Assembly (NCBI RefSeq): GCF_018704065.1
Contig: NZ_JAGUQP010000016.1
Span: forward strand, 1-64,000
Source of the DNA: Desulfovulcanus ferrireducens
GTDB taxonomy: Bacteria; Desulfobacterota; Desulfovibrionia; Desulfovibrionales; Desulfonatronovibrionaceae
Length of the DNA stretch: 64,000 bases
Direction: 5' to 3'
Below are positions 1-64,000 of this stretch, one piece after another. Position 1 is the first letter of the stretch; every line of letters starts with the position of its first letter. The notes under the pieces were generated by a model. That model was not told where the DNA came from. It made no database searches and worked only from the letters and a program-made list of their open reading frames with translations. Both the position numbers and the translations under genes were made by a program.

Positions 1-75
1 AAAATTGTTCTTGAAAACAAAATAAACTAACCAATAAATTTTAACCATTAACTATTGACAAAAAACACAGTTGCT

Positions 76-490
76 GAGTTAATTTGCGAGCGCATTTTCT
101 TCAATGCTAACAAAGACTTGGACACATCTAAGACTTGTTTGCGGGCTGTGCATAATGGGGTTGGTCAATAGAATGTTACTTAATGCCTTTTCTGTTGTTA
201 TGATGGGTTTCGAAAGTTCGATGGAATAACCTCCCTATGCACAGCACTTCCGCAATCTTCGCCAAGATGTGTTATCCAACCCGTTTGTAATGCATTTCAG
301 AAAATGCACCCTTCAATTGTGCAGTAATTTTAGGATGTTAATCATGTCAGAAAGTTGAGTATCCCACCATTATGCTCTGTCCGCAAGCAGATTTTGAGAA
401 CAGGCTCAAGTCATTGTACCAGCATGAAAGAAACCAGGACTAGAATAAACCATGGAAATTAAGCTGATAAAAAAGTTCGGCCACAGACTC
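76..490. repeat. Nested mosaic of repeat families 1 and 3
   Basis: No gene is visible in 1-523. Bases 76-102 and 314-359 are the two halves of a family 3 element whose intact relative lies at 48527-48607 in opposite orientation. The halves are separated by about 211 bp that resemble the body of a family 1 element read on the minus strand: bases 121-157 and 250-300 match internal parts of the 31118-31434 element reverse-complemented. TTCAAT is present on both sides of this insert. Bases 360-490 are the right part of a second family 1 copy in plus orientation, ending in CCACAGACTC. Assignment is by eye, and the left end of the last copy is missing. Confidence 0.6.
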
Positions 491-523
491 ATAAGGGTAT
501 CTATTCAGACTCGATCCTCTTCA

Positions 524-1930
524 CTAATCACGTCTGCGAAATGGTTCGGCATTGATTCCATAACGACGCATTATCTGTTGTAAGGCTTGACGCTCCAGAC
601 CACACATTCGCGCGGCCTGGGTGACATTGCCCTCTGTAGTACTCAAGAGCCTGCTAATATATGCATGGTGAAAGCGATTAAGCACATCTTCTTTGGCTTC
701 TTTGTAAGGTAAATCAGGCAACGTATTGAAATCAAATGTTCCAGTGGTAGTTTTTTTAGACTTTAATCCTATATGTTCGGGACGAATTTCCTCTTCAGGT
801 GAAAAAAGTATTCCCCGAATTACTACATTTTCCAATTCCCGGACATTACCTTCCCACTCATTTTCAAGAAATATTTCCATTAATTCCGGTGAAACACGTT
901 TGCCCGGACGATCAAGCTCTCTACCGTGCTTTTTCAAAAAATGATCCACAAGCAGGGGAATATCTTCCCGGCGCTCCCTAAGCGGCGGAAGCACAATCGG
1001 GACTACATTTAATCGGTAATAAAGATCTTCACGAAACTTGCCCTGTTTTATATTCTCTTGCAGATTGCGGTTGGTTGAGGCGATCACACGAACATCCACA
1101 TGCACAGTCTTGGTATCCCCAAGAGGCTTGATGGTTTTTTCCTGAAGCACCCGCAACAATTTAGTCTGAATACTGGCACTGATATCTCCGATTTCATCTA
1201 AAAAGATAGTGCCACGATGGGCTTCCTGGAACAAACCTATCCGATTATGTGTAGCATGGGTAAAAGCTCCCTTTTTATAGCCAAAGAGTTCACTTTCCAG
1301 AATATTTTCCGGAACAGTGGGGCAATTAACAGCAACAAAAGGATGATTGTGCCGTTTACTCAACGCGTGAATTGCCCGAGCTACCAGATCCTTGCCTGTT
1401 CCTGACTCACCGGTGATTAAAACAGTAACATCAGTAGAAGCAACCATCTGAATGAGTTCATACAGGCGCTGCATTTTGGAGCTGTTGCCTACAAGATTAT
1501 GAAAAGGCTGACGCCCTCGAAGGTCTCTTTGAAGACGCAAATTTTCTCGAAGCAACTTACTGCGCTCCAAAGCCTTTTGCAAAGTAAAAGCAATAGCTTC
1601 CGTATCAAATGGCTTGGTAATAAAATCATATGCACCACTTTTTATTGCTTCCACAGCAAGTTCTATACATCCATGCGCAGTCATCATGACTACAGTCATC
1701 CAGGGATGGTCTTCAAGAATCAGCGCCAAAAGGTCCAAACCATCCATGTTCGGCATTTTCATATCAATTAGAGCAACATCAATTACTACCTCTTTTAAAA
1801 GCTTCAAGGCTTCCGGACCAGAGATAGCTGTTTCTACCTGGCATCCAAGGTCTTCATGCAAGCTGCGTTTTAACAACCGCAAAAGGTCTGGTTCGTCATC
1901 AACGATTAAAATAGTTTCTTGGCTAGTCAT
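524..1930 (-). CDS. Sigma-54-dependent response regulator (NtrC family)
   Basis: A 468-residue transcription activator. An N-terminal receiver domain (about 1-125) has the acidic pocket VDDEPD and phosphoacceptor region LIDMKMPNMDG. A central AAA+ domain (about 145-385) has Walker A GESGTGKD and Walker B LDEIGD. The C-terminal Fis-type helix-turn-helix lies around 430-460. The sigma-54 contact loop reads GAFTHA instead of canonical GAFTGA; the contact Thr is kept. The gene directly follows the histidine kinase at 1934-3442 (3 bp gap), so the two form a two-component pair. A sigma-54 promoter at 5287 is the only convincing one I found nearby, making the 5418 exporter a plausible target (inference). 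Confidence 0.93.
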   Translation of the reverse strand: MTSQETILIVDDEPDLLRLLKRSLHEDLGCQVETAISGPEALKLLKEVVIDVALIDMKMPNMDGLDLLALILEDHPWMTVVMMTAHGCIELAVEAIKSGAYDFITKPFDTEAIAFTLQKALERSKLLRENLRLQRDLRGRQPFHNLVGNSSKMQRLYELIQMVASTDVTVLITGESGTGKDLVARAIHALSKRHNHPFVAVNCPTVPENILESELFGYKKGAFTHATHNRIGLFQEAHRGTIFLDEIGDISASIQTKLLRVLQEKTIKPLGDTKTVHVDVRVIASTNRNLQENIKQGKFREDLYYRLNVVPIVLPPLRERREDIPLLVDHFLKKHGRELDRPGKRVSPELMEIFLENEWEGNVRELENVVIRGILFSPEEEIRPEHIGLKSKKTTTGTFDFNTLPDLPYKEAKEDVLNRFHHAYISRLLSTTEGNVTQAARMCGLERQALQQIMRRYGINAEPFRRRD

Positions 1931-1933
1931 CTT

Positions 1934-3442
1934 TTATTGCCTATCGCAATCTATTACAGGTAAACGAACGATAAATACACTTCCTTTACCGAGCTCGCTT
2001 TCAACTAGTATCTCGCCCCCGTGTTCTTTGACAATGCCATAACTAACAGAGAGACCAAGCCCAGTACCCTCTCCCGTGCTCTTTGTGGTAAAAAAAGGAT
2101 CGAAAATCTTCGACAAATTATGAGGCTCAATCCCACAGCCTGTATCCACTACTCGAATCTGTACATCTCCTTTGCGGGGGTCATAGTGGGTACTAACAGT
2201 GATCTCGCCACTCTTTCCAATGGCATGTTTGGCATTCATAAAAAGATTCATAAATACCTGTTTCATTTTTTCGCCATCTAAAATCATAAACGGAACATTT
2301 GGATCAAACGAAGTAGAAATACAAATATTATCCAATTCAAATTGTTGTCGTACAACATTTATAACTTCTTCGATGCACTCATGCAGGGATACTTTTGTTT
2401 TCCTGGTTCTTGTGCTCCGGGAAAAGTTCAACAAATCTTCAACAATGGTTTTACATGTACGTGCATGTTTTTCAATGATGCGCAGATCAAGGTAACGCTC
2501 TGTTCCTTCAGGTTCATGGCGAATTAGCAATTGTGTATACCCCAGGATAATATTCAACGGGTTGTTTATCTCATGGGCCACACCAGCAGCTAAATGACCG
2601 ATAGAAGCAAGTTTGTCTGCCTGGAGTAATTGTTGTTCCATAGCTTTTCTTTGAGTGATGTCTTTAACCAAAAAATGAAAAAATTCTTTTTTGTCCGTAA
2701 GAAGACATTCTACACTACCACTAAGCAAGACATGAACAGGGCCTCCTTTTGCCCCGATAAGTTCTACTTCTCCATCGCTTACATACCCCCGGTTTAACAA
2801 CTGGTCTACCAGGCTATCCCAATGTTCTGGCTTACGAAAAAATTGTTTAAAGGAAATCCTCTCTTTTTGAATTGCCTCCCGGGTAAGACCAAGCAAGTTA
2901 ATTCCCGCGGGGTTAATTTCAACTATCCGGCCATGTCGATCTGAAACCAGAATCATATCTCTGGAAGACTCAAATATACGCCGATATTTGTTTTCTGATA
3001 TGAACAGTTCCTGAGTTCGTTCATCAACCAGCTCTTCCAGGTGGCGGTTGAGATAAAGAATTTGTTCATGACTGTCTTGTAGTGCCTGTTTATCCCTTAA
3101 AATTGTTTGGTTTATCTTCCAAACCCGCTCAAAAAACAAGGTAATGGATGCCACGACAACAAAAGTTATCGTGTTAAAGGCTCCACTGTACGGACGCAGC
3201 ATCATCCACATTTGCTGATTGCCGCTAAGAAGCAAAAGACGCTTGGCAATATGCCCTACACCGCGAGAAATGGCAAAAGCAGCCAGAGCCCAAGCAATCC
3301 ATAAAAGATAGGTCCATACTGCATTTTCTTTATCTTGATTTCGAAGACGCGTTGCCAGGTGCACACACAAAAAGGAAAAGAAAATCATTAAAGAAGAACC
3401 GAGAAAATCAATTACCCATATAGGAGATATAGGTAGGCTCAT
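1934..3442 (-). CDS. Membrane-bound PAS sensor histidine kinase
   Basis: 502 residues. The N-terminal 110 residues contain about three hydrophobic membrane segments, followed by a short coiled region, a PAS domain (about 150-270), a HisKA domain with phospho-acceptor HEINNPLNIILGY, and a C-terminal HATPase_c domain with an N box (NLFMNAKHAI) and G boxes (DTGCGIEP, GTGLGLSV). The start codon overlaps the stop of the upstream 158-residue membrane protein in an ATGA arrangement, so the two are translationally coupled. The cognate regulator follows immediately. The signal is unknown. The N-terminal segments are not a recognised sensor module, and the upstream membrane protein may belong to the sensor. 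Confidence 0.92.
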   Translation of the reverse strand: MSLPISPIWVIDFLGSSLMIFFSFLCVHLATRLRNQDKENAVWTYLLWIAWALAAFAISRGVGHIAKRLLLLSGNQQMWMMLRPYSGAFNTITFVVVASITLFFERVWKINQTILRDKQALQDSHEQILYLNRHLEELVDERTQELFISENKYRRIFESSRDMILVSDRHGRIVEINPAGINLLGLTREAIQKERISFKQFFRKPEHWDSLVDQLLNRGYVSDGEVELIGAKGGPVHVLLSGSVECLLTDKKEFFHFLVKDITQRKAMEQQLLQADKLASIGHLAAGVAHEINNPLNIILGYTQLLIRHEPEGTERYLDLRIIEKHARTCKTIVEDLLNFSRSTRTRKTKVSLHECIEEVINVVRQQFELDNICISTSFDPNVPFMILDGEKMKQVFMNLFMNAKHAIGKSGEITVSTHYDPRKGDVQIRVVDTGCGIEPHNLSKIFDPFFTTKSTGEGTGLGLSVSYGIVKEHGGEILVESELGKGSVFIVRLPVIDCDRQ

Positions 3443-3915
3443 TGATTTTTCCTAATGTCAAGAAAGGATTTTGGACCGTTTCCGAGTAAATAACGAAGTG
3501 CCGCATAAAGAAAGATAATACCTGGAACGCAAAAGAGATGGTCCATTTTTGAAAAGTAAAACAATAAGGTAGCCCATTCATGACCTGGATTAGGCTCTAT
3601 CCGGGCAAAGAACCCGCCTTCTTGAACGATCCGAAACAATCCTTCACGGCTTTCCAGGTAATGAGCAATGATCGCATCAAGATTCCAGAGAATAAAGCAC
3701 AAAGCACAATATTGAAGGAGACGCCACCCCTTATCGCGCGTCAATCCCCTTTCACGCAACCAGTAAATAAATGTTCCTAAAGAAAGGATAAAGAAAGAAT
3801 GGGCCAGTTGATGCACATAAAGGCCCTCTGGAGCTGCATGCACCTGGGTAGCATGGGCCACCTCAGATTGCATGAAAAGTAAAACCAAAAACAAATAAGA
3901 CAATAATTTAAACAT
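3439..3915 (-). CDS. Membrane protein coupled to the sensor kinase
   Basis: 158 residues. It begins with a cleavable-looking signal peptide (MFKLLSYLFLVLLFMQSEVA, then HATQ) and has about three further hydrophobic segments. Histidines and acidic residues flank these segments (YVHQLAHSFF, IIAHYLESREG, KMDHLF). It overlaps the kinase start by 4 bp, so it is very probably part of the same signalling unit. I do not recognise the family. A histidine-rich membrane protein next to a kinase could sense a metal or redox ligand, but that is speculation. Confidence 0.75.
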   Translation of the reverse strand: MFKLLSYLFLVLLFMQSEVAHATQVHAAPEGLYVHQLAHSFFILSLGTFIYWLRERGLTRDKGWRLLQYCALCFILWNLDAIIAHYLESREGLFRIVQEGGFFARIEPNPGHEWATLLFYFSKMDHLFCVPGIIFLYAALRYLLGNGPKSFLDIRKNQ

Positions 3916-4160
3916 GTTACAGTGCTTAGAGCTTAAAAATTTAGGATTTAATCAACCATTTATTAACAAAAGTCAAAAAAATTAAAGCCTGAAGCCGTGC
4001 TTTTAGGTTCTAGCTTCAGACTATAGCAAGAGTAGAGACAGGTTACAACAGCCCTCTCCAAAAATCTTTTATCCCCTGTTCTCTACCCTTGCAAATTTGT
4101 CCCGGGCTGTAAGAATTTTTACAATTTCTTAAGCCAGGTACAATTTTTATTGTCTTTGCG

Positions 4161-4934
4161 TTAAAGCTCCTCAAATTTAAGCAAAGGACACCCCTTACAA
4201 ACATCCAGTCCTGGCCATGGCTGAGCGCCTTTACCCAGAAGTGAAGCGCCCTGCCCTTGTTCACATCTTTGTTTCTGACGCTCAACCAGAGGCCCAATAT
4301 GTTCACCCGGAATAAAAACATTCACATATCCCATTTCAGTCTTACCAGATGTCTTGGAACCTGCACACATGGTGGTCATATTAGCTGTATTATTGTTATA
4401 AGCCCATACACTTCCAGAACAAACAGCAGAATTCGGAGTATGAAAGAAAGTCAGATTTGGTCTTCTCATAGCTCCCATATAATCGTTTAATATATGATAT
4501 GCTTGATAAGGAGTGCAGATCATGAAAACAATATCAGGATCCAATTCAATGCGATCATAAAAGTCAATTGGTGCCATATAAATACCTTTGCAACCCTTTT
4601 TAAGCTTTGCCTTTTGTTGTACAGCATCCCATGCAAGCTCTTCATCCATTAAATATTTCATATGTCGCTTAGTATCTGCTTCTTTCTCAAGTTCTCTAAA
4701 ACCAAAAACTGGATAAGCATTTTGACATAAAAGTTTTCCTGGTTCCATAAAAAAAGACATTCTTTGTTGTCTTACAGCAGTCAAAAATTGGCAGTATGTA
4801 ATTTTTGCCTTTGCTTTATGGGTAACAAACAGTTTAGGAATTTCAGATTCATCATAGATAAACCTGATACCTACAGGATCAAAATCCAATCTAACATTCC
4901 AGATCAATTCTTTACGAATTTCATTATAATCCAT
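4161..4934 (-). CDS. DUF169 family protein
   Basis: 257 residues, soluble, resembling the uncharacterised DUF169 family (COG2043) by overall pattern: an N-terminal LDFDPVGIRF segment, a cysteine-containing core (KLLCQNAYPVFGF), and a late cysteine-bearing segment CAGSKTSGKTEMGYVNVFIP. It ends in a CKGCPLLKF motif, giving several conserved cysteines that could bind a metal or cofactor. The start has a strong ribosome site (GAGGAGGGATT before ATG). The family is frequent in anaerobes and has no established function. It is separated from the kinase operon by 245 bp without a gene. Confidence 0.8.
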   Translation of the reverse strand: MDYNEIRKELIWNVRLDFDPVGIRFIYDESEIPKLFVTHKAKAKITYCQFLTAVRQQRMSFFMEPGKLLCQNAYPVFGFRELEKEADTKRHMKYLMDEELAWDAVQQKAKLKKGCKGIYMAPIDFYDRIELDPDIVFMICTPYQAYHILNDYMGAMRRPNLTFFHTPNSAVCSGSVWAYNNNTANMTTMCAGSKTSGKTEMGYVNVFIPGEHIGPLVERQKQRCEQGQGASLLGKGAQPWPGLDVCKGCPLLKFEEL

Positions 4935-5138
4935 AATCCCTCCTCATATATAATTTTACAACACCTTAAAGATTTAAAAAGGCAGGCAAGCGAAACACTC
5001 TAAGCAAACTATGTGCCATTTTTCTTAATCCAAATCAAAGCACCGCTAGCTGTTTGCCGCTATCTGAAAAGCTTCTAACGATTTCGTTATCTCACACTCA
5101 TCTTTGTATTGATTAACCAGTTACAGGCGTGGCTTTGA

Positions 5139-5160
5139 GGTGCAAGAAAAATATTGCACC
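5139..5160. promoter_or_regulatory. Inverted repeat, possible activator site for the sigma-54 promoter
   Basis: GGTGCAA, 8 bp, TTGCACC: a perfect 7-bp inverted repeat 127 bp upstream of the -24/-12 promoter at 5287-5302. A related half-site pair (GCAAATAAAAAATTGCAC) follows immediately. Position and dyad form fit an enhancer site for an NtrC-type activator. Which protein binds it is inferred only. Confidence 0.4.
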
Positions 5161-5286
5161 GCAAATAAAAAATTGCACAATTTATCCTTATCAATCCCTT
5201 CCTGAAAATCATCCTAACCACTTTTAAATCCCTGTCCTTTTAAGATCTTAGCGAGCCTACAGATCACAAAAAGAATAAAATGGATA

Positions 5287-5302
5287 TGGCATGTGATTTG
5301 CT
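5287..5302 (+). promoter_or_regulatory. Sigma-54 (-24/-12) promoter
   Basis: TGGCAT-GTGAT-TTGCT matches the sigma-54 consensus TGGCAC-N5-TTGCW with correct spacing of the GG and GC dinucleotides. Transcription would start near 5314, about 105 nt before the TauE-family gene at 5418. The rest of 4935-5417 holds the inverted repeat at 5139 and a Shine-Dalgarno-like stretch at 5341, and no gene that I can support. Confidence 0.7.
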
Positions 5303-5340
5303 CATGGGGTCGGAGCTAAAGAAGGACTAAGCTCTTAGAT

Positions 5341-5352
5341 AAAGGAGGTGAT
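5341..5352 (+). promoter_or_regulatory. Long anti-Shine-Dalgarno complement in the leader
   Basis: AAAGGAGGTGAT is complementary over 12 nt to the usual 3' end of bacterial 16S rRNA, yet no ATG, GTG or TTG follows at usable distance. The true start at 5418 has its own site (AAGGAGG at 5408-5414). It may be a ribosome standby or regulatory element in the untranslated leader, or a relic. Confidence 0.35.
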
Positions 5353-5417
5353 ATTATAAGAAGGCATAATAAGAGCAACTAGCAGTTTAATAAAGAAATG
5401 AATTATAAGGAGGGATT

Positions 5418-6614
5418 ATGAAACAAATTATCAATAAGAAGATTCTCTTTATTTTTTTACTAACCATTGTGCTGGGCTGGGGAGCTTTCCTCAGCCTGAA
5501 CGCGGCTGACACCGCTTTAGTAGGCGATAATCTGGGTTTGAGCGGCAAGTTAGGTGAGCTCATCGCAAAAACCCCAAAATGCATAGGTGAGGCTGCCAAT
5601 GGCTGTATCAACCCCGACGCCCCAAGAGGATACCTGGGCATTCCCGGCGCACCCAGTCCCAACCTTATTTTAGGTTTTCTGTGGGCCATCTGGGTAGGCT
5701 GGATTTTTTCAACAGTAGGCGCTTTTGGTGGCATCATGGCCGGAGTTGGGCATATTACCATTTTTGGACTGGCCAATTATGCCAAGAGCTTCAAAAAAAC
5801 TAACGTTGCTCTGAATAAATTTTTAACCGATACCATCCGCGTATCCAATATGTTCCTGGTGGGACTGAGCGGCGGCGTTTCCAGTTGGAACTACTGGAAG
5901 ATGAAACGAATTGTTGCCCCGCTGGCCATTGCCATGGCCATAGGCGCGGTTGGCGGTGCAGTTGGAATTGCGGAACTGACAGCAGGTAAAATCAGCCTAA
6001 AATCTTACATTGGTTACTTTGGTCTGGCTGTTTTCGCCGTAGCTGGTTTTATGTGGTATGGTACCACTGCCAAGGCCCGTTCCAAAAATAAAGCTGCCAA
6101 AGAAGCTGCCAAACGCTTTGAAGAATCTGCCAAGAAAGAAGGGGCTAAATCAGAAGGCGTAAAACTGATCAAGTTTACTCTAAATGAATGTATCTTCTCC
6201 TTCTTAGGCGTGGAGTTCAAGTTTAGCCCCATCCTGGCAGCCTTAGGTGGTTTTTGTATAGCCATCATCGCAGTATTCTTGGGTATTGGCGGCGGTTTCC
6301 TCCTCGTTCCTTTCATGACCGACATTGTCAGGCTGCCCATGTTCATTGTGGCAGGTACATCTGCTTTCATCGTCCTCATCAAGATGATTGTTGGTATTTT
6401 CACCTACATCGTCTTGAAAGGCGCGACTGTTTACTGGCCTTTAATTGGTGCTGAGCTGATAGGTATCTTTATCGGCTCTATGATCGGTCCCAGGACCCAA
6501 AAATATATCCCGGATATCTGGCTCAAACGCCTTTTTGTCGTGTTGGCCATCTATGTTGGACTCCGGTACACCTCAAAGGGGTTTTTAGGTTACAGCATTG
6601 TGCCCCCTTATTAA
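5418..6614 (+). CDS. TauE/SafE family anion exporter
   Basis: 398 residues, polytopic. An N-terminal hydrophobic segment (about 8-28) precedes a roughly 50-residue polar region with two cysteines (CIGEAANGCINP), then two sets of transmembrane segments separated by a basic, Ala/Lys-rich cytoplasmic loop (about 215-245). The second half carries the family-typical GIGGGFLLVPFM, with a related glycine-rich segment in the first half. TauE/SafE proteins export sulfite, sulfoacetate or related organosulfur anions. In a sulfate reducer, sulfite or thiosulfate handling is a reasonable guess. The gene has a strong ribosome site and lies behind a sigma-54 promoter, so the NtrC-type system at 524-3442 may control it. 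Confidence 0.88.
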   Translation: MKQIINKKILFIFLLTIVLGWGAFLSLNAADTALVGDNLGLSGKLGELIAKTPKCIGEAANGCINPDAPRGYLGIPGAPSPNLILGFLWAIWVGWIFSTVGAFGGIMAGVGHITIFGLANYAKSFKKTNVALNKFLTDTIRVSNMFLVGLSGGVSSWNYWKMKRIVAPLAIAMAIGAVGGAVGIAELTAGKISLKSYIGYFGLAVFAVAGFMWYGTTAKARSKNKAAKEAAKRFEESAKKEGAKSEGVKLIKFTLNECIFSFLGVEFKFSPILAALGGFCIAIIAVFLGIGGGFLLVPFMTDIVRLPMFIVAGTSAFIVLIKMIVGIFTYIVLKGATVYWPLIGAELIGIFIGSMIGPRTQKYIPDIWLKRLFVVLAIYVGLRYTSKGFLGYSIVPPY

Positions 6615-6624
6615 AATCTTTTAG

Positions 6625-6656
6625 GAAGAGAGACTTATTTTTTCCTGTCTCTCTTC
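6625..6656 (+). terminator. Hairpin between TauE-family gene and next gene
   Basis: GAAGAGAGAC, 12-nt T-rich loop, GTCTCTCTTC: a perfect 10-bp stem 10 bp after the exporter stop codon. No U-tract follows, so it may be a processing or partial terminator element that lowers expression of the downstream gene. Confidence 0.45.
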
Positions 6657-6714
6657 TACAAACCAAGAAATACACAAAATACGAGTTAAGAACCACAAAA
6701 ATCAAGGAGCATAA

Positions 6715-7401
6715 ATGTCCACCTGGGAACTTAAACTTTATCAAATCCTGGATTCTGGCTTCATCCTTTTTTATCGTTTTTTACCTGACCCGATAATTGC
6801 TTTTTTTGTCGGTACATTTCTGGTAGCCTTTGCTACTGTCATTATAGGTGAATTTTCCATTTCCCTGGCCTTTCTTGCCAATCGAGAGTATGTAGAAGGT
6901 CTCAATAACGAACTCATCAAGTGGAACAACCTTTCCGTCGAGGCCATTGAAGCCGGAGATAAAGAAGCTTACAAATCATGTAATGATCAGGCCAATAATA
7001 TTTTCGGGAAAGTCTTTTTTATTTCCTTAGCTTATGCAGCAGCATCTCTGTGGCCCGTACCCTTTGCTCTGGGGTGGATGCAGTACCGTTTCCAAAACAT
7101 AGAGCTCCCACTGCCCGTGTCTCTACCATATCTAGGCCAAACAGCTGGGTATACAACTATCTTCATTCTCCTTTACATCTTGGCCCGGATCATATTCGCC
7201 CAACTCAAGCCATATCTACCATACTTTAAAAAGATTGAGGTCATGCTTGCTGGCTATGTGCAAGAAAGAACAAAATTGAAAAGTTTTGCAGAATTATTAA
7301 AAAAGGCAGAAGATAAAAAAATAGCACAAGCAAAGAGCAGGAACAGGAGTATGCCTAGCAACAAAATAAATCTGGCCATTAACTCAAAATTTCAGTTTTA
7401 G
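6715..7401 (+). CDS. Hypothetical polytopic membrane protein
   Basis: 228 residues with a good ribosome site (AAGGAG). About four membrane segments are visible (around 30-55, 100-120, 145-165 and a shorter one), a charged loop near 60-90, and a basic soluble C-terminus (about 195-228, KKAEDKKIAQAKSRNRS). It lies 100 bp after the TauE-family gene on the same strand with only a hairpin between, so it probably shares the transcript. I do not recognise the family. An accessory role to the exporter is inferred from position only. Confidence 0.75.
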   Translation: MSTWELKLYQILDSGFILFYRFLPDPIIAFFVGTFLVAFATVIIGEFSISLAFLANREYVEGLNNELIKWNNLSVEAIEAGDKEAYKSCNDQANNIFGKVFFISLAYAAASLWPVPFALGWMQYRFQNIELPLPVSLPYLGQTAGYTTIFILLYILARIIFAQLKPYLPYFKKIEVMLAGYVQERTKLKSFAELLKKAEDKKIAQAKSRNRSMPSNKINLAINSKFQF

Positions 7402-7888
7402 AATTTAGAAAAAGGTGAACCACATATTTTATTTTGAGTTAGGAGCAAGAAAATCTTTGGCACCTAGCAGAATAGATAACTTGTTCTGTAACCTTATATA
7501 TACATTTTTCCAGCTAAAAATATCAATTTTATGACTTTGAATTTGACATTAAAGCCAAACCGCTGTAACACTAACTTAAAAAAAGTAGCACAAGCCTCAA
7601 AATTTATGCCATCGTTCAGTATTTAAAAAAATATCCAAACATTTCGCTTGGTTACAAACATTAAAACTAAGAATTATTAATTTTTTTTAGCAAAGGTATC
7701 GACTAGGTCTTTCAAATATGTTAGCCATTTTAAATAATATATATTTGAGACACATATCCTTCACCAAGACCTAATAATTATAAATTTTTATTGTAATATA
7801 ATTATGTTCAAATATAAATTTACAAATTGTGCCAATAAATCCTATTCAATCTACCAGATGACTAACCTAAAAATCAGCGGAGATTAAG
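7402..7888. other. AT-rich region upstream of the complex I operon
   Basis: Very AT-rich and without a gene. It contains an inverted structure: AGGTCT (7705-7710) pairs with AGACCT (7767-7772), and TCTTTCAAATAT (7708-7719) with ATATTTGAGACA (7741-7752, 10 of 12). The operon promoter should lie here, but I cannot place -35/-10 boxes with confidence. I see no sigma-54 site or convincing Rex operator. Confidence 0.4.
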
Positions 7889-8269
7889 ATGATAGTTTCA
7901 TGGATACAATTAGCTATTCTTATTTTCTTTATAGCTGGGATTATTTTTGCTACAGTACCAATCTTTGGGTCTTTACTAATCTCGCCCAAAGCAAGATCAT
8001 CAGAGTTGTTTCTACCCTATGAGTGTGGTATGCGTCCGCATGGAACAGCATGGGTTAGATTTGGTATCAACTATTATTTTTATGCGCTGTTGTTTCTGGC
8101 ATTCGATGTCGATGTACTGTATCTTTTTCCCGTAGCTGTATTCTATCCAGAAAGTGTCGGTTTTATACCTTTTTTTGAGATACTAATTTTTGTATTTATT
8201 CTATTTGCTGCTATTATTTATTTCTGGAAAAAAGGAGTTTTTACATGGCCCAGGCGGATCAAAGTTTAA
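7889..8269 (+). CDS. nuoA: NADH-quinone oxidoreductase subunit A
   Basis: 126 residues with three transmembrane helices, as usual for NuoA. Family motifs include [11 protein letters not shown] in the first loop, with the cysteine of the switch loop near the quinone channel, then [16 protein letters not shown] with its acidic residues. This is a membrane-arm subunit at the junction with the quinone-binding module. The start has a GGAG site (CAGCGGAGATTAAG). The gene opens a 13-gene operon and overlaps nuoB by 25 bp, so the two are translationally coupled. Confidence 0.95.
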
Positions 8270-8769
8270 TCTATGCTCAGACGCAGGTAGACGCCCCCTT
8301 TATCAACATTGAGCTGGCCCAAAAGTTCGTGGATATTTGTCGAGCCATGTCTTTATGGCCCATGACCTTTGGTCTGGCCTGTTGCGCCATTGAAATGATG
8401 GCTGTGGGCATGGCCAGGTTTGATATTGCACGGTTTGGAGCAGAAGTGTTCAGACCTTCCCCGAGGCAGTCGGATCTGATGATTGTTGCCGGAACGGTGT
8501 CAAAAAAAATGGCTCCCATGGTGGTCAGGCTGTATGAACAGATGCCTGCACCCAGGTATGTTATTGCTATGGGCAATTGCGCCATCTCAGGAGGCCCATT
8601 TTATTTTGAAGGACAGTACGGCATTGTGGAAGGAGTGGACAAACTTATTCCGGTGGATGTCTATGTGCCAGGATGCCCGCCAAGACCAGAAGGTCTTTTA
8701 GAAGGTCTTTTCAAATTGCAGGAAAAGATCACGGGCAAGAGATGGTGGCCAAAGCCTAAAGGAGAATAG
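8245..8769 (+). CDS. nuoB: NADH-quinone oxidoreductase subunit B
   Basis: 174 residues. It carries the four ligands of the terminal [4Fe-4S] cluster N2: the adjacent pair in ACCAIEMMA, then [10 protein letters not shown] and PGCPPRPEG. It sits in the peripheral arm next to the quinone site and passes electrons to quinone. Length is normal. The start is fixed by AAGGAG 7 nt upstream and lies inside the end of nuoA. Confidence 0.96.
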
Positions 8770-8771
8770 CC

Positions 8772-9314
8772 ATGAGTGCCGACTTAAGTCAACTAAAAGA
8801 GACTGACGCCTGTAGCCAGGCTAATTGCAGTGATGAGCGTGCCGGGCATATCCGAAGTTTTTGTCTTTCCCCAAACAAGCTGATTTTTGCAGCGAAAAAG
8901 TTGGATGAGCTTGGTTATTTTCTGGAAGATGTTTCTTGCGTTCACGTGAAGGAAGGCTTTGAACTGGTTTATCATTTTGATCACTGGGATAATCCAGGGA
9001 GAATTGTCTTACGGACCATAATTAGTGAAGATAAAAAAGAAGCTGATTCTATTGCTCGTATCTTTCCAGGCGCAGACTGGCATGAAAGAGAGTGTTATGA
9101 TTTCTTTGGCATCAGGTTTAAAGGACATTCCAATCTTATTCCCCTGCTTTTGCCCCCGGAAATAGATAACCCCCCTCTACTTAAAAAGGAGAAAGAAAAA
9201 AAAGATTTAAAACAACTTCTACCTGATCCCGAAAATGTTTTGACTTCTCCCCAGGATGAGGAATTTATGGAATATATTTTACAATGCTCAAAATCTAAAA
9301 GCAAAGAAGAATAG
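8772..9314 (+). CDS. nuoC: NADH-quinone oxidoreductase subunit C
   Basis: 180 residues of the 30-kDa subunit family. The signature WHERECYDFFGIRFKGH lies around 105-121, preceded by the beta-rich domain. The C-terminal tail is shorter and more charged than in NuoC proteins of canonical aerobic complex I. It is not fused to NuoD, unlike E. coli. It sits 2 bp after nuoB and 2 bp before nuoD, with site AAAGGAG. Confidence 0.93.
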   Translation: MSADLSQLKETDACSQANCSDERAGHIRSFCLSPNKLIFAAKKLDELGYFLEDVSCVHVKEGFELVYHFDHWDNPGRIVLRTIISEDKKEADSIARIFPGADWHERECYDFFGIRFKGHSNLIPLLLPPEIDNPPLLKKEKEKKDLKQLLPDPENVLTSPQDEEFMEYILQCSKSKSKEE

Positions 9315-9316
9315 CA

Positions 9317-10474
9317 ATGCTCGATCTTAAGCTCGATACCAGCGGAGATTTTTATACCCGTAAATTTCAGCCCACACCAGAAGAAGACAAGCTTATTTTA
9401 AACATGGGTCCGCAACACCCATCTACCCATGGTGTTTTGCGGATCATCTTGGAAATAGATGGCGAATACATTTTAAGGGCTGAGCCGGTTTTAGGGTACG
9501 TTCACCGCATGCAGGAAAAGATGGCAGAGGTGAAAACCTATGTCCAATATCTGCCTAACATGGGCCGTGTAGATTATCTACATGCCCTGGCCTGGAATTG
9601 GGCCTATGTAGGTGCGGTGGAAAAGCTCATGGGGCTAGAAGTCCCTGAACGGGCCGAGTATATTCGGGTTATTACCTGCGAACTAAACCGTATAAACTCC
9701 CATCTCTTGTGGTGGGGGGCCTATCTTTTAGACTTGGGTGCTTTTACTCCCATTATGTACGCTTTTGCTGATCGCGAAATTGTCATGGACATTTTGCAAA
9801 GGATAACCGGCTCAAGACTTACCTATTGTTACTATCGTTTTGGGGGAGTAAGCGCTGATATTGACCAGAAGTTTATCGATGACACCAAAGAGTTCTGTAA
9901 ATACATGCGTTCGCGCTTTCCCATGTATAAAGATCTGGTCACAGACAACATAATCTTGCGCAAAAGAGTAGAAGACATCGGTCATATTAGTTTAGAGACC
10001 TGCCGTAAATATGGGGCCACCGGCCCGGTCTTGCGGGGTTCAGGAAAATCCTATGACGTACGCCGAGCTGAACCATATTCTGTCTATGATCGCTTTGATT
10101 TTGAAATTCCTGTCTACAATACTAGAGACGCTTTCGCCAGATATCTGGTGCGCATGGATGAAATGGAGCAGAGTCTGCGCATTATTGAACAGGCACTGGA
10201 TAGCCTGCCGGGAGGGGACTATATTCATCCCAAGGTACCCAAAATTCTCAAACCTCCAAAGGGCGAAGTATATTTTGCTGTCGAAGGTGCAAGAGGAAAA
10301 ATTGGCATCCACCTGGTGAGCGACGGCTCAAAAAATCCATATCGACTCAAGCTACGCTCACCTAGCTTTTCGAATTTAAGCCTTTTTAGAGATGTAGCCA
10401 GAGGTACGCTTCTGGCCGATGCAGTGTCCATTTTAGGTAGTCTGGACCTTGTTATCCCGGAGATTGACCGATGA
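9317..10474 (+). CDS. nuoD: NADH-quinone oxidoreductase subunit D
   Basis: 385 residues of the 49-kDa subunit. It shows NMGPQHPSTHGVLR (the histidine loop at the quinone headgroup), GYVHRMQEKMAE, and the GRVDYLHALAWNWAY helix. It descends from [NiFe]-hydrogenase large subunits, but the nickel cysteine pairs are absent, which separates it from hydrogenase homologues. With NuoB it forms the quinone site. It overlaps nuoH by 4 bp (ATGA). Confidence 0.96.
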   Translation: MLDLKLDTSGDFYTRKFQPTPEEDKLILNMGPQHPSTHGVLRIILEIDGEYILRAEPVLGYVHRMQEKMAEVKTYVQYLPNMGRVDYLHALAWNWAYVGAVEKLMGLEVPERAEYIRVITCELNRINSHLLWWGAYLLDLGAFTPIMYAFADREIVMDILQRITGSRLTYCYYRFGGVSADIDQKFIDDTKEFCKYMRSRFPMYKDLVTDNIILRKRVEDIGHISLETCRKYGATGPVLRGSGKSYDVRRAEPYSVYDRFDFEIPVYNTRDAFARYLVRMDEMEQSLRIIEQALDSLPGGDYIHPKVPKILKPPKGEVYFAVEGARGKIGIHLVSDGSKNPYRLKLRSPSFSNLSLFRDVARGTLLADAVSILGSLDLVIPEIDR

Positions 10475-11439
10475 TAAATCTACCCATGCCTTTGATCCAA
10501 ATCCTGATCGGCCTTGTGGCCATTCTGGCCTTTGTTGGTCTTAATGGTCTGGTCTTAGTTTACCTGGAAAGAAAAATCGCCGGACATGTTCAAAGGCGTC
10601 CAGGTCCCTTTGAAGTCGGGCCACATGGAATTTTACAGCCGCTGGCTGACGCTGTTAAACTTGTTGGTAAGCAACTAATCACGCCAAAAGGTGCTGATGC
10701 AGTGCTTTACTGGGCCGCGCCCATTATTTCCTTTGCTCCGGCCATTGTCTGCTTTTTACCCATACCCTTTGGGCCAACCCTTACGAATATCAATATTAAT
10801 GCAGGTTTAGTTTTAATTTTAGCTTTTACAGGATTAAATGTCCTGGCCTTGTGTCTGGCCGGATGGAGTTCCCAGAACAAATGGTCTCTCTTGGGGGCAG
10901 CCAGGGATATTTCTCAGTCTGTAGCTTATGAAATCCCCCTGCTCCTTTCAATTTTGCCTATCATGATGCTTAGTGGCAGTCTTAACCTCTATGAAATATC
11001 CACTTCCCAAGGAGCATGGCCCTGGCAATGGTATATAGTTTATCAGCCCCTGGCCTTCATTATCTTTTTTGTCTGTATCCTGGCAGAAACCAACAGAGCT
11101 CCTTTTGACCTGCCGGAAGCTGAAAGCGAACTTACGGCTGGGTTCCACACCGAGTATTCAGGCATGGGCTTTGGACTATTTTTCCTGGCTGAATACTCCT
11201 ACATGATTGTGGCCTGCGCCATGGCCTCTATTCTCTTTTTGGGAGGTTTTAATGGACCTCTTGCCTCTGGTTGGTGGTGGTTTTTACTCAAAGTTTATGC
11301 CCTGCTCATTGTTATGATGTGGCTTAGATGGACTTATCCCCGGGTTCGTTTTGATCAATTGTTAAATATTTGCTGGAAGTGGCTCATTCCTTTGTCTTTG
11401 GTAAATCTATTGTTCACAGCATTGGTAATCAAACTGTGA
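10471..11439 (+). CDS. nuoH: NADH-quinone oxidoreductase subunit H
   Basis: 322 residues with eight predicted helices. The conserved VYLERKIAGHVQRRPGPFE segment near the start and the acidic channel loop AETNRAPFDLPEAESELTAG are both present, followed by FHTEYSGMGFGLFFLAEY. NuoH connects the quinone cavity to the membrane arm and starts the charge relay. A 126-bp gap without a gene separates it from nuoI. I see no terminator there. Confidence 0.96.
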   Translation: MINLPMPLIQILIGLVAILAFVGLNGLVLVYLERKIAGHVQRRPGPFEVGPHGILQPLADAVKLVGKQLITPKGADAVLYWAAPIISFAPAIVCFLPIPFGPTLTNININAGLVLILAFTGLNVLALCLAGWSSQNKWSLLGAARDISQSVAYEIPLLLSILPIMMLSGSLNLYEISTSQGAWPWQWYIVYQPLAFIIFFVCILAETNRAPFDLPEAESELTAGFHTEYSGMGFGLFFLAEYSYMIVACAMASILFLGGFNGPLASGWWWFLLKVYALLIVMMWLRWTYPRVRFDQLLNICWKWLIPLSLVNLLFTALVIKL

Positions 11440-11565
11440 AAAAATCCTGGATAATCAAGCGAGACTAAAGAAAAAATGCGATGTAAGTCCATAAACCAAA
11501 ATCTCTAAATATATATAACCATAAAATAGCCTAACAAATTCAAACAAAACACAAATCGCGAAAGA

Positions 11566-12117
11566 ATGATGGTCAAAAAAATAAAACAAACTTTTACGGA
11601 CTTGTGGAGCCTTGTTGTTGGTCTTAAAGTAACCGGGAAAAATTTTTTCCAGCCTCAGCTAACTGTGCATTATCCACGTGAAACCGTTGACACCTTGGAT
11701 GGCTACCGCGGCCATGTTGAACTTGTGCCCAAAAAAAACGACCCTTTTAATCCTATATGCATAGCTTGTGGGACCTGCGCCAAAATCTGTCCCTCTAACT
11801 GTATAACTTTGCACGTAAAGAAGGTTACGGAACCAGCTCCTTCAGCTAAAAAAGAGGATTCTGCTTCACAAGAACCCGTACAGAACAATCAGAAAGCGGC
11901 GTCGCCCAAAAAACCTAAAACAAAAAGGGTACTGGAGGCTTTTGAATTAAATTACAATTACTGTAGTCTATGCGGATTATGCGCCCAAAGTTGCCCTCTA
12001 GGCGGTCTGCGTTTTTCAAAAAACGTTTATCTTGCTGGCGTCTCACCTAAAGAATTTGAAATTGATCTTCTGGCCAGAATGCGCAGTCAAAGCCAGATAG
12101 CCAAGGAGGAAAATTAG
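11566..12117 (+). CDS. nuoI: NADH-quinone oxidoreductase subunit I with inserted linker
   Basis: 183 residues of the two-cluster ferredoxin subunit. The first motif is CIACGTCAKICP (about 65-76), the second CSLCGLCAQSCP (about 133-144). In typical NuoI the two motifs are about 30 residues apart; here the gap is about 55, because a low-complexity Lys/Ala/Pro/Ser-rich stretch (about 85-121) is inserted. It carries electrons to N2. Two ATG codons are adjacent at 11566 and 11569 and either could be used. Confidence 0.92.
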   Translation: MMVKKIKQTFTDLWSLVVGLKVTGKNFFQPQLTVHYPRETVDTLDGYRGHVELVPKKNDPFNPICIACGTCAKICPSNCITLHVKKVTEPAPSAKKEDSASQEPVQNNQKAASPKKPKTKRVLEAFELNYNYCSLCGLCAQSCPLGGLRFSKNVYLAGVSPKEFEIDLLARMRSQSQIAKEEN

Positions 12118-12119
12118 AG

Positions 12120-12650
12120 ATGCTAACCCTGGCCTATGTAGTTTTAATCGGACATTTGGCCCTCATTTTATGTGGAGGTTTTATTACCATACTTGCCAAA
12201 AGTTTGGTCCGGGCATTAACAGGACTTATTATGACCTTGTTTGGCGTGGCCGGACTTTATTTTTTAATGGCAGCCCCCTTTATCGGTCTGATGCAAATCC
12301 TGATCTATGTAGGTGCGGTAAGTGTACTTATTTTCTTTGCCATTATGCTCACTCAGGCCTCAAGTACAGGTGAAGAAGGACAGAAGAAACGCAGGGGGAA
12401 AGTAAAATACGCTGTTATGGCATCATTAGCACCGGCTATTTTTCTGGGGTTGGCAGTAATCCGGACAGCGCCACCAGGTAATCTTACCCCGCAGGAAACC
12501 AGTGTAAAATTTTTAGGGCGTTTTTTATTAGGTCCGTATGCTTTACCATTTGAGCTTATCTCCCTGGTCCTTTTTGTAGCCATGGCCGGCGCGGTCCTTC
12601 TGGGTTTTGAGAAAAGGATACCCCAAGCAGGGCTGGAGACTGAGGACTAA
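12120..12650 (+). CDS. nuoJ: NADH-quinone oxidoreductase subunit J
   Basis: 176 residues with five predicted helices. Helix 3 carries the family motif MQILIYVGAVSVLIFFAIML, containing the pi-bulge region that gates the E channel. The ribosome site AAGGAGGA overlaps the end of nuoI. Length is normal for NuoJ. About 67 bp to nuoK, with no gene between. Confidence 0.94.
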   Translation: MLTLAYVVLIGHLALILCGGFITILAKSLVRALTGLIMTLFGVAGLYFLMAAPFIGLMQILIYVGAVSVLIFFAIMLTQASSTGEEGQKKRRGKVKYAVMASLAPAIFLGLAVIRTAPPGNLTPQETSVKFLGRFLLGPYALPFELISLVLFVAMAGAVLLGFEKRIPQAGLETED

Positions 12651-12717
12651 ATTACCTGAAAAGAGGAGTGCTGTTAAATCATTAAAAACAGCGTAAGCGT
12701 AATAACGAGGGAAGAAA

Positions 12718-13026
12718 ATGACTCCATTGCTCATCTATCAACTAACTGCTGTATTCTTACTCTGTATTGGTCTTTTTGGCCTTGTCTGGAGAAGAACTCT
12801 AGTGGGCATGCTTTTGTCCATAGAACTCATGCTCAATGGTGCTGGTCTAAGTATTATGGCTGCAACGCAACTCACGGATACAGCCAATGAATTGGGCCAG
12901 ATTGGTACCCTCTTGGTCATGGGCATTGCGGCTGCTGAAGCCACTTTGATCCTGGCCATTATTTTGGTTGTCTCTAAAAGGTTTGGCAGTGTAGAACTCA
13001 GGAAACTAACCAGCTTACGGGGATAA
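12718..13026 (+). CDS. nuoK: NADH-quinone oxidoreductase subunit K
   Basis: 102 residues with three helices. The two conserved membrane glutamates are present in IELMLNGAGLSI (helix 2) and AAAEATLILAI (helix 3). It is homologous to MrpC and forms part of the proton path between NuoJ and the first antiporter-like subunit. It is followed 1 bp later by an antiporter-like gene rather than by a canonical nuoL. Confidence 0.95.
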   Translation: MTPLLIYQLTAVFLLCIGLFGLVWRRTLVGMLLSIELMLNGAGLSIMAATQLTDTANELGQIGTLLVMGIAAAEATLILAIILVVSKRFGSVELRKLTSLRG

Positions 13027-13027
13027 A

Positions 13028-14512
13028 ATGACTAAATTCATCGCCTCTGCCGTTATTCTTTTGCCTTTGGGAATTACCCTTGTGGCTCCATTTTTTATCT
13101 GGCTACTTAGAAAAAATATAAACTTACGCGAAGCCGTCTCTTTGGTTGCTGCCTCTGCCACTTTTCTTTCAGTATTATCCTTGGTCCCTAAAGTACTTGC
13201 CGGTCACATCTATCTCTTTCAGCTATTTGAGCTTTTGCCAGGAATCACGGTCAAGTTCTGTGTAGATGGCTTAAGTCTTATTTTTGCTGTCGTTGCATCT
13301 TTTCTATGGATTTTTGCCACCAGTTATAACATCGGCTACATGCGTTCTTTAAAAGAACACGCCCAGACCAGATATTATTTCTGTTTTGCTGTAGCCATTT
13401 TTGGAGCCATTGGCGTAGCTTTCAGTGCGAACATCTTTACCCTGTACCTATTTTACGAAATCATTACTGTTTTCACCTACCCCCTTGTGGCCCACCATCA
13501 GGATGAAGATGCCTATATAGGAGCCAGAAAATACATCGTCTATTTAATGGGTACATCTAAACTCTTTTTGCTTCCTGCCATGATTATGACCTATGTCCTG
13601 GCAGGGACCCTAGACTTTCACCTAGGCGATATGGTCCAGGGTATTTTTCCACCCAGTGCTGATCCTTTTTGGGTCACTATAACCTATATTTTGTTTATAG
13701 CCGGCTTGGCCAAGGCAGCCATCATGCCCCTGCACAACTGGCTGCCTTCAGCCATGGTTGCACCAACTCCTGTTTCTGCCCTTCTGCACGCTGTGGCAGT
13801 AGTTAAGGCTGGTGTCTTTTCTATCAGCCGAGTCATCCTTTCCGGCTTTGGTATCCAGACTATGGATGCCTTAAACTTAGGCATTCCAACGGCCTATCTG
13901 GCAGCATTTACCATTGTCATAGCTTCTGTCATCGCCCTGACCAAAGACGACCTTAAAGCACGGCTGGCCTACTCAACTGTCAGTCAGCTTTCGTATATCA
14001 TTATCGGTGTGGCCATGCTCACTCCCATGGCCATAACCGGAGGGTTGGCCCATATCGCACACCATGCCTTTAGTAAAATCACTCTATTTTTTGCTGCTGG
14101 TGCCATTTATGTAGCCACCCATTTAAAAAAAATCAGCCTTATGTCTGGCCTGGGCAGAAAAATGCCATGGACCTTTGGCGCCTTTGCCATAGCCTCTCTA
14201 AGCATGATTGGCGTGCCGCCAGTATGCGGATTTGTCAGTAAATGGTATCTGATCAATGGGGCAGTGGACATAAACAGGGTTATATTACTTGCGGCCCTTC
14301 TTCTAAGTACAGCTTTAAATGCCGGCTATTTTGGCCCCATAGTGTATAAAGCTTTTTTTGAACAACCTAAGCCGGAAGTAAATATTGCAGAGATCAAAGA
14401 AGCCCCGCTGACCATGGTCATTCCCCTGACCCTTACAGCGATTATCTCAGTCCTCTTGGGCCTTTATCCTGAGCCGTTCCTACAATTCATCCGCATCTTT
14501 GGTGGAGGTTAA
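13028..14512 (+). CDS. Mrp-type antiporter-like complex I subunit (extra)
   Basis: 494 residues, about 14 helices, proton-conducting antiporter family. The core AKAAIMPLHNWLPSAMVAPT followed by PVSALLHAVAVVKAGVF carries the channel lysines and is closest in look to MrpD and to hydrogenase-4 or formate hydrogenlyase membrane subunits. The family acidic residue on helix 5 is seen in LFYEIITVFTYPLVAHH. No lateral helix follows the last segment, so it is not a full-length NuoL. It stands between nuoK and the NuoL-type gene and is an additional pumping unit beyond the canonical L, M and N. Confidence 0.88.
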   Translation: MTKFIASAVILLPLGITLVAPFFIWLLRKNINLREAVSLVAASATFLSVLSLVPKVLAGHIYLFQLFELLPGITVKFCVDGLSLIFAVVASFLWIFATSYNIGYMRSLKEHAQTRYYFCFAVAIFGAIGVAFSANIFTLYLFYEIITVFTYPLVAHHQDEDAYIGARKYIVYLMGTSKLFLLPAMIMTYVLAGTLDFHLGDMVQGIFPPSADPFWVTITYILFIAGLAKAAIMPLHNWLPSAMVAPTPVSALLHAVAVVKAGVFSISRVILSGFGIQTMDALNLGIPTAYLAAFTIVIASVIALTKDDLKARLAYSTVSQLSYIIIGVAMLTPMAITGGLAHIAHHAFSKITLFFAAGAIYVATHLKKISLMSGLGRKMPWTFGAFAIASLSMIGVPPVCGFVSKWYLINGAVDINRVILLAALLLSTALNAGYFGPIVYKAFFEQPKPEVNIAEIKEAPLTMVIPLTLTAIISVLLGLYPEPFLQFIRIFGGG

Positions 14513-14614
14513 TTGACTCATAGCCTCGCCGAAGGTTGCGCCAAAGGCAGGATAGCTCATGGCTGATGGTTTACAAACTTTAACCAACAAAACCAACTTA
14601 AACAGAGGGAACCA

Positions 14615-14872
14615 ATGTCTAATTTGGGTAAACTCTTTCTCAAAGCCAGAGAAAATGCCTCTTTTTTGGGAAAAATATTCTACGCCATCTTGTTTACTCT
14701 AGTTGCTCTAAACATATTAATCATTCCCCATCATCCTCATTTCGAATTGGAAAAAATCCCTGGGTTCTGGGCCCTGTTTGGAACCATAGCGACCATCGCC
14801 TTAACAAAAATCTGCAAAGGCGCTGCACACACTTTTTTAGGCAAAGACGAGGATTTTTATGACCACAACTAG
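14615..14872 (+). CDS. Small two-helix membrane protein inside the complex I operon
   Basis: 85 residues with two hydrophobic helices (about 20-38 and 50-66), a histidine-rich turn between them (IPHHPHFELEK) and an acidic tail (GKDEDFYDHN). It has a ribosome site (AGAGGGAACC), and the gene overlaps the next one by 14 bp, which argues for a real, coupled gene. It matches no NuoA-N subunit. It may be a structural subunit joining the two Mrp-like antiporter modules. Confidence 0.75.
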   Translation: MSNLGKLFLKARENASFLGKIFYAILFTLVALNILIIPHHPHFELEKIPGFWALFGTIATIALTKICKGAAHTFLGKDEDFYDHN

Positions 14873-16625
14873 CTTTATCCATCCCAGTTTATACTTTATT
14901 GGCCTAAGCCTTATACTTTGCTTCTGGCGAGGAAGTAGCTTTAAATATCTTTTGCCTATACCAGGCATACTGGCCATATTGACTGTTTTGTTTATGCAAA
15001 ATGGGCAATATCTCCAATTTGACTACCTGGGTGTTCATTTGACCTTGGGCAGGGTAGATGAACTAGCCATTGTTTTTGCCCATGTCTTTGCTATCCAGTC
15101 CATTATCGGCTTTATCTTTGCCATGCATCTCAAGGACAAGGCCCAACACATTGCAGCGGCCATGTATGTGGCAGGTGCATTCGGGGCCACCTTTGCCGGT
15201 GACTACCTGACCTTGTTTATATTCTGGGAACTTATGGCTGTGGCCTCCACGTTCCTGGTCTGGTTAAACCGGGTCCAAAAATCCATTGATGCAGGATTTC
15301 GCTACTTTATCTTCCACACATTAGGAGGCCTCTTCCTTTTGGCTGGGCTACTCCTAAGATACAAAATGGTCGGCAATTTCGATTTTGGGCCAATTGATCC
15401 ACATCAGGCCACTATTTACGATTATCTGGTTTTGATTGGTTTTGCTGTTAATGCCGCTATTGTGCCGTTACACGCCTGGCTCCCTGATGCCTACCCGGAA
15501 GCAACCATCACGGGCGCAGTGTTTATGAGCGCCTTTACCACCAAGACAGCTGTTTATGTCCTGGCCAGAGCCTTTGGAGGTTTTGAGATTCTTGCTTACG
15601 CCGGAACAATCATGGCCATTTATGGCGTCTGCTATGCAACCATTGAAAACAATGCCCGCCGCATCCTGGCCTATCATATAGTCTCCCAGGTGGGCTACAT
15701 GGTGGCCGGGATTGGTATAGGTACGACCATGACCATAAATGGTGCCTGTGCCCACGCCTATGCCCATATCCTGTACAAAGGCCTTTTATTCATGGGGGCT
15801 GGAACACTTCTCTATGCTGCGGGCACGGCCAAATTGAGCGAACTCGGCGGGCTAATTGGCAAGCTCCCCTTGGTCTTTATCGGTTACATGATCGGCGCGG
15901 TTTCCATTTCTGGCTTTCCATTGTTCTCCGGGTTTGTGAGCAAAACCATGGTCATTGCCGGCGCAGCTGAAGCCCATCATACGTGGCTGGCTCTAGGACT
16001 AGAATTGGCTGCCGTGGGAACATTCCTCTCTGTAGGTCTAAAACTTCCCTATTTCGCCTTCTTTGGTCCCAAAAATGCTGACGTTAAGTTAAAACCTATC
16101 CCTAAAAATATGTATGTGGCCATGTTCCTCTCCAGTTTCTTATGCTTCTTTATTGGTGTTTATCCAAATTTCTTATATCATCTGCTCCCATTTGAAGTGG
16201 AGTATGTCCCATATACCCCGTGGCACATCTTGCAAAGCTTGCAGCTCTTGGCGTTTACCGGGCTCGGTTTTTATATTTTACGCAAAAAACTTACCCCCGA
16301 GGCCAAGATCAACCTGGATTTCGACTATTTTTACCGCTTATTTGGCCGAGCCTTTCTGGCCTTTTGCCGGCGTCCGGTTGAAGCTGTGGATAATATCTGG
16401 ACAGAAGTTTATGCCCGGATAGGTTTAAGGGGACTTATGGGAACCGCTAAAGGCGCTGCCCTTTTTGACCGCGAAGATATTGACCGTGCTGTTGACGGCA
16501 CTGCTATTTCCGTAATGCGCCTGGGCAAAAATATCACTCGTTTCCAGACAGGTAACATCCAGGACTACCTGGCTACAGCGGTCTTTATAGCCTTGATAAT
16601 CTTTGCGCTGGTATTCTTTGTGTAG
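14859..16625 (+). CDS. nuoL: NuoL-type antiporter subunit with lateral helix
   Basis: 588 residues. The antiporter core reads NAAIVPLHAWLPDAYPEATI then TGAVFMSAFTTKTAVYVLAR, which is Mrp/MnhD-like, while the helix-5 glutamate is in FWELMAVASTFLVW. Unlike the 13028 subunit it continues after the 14-helix core with about 110 residues that resemble the NuoL lateral amphipathic helix and terminal anchor: DREDIDRAVDGTAISVMRLG, then RFQTGNIQDYL and a last membrane segment. It therefore occupies the distal NuoL position. Naming it nuoL is functional rather than strictly orthologous. Confidence 0.85.
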   Translation: MTTTSFIHPSLYFIGLSLILCFWRGSSFKYLLPIPGILAILTVLFMQNGQYLQFDYLGVHLTLGRVDELAIVFAHVFAIQSIIGFIFAMHLKDKAQHIAAAMYVAGAFGATFAGDYLTLFIFWELMAVASTFLVWLNRVQKSIDAGFRYFIFHTLGGLFLLAGLLLRYKMVGNFDFGPIDPHQATIYDYLVLIGFAVNAAIVPLHAWLPDAYPEATITGAVFMSAFTTKTAVYVLARAFGGFEILAYAGTIMAIYGVCYATIENNARRILAYHIVSQVGYMVAGIGIGTTMTINGACAHAYAHILYKGLLFMGAGTLLYAAGTAKLSELGGLIGKLPLVFIGYMIGAVSISGFPLFSGFVSKTMVIAGAAEAHHTWLALGLELAAVGTFLSVGLKLPYFAFFGPKNADVKLKPIPKNMYVAMFLSSFLCFFIGVYPNFLYHLLPFEVEYVPYTPWHILQSLQLLAFTGLGFYILRKKLTPEAKINLDFDYFYRLFGRAFLAFCRRPVEAVDNIWTEVYARIGLRGLMGTAKGAALFDREDIDRAVDGTAISVMRLGKNITRFQTGNIQDYLATAVFIALIIFALVFFV

Positions 16626-16706
16626 AAAACATGTAACTTTTAAGGTTAATAGTCTCTTTAGCCTTATACTTTTTAAACATAAACGCATTAACGGAGCATA
16701 AAGCTT

Positions 16707-18170
16707 ATGAACTCTACCTGGCCTGTTTTGACCAGCCTTATTGCCTATCCTTTGGTTGGCGTGTTGATCCTGGTTTTTGTTCAAAAAGAAAAGTGGGTCC
16801 GCGTTCTTACTCTCATCTTTGGGATCATAGAAATAATCCTGGCCTTGCCCTTACTCAAGTTTAAACTCGGCTCAAGTGCGTTTCAGTTTCAGGAATTTCA
16901 TCCATGGATAACCCAGTGGCAAATTAACTACCACCTGGGCGTTGATGGTATAAGCTATCTCATGGTTCTGTTAACAATTATCCTCCTTCCTCTATGCGTA
17001 CTCTGTTCCTGGACCTATATCGGCAAAAGAATCAAAGAGTTTCATATCTGTCTGCTACTTATGACCTCTGCCTGTATTGGCGTGTTTGTGGCCCTAGACT
17101 TTGTCCTTTTTTACATCTTCTGGGAGGCCATGCTTGTACCCATGTTCCTTCTCATTGCTGTATGGGGTGGCCCAGAACGCAAATACGCATCAATTAAATT
17201 CTTTATCTATACGTTGGCCGGAAGTACCTTGCTTTTAGTGGCCATGATTGCCTTTTACAAACAAGCTGGTACCTTCTCTATCCCTGAACTGATAGCCAAA
17301 GACTATCCCTTCAGGTTCCAATTCTGGGCTTTTCTGGCCATGGCCATTGCCTTTGCCATCAAAGTACCCATGTTTCCCTTCCACACCTGGCTTCCAGCAG
17401 CCCATGTCCAGGCCCCAACCGCTGGTTCTGTTCTTCTGGCCTCAGTACTTCTTAAAATGGGAACATACGGATTCTTGCGTTTCTGCCTCTCCCTGACTCC
17501 CGCAGCCAGTGTCTATTTCGCGCCCATGATGATAGCCATATCCATTGCTTCCATCATCTATGGTGGACTGGTGGCTCTGGGACAAAAAGACATGAAAAAA
17601 CTGATTGCCTACTCTTCTGTAGCCCATATGGGTTTTGTCACTTTGGGCATTTTTATTTTCAACTTACGCGGCGCAGAAGGGGCCCTTATGCAGATGCTCA
17701 ACCACGGCATCACCACCGGAGGCCTGTTTATGCTTGTCGGAGCCATTTATGAACGCAGCCATAGCCGGGAAATATCTGCCAACCAGGGCCTGGGTAAATT
17801 CTTACCCGCGTACCTGTTTTTCTTCGGACTGTTTTCCCTGTCTTCCCTGGCCTTTCCCGGAACCAACAGTTTCGTAGGAGAGGCATTGGTCCTCATCGGT
17901 ACCTTTAAAAAGAATATGCTCCTGGGACTGTTAGCTATTCCAGGTGCGCTTTTAGCCGCTGCCTATATGTTAAGACTTTTACAAAAACTTGCCTGGGGTG
18001 AACCTAGTGCAGCCAAAGGCCAGGACTGGAATGACTTAAGCTTAAGAGAATGGATATACCTCCTTCCTCTGGCTATTCTGGTCATTTACCTTGGCCTGGC
18101 CCCAGGCCTGGCTCTAAAAACAATGGATGCCTCCCTGGCCAAAATCCTAAACCATGTATTGGTTAGATAG
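16707..18170 (+). CDS. nuoM: NADH-quinone oxidoreductase subunit M
   Basis: 487 residues. Canonical NuoM features: NYHLGVDGISYLMVLLT, the helix-5 glutamate in FYIFWEAMLVPMFLLI, and IKVPMFPFHTWLPAAHVQAP followed by TAGSVLLASVLLKMGTYG. KKLIAYSSVAHMGFVTLG is the later discontinuous-helix region. It has a ribosome site (ACGGAGC). Length and motifs are those of ordinary NuoM, so the extra antiporter unit lies elsewhere in the operon. Confidence 0.95.
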   Translation: MNSTWPVLTSLIAYPLVGVLILVFVQKEKWVRVLTLIFGIIEIILALPLLKFKLGSSAFQFQEFHPWITQWQINYHLGVDGISYLMVLLTIILLPLCVLCSWTYIGKRIKEFHICLLLMTSACIGVFVALDFVLFYIFWEAMLVPMFLLIAVWGGPERKYASIKFFIYTLAGSTLLLVAMIAFYKQAGTFSIPELIAKDYPFRFQFWAFLAMAIAFAIKVPMFPFHTWLPAAHVQAPTAGSVLLASVLLKMGTYGFLRFCLSLTPAASVYFAPMMIAISIASIIYGGLVALGQKDMKKLIAYSSVAHMGFVTLGIFIFNLRGAEGALMQMLNHGITTGGLFMLVGAIYERSHSREISANQGLGKFLPAYLFFFGLFSLSSLAFPGTNSFVGEALVLIGTFKKNMLLGLLAIPGALLAAAYMLRLLQKLAWGEPSAAKGQDWNDLSLREWIYLLPLAILVIYLGLAPGLALKTMDASLAKILNHVLVR

Positions 18171-18264
18171 TTGAGCTTTTGAGTAATTGAATGATTGACC
18201 AAAAAACCAATAATCCTTTTAACTATTCAGCCAATAAACTGATAAACTAATAAGGAGCACGGCC

Positions 18265-19677
18265 TTGAACTTTAAAGTGCAATTTCTTTTACCTGAACTT
18301 TATCTTTTGGCCATAATTTGTATCCTGTTTGTCCAAAGCATAACCAACAGTTTAAAAAGTAAAACAAAATGGTTGCCTTATGCTGCCTTTGCTGGAGTTT
18401 TTGTGAGCATAATTTCTTTTGGTCAAAATGGATATATGCTCTACAACACCTACAAAATAGATGGTCTTTCTCAGTTTTTTAAGTTTGTCATTTTCTTAGG
18501 CTTTGCCATTTGCACGGCCAATGCAAGTCAAAACAAAACCATAAAACGCGAACACTTTGCCGATTACTTCTTCTTTATGACCTTAAGCACTTTTGGGCTC
18601 CTAATTCTTGCCAGCACCGTGGAACTCTTTTCCATCTACGTTGCACTGGAATTAGCCTCATATAGTCTATATGTACTTATTCCTTTAAGAAACAAAGACG
18701 CCAAGGCGGCTGAAGCAGGTATAAAGTATGTCCTTTTCGGAGCCGTGGCTACAGCCCTGGGACTATACGGTATATCCTATATTATTGCCGGACAGCAAAC
18801 TACCTTTATACACGCCTTGGCTGGGATGAGCTGGTCATGGGCAGAAAATCCCATGGCCCTTATTGGTTTTGGGCTTTTTTTGCTGGCATTTTTATACAAA
18901 CTGGCTTTGTTCCCATTCCACTTCTGGTGTCCTGACGTCTATCAGGGCACAAGCAATGAAACAGCGGCCTTTGCAGCCACAATGCCTAAATTAGGAGCAA
19001 TTGTGGTCTTAATTAGAATCATGGCCCTGATGCCCGGACTTGAGGTAAAAACAATAATAGCCATCTTTGCTGCCCTGTCCATGACAATAGGGAACCTGGC
19101 CGCTTTAAGCCAAAAAGACATAAAAAGATTACTTGGTTATTCCAGTGTCTCACACGCAGGATACATCATGCTTGGGCTTGTTTCCGGCACAGCCTATGGC
19201 CTGTCAGCAGCAGCCTTTTATGGCCTGGTGTACATGCTTATGAACCTGACCATCTTCTGGGTTATCACCCGCCTATCATCATCGGGACGCAATATCTATG
19301 TTGACGACCTAAATGGCATGTATCACTCTTCTCCTGCCCTGGCCTTTACCCTGGCTGTAGCTGCCTTTGCCCTGGTGGGTCTCCCTCCTACGGCCGGATT
19401 TACTGGAAAACTATTTTTACTTACCTCTGCCTGGGGGCAAAACTTTAATTGGCTGGTCATTGTCGGAGCTGTTAATACCGCTATTGCGATTTACTATTAT
19501 CTAAACCTTGTCCGCCATGCCTATACAGTAAAGGAAGTAGCTCCCTTAAAATTCACCCTTTCTCCCTCGAGTACTGCTCTGGCTCTACTTTTGTCCATCG
19601 GTGTTCTTTATTTGGGGCTGGTCCCTCAGGATATTTTCAACTGGCTGATGAAAACCAGTCACTTTATTCTCTCGTAA
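18265..19677 (+). CDS. nuoN: NADH-quinone oxidoreductase subunit N
   Basis: 470 residues. Seen motifs: VALELASYSLYVLIPLRNKD (helix 5 glutamate), YKLALFPFHFWCPDVYQGTS, and KDIKRLLGYSSVSHAGYIML. The start is TTG (18265), chosen because AAGGAG lies 8 nt upstream and the sequence aligns with NuoN from its first residues. It closes the operon: no nuoE, nuoF or nuoG follows. 228 bp to the next gene contain nothing I can support. Confidence 0.94.
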   Translation: MNFKVQFLLPELYLLAIICILFVQSITNSLKSKTKWLPYAAFAGVFVSIISFGQNGYMLYNTYKIDGLSQFFKFVIFLGFAICTANASQNKTIKREHFADYFFFMTLSTFGLLILASTVELFSIYVALELASYSLYVLIPLRNKDAKAAEAGIKYVLFGAVATALGLYGISYIIAGQQTTFIHALAGMSWSWAENPMALIGFGLFLLAFLYKLALFPFHFWCPDVYQGTSNETAAFAATMPKLGAIVVLIRIMALMPGLEVKTIIAIFAALSMTIGNLAALSQKDIKRLLGYSSVSHAGYIMLGLVSGTAYGLSAAAFYGLVYMLMNLTIFWVITRLSSSGRNIYVDDLNGMYHSSPALAFTLAVAAFALVGLPPTAGFTGKLFLLTSAWGQNFNWLVIVGAVNTAIAIYYYLNLVRHAYTVKEVAPLKFTLSPSSTALALLLSIGVLYLGLVPQDIFNWLMKTSHFILS

Positions 19678-19905
19678 AGAATATAGTGGCCACTAAAAAA
19701 GCCAGTCTTTTACATATCTCGTATAAAGATCGGTTTACGAAGTTTGGTTCAAAACTATCCGAGAGCATGTTTAGTGTATCGAATACAGAAGTAAACTCAT
19801 CTTTGACAAACAAGACCGCTCAATTGTTCTCAGCCTTGAACAAATATGGTCACGCCAAATTAATTTCTAGTTGACATTCAACAAATTCCCAGGAGCTTCC
19901 ATAAT

Positions 19906-20547
19906 ATGGAATTGATTGACATCATCGCACTAATAGTCTTCCTTCTATGCTATGTTGGTTATCATGGTTTTTACTTGTTTCTCCTTAGAAAATGTCCACA
20001 AAGAACTGTAAAATCCTACGTAAATAAATTTAGAGAAGATGGCATCGAACACATGATAGCCAAGGACAATCACATAGTTATCATACAAGCTATCCGAGAC
20101 GTCATTATGGTGTGTAATTTTCTTGCATCATCAACACTTATTTTCATTGGAGCGCTCTTAAATCTTCTTTTAAATATAGACAAGATTGAGAAAAATCTGC
20201 AAATTTGGAATTTTAATTTATTTGAATTTAAAATTTTATTTATGGTTGGAATCTTGTCGGCTTCTTTTATTTTTTTAGTATCTGCCTTAAGATATTATAG
20301 ACATGTAGCGATGATGGTTATGACTCGTCCGGAGACAATAATGAAATATACAGGAGAGCCAGCACCAAAATATATTGGCGCTCTGCTAAACAGTGGATGC
20401 GGATATTATACACTTGGAAGTAGGGGGCTAATGTACAGTTTATTATTACTGGTATGGATGATTAACACATTATCTTTCATATTTGTTGTCATTGCTATAA
20501 CTGTATTATTTGCTGTATATAGAGACCTTCAGCTTAAGTCATGTTAA
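19906..20547 (+). CDS. DUF599-like integral membrane protein
   Basis: 213 residues with about four membrane segments (around 5-25, 68-90, 105-125, 175-205). It resembles the DUF599 family (COG3821), including a pattern like GSRGLMYSLLLLVWMINTLS near the C-terminus. No function is established for this family. The ribosome site AGGAG is 9 nt upstream. It stands alone between nuoN and the converging LysR gene; lower GC than the nuo genes suggests it is not part of that operon. Confidence 0.65.
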   Translation: MELIDIIALIVFLLCYVGYHGFYLFLLRKCPQRTVKSYVNKFREDGIEHMIAKDNHIVIIQAIRDVIMVCNFLASSTLIFIGALLNLLLNIDKIEKNLQIWNFNLFEFKILFMVGILSASFIFLVSALRYYRHVAMMVMTRPETIMKYTGEPAPKYIGALLNSGCGYYTLGSRGLMYSLLLLVWMINTLSFIFVVIAITVLFAVYRDLQLKSC

Positions 20548-20638
20548 TTTTAAACACTTACAAAGGTTTAAACAGGTTCAAAAAGATTAGTTTAGACATG
20601 GTTGAAACTATTCCCCTAAAATACTTTTTTAAATAGGA

Positions 20639-21541
20639 TTATGCGATTTCAGCAGCTGATATTACTGTCCTAAACTCTTTCTTAACAAACAAAATAAACT
20701 CTTTTAATAAATAACTCTGATATTTATTCTGATGACAAATTAGGTAAAATAATCTTTTAAAGCTAACACCTTTTATACTTAACTTAAACAATTTCTTGTT
20801 AATGCATTCTTCTTTTACACTAAATCTTGAGAGACAACTAAGGCAATCTCTACTGTTAAGAACCAATTTTATTGCTTCTGTATGATCCAACTCCATAAAA
20901 ATATTCAGTTCCTTTGCATATTCACCTAAATATTTAAAAAAAATCTCCCTTGTTCCGGATCCCTTTTCTCTCATAATCCATTTTTTCTTGAGTAGCTCAT
21001 CAATATGATACTCTTTTTTTGATGCTAATTTTTTATCCCCTGTTAGCACCACTAACTCATCTTCCCCTAAAATTTCTTTTTTAATATAGTCACTGTTAAA
21101 TTCCCCTTCTACAAATCCTATATCAACCCTTCCTTTTTCTATAAGATAGACGATATCATTGCTATTACCTGTTTCAATATCTATCTTTACCTCTCTAAAG
21201 TTGTCTAAAAAACTATAAATAATTTGCGGCAAGATATAATCAGCAATCGTATTACTTGCTCCAATCTTTAAGTGTCCACTTAATTTCTCTTTTTTAAAAA
21301 AATTTTCAGCTTCTTTTAAGCTCAATACAAGAGGCTCAACCTCTTGATAAAACATTCGCCCCTTCTCATTTAAAATCAGCCTCTTATTTATCCTATCAAA
21401 TAGTTTTTCTCCTAGTTTACACTCCAAGGATTTAATTGCCATTGAAACGGCTGATTGGCTTAGCCAATTTTCTTTTGCAACCTTAGTTAGATGAGGATTT
21501 TTAGCCAAAGCCAAAAAAAGTTCTAATTCTCTCAGAGTCAT
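20639..21541 (-). CDS. LysR family transcriptional regulator
   Basis: 300 residues. The N-terminal winged helix-turn-helix (about 1-60) shows the family pattern LTKVAKENWLSQSAVSMAIK then SLECKLGEKLFDR, followed by a substrate-binding effector domain (about 90-290) with LKIGASNTIADYILPQ. It is divergent from the YeiH-family gene at 22090, the same pairing as E. coli yeiE-yeiH, so it probably controls that gene and itself in response to an anion. The ribosome site is weak. Confidence 0.9.
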   Translation of the reverse strand: MTLRELELFLALAKNPHLTKVAKENWLSQSAVSMAIKSLECKLGEKLFDRINKRLILNEKGRMFYQEVEPLVLSLKEAENFFKKEKLSGHLKIGASNTIADYILPQIIYSFLDNFREVKIDIETGNSNDIVYLIEKGRVDIGFVEGEFNSDYIKKEILGEDELVVLTGDKKLASKKEYHIDELLKKKWIMREKGSGTREIFFKYLGEYAKELNIFMELDHTEAIKLVLNSRDCLSCLSRFSVKEECINKKLFKLSIKGVSFKRLFYLICHQNKYQSYLLKEFILFVKKEFRTVISAAEIA

Positions 21542-21939
21542 TTTTATTCTGCATTCTCTTGATGGTTAACTCAATCGTTTTGTTTGTAGCCCCCCTATAC
21601 AAGACACAAGCAGAAAAGAACTCGGGGAGACCTCACACACTAGTTTAGCTTGCCAATTTTAACAATGCCTTGGCTCATGACCAAAATTAGCTCCTAGATA
21701 ATTTCATGTCAAAGAATTTAAAATTAACATTTATGGCATTCCTGCGCAAAACATGGCCAGTCCCCCCCACCTCACTCAACCAAAGTGCAGGCATCGGCTC
21801 CACCCTTTGAAGGCGTTTTTTTGCTTCCATGTCGCAACTTGAATCTTTGTTCAATTTTTTTGATGATTTTATACAATTTAATATATTTGACTTATTAAAT
21901 GCCGAGACAGTATCCACCCAAACAAAAGCGACGTCGCAA
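21542..21939. other. LysR/YeiH divergent control region
   Basis: No supportable gene in these 398 bp. The region is AT-rich and must contain the LysR promoter and operators, but I could not single out a convincing T-N11-A dyad. A family 1 repeat (21940-22060) separates it from the exporter gene and could alter its promoter spacing. Confidence 0.4.
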
Positions 21940-22060
21940 GAGTCTATGGCCAAACCCTATTTTGCCCGCTGAGTGAAATTCTTGGTTTCTTTCATGCTGG
22001 TACTAAAGACTAGAACAACTTATGGAAGTTAAGTTGAAAAAAAGGTTCGGCCACAGGCTC
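21940..22060. mobile_element. Family 1 MITE-like element, 121 bp
   Basis: Left end GAGTCTATGGCCAAACC, right end GGTTCGGCCACAGGCTC: imperfect inverted termini, flanked by direct repeat GCAA (21936-21939 and 22061-22064). It lacks coding capacity and is an internally shortened relative of the 31118-31434 element. It lies 30 bp upstream of the YeiH-family start codon, so the transcript start of that gene may be inside or beyond it. Confidence 0.75.
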
Positions 22061-22089
22061 GCAAGACAAAAGATAAAAGGAGAAAAATT

Positions 22090-23124
22090 ATGGCATTTAG
22101 CGCAAAAAACAGAGCTAACACTTTAAATGGGGTGTGGTTTGTCGCCCTGTTTGCAATCGCGGCACTATATTTGTCAGAACTCCCCGGTTTCAGGCACCTT
22201 GGCATCAGCCCCTTAATTATCGGCATCGTCTTGGGCATGATTTATGCGAATACTTTAAGAAACAAACTCCCAGAGGCCTGGGTGCCTGGGATTTTATTTT
22301 CAACCAAAGTACTTCTTAGAGTGGCTATAATGCTTTATGGGTTTAGAATTACATTCCAAGATATCATCACAATTGGACTACCAGGACTGGTTGTCAGCAT
22401 TACTATGGTTACGACAACTTTTATATTAGGCTCATATCTTGGCATTAAATTATTTAAGCTTGACAAAGATATTGCAATATTAACAGCTGCTGGTAGTTCT
22501 GTTTGTGGTGCAGCAGCTGTCCTTGCTACGGAACCGGTTTTGAAATCAGAACCTTACAAAAGTGCAATAGCAGTCTCAACAGTTATATTGTTTGGTACTA
22601 TTGCTATGTTTCTATATCCTACCCTGTATAAAGCAAACTTTTTGAATATGGATTTAAAAACTTTTGGAATATATATTGGTGGAACACTACACGAAGTAGC
22701 TCATACTGTTGCTGCAGGAAATGCTATCTCAGATATAACCTCCAACAATGCGGTCATTGTAAAAATGATGAGGGTTATGATGATAGCACCACTTTTAATC
22801 ATTCTTAGTATTTGGCTAGCAAAACAAAATCATAACATTAAAGGCGACAAAAAAACAAAGATTTCTATTCCATGGTTTGCTATTATATTTGTTATGGTCG
22901 CAGGATTTAATTCTTTAAATATCCTTCCAAAAGCCGCGGTCAAGACCATTAATGATCTTGATACATTTGCCCTGACAATGGCAATGAGTGCTCTGGGCAT
23001 GGAAACGAGTTTCAGAAAATTTAAAGGAGTCGGACTAAAACCTATTTATTTGGCCCTTATTATGTTTTTATGGTTGATTTTTGGAGGATATTTTATAACA
23101 AAAAATGTAGTTGCGATTTTTTAA
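22090..23124 (+). CDS. YeiH/UPF0324 family putative sulfate exporter
   Basis: 344 residues, about ten membrane segments. Typical family motifs: SPLIIGIVLGMIYANTLR, VLLRVAIMLYGFRITFQDI, AAGSSVCGAAAVLA and GGTLHEVAHTVAAG. The family is annotated as putative sulfate exporters, with little direct biochemistry. A divergent LysR gene controls the locus by position. The ribosome site is AAGGAG, 9 nt before ATG. Confidence 0.9.
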   Translation: MAFSAKNRANTLNGVWFVALFAIAALYLSELPGFRHLGISPLIIGIVLGMIYANTLRNKLPEAWVPGILFSTKVLLRVAIMLYGFRITFQDIITIGLPGLVVSITMVTTTFILGSYLGIKLFKLDKDIAILTAAGSSVCGAAAVLATEPVLKSEPYKSAIAVSTVILFGTIAMFLYPTLYKANFLNMDLKTFGIYIGGTLHEVAHTVAAGNAISDITSNNAVIVKMMRVMMIAPLLIILSIWLAKQNHNIKGDKKTKISIPWFAIIFVMVAGFNSLNILPKAAVKTINDLDTFALTMAMSALGMETSFRKFKGVGLKPIYLALIMFLWLIFGGYFITKNVVAIF

Positions 23125-23323
23125 ACTTTTTTACACCGTTTCCTAAAAACGACTTCATTTAACTTAATCGCAACGCATAAATGTCGAACCAGCTTAGCCG
23201 GGAAGGAATGTTCTGGATTTACAAACAAATTACACAGCAAGTTTAAACTATCTATACCAAATAAAAACTGTTAAAGACTTTCGAGAAATAGGCCCAAAAT
23301 TCTATAAATTAACCAGTGCAAAC

Positions 23324-23348
23324 GGGTGGGGCTCTGCCAGCCTCACCC
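23324..23348 (+). promoter_or_regulatory. Leader hairpin upstream of the DsrE-like gene
   Basis: GGGTGGGGCT, loop CTGCC, AGCCTCACCC: a 10-bp stem with one G-U pair, 24 bp before the start codon and just before the ribosome site AAAAAAGGAGGAA. With no U-tract directly behind it, it is more likely a stability or translation element than a terminator. Confidence 0.45.
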
Positions 23349-23372
23349 TGGCTTTAAAAAAGGAGGAAACCT

Positions 23373-23723
23373 ATGGAAGTCAAAGTCGTTTTCCATCTGG
23401 ATTGGGATGAAGAGGACAGGCTCATTATGGCTCTTAACAACATCACTAACCTTCTAAAAGAGGTCCCCGCTGAAGATGCCAGTATTTATCTGGTAGCTAA
23501 CGGTGTTGCGGTCAGGTTATTTCAGCGTGAACAAGCCAGGCAGCACGCCTCCCGTATCGAAGAACTATCTAAGGCAGGTGTTCGATTTTTTGTCTGTAAT
23601 AACTCACTCCGCAACCTGGATATTGACCGGGAAGAGCTTTTCAAACAATGCGAAGTGGTACCGGCAGGTGTCATGGAGTTGATCAGGCTACAGGCTGAGG
23701 GATGTGCCTACATTAAACCCTAA
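23373..23723 (+). CDS. DsrE family protein
   Basis: 116 residues with the DsrE/DsrF-like fold pattern: start MEVKVVFHLDWDEEDRLIMA, a middle segment IYLVANGVAVRLF and a final FFVCNNSLRNLDI with one cysteine (about residue 67), then CEVVPAGVMELIRLQAEGCAY. Family members act as sulfur carriers or sulfurtransferase partners; the cysteine in VCNNSL is the usual acceptor position. It has its own leader hairpin and an intrinsic terminator, so it is a one-gene transcription unit. The substrate is unknown. Confidence 0.85.
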   Translation: MEVKVVFHLDWDEEDRLIMALNNITNLLKEVPAEDASIYLVANGVAVRLFQREQARQHASRIEELSKAGVRFFVCNNSLRNLDIDREELFKQCEVVPAGVMELIRLQAEGCAYIKP

Positions 23724-23746
23724 GCTTGAACTCTTGCCCGCTTTAG

Positions 23747-23785
23747 AACCCTGCTCGACCTGTAGGATCAGAGCAGGGTTATCTT
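23747..23785 (+). terminator. Intrinsic terminator after the DsrE-like gene
   Basis: AACCCTGCTC, 14-nt loop, GAGCAGGGTT: perfect 10-bp stem followed by ATCTT. It lies between converging transcription units (DsrE plus strand, ftsX minus strand). Confidence 0.7.
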
Positions 23786-23836
23786 AAAAAAGGCACAACA
23801 AAAATCTCTAACTACCTTGAGCTCCATTTATTCCGC

Positions 23837-24754
23837 TTACGAATACGAACTCTGTCCAGCTAACAGCCCACTAATTATTCCCACCAAAATCAGCACCGCC
23901 AAAAAAATCCCTACATAAGGCAAGGGTAAAAAACTAATCTTTAGCCAGAAAGGGGGCACATAAAGCATTTTTTGTGCTACCAAATGCGTTAACTTCAGCA
24001 TAATCAACGCCAGACCGCCACCAATCAGACTCTGAAGGGCACCGGCAATAAGTATGGGGAGTTGGATGTAGGCTCTGCTTGCCCCGATCAAGTTTAAAAT
24101 CTCCACTTCTTCCTGATGGCTTAAGTGAAATAGACGCAAAGTATTGCCTACTACCATCCCCATTAAAGACAACAAAAACACAATCAAAGGCCAAACCACT
24201 ACATGTACTATTTTTAGCCAGGTTCTGGCCAGATCAACTTGCAAAGGATTAAAGTTCACCCTGTCCACCCCCGGCAAACTCTTTAACCTGTCCAGAAGGG
24301 TCTTGGCCTGATCAGCACCCTCGCTCCTGCCAGCGTCACTATGAGCCGATAACTCTACTTCCACCAAAGCAGTTGGTGGAAGAGGATTATTATCAGCCAA
24401 AAGACTAACGTACTCACTGCTTGAGCTGCTCTCATCATCTGAAAAGGTTTGAGTCAGCATTTGCAAGGCCTGCTCAGGAGTAAATGTCTTGATCGACTTA
24501 ACCACAGTCCAGGATGCGATTTGATCCCAAACTTTGTGCACCTCGGATAAAGGCATCCCCCTTTCCCAGTAGATTTGAAATTGGACTTTGTTTTGAGTTG
24601 ATCCGATTATGTGCTGAAAATTAAATAACACGAGCATAAAAAAACCGCACAAAAAGGCCACCAGAGTGACTGCGCCTATGGTCAAGAACTGCGCCCCTTT
24701 ATTCTCAGCCAAATTTTTAATGCCCCGAACCAAGAGGTGACCAATGATGCGCAT
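23837..24754 (-). CDS. ftsX: Cell division protein FtsX
   Basis: About 305 residues. One N-terminal membrane segment (about 25-50), a large periplasmic domain (about 50-190) and three C-terminal segments: FtsX topology. The start was set at the ATG overlapping the ftsE stop (TAATG) because GGAGGAG lies 8 nt upstream; a GTG or other codon further up would duplicate ftsE sequence. FtsEX forms an ABC-type complex that activates septal peptidoglycan hydrolases. Confidence 0.92.
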   Translation of the reverse strand: MRIIGHLLVRGIKNLAENKGAQFLTIGAVTLVAFLCGFFMLVLFNFQHIIGSTQNKVQFQIYWERGMPLSEVHKVWDQIASWTVVKSIKTFTPEQALQMLTQTFSDDESSSSSEYVSLLADNNPLPPTALVEVELSAHSDAGRSEGADQAKTLLDRLKSLPGVDRVNFNPLQVDLARTWLKIVHVVVWPLIVFLLSLMGMVVGNTLRLFHLSHQEEVEILNLIGASRAYIQLPILIAGALQSLIGGGLALIMLKLTHLVAQKMLYVPPFWLKISFLPLPYVGIFLAVLILVGIISGLLAGQSSYS

Positions 24755-25443
24755 TATGTCTTCTCCTCCAAAGCCCAACTGGCCTCTACAATCTGCCCTT
24801 GATAGAGCTTCAACACTTTGGACTGCGGGTTGCTGGCTATAATTTCTTCATTGTGTGTGGCAAAAACTATCGTTGTTCCATGAATATGAAATTGATGAAA
24901 TACTTCCAGAAGCTGCCAGGCCAGATCCTTATCCAAGTTGCCCGTTGGCTCATCAGCCAAAAGAACCCTGGGATTGACCACTATAGCTCTGGCTACAGCC
25001 ACCCGTTGCTGTTCACCTCCGGACAATTCCTGGCCAAGACACTCTGCCTTATGATCAAGGCGCAGGCTCCTAAGCACTGCTCTAACCCTTTTTTGGATGT
25101 GCATTCTCGACATGCCTCTAACCTGCAGGGGCAAAGCCACATTGTCCCAGACAGTCTTGCGAGTCAAAATCTTAAAGTCTTGAAAAACAATGCTCACCCG
25201 TCGACGCAGAAGATAGTGCTTACGAACTGGCAGTTTTTTCAGGTCAAAACCAGCCACCTGCACATGCCCTCTTGTAACAGGCAAGCTACCATGGAGGATA
25301 CGCAATAAAGTGGTTTTTCCTGCTCCTGAAGGGCCTGTAAGAAAAAGAAAATCCCCTTTGTCTAACTCAAAGGAAATATTTTTCAACGCCCAATAACGCC
25401 CAAAATTATAAGATAAATGCTTAACTTGAATCATTTTTTTCAC
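24754..25443 (-). CDS. ftsE: Cell division ATP-binding protein FtsE
   Basis: 229 residues, ABC ATPase: Walker A GPSGAGKTTLL, Q loop IVFQDFKIL, signature LSGGEQQRVAVARAI, Walker B VLLADEPTGNLD and the switch histidine in VFATHNEE. The sequence around PTGNLD and its coupling to ftsX identify it as FtsE rather than a LolD-type ATPase. The first gene of the pair, it ends inside the ftsX start codon. Confidence 0.94.
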   Translation of the reverse strand: MKKMIQVKHLSYNFGRYWALKNISFELDKGDFLFLTGPSGAGKTTLLRILHGSLPVTRGHVQVAGFDLKKLPVRKHYLLRRRVSIVFQDFKILTRKTVWDNVALPLQVRGMSRMHIQKRVRAVLRSLRLDHKAECLGQELSGGEQQRVAVARAIVVNPRVLLADEPTGNLDKDLAWQLLEVFHQFHIHGTTIVFATHNEEIIASNPQSKVLKLYQGQIVEASWALEEKT

Positions 25444-25490
25444 GAATCGAAAATCAATGCCATCACACTTAAGTTCAACTCTCTATACTC

Positions 25491-25528
25491 GAGTCTGTGG
25501 CCAAACCTTACTTAAGAGGACAATTTAT
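25491..25528. repeat. Family 1 element end overlapping a gene 3' end
   Basis: These 38 bp begin GAGTCTGTGGCCAAACC and are nearly identical to the right terminus of the 31118-31434 element read in reverse complement. No other end is found nearby, so this is a fragment or solo end. On the minus strand it supplies the last codons and the TAA stop of the response regulator-TPR gene. Confidence 0.7.
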
Positions 25529-26660
25529 CAAGCAGTTCTTGAGCTTGGTGGAATTCGGGGTTTATTTGAACTGCCTTTTGCAAATACTTTATAGCGCTAT
25601 CGGTCCGGTTGACGTTTAGATAAGCCACTGAAATATTATATAATATCTTTTGATTCTCTGGCTCTTTTTTCAGAGCAAGCTTATATACGTCCAAAGCATC
25701 TTGAGGGCTTCCCTGTCTACGCAGGGCCAATGCAAAATTATTCAAGGTATCGACAGTCAATGAAGTAAACAAAAGAGGGCCAAAATCTGCCTGCACTTCC
25801 TGAACAAGGTCATATTTTAGATATGTATTCCAGATAATCTCTTTTAGTTCATTATCCTTGGGATCGTTATTTATAGCCATTATAAAATATTCTCTGGCCT
25901 TGGTCAGGTCGTTTATATTTAAATAGGCCTCTCCAATAAACAAGATGTATTCCGTATTCTTAGGACTTATTTCCAAAGCCTGCTTTGCGGTCTCAATAGC
26001 CTCTTCCCATCTCTTTTGTTTTCCTTGCATTTGGGCTTTGAAAAACCATGCCCTGACCATAAGAGGATTAACCGTCAAGGCATTGGCCGCCATCTTTTCC
26101 GCCTCATACCAATTTTCTTTTTGAGCATATAGGTGGGCGATTTCAAGATAAATTCGTGGTTCTAACGCAGGAAACTCCTCTATCAACTCCCTAAGCTTGT
26201 GTTCTGCCTCGTCAAATTTTCCTTCCCCTCCTAATCTCCGTGCACCTTTAAATGCTTCCTTCCAAACATTTTGCGAACTGTCTTGGTCCAATTTCTTCAA
26301 CTTCTCAATAAAAGAACCGATGGTTACGGGCTTAACCAAATAACCGCTTATTCCCAAATCCGAGGCCAGGGCGACATCTTCCCTTTCACTCTTTGAAGTT
26401 ACAAATAAAAAAGGAACATCCTGCCATCTTGAGTCTCTGCGTAGTTTACGCAAAAATTCAACCCCGTCCATTCTAGGCATCTTCCAATCCGAAATAATAA
26501 GTTCAACATCTGGATTGTCTTGCAAAAGCTCCCAAGCTTCCTCACCATTGGCTGCCTGAACGATGTTTTTAAACCCCAGCACCCGTAAGATATTAACCAT
26601 AGTCTCTCTCGCCGGCTGAATATCATCCGCTACTAATACTGGTTTTCCCTTATCGAGCAT
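25512..26660 (-). CDS. Response regulator with TPR output domain
   Basis: About 382 residues. The receiver domain (about 1-125) has VADDIQPARETMV and SDWKMPRMDGVEF with the phosphoacceptor Asp. It is followed by six to eight tetratricopeptide repeats (about 140-380, for example KNTEYILFIGEAYLNINDLT). There is no DNA-binding domain, so output is probably protein-protein. The start was set at the ATG with GGAG 7 nt upstream, overlapping the kinase gene end. The last residues (DKLSS) and stop come from a repeat-element end. Confidence 0.9.
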   Translation of the reverse strand: MLDKGKPVLVADDIQPARETMVNILRVLGFKNIVQAANGEEAWELLQDNPDVELIISDWKMPRMDGVEFLRKLRRDSRWQDVPFLFVTSKSEREDVALASDLGISGYLVKPVTIGSFIEKLKKLDQDSSQNVWKEAFKGARRLGGEGKFDEAEHKLRELIEEFPALEPRIYLEIAHLYAQKENWYEAEKMAANALTVNPLMVRAWFFKAQMQGKQKRWEEAIETAKQALEISPKNTEYILFIGEAYLNINDLTKAREYFIMAINNDPKDNELKEIIWNTYLKYDLVQEVQADFGPLLFTSLTVDTLNNFALALRRQGSPQDALDVYKLALKKEPENQKILYNISVAYLNVNRTDSAIKYLQKAVQINPEFHQAQELLDKLSS

Positions 26661-27972
26661 GGCCATTCTCCAAAGCATATAAAGTTACACAAAAACGACT
26701 TCCTTTGGCCTGAGCACCTTTCACATCCTCTACCCAGATCTTCCCCCCCAACAGATTTGCAATACGACTACAAATAAAAAGGCCAATACCTGTACCTTGA
26801 ATATTCTTGTGGCTCTTTGCCCTTGTAAATCGATTAAAAATAACTTTTTTTAGTTCATCAGGTACACCAGGACCGTTATCCTGAACGCAAAGTTTTACAA
26901 TTCTATCATGCCTATCCGTCCTGCGTTTGCCTGTTTGGACCTCCCAAAAAACACGTGCTTTTCCTTCCTGCGGAGTATACTTCACTGCATTGGACAAAAG
27001 ATTTTGCAAAAGATGGCTTAGAAGGGTTGGATCACCTAACACCAAGACATCTTCTTTATTAGTAATTTGGATATCAATCCCCTTGACCCTGGCTATAGGG
27101 TCTATTCCCTCTACCTCCTGTCTAACAATCGGAGCAAGAGCTACAGGTTCTAATTTTCCTTTGCCTTCCTGCCACTGATCTAACTTGGCTACCTCCAGAA
27201 ATTCATTAATCATTTCTAAAAGTTTCTCCGCACCCTCCATAGCCGTATTCACAATAGGATCTTGGTCCTCTCTTAAACCCATATATTTCAACAAATCCAA
27301 ATTAGAAATAACTGCCGAAATAGGGCTTTTAAAGTCGTGTACCACCATCTGGACCAATTCAGAGCGTTCTGTGTAAGTAATCATAAGTTCTTTTTGCTTT
27401 AACTCCAACTCCTGGGCCAGACTTTTATACTTCTCCCTCTCTTCTTTTAGCTTGTGTAGCAAATAAGAATTCTCCACCAGGGGGGAAAGATAGGCAGCAA
27501 AATCTATCAACAAACCAAGATCGCTTTGGGAAAAGGAAGTATCATCCAAGCGATCAGAGGCATTGATCACGCCAATAACATCCTGACGTTGGGAAATTAG
27601 GGGAACACAAAGCAAAGAATCGGTGCGGTAATTCTTTGACCTGGAGACTGCAGGCTTAAATCGAGGATCTTTATTGATATCTTCAATCAAAAGAGGCTGG
27701 CCAGATTCGAATACATATCCTGAGATGGCTCTGCGATCAATTGGTTGGCTCTTGCCAATTATGTCCTTTTTGGTCGCAGCAAGGATCAGTAATTGATTGT
27801 GCTCCTTGTCCAGAAGCATAATGGACCCCTGCCTGGCCGAAATCTTCTTGAGAATCAAGGCCAGGCTCTGGTCCAACTTCTGGGTCAATCTTAACCTGGA
27901 ATCAGTTAAGACATTTATTACCCTACGGATAAACTCCAGTTTGCATCGATCTCGATCCTGATCCACTTGCAT
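26650..27972 (-). CDS. GAF-domain sensor histidine kinase
   Basis: 440 residues, apparently cytoplasmic: no membrane segment. A GAF domain (about 20-170, LLCVPLISQRQDVIGVINAS) is followed by a coiled region, HisKA (MVVHDFKSPISAVISNLDLL, residue about 215) and HATPase_c with LLQNLLSNAVKYTP and DNGPGVPDE, GTGIGLFICSRI. It overlaps the downstream response regulator-TPR gene, its likely partner. It follows nrdJ by 9 bp, so ribonucleotide reductase and this pair may be cotranscribed. Confidence 0.92.
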   Translation of the reverse strand: MQVDQDRDRCKLEFIRRVINVLTDSRLRLTQKLDQSLALILKKISARQGSIMLLDKEHNQLLILAATKKDIIGKSQPIDRRAISGYVFESGQPLLIEDINKDPRFKPAVSRSKNYRTDSLLCVPLISQRQDVIGVINASDRLDDTSFSQSDLGLLIDFAAYLSPLVENSYLLHKLKEEREKYKSLAQELELKQKELMITYTERSELVQMVVHDFKSPISAVISNLDLLKYMGLREDQDPIVNTAMEGAEKLLEMINEFLEVAKLDQWQEGKGKLEPVALAPIVRQEVEGIDPIARVKGIDIQITNKEDVLVLGDPTLLSHLLQNLLSNAVKYTPQEGKARVFWEVQTGKRRTDRHDRIVKLCVQDNGPGVPDELKKVIFNRFTRAKSHKNIQGTGIGLFICSRIANLLGGKIWVEDVKGAQAKGSRFCVTLYALENGHAR

Positions 27973-27981
27973 TAAAGCAAC

Positions 27982-30216
27982 CTAACCACATTTCGTGTAA
28001 CCACAGGCGTGACACACAAAACAGCCTTCCTGAAAATAAAGTTTCTGACCACACTCCGGACACTTGGGTCTATCCAGGCTCTTGTCATCCGCGTCTACCA
28101 TATCACCCTGGAGATATCTGTTCTCCAAAACCCAGGCCACCGCGTCCGGAATAGACAACAGCAAACCTTTCTTCTGAAACACAGGGTGTTCACCACCAAT
28201 GCCTTTAAGTTGCTTAACTACATCACGGACATCAATGCCTGATCGAAGCGCCAGAGAAACCAGACGGCCGATGGCCTCGGCCTTGGCCGTGATGGACCGT
28301 CCTGAGCGGCCAATAGTGGCAAACACCTCAAATGGCTTACCATCCACTTCATTGACGGTTAGATATAAATCCCCCAATCCGGTTTTTACCTTCTGCGTAA
28401 ACCCATAAACTACTTCTGGCCGCTCACGCACGCGGGACTGACTATCTTTTTCCTCTTCCTTTTTAGCTCCCTCGCCAGTACTGAGAACTTGCGTACTCTT
28501 AGAGCCATCGCGATAGACAGTAACTCCTTTGCATCCCAATTCATAGGCCAGCCAGTAAATTCTCCAGATATCTTCCTGAGTAGCTGAATTGGGCAGATTT
28601 ACAGTCTTTGACACTGCATTATCAGTATACTTTTGGAACGCAGCCTGCATCTTCAAATGATATTCCGGCTCAATATCCATGGCCGTGACAAAAACTTCCC
28701 GCAAATTCTGATCCAGAAAGTCCATGTGTTGAATACTACCCTTCTGGCTAATCTCCTCCATAAGCTTAGGAGTGTAACTTTGGGCCTCTTTTATGGCCTG
28801 CTCAAAATATGGATTAACCTCAAGCAGTCTCTCTCCATCCATAACCTGACGGACAAAGCTTAGGGCAAACAAGGGTTCAATACCTGACGAGCAACCGGCA
28901 ATAATGGACAGCGTTCCCGTGGGGGCAATGGTAGTAGTGGTCGCATTACGATAAGGTCCGAAGTTTTGCTCGGCATAGACCGAGTCAGCATAGGCAGGAA
29001 ACGGACCCCGCTCCATGGCCAAAGTTTTAGATGCCGATCTAGATTCTTTCTGAATAAAATTCATGACCTTTTCCGCCAGATTCAGGGCCTTTTGACTATT
29101 ATAAGGAATGCCCAATTGAAATAAGAGGTCGGCCCAGCCCATGACCCCCAGACCTATTTTACGATTTTTGTGTACGGTCTCGGTAATAATAGGCAAGGGA
29201 TATTTAGAGGCGTCAATAACATTATCCAGGAAACGCACACTCAAATGCACAACTTCTTTCAATCTCTCCCAGTCAATACCGTCCTCGGCATCACTGGCAT
29301 AAAATTTGGTCAAGTTGATAGAACCCAGGTTGCAGGCTTCATAGGGAAGAAGCGGCTGCTCTCCACATGGATTTGTACTCTCTATTTCACCTTGTTTTGG
29401 GGTCGGGTTGTCCCTATTGATGCGATCAAGAAAGATGATCCCGGGATCACCGCTTTCCCATGCCTTTTGAACTAAAAGAGAAAATACCTCCCGCGCCCTA
29501 AGCTTCTTCTTCACTTGGCCGGTATGGGGAGCAACCAGCTCGTACTCCTCATCATTTTCCACAGCCTGCATAAACCTCTCAGTCAACGCCACAGAAAGAT
29601 TAAAATTATTTAACTCGCCATCCCTTTCCTTAGCCTTGATAAAATCCAGAATATCTGGATGGTCCACACGCAAAATGCCCATGTTTGCTCCCCGGCGGGT
29701 TCCACCTTGCTTCACCTGTTCTGTAGCGGTGTTGAAAATCTTTAAGAAAGAAAGAGGTCCTGAGGCAATGCCCCCTGTGGAGCCAACCCGGCTATCCTTG
29801 GGTCTTAACCTGGAAAAAGAAAAACCTGTCCCGCCTCCTGATTTATGGATCAATGCTGCATACTTTATGGCATCGAATATCTCCTCCATTGAATCCCCTA
29901 CGGGCAGGACAAAACAGGCAGCTAATTGGCCGAGTTTGGTGCCAGCATTCATAAGCGTGGGGGAATTTGGTAAAAACTTAAACTCCACCATTAAGTGATA
30001 AAAAATTCTGGCTAGCTCATCGACCTTGAACGGAGACTTTTCATACTTTTCTTCCTCCCGGGCGATACTATAAGCCACACGCCAAAAAAGACCCTTAAAG
30101 TCTTCCACCGGCTCTCCGTCAGGTCCTTTGCGTAAATATCTTTTAGTAAGGACAATCTTGGCATTAGGACTCAGTAGTGGTTCAGGCAAATCAGTTGGAA
30201 CTTTAAGTTTATCCAT
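27982..30216 (-). CDS. nrdJ: Adenosylcobalamin-dependent ribonucleotide reductase (class II)
   Basis: 744 residues. The ribonucleotide reductase core shows FKFLPNSPTLMNAGTKLGQL, the active site CNLGSINLTKF and the substrate loop NPCGEQPLLPYEACNLGS. After the barrel comes a C-terminal extension and a zinc ribbon (CPECGQKLYFQEG, CHACGYTKCG), typical of NrdJ from anaerobes. It makes deoxyribonucleotides without oxygen and needs B12. Ribosome site GAGGAG. Its neighbours on both sides are signalling genes. Confidence 0.94.
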   Translation of the reverse strand: MDKLKVPTDLPEPLLSPNAKIVLTKRYLRKGPDGEPVEDFKGLFWRVAYSIAREEEKYEKSPFKVDELARIFYHLMVEFKFLPNSPTLMNAGTKLGQLAACFVLPVGDSMEEIFDAIKYAALIHKSGGGTGFSFSRLRPKDSRVGSTGGIASGPLSFLKIFNTATEQVKQGGTRRGANMGILRVDHPDILDFIKAKERDGELNNFNLSVALTERFMQAVENDEEYELVAPHTGQVKKKLRAREVFSLLVQKAWESGDPGIIFLDRINRDNPTPKQGEIESTNPCGEQPLLPYEACNLGSINLTKFYASDAEDGIDWERLKEVVHLSVRFLDNVIDASKYPLPIITETVHKNRKIGLGVMGWADLLFQLGIPYNSQKALNLAEKVMNFIQKESRSASKTLAMERGPFPAYADSVYAEQNFGPYRNATTTTIAPTGTLSIIAGCSSGIEPLFALSFVRQVMDGERLLEVNPYFEQAIKEAQSYTPKLMEEISQKGSIQHMDFLDQNLREVFVTAMDIEPEYHLKMQAAFQKYTDNAVSKTVNLPNSATQEDIWRIYWLAYELGCKGVTVYRDGSKSTQVLSTGEGAKKEEEKDSQSRVRERPEVVYGFTQKVKTGLGDLYLTVNEVDGKPFEVFATIGRSGRSITAKAEAIGRLVSLALRSGIDVRDVVKQLKGIGGEHPVFQKKGLLLSIPDAVAWVLENRYLQGDMVDADDKSLDRPKCPECGQKLYFQEGCFVCHACGYTKCG

Positions 30217-30332
30217 TTGTCTCCTCGCTTATATTTATTAAAATTTAAAAGGGTAAAGTTCTAACTCAAAAAACTATAAAACATTAACCAACTACCATAA
30301 AACTCTCACATTTCTACCCTTTTAGTCTTTTA

Positions 30333-31058
30333 CTAGTGCTTATTTTTATCTATGTGTTCAATTTTGTCTACCATGCAGACCTTTTTGTTTAGACCCAACA
30401 CTTGAAACACTTTTTGAAAATTTTCTGGCAAATTAACTACAAAAATTTCCAACCCCTTTTTCCTGGCCTGGGTAAAAATTTCTGAAAGTGCAGCAATGCC
30501 TGCTCCGTTAATAGTTGTACTTTTTTTAAAAACATACACTAATTTTTGCACATTGTTCAGAAGAGAATTCTGAAAAGTATCATTTAAAATTGAGGCTGAT
30601 AAGGCATTAACATGGCCACATATATTTATAATAGCCTTGCCATTTTCAATTTTTAAGGTAATCTCTTTTTGCTTGGCTTTAGAAAGAGCAATCCTTTCCC
30701 TAGCCCTGGCAAGCGCCTTCTCCAGATTTTCCCGACCAATGGGCTTGTTTATAAAATCCGTAGCATCCAGATTTAAAGCCCTGATGGCCAAATCCATATC
30801 CCCATGGCCTGTAATGACAATAACCTCTGTCCCGGGCCTCATCTCTTTAATTTTTTTTAATACCTGCAAGCCATCCATGCCTGGCATTTTTATATCTGTT
30901 AAGACAATGGCTGGGTGACAGGATTTAAACAACTCCAGCCCCTGTTCTCCGCTGGTTGCAGTAACTACCTCAAACCCATAGGCCTGCAAAAAAAGCTCAA
31001 ACATATTCAGAGTTGGTTCCTCATCATCTATAACTAAAATTTTTTCCTTGTCTTGCAT
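30333..31058 (-). CDS. Response regulator with STAS output domain
   Basis: 241 residues. The receiver domain (1-122) has VIDDEEPTLNMF and TDIKMPGMDGLQ, then a helical linker, then a STAS (anti-sigma antagonist-like) domain (about 135-235). The position of the phosphorylatable Ser (usual INSTGI or DSSGL) reads INGAGIAAL, so the Ser is replaced. Output is probably through protein binding. It lies downstream of the large kinase (31503), with a mobile element between them, and probably belongs to that signalling set. Confidence 0.87.
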   Translation of the reverse strand: MQDKEKILVIDDEEPTLNMFELFLQAYGFEVVTATSGEQGLELFKSCHPAIVLTDIKMPGMDGLQVLKKIKEMRPGTEVIVITGHGDMDLAIRALNLDATDFINKPIGRENLEKALARARERIALSKAKQKEITLKIENGKAIINICGHVNALSASILNDTFQNSLLNNVQKLVYVFKKSTTINGAGIAALSEIFTQARKKGLEIFVVNLPENFQKVFQVLGLNKKVCMVDKIEHIDKNKH

Positions 31059-31117
31059 ACCTCACCTGAATTCTTAATTGTAACGTTCATAACTTAAGCC
31101 TAAGGACATTTACTTAA

Positions 31118-31434
31118 GAGTCTGTAGCCAAACCCCATTTTAACTACCAGATTAGAAATCCTGGTTTCTTGAAAGCATTGCAAAGGGCTGGGTAACCCAT
31201 CTTGACGAAGCTTGCAGATAAGCAGAGCATCGGGGCGACAAAGCTAAATATCTGGGACTATTTGCCATAACTATCGACAATAAAAAGAATATTCATTTAT
31301 CCTAAACGTCCCATTATGCTCTGCCCGCAAGCAAGCTATAGATGGGTCCAGGCATTTGCACCAGCATGAAAGAAATCAGGCTTGGAAAAAATTATGAAAA
31401 ATTGTCCTCTTAAGTAAGGTTTGCCCACAGACTC
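31118..31434. mobile_element. Family 1 MITE-like element, 317 bp (reference copy)
   Basis: Termini GAGTCTGTAGCCAAACC and GGTTTGCCCACAGACTC are inverted repeats with one mismatch; the flanks are TTAA on both sides (31114-31117, 31435-31438), a 4-bp target duplication. No coding capacity for a transposase. Internally it contains CCCATTATGCTCTGCCCGCA, which recurs at 366 and 56981. It sits between the kinase gene and the REC-STAS gene on the minus strand, interrupting that presumed operon. Confidence 0.82.
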
Positions 31435-31502
31435 TTAAAGACGCACAAATATAGCATTCTGTTTCAACCCAATAAAACTCGATATAAGCTTTTGGCAACA
31501 GA

Positions 31503-33491
31503 TTATGCCGTGGGGAAACTGACTTCTATACTAGTCCCTTGGCCAACTACACTTTCTATGTCGATCTTCCCTTCATAGTCTTTAACAATACCATAAGTAA
31601 TGGCCAAACCCAGTCCCATGCCCTGGCCACTCTCCTTGGTCGTGTAAAAAGGCTCGAATATTTTATCCATGACTGACTCAGGTATACCGATCCCGTTATC
31701 CTCGATGCGCACTACCACCCGGTCTTGCTTTTCAAAAGTAGCGATCCTGATCATTCCTTTATAAGGATAGTCTTTTGTTTTGGCTTGCTCCAAAATAGCA
31801 TCCCGTGCATTGGTAATTAGGTTGAAAAATACCTGTTGCAAACGGTTACTGTGAGCCATAATTAGACACAGATCATCATTAAGCCTTAGATCAAAGTCAA
31901 CATTTTGCAGTTTAAGCTGCTGTTTTAAGATAGATAGAACCCCTAAAATGGCATCATTAACACTGACCTTTTCTCTGATCAACGACGATTTACGACTAAA
32001 CGCACGAAGATTATTTATTATCTCCGAAGCTCTGTCCACCTGTTTACTCAATTCGGTTACCACACTCAAAAACTTTTCTTTATCTACAGGCAAGTCTTCT
32101 TGTACGGCTAAAGCTAAAAACTCACTGCCCATTTTGATGGCATTTAAGGGTTGATTTAGTTCATGAGCTATGCCCGCGGACATCTCGCCCAGGGTCTTCA
32201 TTTTACTTGCCTGAATCAATTGGGCGTCCTTTTCGATCATTTCAGTAACGTCAACGCAAGCCAGAATGATACCCTGCTTTCCGGCATAGCTGATAGGACA
32301 GGCATGGATGCTGACAAAAAATGGCCTCCCGCCTTTTTTGTAATTGATGACTTTGGCTCGATATAAATATCCATTATGCATAAATCTATCTTCTTCCCCG
32401 GTAAAAACCTGTAGACACTCTGGCCAGAGACGTTCAAAAGATCGCCCTAAAAGTTCGTCTTTGGGAAATTCATACACCTCTTCAGCCCTTGGATTGGCAT
32501 CAAGAATAGTATAATCATCTGCCTGGACAACAAAAATAGGATCCGGGCCACTGGCAAATAATGAGCGATACTTGGCTTCTGACTCCTGAAGTCGTTTGCG
32601 GTACAAACGAATGCTCCAGACCATATTTATAAATGAATCCCTTAGCTGTACCAGTTCATCCCCTTGCCTTTTACGATAAAATAAACACTGCTTGCATTGT
32701 CTAAGTTTCTTCTCACCCTCACCCTCCAGCAGCTTGGCCTGATCCAAATGCCAGCATGGCATATTAGTATCAGTATAAGCCGGGCATTTAGAAACATCCC
32801 ATTTCAAATCTGCATCTCCCATATCCAGAGCGACGTCAAAATCTCCCCGACTTAAAGTGTCAGCGATCCTGGTCAATTTACTCACCGGCTGGGTTATGGT
32901 TAAAGCCAATCTATGACTAAGCCAAAATATGAATACAATAACCAGTGAAATAAACCCCAGAAAAGTTATACGTAACTTGGAGATCAACCTGTCAATATGG
33001 GCTTTATTCAAGCCCACATGTACAGTGCCGATCCGATAGATTCCTTCCTTGACAGGAACCGCTATATCGTAAGTCATCTTATGATGAACCTCCACCAGGC
33101 GCACGCTTTGTTCCTTTTCCCCCAGGGGATTTATCCGCCTCAATTTCTCAGGAAAAGGATGGGTGAAAGTATGGGAAATAACCTCATTTTCCTGGTCCGT
33201 AATAAAAATATAGTTAATTAATTGCTTACGTTCCCTAAGTTTGGCCTCATCAAAGATTAAAGCCAGAAGACGAGGATAGTTTTTGTCCAGAATAAACCCG
33301 CCCCCGCGCTCAGCTATACTGTGAGCAATAGCCACACCTCGGGTTTCAAGTTCTTTGGTTAGACTCGAAACCAAAATCCATCTAGCCAGTAAGGCAATAG
33401 CTATACTGATAATCAAAATAACTAAAATAATGGAAAAAAAAATCTTATTTTTCAGGGATAAATCTTTGAACTTCTCTCGTACATCTAACAT
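31503..33491 (-). CDS. Sensor histidine kinase with HAMP, cysteine cluster and PAS
   Basis: 662 residues. A membrane helix (about 14-35), a periplasmic sensing region (36-170), a second helix (about 172-192), HAMP (to about 245), then a cysteine-bearing segment KCPAYTDTNMPCWHL and CKQCLFYRKR (about 232-275). PAS follows (about 310-430), then HisKA with GIAHELNQPLNAIKMGSEFL and HATPase_c with DNGIGIPE, GMGLGLAIT. The four cysteines could bind a metal or Fe-S cluster. It is followed by the REC-STAS regulator and preceded by a ligand-binding lipoprotein, which may present the signal. Confidence 0.92.
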   Translation of the reverse strand: MLDVREKFKDLSLKNKIFFSIILVILIISIAIALLARWILVSSLTKELETRGVAIAHSIAERGGGFILDKNYPRLLALIFDEAKLRERKQLINYIFITDQENEVISHTFTHPFPEKLRRINPLGEKEQSVRLVEVHHKMTYDIAVPVKEGIYRIGTVHVGLNKAHIDRLISKLRITFLGFISLVIVFIFWLSHRLALTITQPVSKLTRIADTLSRGDFDVALDMGDADLKWDVSKCPAYTDTNMPCWHLDQAKLLEGEGEKKLRQCKQCLFYRKRQGDELVQLRDSFINMVWSIRLYRKRLQESEAKYRSLFASGPDPIFVVQADDYTILDANPRAEEVYEFPKDELLGRSFERLWPECLQVFTGEEDRFMHNGYLYRAKVINYKKGGRPFFVSIHACPISYAGKQGIILACVDVTEMIEKDAQLIQASKMKTLGEMSAGIAHELNQPLNAIKMGSEFLALAVQEDLPVDKEKFLSVVTELSKQVDRASEIINNLRAFSRKSSLIREKVSVNDAILGVLSILKQQLKLQNVDFDLRLNDDLCLIMAHSNRLQQVFFNLITNARDAILEQAKTKDYPYKGMIRIATFEKQDRVVVRIEDNGIGIPESVMDKIFEPFYTTKESGQGMGLGLAITYGIVKDYEGKIDIESVVGQGTSIEVSFPTA

Positions 33492-33534
33492 TTTGTTCCA
33501 TCTCGGTTAAATTTCCCAACTTAATCAATTCTAT

Positions 33535-34764
33535 CTAATCAGCTAAAGTCAACTCATTGTATTTTTTCTTTATATCACTCCAATCCTCAATCAAGACAAA
33601 CTCATCATTTTCAAGACGTGTAAAATAAATATTGTCCATGCCCTGGTGATCATGAACGCCAAAATGGACATCGATATCGCCTTCCAAGGAAAAATTTTTA
33701 ATAGACTCTATAGCCTTAATCAGTTTTGTCCTGGTTAAATTCCGACCAGCCCTGCGAAGTCCTTCTACTAGCACCTTAGCATTGATATATCCTTCAAATC
33801 CCACATAATTCGGCCTATCATTAGGGAAATACTTTTTTAACAGATTAATATAGTTGGGTAAATTTTCATCAGCAACATCTTCACAAGACGTGGGAGGCGG
33901 AACCACCTGCGACATAAGCACAATTTCCTTACTTCCTTTAAGTTTTCTGGCCAATTCCTCTGCCCCTACAAAAGAAAGATTATAAAAAACCGGATGGTAA
34001 TCCATTACCTGGGCCAATTGAATAAACTTGGCGCAAGGATCATAAGTACCAATCATAACAACAGCCTGCGCACGAGATGACAAAATCTTGTTAAAGGCCT
34101 CATCAATATCCATGGTGCCTCGTACATATGACCCCCTGGCTACCGGTGTCAGACCAAAACTCTTTAAAGCCAATTCCGTACCGGTCAACCCATCAAACCC
34201 GTAGGCATCATACTGATAAAACACCGCTATCCGTTGTAAGTTTAGATCTTGAACAAGATGACGCACTGCCTCCCTGGTTTCCTGATAGTACGAGGCACGG
34301 ATATTGATTAAATATGGATTAAAAGGTTCTCTCAGAGCATTAGCCCCTGTGAACATGCCTATTAAAGGTATCCTGGCCTCTTCAATCATAGGCAGAACTT
34401 TTATCGTCGTCGGTGTTCCAACGTAACAAAAAAGGGCAAAAACCTTATCATTAATCAGCAGACGCTGGGTATTAGCAAGACACTTAGGTGGATCATAACT
34501 ATCATCATAGGCTATTATCCTGATTTTACGCCCAAAAACTCCTCCGTTTTCGTTAACATAGTTAATATAACATTTTGCCCCGCGCAAAGTCTGTATTCCC
34601 AAATAACTGGCATGTCCCTTTAAAGCCAAAGATGAGCCCAAAACTATCTCTTTATCTGTCACCCCCATCACTACATCCCCGTTGGCAACTACCTCCTGTT
34701 CAGGGGCACAAGAAATCATAAATAATAAATAAATGGATAAAAAAATATACTTATTTAAAAACAT
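33535..34764 (-). CDS. Branched-chain-amino-acid-type substrate-binding lipoprotein
   Basis: 409 residues. A signal peptide with a lipobox-like MISC (Cys about 19) is followed by the periplasmic binding protein fold of the leucine/amide type: IVLGSSLALKGHASYLG, then GAKCYINYVNENGGVFGRKI and IAVFYQYDAYGFDG. There are no permease or ATPase genes nearby, so it more likely feeds the adjacent kinase (43 bp downstream) than an ABC importer. Ligand unknown; amino acids, amides or aromatic acids are typical of the family. Confidence 0.88.
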   Translation of the reverse strand: MFLNKYIFLSIYLLFMISCAPEQEVVANGDVVMGVTDKEIVLGSSLALKGHASYLGIQTLRGAKCYINYVNENGGVFGRKIRIIAYDDSYDPPKCLANTQRLLINDKVFALFCYVGTPTTIKVLPMIEEARIPLIGMFTGANALREPFNPYLINIRASYYQETREAVRHLVQDLNLQRIAVFYQYDAYGFDGLTGTELALKSFGLTPVARGSYVRGTMDIDEAFNKILSSRAQAVVMIGTYDPCAKFIQLAQVMDYHPVFYNLSFVGAEELARKLKGSKEIVLMSQVVPPPTSCEDVADENLPNYINLLKKYFPNDRPNYVGFEGYINAKVLVEGLRRAGRNLTRTKLIKAIESIKNFSLEGDIDVHFGVHDHQGMDNIYFTRLENDEFVLIEDWSDIKKKYNELTLAD

Positions 34765-35457
34765 TTTTTTAATATCCTCTTAAGTTTTGCATTCTTGCCT
34801 GACACACCTAAAACTATACACAAACAAACATATATCAGCTATGCAATAAGTATCTTTTTATAATACAATTTTTACTGTCGAAGCTCCTGAACAGAAAGCG
34901 AATAAAACTCAAGATTTAACACCATTATTTTTACATAACTTATTGTTTTAATTGTAAATTATAATGTATTTATTTTTTGGTTTTTATCTTAAAAATCCAT
35001 TAAATAGTTCAAACCTGCCATTTCTCCGTTTTATCTCTTAGGAGGACCCTTTTGATCAAACCTTACTACTTAATACAGCTCAAAGCTTAAGGACTTTCTA
35101 ACTCTTAAATTTTTTAATTTTTCCCTTCAACAAATCTCGCCCCGGTTTATCCAATCTTGTGCCAAATCTTGCAAAAGCTGCAAAGCTTTGACTTTTTCTT
35201 TTTACATACCCCAAAAGGGTACCATGGTAAAATCATGTTTTGGGGAGAAAATCTTTGCAGACTTGCCCTTTTCTGGGTTGGGCCTGAGTTTAAAAACTCT
35301 ATTGGACCAGGTCAAACACTTAAGGCTTAAACCCATTATCAAGATAAGCGGTTACGACCTTTGGCTCGAACATCAAAGGCCTGCGGGGATTGCTCTCCTC
35401 ATATTCTTAAACCGGGAGATTAGAGGCAGTTAGTCCAACTTAAACTAAGGAGGGATT
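34765..35457. other. Intergenic region upstream of fdhA
   Basis: Most of this 693 bp is AT-rich and featureless. A possible small reading frame (35224-35433, ATG start, 69 codons, ending LIFLNREIRGS) lies just before fdhA with a poor ribosome site and no recognisable domain; I do not assert it. The promoter for fdhAB should be in this region, but no sigma-54 site matched. Confidence 0.35.
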
Positions 35458-38400
35458 ATGAAACTAGGTCGAAGAGAGTTTATCAAACTTTCAGCAGCGG
35501 CCACAGCAGCAACCGCATTTGGCGGCTTGGGTTTCGATTTAAAGCCTACAGCTGCTCGTGCCCAGCTGTTAAAACTTAGGTGGGCCAAAGAAAGCACTTC
35601 CATTTGCTGCTATTGCGCTGTAGGATGTGGTCTTATTGTCCACTCTTCAAAAGAGGGTCCTGGGCGGGTAATTAACGTTGAAGGCGACCCTGACCATCCC
35701 ATCAACGAAGGTGCTCTTTGTGCCAAAGGCGCTTCCATTTACCAGCTTGCAGAGAATGAAAACCGTTTAACCAAGGTCTTGTACCGAGCTCCCGGCAGTG
35801 AACACTGGGAAGAAAAATCCTGGGACTGGGCATTGGATCGCATTGCCCGCAAAATTAAAGAAACCAGGGATAAAACCTTTGTTCGCTATAATTCCAAAGG
35901 ACAAGAAGTAAACCGCTGTGACGGTCTTGCCTCTGTAGGTTCAGCAGCCATGGACAATGAAGAATGCTGGATCTACCAAGCCATGCTCAGAAGCCTTGGC
36001 CTGGTGGCTATTGAACACCAGGCGCGTATCTGACACAGCGCCACTGTAGCGGCTCTGGCAGAGTCGTTCGGACGCGGTGCTATGACCAATCACTGGATCG
36101 ACATAAAAAACAGTGATTGCATCCTTATCATGGGCAGCAATGCCGCAGAAAACCATCCCATCTCTTTTAAATGGGTGATGAAGGCCAAAGACAAAGGCGC
36201 CAAACTCATCCATGTTGACCCACGCTTCACCAGAACTTCCAGTAAAGCAGACATCTACGGACCTATTCGTTCCGGGACAGATATCGCTTTTTTAGGTGGT
36301 ATGATTAAGTACATCCTGGATAACGATCTTTATTTTAAAGAATATGTGGTCAACTATACCAACGCATCTTTTATAGTAAACCGAAAATTTAAATTTAAAG
36401 ATGGCCTATTTTCCGGATTTGATCCTAAAACCGGAAAATATGACAAGTCCTACTGGGCGTTTGAACTGGATAAACACGGCAATCCCAAAAAAGATCCTAA
36501 ACTCAGAAGCAGCCGCTGTGTATTCCAGCTCTTAAGGAAACACTTTAAACGATACACTTTGGATCGCGTATCCGAAGTGACAGGTATGCCCAAAGAAAAA
36601 GTCCTGGAAATTTACAAGGCTTTCACAGCCACAGGAAAACCAGACAAGTCCGGAACCATTATGTACGCCATGGGCTGGACCCAGCACACTGTGGGTGTGC
36701 AAAATATCCGTGCCATGGCCATAATTCAACTCCTCCTGGGCAATATAGGTGTTGCTGGCGGAGGTGTTAATGCCTTGCGCGGCGAATCTAATGTACAGGG
36801 CTCCACTGACCATTGCTTGCTATACCATATTTTGCCTGGCTATTTGAAAACGCCCAAAGCCTCTCAACCGACACTGGATGCGTACAACAATAAATATACA
36901 CCAAAGAGCAATGATCCGAAGAGTGCCAATTGGTGGCAAAATTATCCTAAATACTCAGCCAGCCTGATCAAATCCATGTATATGGACGCTGATGTTCATG
37001 AAGCCTACCACTGGCTGCCTAAATTGGATGATGGTCAAAATGCCTCCTTCATGGTCATCTTTGATGAAATGCTGAGAGGTAAAATAAAGGGCTTCTTCGC
37101 CTGGGGACAAAACCCAGCTGCAGGTCTGGCCAATTCAAACAAGGCCCGCAAGGCATTAAGCCAATTGGATTGGATGGTTGTGGTCAATATCTTTGACAAC
37201 GAGACCGCGTCCTTCTGGAAAGGACCGGGCATGGATCCCAAAAAGGTAAAGACAGAAGTCTTTTTCTTGCCCTGTGCGGTTTCCGTGGAAAAGGAAGGTT
37301 CTATCACCAATTCGGGCCGCTGGATGCAATGGCGCTACGCTGCAGCCAAACCCCTTGGTGATTCCAAACCGGATGGAGATATCATCTGCGAACTGTTTGA
37401 GCGGATAAAACACCTGTACCAGACCGAAGGAGGAGTTTATCCTGAACCTATCCTCAACTTGAGCTCAGAAAAATGGGTCAATGAAAAGAACGTATACGAT
37501 CCGCATCGGATAGCGAAAATTATCAATGGCTACTTCCTCAAAGATGTGACAGTTAAAGGCAAAACCTTCAAAGCCGGTACATTAGTGCCAAGCTTTGCTT
37601 ATCTCCAGGCTGACGGCTCTACCTGTTCCGGCAACTGGCTGTATTGTGGCTCATACACAGAAAAAGGTAACATGGCTGCCCGACGCGATAAAACCCAAAC
37701 ACCTGAGCAGGCTAAGATTGGCCTTTTCCCCAACTGGTCATGGTGCTGGCCGGTCAACCGCAGAATCCTGTACAATAGAGCATCAGTTGATCTTAAAGGA
37801 CGTCCCTATGCACCACAAAAACCTGTCATTGCCTGGAATGGCCAGAAATGGGTTGGCGATGTACCTGACGGAGGATGGAAGCCAGGAACCAAGTACGCAT
37901 TTATCATGCGCAAACATGGCCACGGTCAAATCTTTGGCCCGGGCAGGGCTGATGGTCCATTCCCAGAGTATTATGAACCTTTGGAGAGCCCTGTTAAATC
38001 ACATCCTTTCTCTAAGCAATTCAACAATCCAGCCGCTCTCACGTTCAAGGGTGATTTAGAGAAATTGACTTCAGCTGATCCAAGGTATCCGTTTGTCTGC
38101 AGCACTTACCGCGTTACCGAGCACTGGCAAACCGGAGTTATGACCAGATGGCAACCCTGGCTCTTGGAAGCTGAGCCACAACTTTTTGTCGAAATGGACC
38201 CTGAACTGGCCAAAGAACGCGGAATTAAAAATGGTGACAAGGTTATCGTAGAAAACGAAAGAGGCAAACTGGAAGCAGTGGCCATAGTTACCTCCAGACT
38301 GCGGCCGTTTAAAATCATGGGCAAAACTGTACATCAGGTAGGTATACCCTGGCATTATGGCTGGGTACATCCTAAAGATGGTGGTGATGCGGCCAATATC

Positions 38401-38478
38401 CTCACTCCGTCAGTGGGCGATCCAAACACTGGCATCCCGGAAACCAAAGCCTTTATGGTTAATGTTCGCAAAAAATAA
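35458..38478 (+). CDS. fdhA: Formate dehydrogenase alpha subunit, selenocysteine-containing
   Basis: 1006 residues when TGA at 36031-36033 is read as selenocysteine (residue 192). The frame continues without a break: the context is HQARI-Sec-HSATVAALAESFGRGA, the family active-site segment. The N-terminal Tat signal has RREFIK, so the protein is exported folded. A [4Fe-4S] motif CCYCAVGCG...ALCAKG follows (about 50-85). Then come molybdopterin domains (NTSIGS-like IMGSNAAENHP, MGWTQHT, GNIGVAGGGVN) and the C-terminal dinucleotide-binding domain ending GDPNTGIPETKAFMVNVR. It oxidises formate with Mo or W; which metal is not decidable here. Ribosome site AAGGAGG. Confidence 0.95.
36031..36066 (+). 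promoter_or_regulatory. Sec codon and bacterial SECIS hairpin
   Basis: TGA at 36031-36033 is followed 16 nt later by a stem-loop: CGGCTCT (36050-36056), loop GGC, AGAGTCG (36060-36066), seven pairs including one G-U. Distance and a G in the loop fit bacterial SECIS elements that recruit SelB within the coding sequence. selABC are not in this window. Confidence 0.8.
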
Positions 38479-38489
38479 GGAGGTAGCTT

Positions 38490-39218
38490 ATGGACGGAAA
38501 AACCTTTTTTATAGATCTCACTCGTTGTACTGCCTGCCGGGGATGCCAGGTTGCCTGTAAGCAATGGCATAAATTGCCGGCAGAAGAGACATACAATTGG
38601 GGCTCACATCAGAACCCCAAAGACTTGTCCTACATCACATATAAATTGGTGCGCATGAAAGAGGTTGTCGAAAAAGGAGAGATTAAAGACTGGCTCTTCT
38701 TTCCTGAACAATGCCGCCACTGTGTCGAACCACCCTGCAAAATGACTGCTGACATGTATGATGAGCAGGCTATTTTGCAGGACGAGCTGACCGGTGCAGT
38801 AATATTTACCGAACGTACCAAAAAACTGGATATTGAGGAGATCCGCGGGGCCTGTCCCTATGACATCCCCAGACAGGATGAAAACTCCAAAATCATGTCC
38901 AAGTGTGATATGTGTCTGGACAGAGTACACAACGGACTCTTGCCCGCTTGCGTGCAAACCTGTCCTACCGGAGCCATGAACTTTGGCGACCGGGAAGAAA
39001 TGCTTGCTCTGGCTAAAAAAAGACTGAGCAAGGTCAAAAAATACTATCCCGATGCAGTACTAGGTGATCCGGAGTCTGTACGAGTCATTTACCTCTTTCA
39101 GACCAAACCGGTAAACTACCATGAATTCGCTGTAGCTGGTTTGTCCTTGCCGCCGGTTATGAGCCGAAAGCAAGCGCTGGCGAAATTCTTTCGTCCGTTC
39201 AAAAACATGCGCGGCTAG
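38490..39218 (+). CDS. fdhB: Formate dehydrogenase iron-sulfur beta subunit
   Basis: 242 residues with four cysteine motifs for [4Fe-4S] clusters: CTACRGCQVACK (about 12-23), CRHCVEPPCK, GACPYDIP, CDMCLDRVHNG and CVQTCPTG. It has no signal peptide, so it would be exported with FdhA by the Tat route. There is no gamma (cytochrome b) subunit after it, pointing to a soluble periplasmic enzyme that passes electrons to a cytochrome c or another membrane complex. It starts 11 bp after fdhA with AAGGAGG. Confidence 0.93.
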   Translation: MDGKTFFIDLTRCTACRGCQVACKQWHKLPAEETYNWGSHQNPKDLSYITYKLVRMKEVVEKGEIKDWLFFPEQCRHCVEPPCKMTADMYDEQAILQDELTGAVIFTERTKKLDIEEIRGACPYDIPRQDENSKIMSKCDMCLDRVHNGLLPACVQTCPTGAMNFGDREEMLALAKKRLSKVKKYYPDAVLGDPESVRVIYLFQTKPVNYHEFAVAGLSLPPVMSRKQALAKFFRPFKNMRG

Positions 39219-39267
39219 GCAACTGGATTACCCTCCTCCAGGGCCAGAACACTGGCCCAGCTAGCGT

Positions 39268-39297
39268 AAAAGAGGCGCCTTAAAAGGCGCCTCTTTT
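39268..39297 (+). terminator. Intrinsic terminator after fdhAB
   Basis: AAAAGAGGCGCCTT, AA, AAGGCGCCTCTTTT: a perfect 14-bp stem with a T-rich 3' side. A smaller hairpin (GGGCCAG, AACA, CTGGCCC; 39241-39258) precedes it. It also serves the converging usp gene. Confidence 0.9.
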
Positions 39298-39359
39298 ATT
39301 TGCTAACCTATAATGAATTCAATTTCACCATGGGACCTAAATATAGGGCAAACAAATCT

Positions 39360-39803
39360 CTATTTAAGTCGTGTTATATGCACAGCTACAGGGGAACGTC
39401 TTACTATTTTTTCTGAAGTACTTCCATAAAAAAACGTCTTAATGCCACTTAGACCATGAGAACCTACTACTACGAGATCGTAATCGCCACTTTCAATTTC
39501 TAAAAGTCCTTCAACATAAGGAATCCCACGCCTTACTTTTTTAGTATACTGCACTTCTCTCAATTCAGGAATTTTTATTTCCAATTGTTTGAAATTATCA
39601 TTTATTTCTTCATCTATTTTCTCCTTTATCTGTGCATAATCACTTTTATTAATAAACAGAGAAAATTGACTTTCATCATGAGCAACATGCAGTATTGTTA
39701 AATTTGACTTAAAAAACAATGCCATCTGAGCAGAAACTTTTACAGCATGTTCTGAGTCCAGTGAAAAATCTGTCATAACCAAAATGTGCTTATAGATTCC
39801 CAT
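39360..39803 (-). CDS. Universal stress protein (UspA family)
   Basis: 147 residues. N-terminal YKHILVMTDFSLDSEHAVKV and the nucleotide-binding loop VVGSHGLSGIKTFFYGSTSE (G-2x-G-9x-G-S pattern), so it is of the ATP-binding subclass. Ends VVRRSPVAVHI-like. It is a single-gene unit, ribosome site AGGGG. Function is likely a stress-related nucleotide-binding protein; targets unknown. Confidence 0.92.
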   Translation of the reverse strand: MGIYKHILVMTDFSLDSEHAVKVSAQMALFFKSNLTILHVAHDESQFSLFINKSDYAQIKEKIDEEINDNFKQLEIKIPELREVQYTKKVRRGIPYVEGLLEIESGDYDLVVVGSHGLSGIKTFFYGSTSEKIVRRSPVAVHITRLK

Positions 39804-40503
39804 TACTTTACCCCTATTGTTTTATAATTAAAGCTTTTAAAAAACTACATTGTAAACCTGTGAATTTTCTATCAATTGTTTATAAAGCCCTATGGCAAAG
39901 GCGCAACAAACCCTCCACTAAAGAACAATTAAATTATTTTTTAACAACCAAAATAACATATCTGAACCATCTTGACTTTAATGAGCAATAAATATAATTT
40001 TACAACTTTCTGAAAAGGTTAGCACACATTTTTGTAATTTTCCATTTCTGTAATGATACTATTTGCGTTATGCTAACTTTTCCTGTGGACATATCCATAA
40101 AAGGCAAAAGATCTGTTTTATCGCAACTTAATTCAATGTTTACTTTCTCAAAATTATGTGACACTGTTCATCAAGTAAATCTAGTGACGCATACAAACCA
40201 CATAACTAAAAATTAGCTGTCATTATTTTAAAAGTCAATGCCATAGCAAATCTTTTAGTAAAGACAAATTTCTAAAAGGACTACTCTGCCAGATGTTGTC
40301 CCCCCCGTTTTTTCTGACCTCTAAATTTTCTTTTGCAGCACAAAGCTTGAAGGCAAGAGCACCTTCCTTGCATCTTAAGAAACATCACATAGTAGATATT
40401 TATTTTTGGTGCTGATATTATATAGATATTTTTTTATGATTATTTATCCGCAAACTTTTTTAAATTTCTATTTTATAAAAACTATTAAAACATAGGAAAT
40501 GTG
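39804..40503. other. Long AT-rich region upstream of the ATP-grasp gene
   Basis: Seven hundred bases without a supportable gene. GTTAGCA (40019-40025) and TGCTAAC (40071-40077) form a spaced inverted repeat of 7 bp with 45 bp between. The lower GC here and in the next gene than in the fdh genes is consistent with horizontal acquisition of the cluster that follows. No clear promoter is assigned. Confidence 0.4.
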
Positions 40504-41889
40504 ATGAGCAAAACAATTTATTCTAACATTAAAATTAAATCTGATACATATTACTTTCTTTATATTGGCGAGCTTAAATCTTATGGGTTAAATTTTTTCT
40601 TAAAAGATTTTTTTCAAAAACTGTACAATAAAAAAATTGATTTTATCGCTATAGTTTCTGATTTTTTTGATCAGTACTATTATAAGAATCTAATTGTAAT
40701 AAACCCAGAAGCTGAAAAACACTTGGAGAAAACCGGGAAAAAGGTATGCTGCCGAATCGATGCCAAACAATTTATGAAAGAAGTATCAAATAATGATTTT
40801 GTACAAGACTTAATACAAAAAATCTTAACACAGCAAAATCACTTATATATTTATATGTATGAGAGCCTGCCCGAAATGACTCTGGATCAAATTGACGGGG
40901 TATCTGTTCTGGGACCCAAAAGTAATATTGCTCATAAGCTTAATAACAAAATTTTTCAATACAAGACATTTAACAAAATCGTTCCCATGCCGGACTTTGA
41001 CATTTGTCAAGGGCTAGAAGACCTCCTGGCTAAAGCAAAAAAAATGCGGAGTGAATGGGAAGATGGCATTTTTATCAGCCAAGAGTATAGCGCAGCTGGT
41101 TCTTGCAGCGCTGTAACTAGCACAAGACAAGATATTCTAAGAAAATTTAACGACCAAAACGCAACATATCTTATTTCAAGATATATCCCACATGAATATG
41201 ACCCTACTGTCCTCGCAATAGTTGCGAATGAAAATGATGTATATATTGCAGGTGTAGCTGATCAGTGTATAGTAGATGGGAATAGGTTCGTTGGCTCCAC
41301 ATACCCTTCAGTCCTACCAGATGAAATAATTAAAAAGTTAAAAGAGTATACTGTCAAGGTGGGTCAACAAATTGGAAAATTGGGATATCGAGGTATATAT
41401 GGATGCGATTATATAGTGGTTGATAATAATATATATTTTATGGAAATTAACTCAAGAAAACAAGGGACAACAATGGAATTTTGTTGTACACTTGAACAAC
41501 TATTACCCAAAGGTTCTCCCATGTTGCCGGAGTTAGAATATTATGCTGTGAAGGAAAATAGGTTTCCAAGCAATACAATTGAATTAAAAGACAAAACAGA
41601 TAATATATACTGGGGCACATATAATATGAAAATCAACAACGTTGCTACAACTGACGGATATATACCCCAGGATCCAAACGAAAGAGAAATTTTTAAAAAA
41701 GTTGCTAACAAAGAGTTAAAGAAAGATTTTATTATAATGGAACATATTGGAAATGATTTTATTATCAAATCCGGAACCTTTTTAGGAAGAATCGTTTCTG
41801 TGGCGAATAACCGTGAAGACATGTTAAGCGGTATAGAGTATGGCAAGCGCTTTCTAAAGTATACAGTTAAAGAGACATTTAAAATCTAA
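40504..41889 (+). CDS. ATP-grasp family ligase
   Basis: 461 residues. The N-terminal half (about 1-130) is AT-rich and unlike known domains. The ATP-grasp core (about 135-330) has SNIAHKLNNKIFQYKTFNKI, a lysine/loop region with SQEYSAAGSCSAV, and the metal site GYRGIYGCDYIVVDNNIYFM then EINSRKQGTT. ATP-grasp enzymes join a carboxylate to an amine through an acyl phosphate. The start at 40504 is favoured over the GTG 3 bp upstream because AGGAAA is 6-9 nt away. It precedes the KamA-like gene by 244 bp. Confidence 0.82.
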   Translation: MSKTIYSNIKIKSDTYYFLYIGELKSYGLNFFLKDFFQKLYNKKIDFIAIVSDFFDQYYYKNLIVINPEAEKHLEKTGKKVCCRIDAKQFMKEVSNNDFVQDLIQKILTQQNHLYIYMYESLPEMTLDQIDGVSVLGPKSNIAHKLNNKIFQYKTFNKIVPMPDFDICQGLEDLLAKAKKMRSEWEDGIFISQEYSAAGSCSAVTSTRQDILRKFNDQNATYLISRYIPHEYDPTVLAIVANENDVYIAGVADQCIVDGNRFVGSTYPSVLPDEIIKKLKEYTVKVGQQIGKLGYRGIYGCDYIVVDNNIYFMEINSRKQGTTMEFCCTLEQLLPKGSPMLPELEYYAVKENRFPSNTIELKDKTDNIYWGTYNMKINNVATTDGYIPQDPNEREIFKKVANKELKKDFIIMEHIGNDFIIKSGTFLGRIVSVANNREDMLSGIEYGKRFLKYTVKETFKI

Positions 41890-42084
41890 AAAAGTAAACT
41901 AGATATGCGCTGAAGTTTAAGGTCCGGACTCCACAACTCATAACCACGTTAAAATTATTGATTGTCGAATAGTCTTAGTCCACCATGCAAAGTTTGATTC
42001 TTTTCATGAGCATTAGTTTTCGATGCGCATGCAAAAAATCTGTGCTGATATTTTAAAATAATTTAACATATAACATTCAGTATT

Positions 42085-42113
42085 CCCCTGTAAAAAACTC
42101 TTTTTTTGCGGGG
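42085..42113 (+). promoter_or_regulatory. Leader hairpin before the KamA-like gene
   Basis: CCCC and GGGG flank an A-run/T-run stem (GTAAAAAA pairing with TTTTTTTGC), ending 7 bp before the ribosome site CAGGAGG. It could limit or terminate read-through from the ATP-grasp gene or stabilise the mRNA start. The rest of the 244-bp gap holds nothing I can support. Confidence 0.4.
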
Positions 42114-42133
42114 CTACAGTCAGGAGGAAATCA

Positions 42134-43717
42134 ATGTCTAATTTAGAGGTAAATGATCCCAGCCTAGATGATTATACTAAAGAGTTGTTTGAGGAACTTT
42201 ATGCTCCAGGCAGTGCGATGGGCACCGTACCAGACGATCTAAAAAAGGAAGTTCTTTCTTTATTAGAAGTTGCCCAGCAAAAAAATTTAACAACGCCAAT
42301 TATAAAACTTTTTGAAATTTTAAGAAAAACAAAAAAGGAACACGGTATCTCGCCTGATGAGTTCGGGATATCTAAAAATGATCTATTAAAATTAGCCAAA
42401 AAACATGAGCAAATAGATGAACATGAAGTGAGTATTGGGGGGCGCGTAGGCAGAGCTCTTCCTATTGTTCAGGCCGCCAACTCAAGAATTCAAGAATACT
42501 TACAGGTAAAGGATAAAGAAGCTCCTAGTGGAATTGAACTTTGGCCAGATATAGAAAAAAATATTCAAAAAATAAAAAAGGTTTTAGGCATTAGTGACGA
42601 CGATTGGAATACTTTTAAAGGCCAGCTCAGATATGCCATTGAAGATTTTGAAACCTTAGCCCAAATACTAGACCTTCCCGAAAAAGCTATCAAAGATATT
42701 GCCCGCGTTACCAAGCACTACCGTATGAGACTGACCCCATATTATGCGAGCCTTATCATGCCTGGCCGAATTAATGACCCAGTGCTTCTCCAGTCCGTCC
42801 CGACCGGAGAAATGGTTGACAATGCAGGGGTAGAAATCCCTCCAGTGGCAGCTGACCACTCTCCAGCCAGGCTAATTGACCAGTTTTATCCCAGAGTTGT
42901 GACCATCAAAGCTACCAATATATGCGCCATGTATTGCACACATTGTTTAAGAATAGCACATATTGGCAAAAAAGACCGTATCTACAGTAAAGAAGCATAC
43001 CGAGAAGCCTTTGAGTACATCAAGAAAAATAGCTTTATCCGAGATGTCTTAATAACTGGAGGAGATTCATTTGTTCTGCCCAACGAATATATTCGCTGGA
43101 TACTAAATGAATTAGACTCCATTGATCATGTAAAAGTTAAACGACTTGGCACCCGTATTCCAGTAACCACCCCACAGAGAATCGATACAGAACTACTTGA
43201 TATACTTGAAGAAAGCAATGATATCAAGCCGATTCGTGTAGTGACTCAGATTAATACCGCACAGGAGATAACTCCTGTCTCCAAAGAAGCATTTAAACAA
43301 ATCTCTAAGAGAGTAAGTGCTGTACTCAATCAAGCAGTGTTACTGCGTGGGATAAACGATTCAAAAGTAAAAATGTGGAAACTTTGCGAGACAATACATG
43401 AAGCATATGTTCGTCCATATTATGTCTTTAATTGTAGTTACCGCAACCCACAATTTATTCACCTCAGAGTGCCTATAGAAAAAGGTCGAGATATTATTGA
43501 AAGTATGTACGGAAACATATCCGGCGATGCTATTCCGAGATATATAGCTACAGCCGGAGGCAAAATACCTCTTCACAGAAGCAATGTGATCGGACGTGAC
43601 AATAACGACCTAATCTTGAAAAAACCATGGAGCGGCGAAGAAGTAAAATATCCTGATGCAGATGCAAATATATATGAAGATAATGACAATTTCGCATTCG
43701 CAAAATACAATAAATAA
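42134..43717 (+). CDS. KamA-like radical SAM aminomutase, substrate not lysine
   Basis: 527 residues. The N-terminal 150 residues are helical and extended relative to lysine 2,3-aminomutase. The radical SAM motif CAMYCTHCLR (about residue 257) fits CxxxCxxC, followed by VLITGGDSFV. The PLP lysine is probably that in TAGGKIPL, near the position of Lys337 in the clostridial enzyme. The two aspartates that bind the lysine side-chain amine appear to be absent: the Cys-Asp position reads NCSYRN, and the Asp before the glycine run is absent. It would interconvert an alpha- and a beta-amino acid other than lysine; glutamate or a peptide-linked residue are candidates. Confidence 0.85.
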   Translation: MSNLEVNDPSLDDYTKELFEELYAPGSAMGTVPDDLKKEVLSLLEVAQQKNLTTPIIKLFEILRKTKKEHGISPDEFGISKNDLLKLAKKHEQIDEHEVSIGGRVGRALPIVQAANSRIQEYLQVKDKEAPSGIELWPDIEKNIQKIKKVLGISDDDWNTFKGQLRYAIEDFETLAQILDLPEKAIKDIARVTKHYRMRLTPYYASLIMPGRINDPVLLQSVPTGEMVDNAGVEIPPVAADHSPARLIDQFYPRVVTIKATNICAMYCTHCLRIAHIGKKDRIYSKEAYREAFEYIKKNSFIRDVLITGGDSFVLPNEYIRWILNELDSIDHVKVKRLGTRIPVTTPQRIDTELLDILEESNDIKPIRVVTQINTAQEITPVSKEAFKQISKRVSAVLNQAVLLRGINDSKVKMWKLCETIHEAYVRPYYVFNCSYRNPQFIHLRVPIEKGRDIIESMYGNISGDAIPRYIATAGGKIPLHRSNVIGRDNNDLILKKPWSGEEVKYPDADANIYEDNDNFAFAKYNK

Positions 43718-43720
43718 CAT

Positions 43721-44914
43721 ATGACAAACAAAATAATTGTGGAATTTTTCAAGGAACATAAGCAGAAAATGCTTATGTTCCTTGAAAAAATAGTACTGAC
43801 TAACAGCTGGACTTACAACAAACCGGGTGTAGATAGAGTAGTAGATGAAATTATATCTGAATTATCAGGTTTAAATCTACATTTTAAAAGATATGAAAAC
43901 TCTGATTTAGGAGACAATTTAACAGCATCTACAGTAAAAAAAGATCCACAAAAAATATTAATTTGTGGTCACACAGATACTGTATTTCCTCCTGATAAAG
44001 AATTCAATTGTTTTGAACACAAACATGGAGCCAAGCTCATAAATGGGCCTGGCGTGATCGACATGAAAGGAGGACTAGTAGTCGGCATATTTGCCCTCAA
44101 AGCCCTTCATCACCTTGGAGTCTTGCACGACATCCCAATAACCTTTATCTTTAATTCAGATGAAGAGATCGGGTCTCCTAAATCAAAACAACTAATAATT
44201 TCCGAAGCCCGGCAAAGTTCTCTGGCCTTTGTTCTTGAATGTGGAGGGCTAAACGGCGAGGTCGTTACGGGAAGAAAAGCTAAAATGAATGTCCGCATAG
44301 ACGTCAAAGGCAAGGCGGGGCACGCCGGCTTTGCCCATACTGGCAAAAAAAGCGCTATTTTAGAACTCGCGCACAAAGTTATTGCGCTCGAACAATTGAA
44401 TGATTATGATCTTGGAATAACTGTAAACGTGGGCCAGATAGAGGGAGGCATAGGGCCAAACACTGTTCCCGAAATGGCTTCTGCCTATCTGGATATCAGG
44501 TTTAATAAAAAAACGGATGAACGTAAAATTAAACAAGATCTAGACGCCATTTGTGCACGCAGTGTCATTAATGGCACACAAACCAAATATAAAATTCTTT
44601 CTTCACGTCCACCTATGGAACAAACAAAACAGAACAAACTGTTGTTCTCTGAAATTCAACGCATTGCCCACGGCATGAACATTACCATTTGGGAAGAGTT
44701 CCGCAGTGGCGTATCCGATGCAAACTTTATCGCCCAAGCAGGAATTCCTGTTATTGACGGCCTAGGACCAGTTGGAGATGCAGATCATAGCTCTGATGAA
44801 TATATGATTGTCGATAGCTTTGTTGAAAGAGCAATATTATTTACCAACATCCTCCTTCACTTTGGCCTGGGTGAAAAGGCTAAAGCAAAAACCCTATCTT
44901 TGCACGAAGTTTAA
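43721..44914 (+). CDS. M20 family metallopeptidase (CPG2-like)
   Basis: 397 residues. The metal-site motifs are GHTDTVFP, GPGVIDMKGG, FNSDEEIGS, LECGGLNGE and the late DGLGPVGDADHSSDE. The dimerisation domain has GKAGHAGFAHTGKKSA. It resembles glutamate carboxypeptidase G2 and related enzymes, which cut amide bonds of N-acyl or peptidyl amino acids. It follows the KamA-like gene by 3 bp and is certainly cotranscribed, giving the aminomutase and the amidase a common pathway. Confidence 0.88.
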   Translation: MTNKIIVEFFKEHKQKMLMFLEKIVLTNSWTYNKPGVDRVVDEIISELSGLNLHFKRYENSDLGDNLTASTVKKDPQKILICGHTDTVFPPDKEFNCFEHKHGAKLINGPGVIDMKGGLVVGIFALKALHHLGVLHDIPITFIFNSDEEIGSPKSKQLIISEARQSSLAFVLECGGLNGEVVTGRKAKMNVRIDVKGKAGHAGFAHTGKKSAILELAHKVIALEQLNDYDLGITVNVGQIEGGIGPNTVPEMASAYLDIRFNKKTDERKIKQDLDAICARSVINGTQTKYKILSSRPPMEQTKQNKLLFSEIQRIAHGMNITIWEEFRSGVSDANFIAQAGIPVIDGLGPVGDADHSSDEYMIVDSFVERAILFTNILLHFGLGEKAKAKTLSLHEV

Positions 44915-45030
44915 AATTTAGTTGTAAACAATCACAGGTTAGCAACCATCGAAAAATAATTCCGACAAAATTGCTATCTTATTTTTTACATCAAAATCGG
45001 AGAATGAAACCTTAAAAATAGAAGAGGAAA

Positions 45031-46626
45031 ATGGATAAATATAAATTGAGTTTGAACGAAGAGTTAGAGCAGACAGAGCAAAAGCTGGCCGTCCTGATCA
45101 ACAAAAGAACTCGTCTTTTGGGCAAAATTGCTCAAAAAAGAATGGAGAAAAATAAAAGCCTAGTGGATTCTGGTCTGGAGAAAAGGCTCTGGTCATTATG
45201 GAAAAATCATTTCAAAGGGGAAAACCAGAGGGCTTACCGCCAATTGTTTACTATTTTAAATAGCCTTAGCTATGGCCAGGCTGAGAAGAAAAAATTTTCA
45301 GACAAACCTTTTTGTCTATACCCCACCAAAAAGCCACTAAATGTCCACATAGATGGCCCAAGAGATATTTTTCAAGCCAGGATATGCACTTTTTTGGCCG
45401 GCTTGGCAGACAAACCTGTACACATAGACAATTTCCCCATCAACGACTCTCTCATCGAATTAATTAAAGCTTTAAACCAGTGTGGAGCTAGACTTACATG
45501 GAAAGACAAAATTTTTAGTTCAGAGCCTGCTACCTTAACCTGTGCCAACAAATCCATCTTTGTAGGCCAAAATGCATTCAATTTTTATCTTTTGCTCTGT
45601 CTAAGCTTAGGTGAAGCCGGAGTAACAAAATTTACCAGTGCATCTAACCTCAAGATCCTGAATTTAAAACCTATCCAGGACATCCTGCCCCAATTGGGAG
45701 CCAGGCTAAGTTCTACCTACCCTCAAAGCTTCTCTCTCCCTGCCAAACTAGAAGTCAGCGGGAAAATTCCAGGCCAAATCACCCTGCCAGAGGCTGTTGA
45801 CCCGGATTTTGTCCTGGCCCTTGCTTTAGCAGCATGCACCTATTCCAGTCCCTTGACCATTAACTTTTCACATGGGGTTCAGCTCGAAAAGGTCAAACAA
45901 ACCCAAAGAGTTATGCAAAGCTGGGGCATAAAAACTTTACTTAGCGAGCAGAGTCTAACCATTCACCCAGGTCGTCCGGAACTTTTAAAAAATTTTCATT
46001 TGCAATTGGATCCCATTCTTAGTGCCTATCTACTGGCTCTACCACTCTTTGCTGGCGGAGAGGTAACACTTCGGGGGCATTGGCCAAAAGACAGTTCACT
46101 TGCTACGGCCATTTACAATCTACTTGGACAGGCTGGTCTGAAGCTTACGACTTCAGCAGATCAGATTGCTGCCATCCCAGCTCACAGACCTGCTGAATGT
46201 TTTATTGACATAAGCGACTACCCTGAACTCGCTCCCCTTGCTCTGCCTTTGCTACTTTCCTTTAAAAGCTCGGCCACCATATTTATCCCTACCGACACTG
46301 AGCAGGCCGAATTTGCTATAGACCTGTTAAAATTTCTAAATTTAGATTTTAATCTCTACCCAAGTCGTCTGGAAATCAACTTTCAAGACAAGGGTCCCAG
46401 AAAAGAACTCTGGCATAGCCCTGACCCATACTGGACATTAGGCTATGCACTGAGTTCATTTATTTTCAAGGGTGTTTGTCTGGCTAATCCTGGCAGTTTA
46501 ACCGCTATCTGGCCAGACTTCTGGAAAATATTTCAAAATCTACCGGACCCGCAAAATCAAATAACACCAACTAGTGCAGGAGAGAAAAATGACCAACCAG
46601 GTCGAAGGCGATTCATTGTCTCGTGA
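45031..46626 (+). CDS. Degenerate EPSP-synthase-like protein with helical N-terminal domain
   Basis: 531 residues. The first 60 residues are a charged helical segment resembling a chorismate mutase type II fold (LINKRTRLLGKIAQKR). The rest follows the EPSP synthase double-barrel pattern, including IDGPRDIFQARICTFLAGLA, LALALAACTY and an AIYNLLGQAGLKL segment. The usual active residues are lost: the PEP/shikimate motif GSKS reads GPRD, the NAGTAMR loop reads VGQNAFNFYLLL, and the RxKES region reads WPKDSSLA. It is probably a catalytically dead homologue; annotating it as AroA would be misleading. Ribosome site GAGGAAA. Confidence 0.72.
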   Translation: MDKYKLSLNEELEQTEQKLAVLINKRTRLLGKIAQKRMEKNKSLVDSGLEKRLWSLWKNHFKGENQRAYRQLFTILNSLSYGQAEKKKFSDKPFCLYPTKKPLNVHIDGPRDIFQARICTFLAGLADKPVHIDNFPINDSLIELIKALNQCGARLTWKDKIFSSEPATLTCANKSIFVGQNAFNFYLLLCLSLGEAGVTKFTSASNLKILNLKPIQDILPQLGARLSSTYPQSFSLPAKLEVSGKIPGQITLPEAVDPDFVLALALAACTYSSPLTINFSHGVQLEKVKQTQRVMQSWGIKTLLSEQSLTIHPGRPELLKNFHLQLDPILSAYLLALPLFAGGEVTLRGHWPKDSSLATAIYNLLGQAGLKLTTSADQIAAIPAHRPAECFIDISDYPELAPLALPLLLSFKSSATIFIPTDTEQAEFAIDLLKFLNLDFNLYPSRLEINFQDKGPRKELWHSPDPYWTLGYALSSFIFKGVCLANPGSLTAIWPDFWKIFQNLPDPQNQITPTSAGEKNDQPGRRRFIVS

Positions 46627-46837
46627 AATTGAAGCCTTAAATAATGAAATCAAAGAATTGGAAAAGCAAAAAAAAGAATGCTTACAAAAACTTATTGAAC
46701 TAAGGAGTCAAGAAGATCCTAAGACAGGCAAATTTTTTCCCGAACAGATATTTTCCCTGCAGCAAGAAAAATTGCGCCTAGAAGTCGAAATCGATCTGCG
46801 CCGCAAAAAAATCAACCGTTTAACTTATGAAATTTAA
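46589..46837 (+). CDS. Small coiled-coil protein
   Basis: 82 residues, almost entirely charged helix with heptad-like spacing: REIEALNNEIKELEKQKKEC and a later LQQEKLRLEVEIDLRRKKIN. There are no membrane segments. The start was placed at the ATG after GGAG(AGAAAA); an upstream GTG would lie inside the preceding gene with no better site. It overlaps the EPSP-like gene by 38 bp. Function unknown; possibly a scaffolding partner. Confidence 0.65.
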   Translation: MTNQVEGDSLSREIEALNNEIKELEKQKKECLQKLIELRSQEDPKTGKFFPEQIFSLQQEKLRLEVEIDLRRKKINRLTYEI

Positions 46838-46915
46838 AAAGCAATTGAACAACATTTGGTTACTTGAATAAGAGTTGGCCGCTTTTAATGAATAAATAAC
46901 CAAAATCAGCTTACA

Positions 46916-48340
46916 ATGACACCAAAGTTTGCTTTGATTGGGCCCAGTAAAAAAGTGGCTTACATGGCCAGAAGTTTCTTTAAAAACAAGAGAGAATGGG
47001 AACAGTTGGGTCGTCTTGTATCTGTAACCACTACTGACGGACAATCCATTGAGCTGGACATCCCGCACTATTTCGATTGGCAGGATATGTTAGCTCAACA
47101 CCAGATAGACTCTATCATCAACCTCGATCACGATCCGGCCCTCAAACAGGAACTCCGCCGAAACCTGCCCAGCGACGTAGACCTTTCTGAAAATATTCCC
47201 GGCCAGCTGCTGCACACTCTATTTTTAGCCAAATCAGTCCATAAGCAAAAAGCCTTGGACAAAAACATTTTTTTAGAGCAAGTCGTTCATGCATTGCCCT
47301 TTGCCATCATCGTCTATGACCGCCAGGGTCGAGTTATTTATTGGAACGAACATTGTGAACAAATGACAGGGGTCAAGGCCAAGGATGTTTTGGGTAAAAA
47401 AAAGGTCGGCATTATATTTTATCCTTATCATCGCCCCTTGGTTGGTCAATTGATTTTAGAAAGTCTTGATCCCGATGTAATCCGCCAAATTTTCAACGAA
47501 CAGGATACAAATATTAAATCCTTCCCCAATGGCATCCAAGTATCGGGGTTTATCCCTCTCCGTTCCCGCATTCAAGGCTATTATCAGATCACTGCCATGC
47601 GCATAGTGAGAAACGACAAGGTGTTGGGGGCTTTCCAGCTGATCCATGATGTTAATTCCCTGGTTCTTTTAAAAAATCAGCTGCGCAATCAACAAGAAAT
47701 CATGCAAAATATCCTGCTCAGGTTGCCTTTTCCTCTTATCCACACCAATCTCAAAGGAGATATCTTTTTTACCAACAAGGCCGCGGAAAATGATTTTATT
47801 CCGTTTACTGGCAATGAGAAGGCTGAGAATGTCTTTGACCTCATCCCGGAAGCCAAAAATCAGATATCCGAACATCTTTCCACCCTTCAGAAAGACGTAT
47901 TAACACGCGATCTCGCCCAAAAATTTACACTAGACCTAAACAGTAAACAATGGGATGTAACCTGTATTATCATACCGGATGAACAAAATAAAAACAGTGG
48001 CTTGATCTGGATTCTGCGTAATATCAGTGCTGAAGAAACACGGGATAGACTCAATGCTGCCCTGGCCATGTCCGGAGCTATCAGTCACGAACTGGCTCAA
48101 CCTCTAACAGCTATAGTTAACTCCGCCCAACTCCTAGCGCGCACCGAAGCGACTGATGTAGAACGTATCAGGCGTCACCAGAAGATAATTACCACCGAAA
48201 GTGAACGTGTCTTCAAAATTTACCGTAAACTACAAAATATTACCCAATTCAAAGTCCAAAAATATTTGGATACCCAAATTTTGGACTTGGAAGAATCCTC
48301 AGATGATCTTTCAAGTTTCGAAACCAAACAAATTGAATAA
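46916..48340 (+). CDS. PAS-HisKA protein lacking an ATPase domain
   Basis: 474 residues. An N-terminal unknown domain (1-115), a PAS domain (about 125-250, VIYWNEHCEQMTGVKAKDV), a second PAS-like region (about 260-370) and a HisKA motif AISHELAQPLTAIVNSAQLL near residue 386. The protein ends about 88 residues later without any N, G1 or G2 box. A MITE-like element starts at the stop codon, but the TAA already lies in the target site, so the insertion did not truncate the gene. It may act as a dimerisation or phosphotransfer scaffold needing a separate kinase. Confidence 0.85.
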   Translation: MTPKFALIGPSKKVAYMARSFFKNKREWEQLGRLVSVTTTDGQSIELDIPHYFDWQDMLAQHQIDSIINLDHDPALKQELRRNLPSDVDLSENIPGQLLHTLFLAKSVHKQKALDKNIFLEQVVHALPFAIIVYDRQGRVIYWNEHCEQMTGVKAKDVLGKKKVGIIFYPYHRPLVGQLILESLDPDVIRQIFNEQDTNIKSFPNGIQVSGFIPLRSRIQGYYQITAMRIVRNDKVLGAFQLIHDVNSLVLLKNQLRNQQEIMQNILLRLPFPLIHTNLKGDIFFTNKAAENDFIPFTGNEKAENVFDLIPEAKNQISEHLSTLQKDVLTRDLAQKFTLDLNSKQWDVTCIIIPDEQNKNSGLIWILRNISAEETRDRLNAALAMSGAISHELAQPLTAIVNSAQLLARTEATDVERIRRHQKIITTESERVFKIYRKLQNITQFKVQKYLDTQILDLEESSDDLSSFETKQIE

Positions 48341-48441
48341 GAGATTGTAGCCAATCCTTACTTAAGGGGACAAATTTTCATAATTTTTTCCTACTCCTGA
48401 TTTCTAATCTGGTAGTCAAAATGGGGTTTGGCCACAGACTC
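48341..48441. mobile_element. Family 1 MITE-like element, 101 bp, reversed
   Basis: Both termini are present in inverted order (left GAGATTGTAGCCAATCC, right GGTTTGGCCACAGACTC). The flanking duplication is ATAA (48337-48340, 48442-48445). The left duplication contains the stop codon of the preceding gene. It lacks the internal part of the 317-bp element, so it is a deletion derivative. Confidence 0.75.
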
Positions 48442-48526
48442 ATAAAATCGTCCTGGATACTTCACATTTAACACCCCACAAAGGTATGGCCAAGTTATTC
48501 ACCGTTACATATTTTGATATCATAAA

Positions 48527-48607
48527 CTCAACTCTGACACGATTAACATCCTCAAATTACTACACAATGGAAGAAAATGCGCTCGCAAATTAACTTAGAA
48601 AGTTGAG
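48527..48607. repeat. Family 3 short inverted-end element, 81 bp
   Basis: Begins CTCAACTCTGACACGATTAA and ends TTAGAAAGTTGAG; the outer 7 bp (CTCAACT / AGTTGAG) are a perfect inverted pair. A diverged, interrupted copy in opposite orientation lies at 76-359. No coding capacity. The region 48442-48886 contains no gene. Confidence 0.55.
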
Positions 48608-48886
48608 GTCATAAAAACTTACTCATCTCTTTCAACAAGTGTCACTGAGCTCGCCTAAGGAGGGGTTTGACTGTCACCATACAGTCCGAGTTAGACTAGA
48701 CCATGAAACATGGGAAACTCTGACTTGCTGGAATTTAAAAATTAGTTTACTGCCCATTAATTCGTGAACTTTAAGGTTCAAGCAAACAAAAACGCGTAAT
48801 AAAAAGATACGATTACACTTCTGATTTTTTTTAGACCTTAACATGTTTAAAAGTTTGACATTTATTGTTTAGCATTTAGCCTTGAC

Positions 48887-49055
48887 TAAATTGAACGATT
48901 TTTAAGATTTTTAAGTTAGTTTTACGTTAAACACATAGAAATAAATACATTTTTACTAACGATTTTCATCCAACTGCTGAGATTGCGAGAAGCGAGCCTG
49001 AACGAAGCGGCGAAGCAATCTCAAACTTTAGCCTGCAAAAAAATGCACAATTTAA
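48887..49055. repeat. Family 2 repeat, about 169 bp
   Basis: Starts AAATTGAACGATTTTTAAG and ends CTGCAAAAAAATGCACAATT. The core carries TGAGATTGCGAGAAGCGAGC and the mirror segment GCGAAGCAATCTCAAAC. Three relatives are at 56745, 60476 and 62788. It lies upstream of the ppiD-like gene, within its leader region. Confidence 0.6.
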
Positions 49056-49133
49056 GTCCTGGTTAAAGCAGGACAAAATTGAACCTTATACAGGTCCATA
49101 CTTATCAAAAGATATACAAAAAAAGGAGTAGCA

Positions 49134-51029
49134 ATGTTAGATAAGATACGTCAAAATGCTCAGTCCTGGGCTATAAAATTACTTTTTGGGTTAATTGTGG
49201 TCGTATTTATTTTTTGGGGAGTGGGTAGTTTTCGCAGCAACAGAGCTTCCACCTTGGCCTTGGTCAACGATAAACCCATCCTCGTTCAAGATTTCGTCCG
49301 GGCTTATGAAAGCAGTGTCCGGGCCATGCGCCAGCAAAATCCCAACTTAACAGATGAAGCTTTGAAAAACATGCGCTTCAAAGAACAAGTGTTGAATCAA
49401 CTCATCAATGCTGAACTGCTGACTCAAAAGGCTAAAGAATGGGGATTAACTATCACCCCGGCAGAACTAAGATATGAAATCAGTCAAATTCCGGTCTTTT
49501 TGAATGAAAACAAACAATTTGATCCTAGCCGTTATCAGGAGGTTCTAAAGGCCAACAGCCTGACACCGGCCCAGTTTGAAGAGGACTACGCTCACAATCT
49601 GCTCATGCAAAAAGTTCAGGACTATATTGCCCTGCCCACCACTCCGTCCGATGAGGAGGTACGCGAATTTTTTAATTTTGCCCGCGAGCAAATGACTATA
49701 AACTACATTCAGTTCAACTGGCTGGACTTTAAGGACAAGGTCAAGCCGGAACAAAAAGCCGTGGAAACTTACTATGACCAGCACAAAAACGAGTTTATGG
49801 AGCCGGCAAAGATTAAAATCGCCTATCTGGAATTAACCCCAAATGCCTTGGCTGATAAAGAAAATATCTCTGATCAGGAAGTAAAAAATTATTACCAGGC
49901 ACACAAAGAGCAGTTTAAACAAGAAGAGATGGTCAAGGCCAAGCATATTTTGATAAAATTGAACCCCGATGCTCCAGAAGAAAAAGTCCAGGCTGCAAAG
50001 AAAAAAATTGCTCGCATTCAGGCTGAGTTAAAAAAAGGGAAAACATTTGAGGAACTGGCAAAAAAATATTCTCAGGGACCAAGCAGTGTACGCGGAGGAG
50101 AGCTGGGTTGGTTTGGCCGAGGTCAGATGGTTAAAAAATTTGAGGAGGCCGCTTTTGACTTAAAACCAGGTCAGATCAGTGAACCGGTACGCACCAGGTT
50201 TGGCCTGCACTTGATTAAAGTGGATGACTATAAAGCTCCCGGGACTAAGCCTCTGGAAGAGGTTAAAGCAGAAATTAAGGAGACTATTGGCCAGGAAAAG
50301 GCAGCCGATAAGATTGCAGACCTTTTGGACAATGTTTTGGAACTGGTGGTCACCGGTTCCGACCTTAAAACTGCTGCCAAGAAATTCAACCTGAGCGTCG
50401 AGGAATCAGGTTTCTTTACCCGTAAGCAAGGGCCTCTGGGCCTAGGTTTACCTCCATCTGCTATAGATAAGCTCTTTAAGCTTCAGACAGGCGAAGTTAC
50501 CCAGACCCCGATCATGCTTGAAGATGGCTATGTCCTGGCCCAAAAATTAGATGAGAAACCTGCCCAGGCAAAACCTCTGGAGCAAGTAAAGGACGAAATT
50601 GTCCAGCTTCTGACTAAACAAGGGGCCATGGCTCTTGCCAAACAAGAAGCTGAGGATGCCCTCGCTAAAATTCTGGCAGCCAAAGACAAGCCTGCTCCGG
50701 GTTTCAAAGATAAAATTAAAACAAGTGAACCTTTTGGCCGGAGAGGCTTTATTCCTAAACTGGGCTTTAATCCTGAACTGGTAGAAGACCTCTTTCAGGT
50801 CGAACCTGGTACTTGGTTGTCCAAAGCCTATGAATTGCCAAGTGGCTATATACTGGCCCAGGCCAAAGAACATATCCTCCCCAAAGAGGAGGACTTTGCC
50901 AAGGAAAAGAAATTCTGGCTGGCATCTTATGCCCGTATCCAGGAACAACAACTTTTCCAAGCCTTCATAACCGACCTTCGCAATAAGGCAAAAATTGAAA
51001 TTGTTAACCCAAAAATCCTGGAATACTAA
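49134..51029 (+). CDS. PpiD/SurA-type peptidyl-prolyl isomerase
   Basis: 631 residues. A single N-terminal membrane anchor (about 14-33, LLFGLIVVVFIFWGVGSF) is followed by a SurA-N-like domain (about 40-190) and a parvulin rotamase domain (about 265-360: MVKAKHILIKLNPDAPE, GELGWFGRGQMVKKFEEAAF). A C-terminal domain resembles further SurA-type repeats (about 380-600). This is the topology of PpiD, the periplasmic chaperone near the Sec translocon. The start follows AAGGAG (7 nt). Confidence 0.92.
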   Translation: MLDKIRQNAQSWAIKLLFGLIVVVFIFWGVGSFRSNRASTLALVNDKPILVQDFVRAYESSVRAMRQQNPNLTDEALKNMRFKEQVLNQLINAELLTQKAKEWGLTITPAELRYEISQIPVFLNENKQFDPSRYQEVLKANSLTPAQFEEDYAHNLLMQKVQDYIALPTTPSDEEVREFFNFAREQMTINYIQFNWLDFKDKVKPEQKAVETYYDQHKNEFMEPAKIKIAYLELTPNALADKENISDQEVKNYYQAHKEQFKQEEMVKAKHILIKLNPDAPEEKVQAAKKKIARIQAELKKGKTFEELAKKYSQGPSSVRGGELGWFGRGQMVKKFEEAAFDLKPGQISEPVRTRFGLHLIKVDDYKAPGTKPLEEVKAEIKETIGQEKAADKIADLLDNVLELVVTGSDLKTAAKKFNLSVEESGFFTRKQGPLGLGLPPSAIDKLFKLQTGEVTQTPIMLEDGYVLAQKLDEKPAQAKPLEQVKDEIVQLLTKQGAMALAKQEAEDALAKILAAKDKPAPGFKDKIKTSEPFGRRGFIPKLGFNPELVEDLFQVEPGTWLSKAYELPSGYILAQAKEHILPKEEDFAKEKKFWLASYARIQEQQLFQAFITDLRNKAKIEIVNPKILEY

Positions 51030-51075
51030 GTCATACTTTGTCCCGCCATGCGCGGGGTAAAATAAAGAATAACAT

Positions 51076-51129
51076 TATCTAGACACAAAAAAAGGGGCAT
51101 AAATATGCCCCTTTTTTTGTGTCTAGATA
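51076..51129. terminator. Bidirectional terminator with 26-bp perfect stem
   Basis: A perfectly symmetric 26-bp arm (start TATCTAGACACAAAAAAAGG) around a 2-nt centre. A-run and T-run flank a GGGGCATA/TATGCCCC stem, so it works in both directions between the converging ppiD-like gene and the VKOR gene. Confidence 0.9.
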
Positions 51130-51151
51130 AAAAATACTGCCTGGCCATTGT

Positions 51152-52144
51152 CTAGTCACTTAACTCTTTTCTTGGAAACACAATGCTTGTTACGACAATA
51201 CCCTTTTTCTTCAGGTAATTTAGGATGTATCTTTCACCGCTCAGTACTACTCTCCTGCCCGGATTCTCATCAATGATCAACAGCGGCACACCCTTATAAC
51301 CATGGCCCCTAAAATAATCTCGTACATTCTTAATCTTTTCCTCAAGACCTTCAGGGACTGAAATTGGTTCAACCTGCTCTAAGCTTTCTATACGCAGTAT
51401 CTCCAGAAATAGATTCTTAGTCTCTTTTTCCGCAGCTAGAATATGTGCGATTCTTTGCAGATCTGACGGTTTAGCATCCAGAGGATTTAAATGCCATTTA
51501 AAGGCAGTTGGGTTATTAATAGCAAGATTAGCCATTAATTTGCTACAATGATCACAGTGCAGACTAAAAAACAAATAAAATTTAGGCCAATCTCTGGTTT
51601 CTTTGCCAGGCCAAGAAAAAACCGTAAGTTCACTCAATTGCGGAGTTTTGGGAGAAAACTTGAGTACCGAGTTAGCTGTAAACCCTCCGACCCACACAGC
51701 AAATCCCAAAACAGCGATAGCCAGTGAACGTCTGAACCAGGCGAAAAATACCAGGCAAAAAAATAGTGCCAGGCCCACGCCGATACACAAAGCACAGCGC
51801 TCCTTAAGCGCCATAAATTGAAAGCCGAGCAGACCTCCATCAAAAGCCAAACTACCGAGCAATAAAGTAAAACTTGCGCCCCACAACCATTTTTTATCAT
51901 AACGGCAGGCAAAAAAAAGGAGAAGCCACAATAACCAAAAAAACAAGGCGCCGAGCACGATCAAAAAAGTATCGCCAAAACGAACATACTCACTCACTAT
52001 CTGACAGGATTGGGAAGTACACAGACTTGTTTTTTGGCTGTGCTTAAGCCATGTATCCACACTTAAAACCAATGCGGCTATTGCCGGTGGGAATTGGACC
52101 AAAAGTTGCTTCAAACTAAACTTTTGCACAGAGATATTTGACAT
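51152..52144 (-). CDS. VKOR-thioredoxin fusion (disulfide-bond formation)
   Basis: About 330 residues. The N-terminal part has four to five helices with the VKOR pairs: CTSQSC in the periplasmic loop and CALCIG (CxxC) next to a helix. The C-terminal part (about 190-330) is a thioredoxin-like domain with CDHC. Such fusions couple quinone reduction to disulfide formation in the periplasm. The start was chosen at the Met with AAGGGTGG upstream, eight residues inside the longest frame. Confidence 0.85.
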   Translation of the reverse strand: MSNISVQKFSLKQLLVQFPPAIAALVLSVDTWLKHSQKTSLCTSQSCQIVSEYVRFGDTFLIVLGALFFWLLWLLLFFACRYDKKWLWGASFTLLLGSLAFDGGLLGFQFMALKERCALCIGVGLALFFCLVFFAWFRRSLAIAVLGFAVWVGGFTANSVLKFSPKTPQLSELTVFSWPGKETRDWPKFYLFFSLHCDHCSKLMANLAINNPTAFKWHLNPLDAKPSDLQRIAHILAAEKETKNLFLEILRIESLEQVEPISVPEGLEEKIKNVRDYFRGHGYKGVPLLIIDENPGRRVVLSGERYILNYLKKKGIVVTSIVFPRKELSD

Positions 52145-52197
52145 TATACTACCACCCTTTACTAACAAATTGAATTTATTTGCACTTTATTTACAAT

Positions 52198-52226
52198 TTG
52201 ACAGGTCAGCTATAAATGTACATAGT
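52198..52226 (+). promoter_or_regulatory. Sigma-70 type promoter
   Basis: TTGACA, 17-bp spacer, CATAGT: a perfect -35 and a 4/6 -10, giving a start around 52233, 36 nt before the BI-1-family gene. Confidence 0.55.
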
Positions 52227-52268
52227 AAAAAATAAATCAGGCAACAACCTTTAATTTAGGAGGAAACA

Positions 52269-52976
52269 ATGGCAGATTTTCGCACCTATTCCACCCCTAA
52301 AGTGCGGACTGAAGTGCTCAATGTATTCATGCGCGGGGTTTACCAATGGATGGCCATAGGTTTGGGGCTAACAGCCCTGGTAGCCTATTTCGTAGCCTCA
52401 TCCCCAATTCTTATTCAGGCTATTTTTGGCAATCCCCTGCTCTTTTGGGGGTTGATTATTGGGGAACTCCTGCTTGTAGTCGGCATCAGCGGAGGAATTA
52501 CCCGCTTGTCAGCATCAGCCGCCACATCTTTATTTCTCGTCTACAGTGGTCTTAATGGAATTACTCTTTCAGCTGTTCTTTTAATTTACACGGCCACATC
52601 CATTGCTTCAACTTTTGTGGTTTGTGCCGGTATGTTTGCAGCCATGAGTATTTATGGATTGACCACTAAAAAAGACCTTACCTCGTGGGGCAGCTTTTTA
52701 TTCATGGGACTGGTGGGCATCATTCTGACTTCCATCGTAAATATCTTTTTAAAGAGCCCGGCAGTACACTTTGTCATCAGCGGTATCGGCGTCATTATCT
52801 TTGTTGGCCTAACTGCCTATGACACTCAAAAATTAAAAGTGATGGGTGAAAGCGCCCCCCTGGATGATTCACTGGCCATGCGCAGGGGCACAATCCTGGG
52901 TGCACTGACACTCTATCTTGATTTTATCAACCTTTTTCTCATGCTTCTCCGCTTTTTTGGGCAATCCCGCGACTAA
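52269..52976 (+). CDS. Bax inhibitor-1/YccA family membrane protein
   Basis: 235 residues, seven membrane helices. A cytoplasmic N-terminus (VRTEVLNVFMRGVYQWMAIG) precedes the helices, and the last segments contain GLTAYDTQKLK and ALTLYLDFINLFLMLLRFFG, the family's conserved acidic and tyrosine region. Related proteins regulate membrane protease FtsH or act as calcium leak channels. Ribosome site GGAGGAA. Confidence 0.9.
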   Translation: MADFRTYSTPKVRTEVLNVFMRGVYQWMAIGLGLTALVAYFVASSPILIQAIFGNPLLFWGLIIGELLLVVGISGGITRLSASAATSLFLVYSGLNGITLSAVLLIYTATSIASTFVVCAGMFAAMSIYGLTTKKDLTSWGSFLFMGLVGIILTSIVNIFLKSPAVHFVISGIGVIIFVGLTAYDTQKLKVMGESAPLDDSLAMRRGTILGALTLYLDFINLFLMLLRFFGQSRD

Positions 52977-53041
52977 CTTTTTTGGAGCCAGGTCACGCAT
53001 CCTTATCCTACCAGGATGGGCTCGTGGCCTGGCTTATAATC

Positions 53042-54094
53042 ATGTCTGACTTGATTTCCTGGCAAAAAAAACTCTGTCCTGCTTTATGGCCCATCAGTCT
53101 ACTTTATGGGCTTGGTATGCGCCTAAGGTCTACTTATTGGGCCCACTCCACCCATACTTGGAACCCTCCTATACCCTGCATTTCTGTGGGAAATATCTCC
53201 TGGGGCGGGACAGGAAAGACTCCTTTTTGTCAATATCTCCTTAAATTATCTCTCAAGTATAATCTGCGTCCCGTCATCCTCACTCGCGGCTATAAAGCTA
53301 GCCCCCCGGTCTATCCACATCTGGTCCAGGTAAATGATGACCCTAAAACCTGCGGAGATGAACCACTACTTCTTGCCGCGTCTCATGCCCAGGCTAAGGT
53401 TGTGGTCGATCCAAACCGAACCAGAGCAGGTAAATGGGCTATTGCGAATCTAGACCCTGACCTATTCATACTGGATGACGGTTTTCAACACCAGAAGCTT
53501 CACCGGCATCTGAATCTGGTTCTTTTTTCCCCTAATGATTTCTTGATTCACTGGAATAAAGTCATACCGGCCGGTCCCTGGCGAGAACCAAAAACAGCTC
53601 TTAACCGGGCGGATATATTTTTGATCAATACCTGGAACAGAGATAGGCAGACACTGGCAACTTATGTAGCCCGGAAACTGACCCCTTTTAACAAGCCTAT
53701 TTTCTACTTCCGCATTTGTCCCCGTGCACTTATCAACTTAAATACACAGACAAGACATCCTCATTTAAACAACGAGCCATATATCCTGGTCACTGGCATT
53801 GCCAATCCAAAAAAAGTCCTATCCACCATCACTCATTTCCTAGGTTATCCACCCAAGAACCATCTTTTTTTTCCAGACCACCATCATTTTGAAAAAAAAG
53901 ACTTTGAGCATATTCTTCAGCTAGCTCACAACGACAAAATCAAACACATAGTTTGTACTACAAAAGACGCACTTAAGTTGAAAAAATTCACCTACCCACA
54001 CCTCCTTGCCCTGGAAATAGAAGTCCAGTTTGATACAGAAGACGAGCAACGTTTTGAACAAATTTTACTAAAAAAAATATCAAGGCAGGATTAA
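53042..54094 (+). CDS. lpxK: Tetraacyldisaccharide 4'-kinase
   Basis: About 350 residues. P-loop VGNISWGGTGKTPF, then ILTRGYKA, CGDEPLLLA, DPNRTRAGKW, FILDDGFQHQKLHRHLNL: the LpxK set. It adds the 4'-phosphate to lipid A precursor at the inner membrane, confirming a lipid A-type outer membrane. The start is uncertain: ATG at 53042 has no good ribosome site. A TTG start 20 codons upstream is possible but adds residues that do not resemble LpxK. Confidence 0.9.
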   Translation: MSDLISWQKKLCPALWPISLLYGLGMRLRSTYWAHSTHTWNPPIPCISVGNISWGGTGKTPFCQYLLKLSLKYNLRPVILTRGYKASPPVYPHLVQVNDDPKTCGDEPLLLAASHAQAKVVVDPNRTRAGKWAIANLDPDLFILDDGFQHQKLHRHLNLVLFSPNDFLIHWNKVIPAGPWREPKTALNRADIFLINTWNRDRQTLATYVARKLTPFNKPIFYFRICPRALINLNTQTRHPHLNNEPYILVTGIANPKKVLSTITHFLGYPPKNHLFFPDHHHFEKKDFEHILQLAHNDKIKHIVCTTKDALKLKKFTYPHLLALEIEVQFDTEDEQRFEQILLKKISRQD

Positions 54095-54463
54095 AAGATA
54101 AAAAGGACAAAAGGTTAAGGGAGAAGAAGATTTAAATGTAGTGTTGAAGCATAATATTAGTTGAACAAAAAAAATATAGAGAGTACCTACCATTAGGTCG
54201 CTCAGGTTAGCGAAAGGACGTATTGAAAATTAAATAAGAATCAAATGGCAAAAATTTAAACAAAATTGTGTTATCATGATTAAGAAAAATATTATCTTAT
54301 TGAAAAAACTTAAGAAACATCTTGTAAATATACACTTACAAAAATTAACTCCCGTTCTCGTGGCAGACACAAGCTGAAAAAATTGATTTCTTGCAGTTGT
54401 ATATTTTACAGTATGACAAAAAAGACATACTCTTTCAAACTTTAAAATAAAGGATACTTAAAT
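54095..54463. other. Intergenic region upstream of rnr
   Basis: 369 bases, AT-rich, no gene visible. TTGAAA (54299-54304), a 17-bp spacer and TGTAAA form a weak promoter candidate for rnr. Confidence 0.3.
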
Positions 54464-56578
54464 ATGGCCAAAAACAAAATTGATTTTCGTAGCATCATTA
54501 AACTTTTTAAAAAATCAGACAAACCTCTGACCCGCAATGAACTCTATAAAACCTTAGCCTTCAGAAAACAGGACAAAAAAAAGATTCGGGCCATTTTGAA
54601 TGAACTTGTAAATCAGGGTAAACTCATCCAAACCGGACGAGCCTATTGTTTGGTGAACAAATTACCTGTGATCAAAGGCAAATTTGAAATGCAAAAATCT
54701 GGAATAGCCTTTGTTTTGCCTGAAGACAAAAGACGCAAAGACGTTTATATCCACCCGAATAACTTTGAAGGAGCCTGGCATGGAGACACGGTGCTTGTGG
54801 CTTTGCTGCCTCAAAAAAAAGGTAAAAGTCCTGAAGGCAGGGTAGTACGTATTCTTGAAAGGCAATTTCAGGAATTGACAGTCAAAGTTACAGAGCAAAT
54901 AGGACCAAATATCTATCTGACCCGGCCAACAGATTTAAAACTTCAGCTTTCCTTGATTGTGGAGATTACAAAGCCTGATTTGCGATTAAACCCAGGAGAT
55001 ATAATCGTTGTCAGGCCGGACAAACAACTGGAAGCAAGACTTTGGTCGGGCATCTTTACGGAAAAGTTAGGGCCGGAATTAGACCTCAAGGTACAAGAAG
55101 AGCTGGTCAAAAAAAACCATCTCATCCCCTCCAAGTTTGACTCTTCGGTGATTAATGAAATTGAGGCTCTCCCCTCTTCCCCTGTGCACGACGATTTTAA
55201 TGGCCGGCAAGACCTGACACAACTTGATTTTGTAACCATTGACGGTGCTAAGGCCAAAGACTTTGACGATGCAATCTTTGTGGAAAAAAAAGGAGGTCAA
55301 TTCAGACTATTTGTAGCCATAGCTGACGTTGCCCACTATGTGCAGTTGGGCTCATCTCTGGACAGAGAAGCCCAGGAAAGAGGTAATTCTTATTATTTCC
55401 CTCTCTCTGTGGAACCCATGTTTCCAGAAAAGCTTTCCAATGGGCTGTGCAGTCTCAAACCCCGCGTTCCCCGACTGGTCATGGTTGCGGAAATGACCTT
55501 TTCTGCAAAAGGCTTACGTAAAAAAGCCCGGTTTTATCCAGCGGTTATCAAAAGCAAATACCGGCTGACTTACTCTCAGGTGCATGAGGCCGTGGAACTG
55601 GGGAACAAAAAAGTGCAAAAAGAAATTACCTCTGTTCTACCTATGTTGAACGAGGCTTCCAAACTGGCACGTCTTCTTCTTCAAAACAGGAAAGAACGGG
55701 GGAGTATTGATTTTGACCTACCTGAACCGGAAGTTCTTTTCAATATTCGGGACGGTCAGTTGCAGGTCAGGCCGCGGGTGAGAAATTTTGCTCACCAAAT
55801 CATCGAAGAGTTTATGATTGCCGCCAATGAGGCCGTGGCCAGTTTTTTGGAAGAAAAGGGGATTTTATTTCTATATCGAATTCATCCTCAGCCAGATGAA
55901 GACAAGCTGGATTCCCTATTCAAACTTCTGGCCTCAACACAGCTCGGACAAAAACTGCCAAAGGAAAAAGACCCTAAGAGCTTGCAAATTTTGCTCAAGG
56001 AGGCCAAGGACACAGACTTGGAATTTCTGGTCAACCGCCTACTGCTTCGTTCCATGATGCAGGCCAAATATTCTCCCTTCAATGAAGGGCATTTTGGATT
56101 GGCCTCTACAAGCTATTGCCATTTTACATCTCCCATCAGGCGCTATGCAGACCTTACTGTACACAGGGCCCTTAAAAAAGTCCTGAACTCACAGATCCCG
56201 GCCAAGCAAAAACCTAAAAAGTTAAAAAAACTGGGAGAATCATTAAGTATTCTGGAACGCAAGGCCATGGAGGCAGAGCGGGAAATCTTGAAAAGAGCAA
56301 CTATTTTAAGCCTTATGACAAGGGTGGGGGAAAGTTTTACCGGCGTGATCTCTTCCTTGACTGATTTTGGTTTTTGGGTGGAACTGGAAGACGTACTGGC
56401 CGATGGCCTGGTCAGGCTGTCCTCGCTCGCGGATGACTATTATACCTTCTGGCCTGATCAACAAAAAATTGTTGGCAGGCGCACCGGTAAAACTTTTTCT
56501 CTGGGTCAGAAAGTGGAGGTCATCCTGCAAAAAGCCAGCCTTGACCGCTTGGAACTGGACTTAAGCATCCTAGACTAA
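54464..56578 (+). CDS. rnr: Ribonuclease R
   Basis: 704 residues. An N-terminal winged-helix domain (about 1-65), cold-shock-type domains (about 70-220), the RNB catalytic domain (about 240-580) with the metal aspartates in DGAKAKDFDDAIF, and a C-terminal S1 domain (about 620-700, GVISSLTDFGFWVELEDVL). It degrades structured RNA 3' to 5'. No basic C-terminal tail as long as in E. coli. The TAA stop is inside the target duplication of the following MITE-like element. Confidence 0.94.
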   Translation: MAKNKIDFRSIIKLFKKSDKPLTRNELYKTLAFRKQDKKKIRAILNELVNQGKLIQTGRAYCLVNKLPVIKGKFEMQKSGIAFVLPEDKRRKDVYIHPNNFEGAWHGDTVLVALLPQKKGKSPEGRVVRILERQFQELTVKVTEQIGPNIYLTRPTDLKLQLSLIVEITKPDLRLNPGDIIVVRPDKQLEARLWSGIFTEKLGPELDLKVQEELVKKNHLIPSKFDSSVINEIEALPSSPVHDDFNGRQDLTQLDFVTIDGAKAKDFDDAIFVEKKGGQFRLFVAIADVAHYVQLGSSLDREAQERGNSYYFPLSVEPMFPEKLSNGLCSLKPRVPRLVMVAEMTFSAKGLRKKARFYPAVIKSKYRLTYSQVHEAVELGNKKVQKEITSVLPMLNEASKLARLLLQNRKERGSIDFDLPEPEVLFNIRDGQLQVRPRVRNFAHQIIEEFMIAANEAVASFLEEKGILFLYRIHPQPDEDKLDSLFKLLASTQLGQKLPKEKDPKSLQILLKEAKDTDLEFLVNRLLLRSMMQAKYSPFNEGHFGLASTSYCHFTSPIRRYADLTVHRALKKVLNSQIPAKQKPKKLKKLGESLSILERKAMEAEREILKRATILSLMTRVGESFTGVISSLTDFGFWVELEDVLADGLVRLSSLADDYYTFWPDQQKIVGRRTGKTFSLGQKVEVILQKASLDRLELDLSILD

Positions 56579-56579
56579 A

Positions 56580-57106
56580 GAGCCTTGTAGCCAAACCCTA
56601 TTTTGGCCGCCAATTGAAAGTTCTGGTTACTTGAATGCCTTGCAAAGGACTGGCTAACCTATCTTAGCGAAGTTTGAGGACAAGCAGAGCATTAGGGCGA
56701 TACGGCTAGATATTTGGCGAATCTTATCATAATTCTATATAACCTAAATTGAGCGAATTTTTTGCAGACCAAACTTTGAGATTGCTTCGCTCCACTTTGC
56801 TCCGCTCGCAATGACAGGGGCGAAATTGTCATTGCGAGGGCTGCGAAGCTGCCCGTGGCAATCTCACCCATTGAATGAAAATCGCTGGCTCAAAATCTAC
56901 TTTTATCCCAATGTGTTTAACGCAAAACTAAATCAAAAATCGCTCAATAAGGCATTATAAAATATTTGTTAACCAAAATCCCCCATTATGCTCTGCCCGC
57001 AAGCAAGCTATAGATGGATCCAGGAGTTTGCACCAGCATGAAAGAAACCAGAACTGAAAATAATCATGAAAACTTGCCCTCTTAAGTATAGTTTGGCAAC
57101 AAACTC
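56580..57106. mobile_element. Family 1 MITE-like element with nested family 2 copy
   Basis: Ends GAGCCTTGTAGCCAAACC and GGCAACAAACTC, flanked by TAAA (56576-56579 and 57107-57110). Left half 56580-56744 and right half about 56950-57106 match the 31118-31434 element. Between them lies a family 2 element (56745-56949). 57111-57183 holds no gene. Confidence 0.75.
56745..56949. repeat. Family 2 repeat nested in the family 1 element
   Basis: About 205 bp; left end ATTGAGCGAATTTTTTGCAG, right end AAAAATCGCTCAAT, a clear inverted terminal pair. The core holds GCTCGCAATGACAGGGGCGA and CATTGCGAGGGCTGCGAAGC. Because it interrupts an otherwise continuous family 1 element, it inserted after family 1 did. 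Confidence 0.7.
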
Positions 57107-57183
57107 TAAAGGCTTTTTTTTTTGAGTTTAGTGTTTGGGGGCCGGGCTTTAGTTTCACTAAGTCCCAACCCATCCACTCAGCC

Positions 57184-58698
57184 CTATTTCTGGGGTATAG
57201 GAACCGATGATAGTAAGTACTTTATATCCTCATCTGTAAAGTAAAGACCTAGACCAGCAAAAAAGGAACTATCGCCTGTATCGCTTATAAAATCATCCAT
57301 GCCGGCAATAGCGTAAAAATTCTTTAAGAAAAAAAGCTTTCCCCCTGCCTTGAGATGAGGCGGAGCATCGGATGAAAAATCAAAGGCATCCATAAAAAGC
57401 TGAATACGGTCATCCCAGAGATAATAGTCCAGACCTAAGCCGCCAGACGACTCGATAATCCCGCCCCTTATAACCAGGTCATGCCACCTCTTGGCAATCT
57501 GAACGGAAAATTTCAGCCCATCCTTTTCAGTGATACTTTCTTCTTCCTCATAAGTATGCCAGACACCACCATCATCCCGATATCGGCGGTAGGTATCAGT
57601 GGTCTTGGTTCGTCCTTTGGGATCATCCACAATGGACAATAGATAGTACTTGTCCTCTCCCGGCTGCAATTTCAGGGTCAGGTAAGACTTGGTATCTCCC
57701 GAAGCTGACATATATTCAGAATGAAAATCAACAGAGGTACGAAACTGTTCCTGTTTGGCAAGGTATTTGTTTAATCCCTCTAATGTCTTGTCCAGCTCTT
57801 TTCCTGTGGTGTCATCGTTCACCAGCTTGCCCAGGGTGCCTTTACCTTGATCGATCTTTTGAGAAACACTCTTTAAAGAGGCCAGAGTCTTTTTCAAATC
57901 ATCGCCCATCTCTTTGTCCGAAATAAGCCTGGCCACTGGACCTTCCCCATTTTGGGCCTTATCCAGAAGGGAGTTCATTTTATCTAAAGTAGTTTTTAAC
58001 TGAACAGAGGCCACTTCAAAATTACTGATTATCTTTTCAATACCCTTTTTATTCCCGCCAGAGATGTCTTTTAAGTCTTTGGAAAATTCTCTAAAATTGG
58101 CCACGATCAGGTTTACGCTCTCCATATTGGTCTGAACCATTTTATTCAAACCAATGGCCATCTCCTTTAGATTTTGAACCAGCAATCGTAAATCCTGCTC
58201 CCCTTCGGGTCCACCCACTACGTTGGCTACACTACGGGCCACCTTGCCTATATCATCGGCAATCTGCCCCACTTTTTGAAATAGCTTATCCATATCTACC
58301 AGAGCTTCAGTACGGCCAATCCTGTCTCCATTTTGCAAGACCGGATACCTTTCTGTCCCGCTCCGAAGTTCCACAAATTTGTCGCCCAGCACTCCTCTCG
58401 TGCGCACTGCAGCCACTGCATCGGCATGAATCCGCACGTCAGGACTCAAGGCTAAAGTTACTCTTGCCCTCCCATTTTCAAGAACAATGTCTTTGACCAG
58501 CCCTACTTCGATACCAGCTATTTCCACTGGTGAATTCTTCTTCAGTCCACTGACATTATCAAAGAAAACCTCAATGTTATACATATCGCCGGTAACAAAC
58601 TTACCTTTGCTTACCTTTGTAGTCATATAACCGAGGGCAATAAGGACTATAAAGACGAATATTCCTACTTTGACTTCTACACCTGGTTTTGTAGCCAT
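57184..58698 (-). CDS. mlaD: MlaD-type MCE-domain lipid transport protein
   Basis: 504 residues. An N-terminal anchor (about 10-26), the MCE domain (about 35-120: FFDNVSGLKKNSPVEIAGIE, VRTRGVLGDKFVELR), then a long helical region (about 130-310) with repeated DKMNSLLDKAQNGEGPVARL-type segments, and a beta-rich C-terminal domain (about 315-504) that looks like an outer-membrane or periplasmic barrel-type fold (YLTLKLQPGEDKYYLLSIVD). It is much longer than E. coli MlaD and could bridge the periplasm. Confidence 0.88.
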   Translation of the reverse strand: MATKPGVEVKVGIFVFIVLIALGYMTTKVSKGKFVTGDMYNIEVFFDNVSGLKKNSPVEIAGIEVGLVKDIVLENGRARVTLALSPDVRIHADAVAAVRTRGVLGDKFVELRSGTERYPVLQNGDRIGRTEALVDMDKLFQKVGQIADDIGKVARSVANVVGGPEGEQDLRLLVQNLKEMAIGLNKMVQTNMESVNLIVANFREFSKDLKDISGGNKKGIEKIISNFEVASVQLKTTLDKMNSLLDKAQNGEGPVARLISDKEMGDDLKKTLASLKSVSQKIDQGKGTLGKLVNDDTTGKELDKTLEGLNKYLAKQEQFRTSVDFHSEYMSASGDTKSYLTLKLQPGEDKYYLLSIVDDPKGRTKTTDTYRRYRDDGGVWHTYEEEESITEKDGLKFSVQIAKRWHDLVIRGGIIESSGGLGLDYYLWDDRIQLFMDAFDFSSDAPPHLKAGGKLFFLKNFYAIAGMDDFISDTGDSSFFAGLGLYFTDEDIKYLLSSVPIPQK

Positions 58699-58850
58699 AA
58701 CTAAAATTTTCTGGTTGATGGTTAAAAATGAATTATCATTCTTGATTAAGCAGCTTATTGATTGAACAGATGAATGACTTATTGGTTATATGGTTTTTGG
58801 GTATTGCTCAAACCATTCCAGCATTTACTATTCAACCACTACAAACCATT

Positions 58851-59615
58851 TCAAACTACTTTTATTGGTCCATGGGCCTTGCCCTGAATAAATTGCTGGA
58901 CCACGGGTTCGTCCAACTCCCTTATAACCTCCGGACTCCCGTGAGCAATGATTTTACCATCATAAAGCATAAAAATCTCATCGGCCGTGGCCATGGTAGC
59001 TTGGATATCGTGGCTTATTACTACGCAGGTGGCCCCGAATTCATCCCGGGTTTGAACAATGAGATCGTTGATGGCCGCAGACATAACAGGATCCAAACCT
59101 GATGTGGGCTCATCGAAAAGAACTATCTTAGGATCCAGGGCCAGGGCTCTAGCAAGACCTACCCTTTTGCGCATCCCTCCGGACAGTTCGGAAGGCATTT
59201 TATAACCCATCCCTTTCAGGCCGACTTTGGCCAATTTTTCCTCCACAATTTCCATGATCTCAGCCTTTGTTTTATTGGTATGCTCAATAAGGGGAAAGGC
59301 TACGTTTTCAGCCACAGTGAAGGAATCAAAAAGCGCGGCAGCTTGGAATAACATACCAAACTTCCTGCGCACCTTGGCCAAATCCTTTTCCTTCATGGGC
59401 ACGATATCCTGACCTTCAATAAAGACCTGACCCTGTTCTGGCTTGAGCAAGCCTATAATATGCTTTAAAAGAACACTTTTTCCTCCCCCGCTGCGTCCAA
59501 TGATCACATTGACCTGATCCCGAGGCAAAGCCAAATCCAGACCGCGTAATACATGCTGAGATCCAAAGCTCTTGTGCACTCCTTTAAGTTCAATGATAAT
59601 TTCTTTTTTGTCCAT
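58851..59615 (-). CDS. mlaF: MlaF-type ABC transporter ATPase
   Basis: 254 residues: Walker A GRSGGGKSVLLKHI, signature LSGGMRKRVGLARAL, Walker B IVLFDEPTSGLDP, switch VISHDIQ. The GGGKSVLL and SGGMRKR forms are typical of the MlaF/Ttg2A family. Ribosome site GGTGGAG. 152 bp separate it from mlaD. Confidence 0.94.
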   Translation of the reverse strand: MDKKEIIIELKGVHKSFGSQHVLRGLDLALPRDQVNVIIGRSGGGKSVLLKHIIGLLKPEQGQVFIEGQDIVPMKEKDLAKVRRKFGMLFQAAALFDSFTVAENVAFPLIEHTNKTKAEIMEIVEEKLAKVGLKGMGYKMPSELSGGMRKRVGLARALALDPKIVLFDEPTSGLDPVMSAAINDLIVQTRDEFGATCVVISHDIQATMATADEIFMLYDGKIIAHGSPEVIRELDEPVVQQFIQGKAHGPIKVV

Positions 59616-59649
59616 TACTCCACCAACTCAACCACTCAAGCAAAAGATA

Positions 59650-60420
59650 CTAAAACATCAGCGCAGTTAAAATATAATCGCTCACGAGAATAAATACTGA
59701 GGCCAAAACAACGGCCTGTGTGGTTGACCGCCCCACGCCTTCTGCTCCGCCGCGGGTGTAGAATCCTTTATAGCATCCGATCAGGGTCAAAATAAGTCCG
59801 AAAACAGCAGCCTTGATCAAACCATTATAAATATCTTCCACCTCGACATACTCGTATATCTTGTTCATAAACAAGCCGGCATTTATGCCCAAAAGGTTGA
59901 CCCCTACCAGATATCCGCCAACAACTCCAACAAAATCACTTATGACCGTCAATAGAGGCAACATTATAACGCCAGCCACAAGACGGGGTAAAACCAAATA
60001 TTGAACAGGATTTATGGCCATGACAGTTAAGGCATCAATCTGCTCGGTAACGCGCATGGTCCCTATTTCAGCAGCAATAGACGACCCGGCCCGGCCAGTA
60101 ACCATAAGAGCCGTAATTACCGGCCCCAATTCCCTGGTCATGGACAAGGCCACAGTTGCTCCGACCAGACTCTCTGCCGAAAACATGCGAAAGGCATGGT
60201 AGGTCTGCAAGGCCAGAACCATGCCTGTAAAAAGCCCTGTCAAGAGCACCACAAACAGAGAACCTACGCCGACAAACTCCATTTGCTTGAAAAAAAGCCG
60301 CCAGCGTACTGGCGGACGGACAAGCCAGTAACAGGCCTCCAAAAAAAGGAGCATCACCTGCCCCATTTCCTGAATTAGTTCTATAAGCCCCTGGCCAAGC
60401 CAGGCAAAAAAAGCTTTCAT
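59650..60420 (-). CDS. mlaE: MlaE-type permease
   Basis: 256 residues with five or six helices; the family core is ALSMTRELGPVITALMVTGR followed by AGSSIAAEIGTMRVTEQIDA and LTVMAINPVQYLVLPRLVAG. It heads the three-gene mlaEFD operon (34 bp to mlaF). With MlaF and MlaD it moves phospholipids between the membranes. No clear ribosome site before the ATG. Confidence 0.94.
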   Translation of the reverse strand: MKAFFAWLGQGLIELIQEMGQVMLLFLEACYWLVRPPVRWRLFFKQMEFVGVGSLFVVLLTGLFTGMVLALQTYHAFRMFSAESLVGATVALSMTRELGPVITALMVTGRAGSSIAAEIGTMRVTEQIDALTVMAINPVQYLVLPRLVAGVIMLPLLTVISDFVGVVGGYLVGVNLLGINAGLFMNKIYEYVEVEDIYNGLIKAAVFGLILTLIGCYKGFYTRGGAEGVGRSTTQAVVLASVFILVSDYILTALMF

Positions 60421-60475
60421 TGCATCAACAGAATTTATTGCCTTTGTTGCGTTTACCGTGCGGAATATTGATTCT

Positions 60476-60686
60476 TAAATTGAGCGATTTTCACCCAATA
60501 GGTAGAGATTGCCACGGGCAGCGAAGCTGCCCTCGCAATGACAATCTCGCCCCTGTCATTGCGAGGAGCGAGCGTGAGCGAAGCGACGAAGCAACCTCAA
60601 AGTTTGAACTGCAAAAAAATCGCTGGCTCAAAAACTACTTTTATTCCAATGTGTTTAATGTAAGACTAAATTAAAAATCACTCAAC
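60476..60686. repeat. Family 2 repeat, about 211 bp
   Basis: Left end AATTGAGCGATTTTCACCCA, right end TTAAAAATCACTCAA. Inner palindrome GGGCAGCGAAGCTGCCC and CATTGCGAGGAGCGAGCGTG. It lies directly upstream of mlaE in the divergent direction, within its probable promoter region. Confidence 0.65.
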
Positions 60687-60848
60687 TTAGGTGATTCTTA
60701 AACTTTCATGCCGCGGAGAAAGCAGGCCGGTTCATGGCAATCGCTTCGCCATTCCTTTTCACGACAATTTTGCACCTTAACAAAAATTTGTAACAAAAGA
60801 GAAGATGCCTATGCAAAAAATCAAATTTACATTTTTGACAAAAAATAT

Positions 60849-60927
60849 CCCCTGCAATATATCGTAAGAGTCTAAAGGTTTAAACGTAAACCTAAAACTT
60901 CCTACACAAACGGAATTTTTGCAGGGG
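60849..60927. ncRNA. Candidate structured RNA element
   Basis: Outer stem CCCCTGCAA (60849-60857) pairs perfectly with TTGCAGGGG (60919-60927). Inside are AGGTTTA (60876-60882) and TAAACCT (60887-60893) with loop AACG, and a short TTCC (60899-60902)/GGAA (60912-60915) stem. It would form a multibranch structure on either strand. No gene overlaps it; the remaining part of 60687-61259 holds nothing I can support. The class is not recognised. Confidence 0.35.
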
Positions 60928-61259
60928 CATCAGAGATAGCAAATTCCTGTTTCGTATTTTTCTATCAAACGAATCTGATTCGGTGGAAGCAAAGACTAGG
61001 ATTTGTGTTTATTATTTCGCTGTGAATGTACAAATCCCATTCATTTGGTAAACTTCTGAATAGCAGAACAAACAGGTGTCTGTAAACCTGAACAACATTA
61101 TCTTTAGGATTTTCTTGGATAAAAAAGAGGCGTATTCATCCATATAATCAATATTTCGACCATCCTCATCAACTCAACCGGGCATTCATCAAGCAAACTT
61201 GGGCAAAAAACACGGATACCAAAGGATATCAAAAAAAATAACTACAAATTTTACCCGAA

Positions 61260-61856
61260 CTAATCCGGTTCTACCCTGAACTCGCACTCCAGCCAAAAAT
61301 CATCCATCCCATCAAGCCTAGGAAACTTCAGCTTGGTTAGATCTTCCAAAAATAAACGGACAAACCGGACAAATTTCCTTGAACCGTAGATGGACTCTAT
61401 TTCACTGTACATGATTTGTCCCTGTGCATTTAATCTTATCAAGACCAAGGCGTGGCCCAATCCTGGTGGTGTCGCATGGTCCCAATAAGCCAAAATCATT
61501 GCCTTGATCTGTTTTAAATGGGCTCTTACCCGGGCATTACTTAGAGATAGTTTTGCGATAGCCTTGGTTTTCTGCAACTTATTTGTTTGCCGGGCCGGCT
61601 GATAATCTTTGCTTGTTTTTTTTGAGACCTCACCTTCACCATCTGGTTTTACAGTTGATTGCCTTGTTTTAATTTTTTGCTGAACCACATCCAATTCTAA
61701 AATGAGAGGTGGGACTGGTTCGCTTTTAGTTGATAGGTTATAAAACTTGGGGAAGAATAAAAAGTAGAGGTGTAGAGAAAGAGAAAACAAAAAACACAGG
61801 CCGGCAAGGAAGTAAAAATGACGTTTTTGTTCCAGTTCCTTGCTCACGGCCTGCAC
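61260..61856 (-). CDS. TonB-like periplasmic protein
   Basis: 198 residues. One N-terminal membrane segment (about 15-33), a Lys/Pro-rich spacer (about 45-95), and a C-terminal domain (about 105-198) resembling TonB C-terminal folds: GHALVLIRLNAQGQIMYSEI and RFVRLFLEDLTKLKFPRL. It would couple inner-membrane energy to outer-membrane receptors. No ExbB/ExbD genes adjoin it in the window, so function is tentative. Confidence 0.7.
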   Translation of the reverse strand: MQAVSKELEQKRHFYFLAGLCFLFSLSLHLYFLFFPKFYNLSTKSEPVPPLILELDVVQQKIKTRQSTVKPDGEGEVSKKTSKDYQPARQTNKLQKTKAIAKLSLSNARVRAHLKQIKAMILAYWDHATPPGLGHALVLIRLNAQGQIMYSEIESIYGSRKFVRFVRLFLEDLTKLKFPRLDGMDDFWLECEFRVEPD

Positions 61857-61906
61857 CTCATCAATGACTCAATCCCGCCAAAGGCGGATCCAAGAACTGG
61901 TTCTTG

Positions 61907-62533
61907 CTAATCTTGCTCACCTTGCTCATCTCGCCCATTACCCTTTGTCCACCAGGATTTATCCGGCCCCTTAAACCACCAATCCGTATGGTCAGTGTGC
62001 ATAATTTGTCTGGCCAGGGCCTTGCCCTCTTCTGTTCGCAATCTCTCCAGGGCACACTCCAGCCATTTGGCTGCATATTTATTGCCCAAATCCAATTCTT
62101 CCTTCAAATTTAAAATGAGGTCGATCTGATCCGCATCCTGGGCCAGGGCTGCTTCCCTGCTCCCTACCATTTCCAACTCGCGCCACAGGTCCAAAATTTC
62201 GTTTTTAAACCCGGTTCCTTCCAGAGCATCACCTAGTGCCCGTTCAGAATCACATTTATTATAAATCCTGTATACATAGTTAAAATCGCCAATTCTGGCC
62301 TCCTGCAAGTCATGGAATAAACAGAGCAGAGCGGTTTTGGCTTTATCAGCGCCGCTAATTCCAGCTAGAACATAACCAATAATCGCTGTCCTATATGAGT
62401 GTTCAGCCACATTCTCCTTACCACTTCCCAGAAACTGATAGCCGGTGCGGGGAGTTTTTCTTAACATCCCCACTTCAAACAAAAAATCAGCGAGTCTTTT
62501 CCAGTTTATCTCTTTTTCCTGTTTACTGCTCAT
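61907..62533 (-). CDS. HD-domain phosphohydrolase (YfbR/HDDC2-like)
   Basis: About 208 residues. Metal ligands are seen in ENVAEHSYRTAIIGYVL and LLCLFHDLQEARIGDFN, and a later DADQIDLILNLKEEL. The pattern matches 5'-deoxynucleotidase-type HD proteins acting on nucleoside monophosphates. The start was moved to the ATG with GAGGAGG 3 nt upstream, eight codons inside the longest frame. The TonB-like gene follows 50 bp downstream. Confidence 0.88.
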   Translation of the reverse strand: MSSKQEKEINWKRLADFLFEVGMLRKTPRTGYQFLGSGKENVAEHSYRTAIIGYVLAGISGADKAKTALLCLFHDLQEARIGDFNYVYRIYNKCDSERALGDALEGTGFKNEILDLWRELEMVGSREAALAQDADQIDLILNLKEELDLGNKYAAKWLECALERLRTEEGKALARQIMHTDHTDWWFKGPDKSWWTKGNGRDEQGEQD

Positions 62534-62787
62534 CTTCCTCCTCTCTATAAAAAACACATAAGCGCTCGATTTAAGACCTGCTTATCTAAAAATACAATAG
62601 TATTCAATGCCAGCCTTTGCATGCCAGGAGATATGCCCTTTTCAAGGGCCAGGCGATAATCCACTCCACAAACGCTCAGGCAAATGAACATCTTCATTCT
62701 TTTTTTAACAGTTCCTTGACCTTTTACAAAAATCGTTGATACCGTAACTTTACGGCTTTTAAAATCAAACAAATTGTGGTTCAGAGC

Positions 62788-63004
62788 TAAATTTAGCGAT
62801 TTTTAATTGAGTTTTACATTAAACACATTGGAATAAAAGTACATTCTGAGCCAGCATTTTTTACCCAATAGGTGAGATTGCATCAAGGCTAACGCTCTTC
62901 GGAATGACTAGTCGCTCATCCTGTCATTGCGAGGGCAGCGAAGCTGCCCGTGGCAATCTCAAACTTAAAACTGCAAAAAATTACACGAGTTAGGTTAGAA
63001 ATTG
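62788..63004. repeat. Family 2 repeat, about 217 bp
   Basis: Left end AAATTTAGCGATTTTTAATT, then the same GTTTTACATTAAACACATTG stretch seen in the 48887, 56745 and 60476 copies (the last two on the opposite arm). Core GGGCAGCGAAGCTGCCC. The right end is degraded (CTGCAAAAAATTACACGAG). Confidence 0.55.
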
Positions 63005-63131
63005 CCTTTTTCATAACCTAACTTTGACTACAACAAGGCAGAATAATTGCGTAGGGGAGTTAGACAGATTCTGTCAAACATCCTATTTAACGATTACGTC
63101 TAATTAGCTGTTGTGCGTTTAAGGAATAAGC

Positions 63132-63398
63132 ATGGGAGGTTCTAAAAGAACTCTAGAAAAAATGTGGGAAGAGGACGAGCAAAAGCGCAAAGAATTATTG
63201 GAAGTTCCCAGCATCGTAGCTGAGTCTCACGAGCTTATTGGAGAACTAAAAGCCCAGTTAGGGAATAGCAGAGAAACAATAGCCAGCCTTAAAAAGCAAA
63301 TTGTGGAATCAAATTCAATTAAGGTGAAATTACAAGACTACTTTGTTGGTGGGCTAGTAGGGGCTATTTTGGGAGCAATATTGGCTAAAGTATTATAA
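63132..63398 (+). CDS. Small coiled-coil protein with C-terminal membrane helix
   Basis: 88 residues. A charged helical body (LEKMWEEDEQKRKELLEVPS) and a C-terminal helix GGLVGAILGAILAKVL with a glycine-zipper pattern. The ribosome site AAGGAA is plausible. No family recognised. Such tail-anchored coiled-coil proteins can be membrane scaffolds or toxins; I do not choose. Confidence 0.55.
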   Translation: MGGSKRTLEKMWEEDEQKRKELLEVPSIVAESHELIGELKAQLGNSRETIASLKKQIVESNSIKVKLQDYFVGGLVGAILGAILAKVL

Positions 63399-63532
63399 AC
63401 CACCACCAATCAAGGCAAGTTAACATAGACCGCAAACTCGGCTGACAACTCATTTGCTTCCGGTTATTTGCTTCTTTATATTTCATCCGACTTATTCGCA
63501 GAAACCAATGTCTACTCCTCTGGTGGAGAGCT

Positions 63533-64000
63533 ATGAAAATAATTGATTTAAGCCATCCTATATCTCCAAACATGCCTGTATATCCGGGCACAGAACCACC
63601 CATATTCATCACCGGGTCAAACATTGATGACGTTGGTTTTCTTGAAAAGAAGATTACTATGTATTCACATATCGGCACACATATTGACGCCCCGGCTCAT
63701 ATCATTAGGGGAGCAAAGACTCTTGATCAGTTATCTATTGAGCACTTTATCGGGAAAGCATTTTTATTGGATCTGACTACAAGAAAAAAGAAATCCATTG
63801 ACATTGATGAATTAGAACCTCATCAGGGTTCAATAAAAAATAGTGATTTTATTTTACTCAACACAGGTTGGAGTCTTTTGTGGGGCTCTAACAGCTATTT
63901 CCAAAATTACCCGATCTTGTCTTCAGAAGCAGCGTCATGGCTTTGTAATTTTAATCTAAAGGGGGTGGGAACGGACACGATTTCCGCAGATGAAGCCAAT
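63533..64000 (+). CDS. Cyclase/kynurenine formamidase-family hydrolase (partial, cut by window end)
   Basis: The first 156 residues are present. It starts MKIIDLSHPISPNMPVYPGT, the typical beginning of the cyclase family (PF04199), with the metal motif SHIGTHIDAPAHI about residue 48-60. The family hydrolyses amide-like bonds, for example N-formylkynurenine. The start is supported by GGTGGAG. The rest lies outside the window. Confidence 0.85.
   Translation, partial: MKIIDLSHPISPNMPVYPGTEPPIFITGSNIDDVGFLEKKITMYSHIGTHIDAPAHIIRGAKTLDQLSIEHFIGKAFLLDLTTRKKKSIDIDELEPHQGSIKNSDFILLNTGWSLLWGSNSYFQNYPILSSEAASWLCNFNLKGVGTDTISADEAN

Follow-up and report, generated by a model that had tools for sequence, protein, structure and literature searches.

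The window, by which we mean the whole 64,000-nucleotide stretch of Desulfovulcanus ferrireducens DNA that was analysed, carries three uninterrupted open reading frames on its + strand, with a gene of opposite orientation lying 5' of them:

39360..39803, - strand: UspA-type universal stress protein (PF00582)
40504..41889, + strand: ATP-grasp carboxylate-amine ligase, 461 aa (PF02655, 42.1 bits)
42134..43717, + strand: KamA-family radical SAM/PLP aminomutase, 527 aa (TIGR00238, 232.3 bits)
43721..44914, + strand: M20 metallo-amidase/peptidase of the carboxypeptidase G2 (CPG2) type, 397 aa (PF01546/PF07687)

An alternative GTG start for the ligase is possible at 40501. The ligase and the mutase are separated by 244 bp and, as a first-pass annotation of this DNA had already pointed out, the mutase and the amidase by 3 bp (43717/43721). 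The same annotation had named the three families, and profile searches bear it out: the ligase matches PF02655 (ATP-grasp_3) well above the gathering score of 23.2, the mutase exceeds the TIGR00238 cut-off of 199.2 and the amidase matches Peptidase_M20 and M20_dimer with 80.4 and 65.8 bits, respectively. Its description of an AT-rich block applies mainly to the ligase (33% GC) and the 0.7 kb upstream of it (29%), but not to the mutase (39%) and the amidase (40%), which lie near the window mean of 42%. Riboswitch control was considered and rejected, since the search of the whole window against Rfam returned no riboswitch and the upstream matches to Na+-I and c-di-AMP elements were at chance level.

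The conservation of this arrangement was explored in a collection of species genomes by using the mutase sequence as the sole query, which gave 80 loci. Upstream sequence of 1.6 kb or more was available for 67 loci, and in 56 of these the ligase directly precedes the mutase on the same strand; it is elsewhere in one and absent in 10. On the downstream side 67 loci extend for 1.5 kb or more, of which 51 have the amidase immediately after the mutase and 16 lack it. The median intergenic gaps of the trio are short across these loci. Furthermore, a search with the ligase in 60 genomes related to that of the window led to 19 loci with flanks read, every one of which adjoins the mutase. These counts demonstrate that ligase, mutase and amidase form a real conserved operon, with an adjacency far beyond chance; the first-pass annotation had been prepared to give up its proposal if the three genes were not neighbours in related genomes, and in the relatives they are. 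According to the record titles, the hosts of the 80 loci are mostly sulfate-reducing Desulfobacterota, many of them from marine or soda-lake groups, together with some metagenome-assembled genomes labelled Spirochaetes, SAR324, Hippea or Deferribacteres, to which binning errors may contribute. No match to the ligase was found among 72,556 plasmids. The literature searched, a body that leaves out much of the subscription literature, contains no description of the trio, in keeping with the earlier remark that no system with exactly these three genes was known.

The AF2 model of the ligase (pLDDT 92.5) shows a full ATP-grasp fold. In an alignment of 39 relatives the active-site block GYRGIFGCDYI...FxEVNARKQGTT is conserved, and the Mg/ATP residues Asp302, Glu314, Asn316 and Arg318 are invariant. 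PurT, PurK, GAR synthetase, biotin carboxylase and PylC are tied as structural matches of the model (Z 24-26), and thus the predicted fold does not reveal the substrate; a sequence search for a solved structure of the ligase found none. BesA and LdmS, both amino acid ligases, match the ligase of one related locus with another type of mutase (L116, see below) only weakly in profile comparisons, which is no more than a hint. The closest solved relative of the amidase is CPG2, an enzyme that releases C-terminal glutamate. The metal ligands His84, Asp114, Glu149, Glu173 and His356 and the catalytic Glu148 align with those of CPG2, and all six are invariant in 14 members, among them the one from L116.

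The mutase was aligned to the lysine 2,3-aminomutase (KAM) structure 2a5h, in which Asp293 and Asp330 (C. subterminale KAM) bind the lysine side chain, Arg134 binds the carboxylate and Lys337 is the PLP lysine. The cluster cysteines Cys264-Cys268-Cys271, Arg273 (KAM Arg134) and the PLP lysine Lys477 (KAM Lys337) are kept, as expected for the KamA family. As the first-pass annotation had suspected, the two lysine-binding aspartates are replaced: the Asp293 position is taken by Ser435, a serine in 63/63 family members, and the Asp330 position by Thr473, a threonine in 61/63. Two residues past the lost Asp293, within a one-residue insertion, stands Arg437, which is invariant in the family and belongs to a unique pocket motif, SYRNPQF. 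The loss of both aspartates together with the gain of an arginine argues against a basic side chain and would fit a substrate with an acidic one. The protein also bears a helical N-terminal extension of ~115 aa. Its predicted model (pLDDT 82.9, residues 233-280 being poorly modelled) has 2a5h as closest structural match, with a Z of 33.1 over 306 residues at 2.2 Å.

None of the equivalog cut-offs is reached by the mutase. The lysine 2,3-aminomutase model TIGR03820 gives 288.7 bits against a cut-off of 525.4, and the best curated match, the model TIGR04368 of glutamate 2,3-aminomutase (Eam), an enzyme reportedly described by Ruzicka and Frey in 2007, gives 349.3 bits against 650. In characterised Eam, Lys and Asn replace Asp293 and Asp330 of KAM; a reference protein scoring 716 bits (L124) has K and N at these positions and is consistent with this, whereas the window mutase has Ser plus the inserted Arg, and Thr. 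The genome of the window encodes, besides this mutase and a third KamA-like protein, a separate AblA (777 bits against the cut-off of 525) that keeps both Asp293 and Asp330, with the acetyltransferase directly downstream in a complete ablA-ablB pair (L104 7777-9931, contig C1), which indicates that lysine mutation is served elsewhere. By residues and profile scores alike, the window mutase falls outside the lysine mutases.

A second lineage bears on the question of the substrate. When a profile of the ligase was searched against 297 genomes spread over the phylum, six of them matched: in two the ligase stands beside a mutase of the window's kind, in two beside an Eam-like mutase and in two alone. 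The Eam-like mutases of the second pair (genomes G117 and G192) follow ligases 39-40% identical to that of the window and score 632.5 and 607.4 bits to TIGR04368, just below the cut-off of 650; they have Lys at the Asp293 position, as in Eam, and Thr at the Asp330 position, and are themselves followed by an M20 amidase of the trio's kind (40% identical). A glutamate mutase of this quality occurs in only 3 of 294 genomes of a comparable sample, and two of these three adjoin the ligase. The identical order of ligase, Eam-like mutase and M20 amidase is found in six genomes, namely G117 and G192 plus G348, G351, G352 and G354, the last four from the order of G192. Two of the six, G192 and G354, encode ligase and mutase as a fusion, in a continuous frame of 922 aa and 934 aa, respectively, which ties both activities to one pathway. 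To our knowledge, an Eam accompanied by a ligase has not been described; the ligase and amidase around an Eam-like mutase in a second lineage, and the in-frame fusion of ligase and Eam in two genomes, are new here.

Since a near-canonical Eam is found with the same kind of ligase and amidase, and is twice fused to the ligase, the substrate class of the window mutase is most likely glutamate or a close analogue, and β-glutamate is favoured among the possible products. In a maximum-likelihood tree the mutases of the window's kind group with the Eams and apart from KAM/AblA, with support of 91/96 and on a long branch. At the positions distinguishing KAM from Eam, the window mutase resembles Eam in 10 cases, KAM in 7 and neither in 14, a pattern compatible with a shift to a near analogue. 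Such a shift, which would count against glutamate itself, is also suggested by the missing Lys and Asn of Eam, the score of 349 bits and the long branch.

We propose that the operon serves the biosynthesis and turnover of a glutamate-derived β-amino-acid conjugate, probably a compatible solute, a reading to which we give an even chance; both substrates, the product and the role in the cell are inferred. The substrate of the radical SAM/PLP aminomutase in this pathway would be an acidic amino acid, most probably L-glutamate, whose amino group migrates from C2 to C3 to give β-glutamate or a close analogue. The ATP-grasp enzyme would then activate a carboxylate as acyl phosphate and couple it with an amine, leading to a β-amino-acid amide or dipeptide, and the CPG2-type M20 enzyme would cleave the amide once the compound is no longer needed. 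The TAXI-TRAP transporter often encoded next to the trio may recover the compound or a precursor. That ligase and amidase are fed by a β-amino acid had been put forward in the first-pass annotation; the idea agrees well with the conservation of the trio, the non-lysine character of the mutase and the interchange and fusion with Eam. Points against our reading are the loci that have no ligase (10 of 67) or no amidase (16 of 67) and the failure of the Rfam search to find an osmoregulatory RNA element.

The compound would probably act as a compatible solute of marine and saline sulfate reducers, a role made plausible by the salt-requiring members and the frequently adjacent TAXI-TRAP genes. Named isolates with the mutase locus come from saline habitats and include Desulfosediminicola, which requires NaCl (PMC8497536). 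The complete trio is present in Desulfosediminicola flagellatus and Desulfopila aestuarii (L035 and L052). β-Amino acids are common osmolytes of methanogens, β-glutamate being a major one in marine species (PMC1224877), and in the ammonia oxidiser Nitrosopumilus maritimus β-glutamate reaches 730 mM (PMC8269262). The use of β-amino acids by methanogens and the pairing of a ligase with a peptidase at NAGGN loci thus provide a precedent for such an osmolyte. Our literature search, which lay outside most subscription papers, returned no paper linking β-glutamate with sulfate reducers. Should the operon indeed lead to β-glutamate or its conjugate, bacteria that are common in anoxic marine sediments would become a genetically defined source of this compound, and a new osmolyte chemistry would stand beside the abl and NAGGN systems. 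More tentatively, we regard it as possible that β-glutamate dipeptides or amides constitute an undescribed class of osmolytes, synthesised by mutase and ligase, recycled by a dedicated amidase and distributed widely among the sulfate reducers of marine and soda-lake habitats. The operon also offers a new candidate ATP-grasp ligase for β-amino acids, a branch of the KamA family whose specificity pocket is new and a ready set of marker genes for an easily assayed pathway.

The systems closest in logic are NAGGN, ablA-ablB and PylB-PylC, none of which has the trio. The likeness to loci for N-acetylglutaminylglutamine amide (NAGGN) drawn by the first-pass annotation holds as an analogy of how the systems work: a ligase and a peptidase share one operon for a dipeptide-type osmolyte, as in PA3459-PA3461 (PMC8070244). 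The proteins of the trio fall, however, in other families than the asparagine synthase, GNAT-family ligase and glutamyl aminopeptidase of NAGGN, which has no aminomutase, and no asnO-type asparagine synthase or Ngg GNAT ligase was recognised among the conserved neighbours of the trio. The ablA-ablB system likewise uses a KamA aminomutase to make a β-amino acid osmolyte, but with lysine as substrate, an acetyltransferase in place of the ATP-grasp ligase and no amidase. The Bacillus subtilis kamA-yodP-yodQ operon resembles the trio in having a KamA mutase beside an M20-type enzyme; it differs in its lysine mutase, its acetyltransferase and CoA-transferase genes and the absence of an ATP-grasp ligase. 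In PylB-PylC, too, a radical SAM amino acid mutase supplies an ATP-grasp ligase, PylC, whose fold is broadly that of the ligase here (Z 24). PylB, however, is a lysine carbon-skeleton mutase and not a KamA enzyme, and the pyrrolysine pathway has no amidase and leads to an amino acid that is genetically encoded. With Eam itself the window mutase shares the KamA-family radical SAM/PLP chemistry, the loss of the lysine-binding aspartate pair, a basic residue at the Asp293 position or next to it and, in the other lineage, the accompanying ligase and amidase; it is set apart by its score, its pocket residues and its extra N-terminal region.

The neighbouring genes can be read in favour of synthesis or of breakdown. 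Of the 28 loci that have both the ligase and long flanks, 18 carry TAXI-TRAP genes within ~10 kb, placed upstream and divergent, downstream and convergent or downstream and parallel. They also adjoin the Eam-type locus of G117, whose TAXI protein is up to 73% identical to those of the ligase loci, and in the window's genome a TAXI-TRAP pair (68% identical) is located on another contig. The nearest solved relatives of these TAXI proteins are TAXI binding proteins, among them 1us4, annotated as 'putative GluR0 ligand binding core'. GntR-FCD regulators, which are more typical of catabolic control and therefore count against a biosynthetic reading, recur at some loci; UspA proteins turn up again at several of the related loci and may or may not belong to the system. 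At ligase-less loci with long flanks, a gamma-glutamyltransferase is present in 5 of 6 and a Dpp/Opp importer in 3 of 6, as opposed to none of either at the 28 ligase-bearing loci (Fisher p 2e-5 for the gamma-glutamyltransferase, indicative only because the sequences are related).

These observations feed the alternative of salvage or catabolism, in which the M20 enzyme, helped in some genomes by the gamma-glutamyltransferase, hydrolyses imported gamma-glutamyl or β-amino-acid peptides, the mutase runs from β to α and the ligase repairs or stores. Besides the genes of the ligase-less loci, it can call upon the peptide-binding protein of one of them (L033), which is nearest to the glutathione binder GsiB, and upon the TAXI-TRAP uptake genes and the GntR-FCD regulators. 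The commonest form of the locus, however, has an ATP-consuming ligase directly upstream of the mutase or fused to it, which fits synthesis better than breakdown, and for the operon as a whole we think salvage rather improbable. Since gamma-glutamyltransferase, often with a peptide importer, accompanies the mutase where the ligase is missing, a salvage version may nevertheless exist; in this view the ligase-bearing form would make the compound and the ligase-less form would salvage a gamma-glutamyl or similar peptide.

It is unlikely, in our view, that the mutase instead acts on another amino acid, such as glutamine, aspartate or a larger acidic substrate, for a secreted metal binder, signal or antibiotic and not an osmolyte. 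Such a product would agree with a mutase below every equivalog cut-off, with its unique pocket motif and 115-aa extension and with the weak resemblance of the L116 ligase to BesA and LdmS. Against it stand the saline habitats of the named isolates and the near-canonical glutamate mutase of the second lineage, and the conserved neighbours of the trio include no exporter, carrier protein or tailoring enzyme. Finally, a lysine 2,3-aminomutase working towards β-lysine or N-acetyl-β-lysine, with the ligase and amidase as unrelated neighbours, would suit the KamA family and the closest fold, but is largely refuted and hardly credible given an aspartate pair lost in all relatives, 289 bits to TIGR03820 where 525 are needed, an intact ablA-ablB pair in the same genome and the conservation of both neighbours.

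Several minor observations were made around these loci. An ABC transporter for polar amino acids is encoded beside the ablA-ablB pair of the window's genome. In several soda-lake members (L048, L062 and L064) the ligase has a further, distantly related KamA-like gene (~27% identical) as its divergent neighbour. The ligase-less mutase-M20 loci comprise L033 (6-20 kb), L036, L075, L079 and L089; their gamma-glutamyltransferases, often two per locus, have no obvious signal peptide and several are accompanied by peptide ABC importers, and MttB-like methyltransferase genes (cluster 39) are found near three such loci. The two lone ligases of the phylum-wide search (genomes G046 and G056) are divergent homologues (L118 7973-9397, and L117 at G056:C1:1405045-1406379), and the 15-17 kb read at these loci contain neither mutase nor amidase; the ligase of L118, in which the active-site block has ARKHGAALE in place of ARKQGTTLE, may serve a new function. 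Immediately 3' of the trio, the window encodes at 45031-46626 a divergent EPSP-synthase-like protein (53 bits to AroA, cut-off 287), which may be an atypical enzyme of the shikimate pathway. At 35458-38478 two open reading frames together form a single selenoprotein gene for a formate dehydrogenase alpha subunit, with an in-frame TGA (ARI-TGA-HSATVAAL) at the usual selenocysteine position and the iron-sulfur subunit encoded at 38490-39218.
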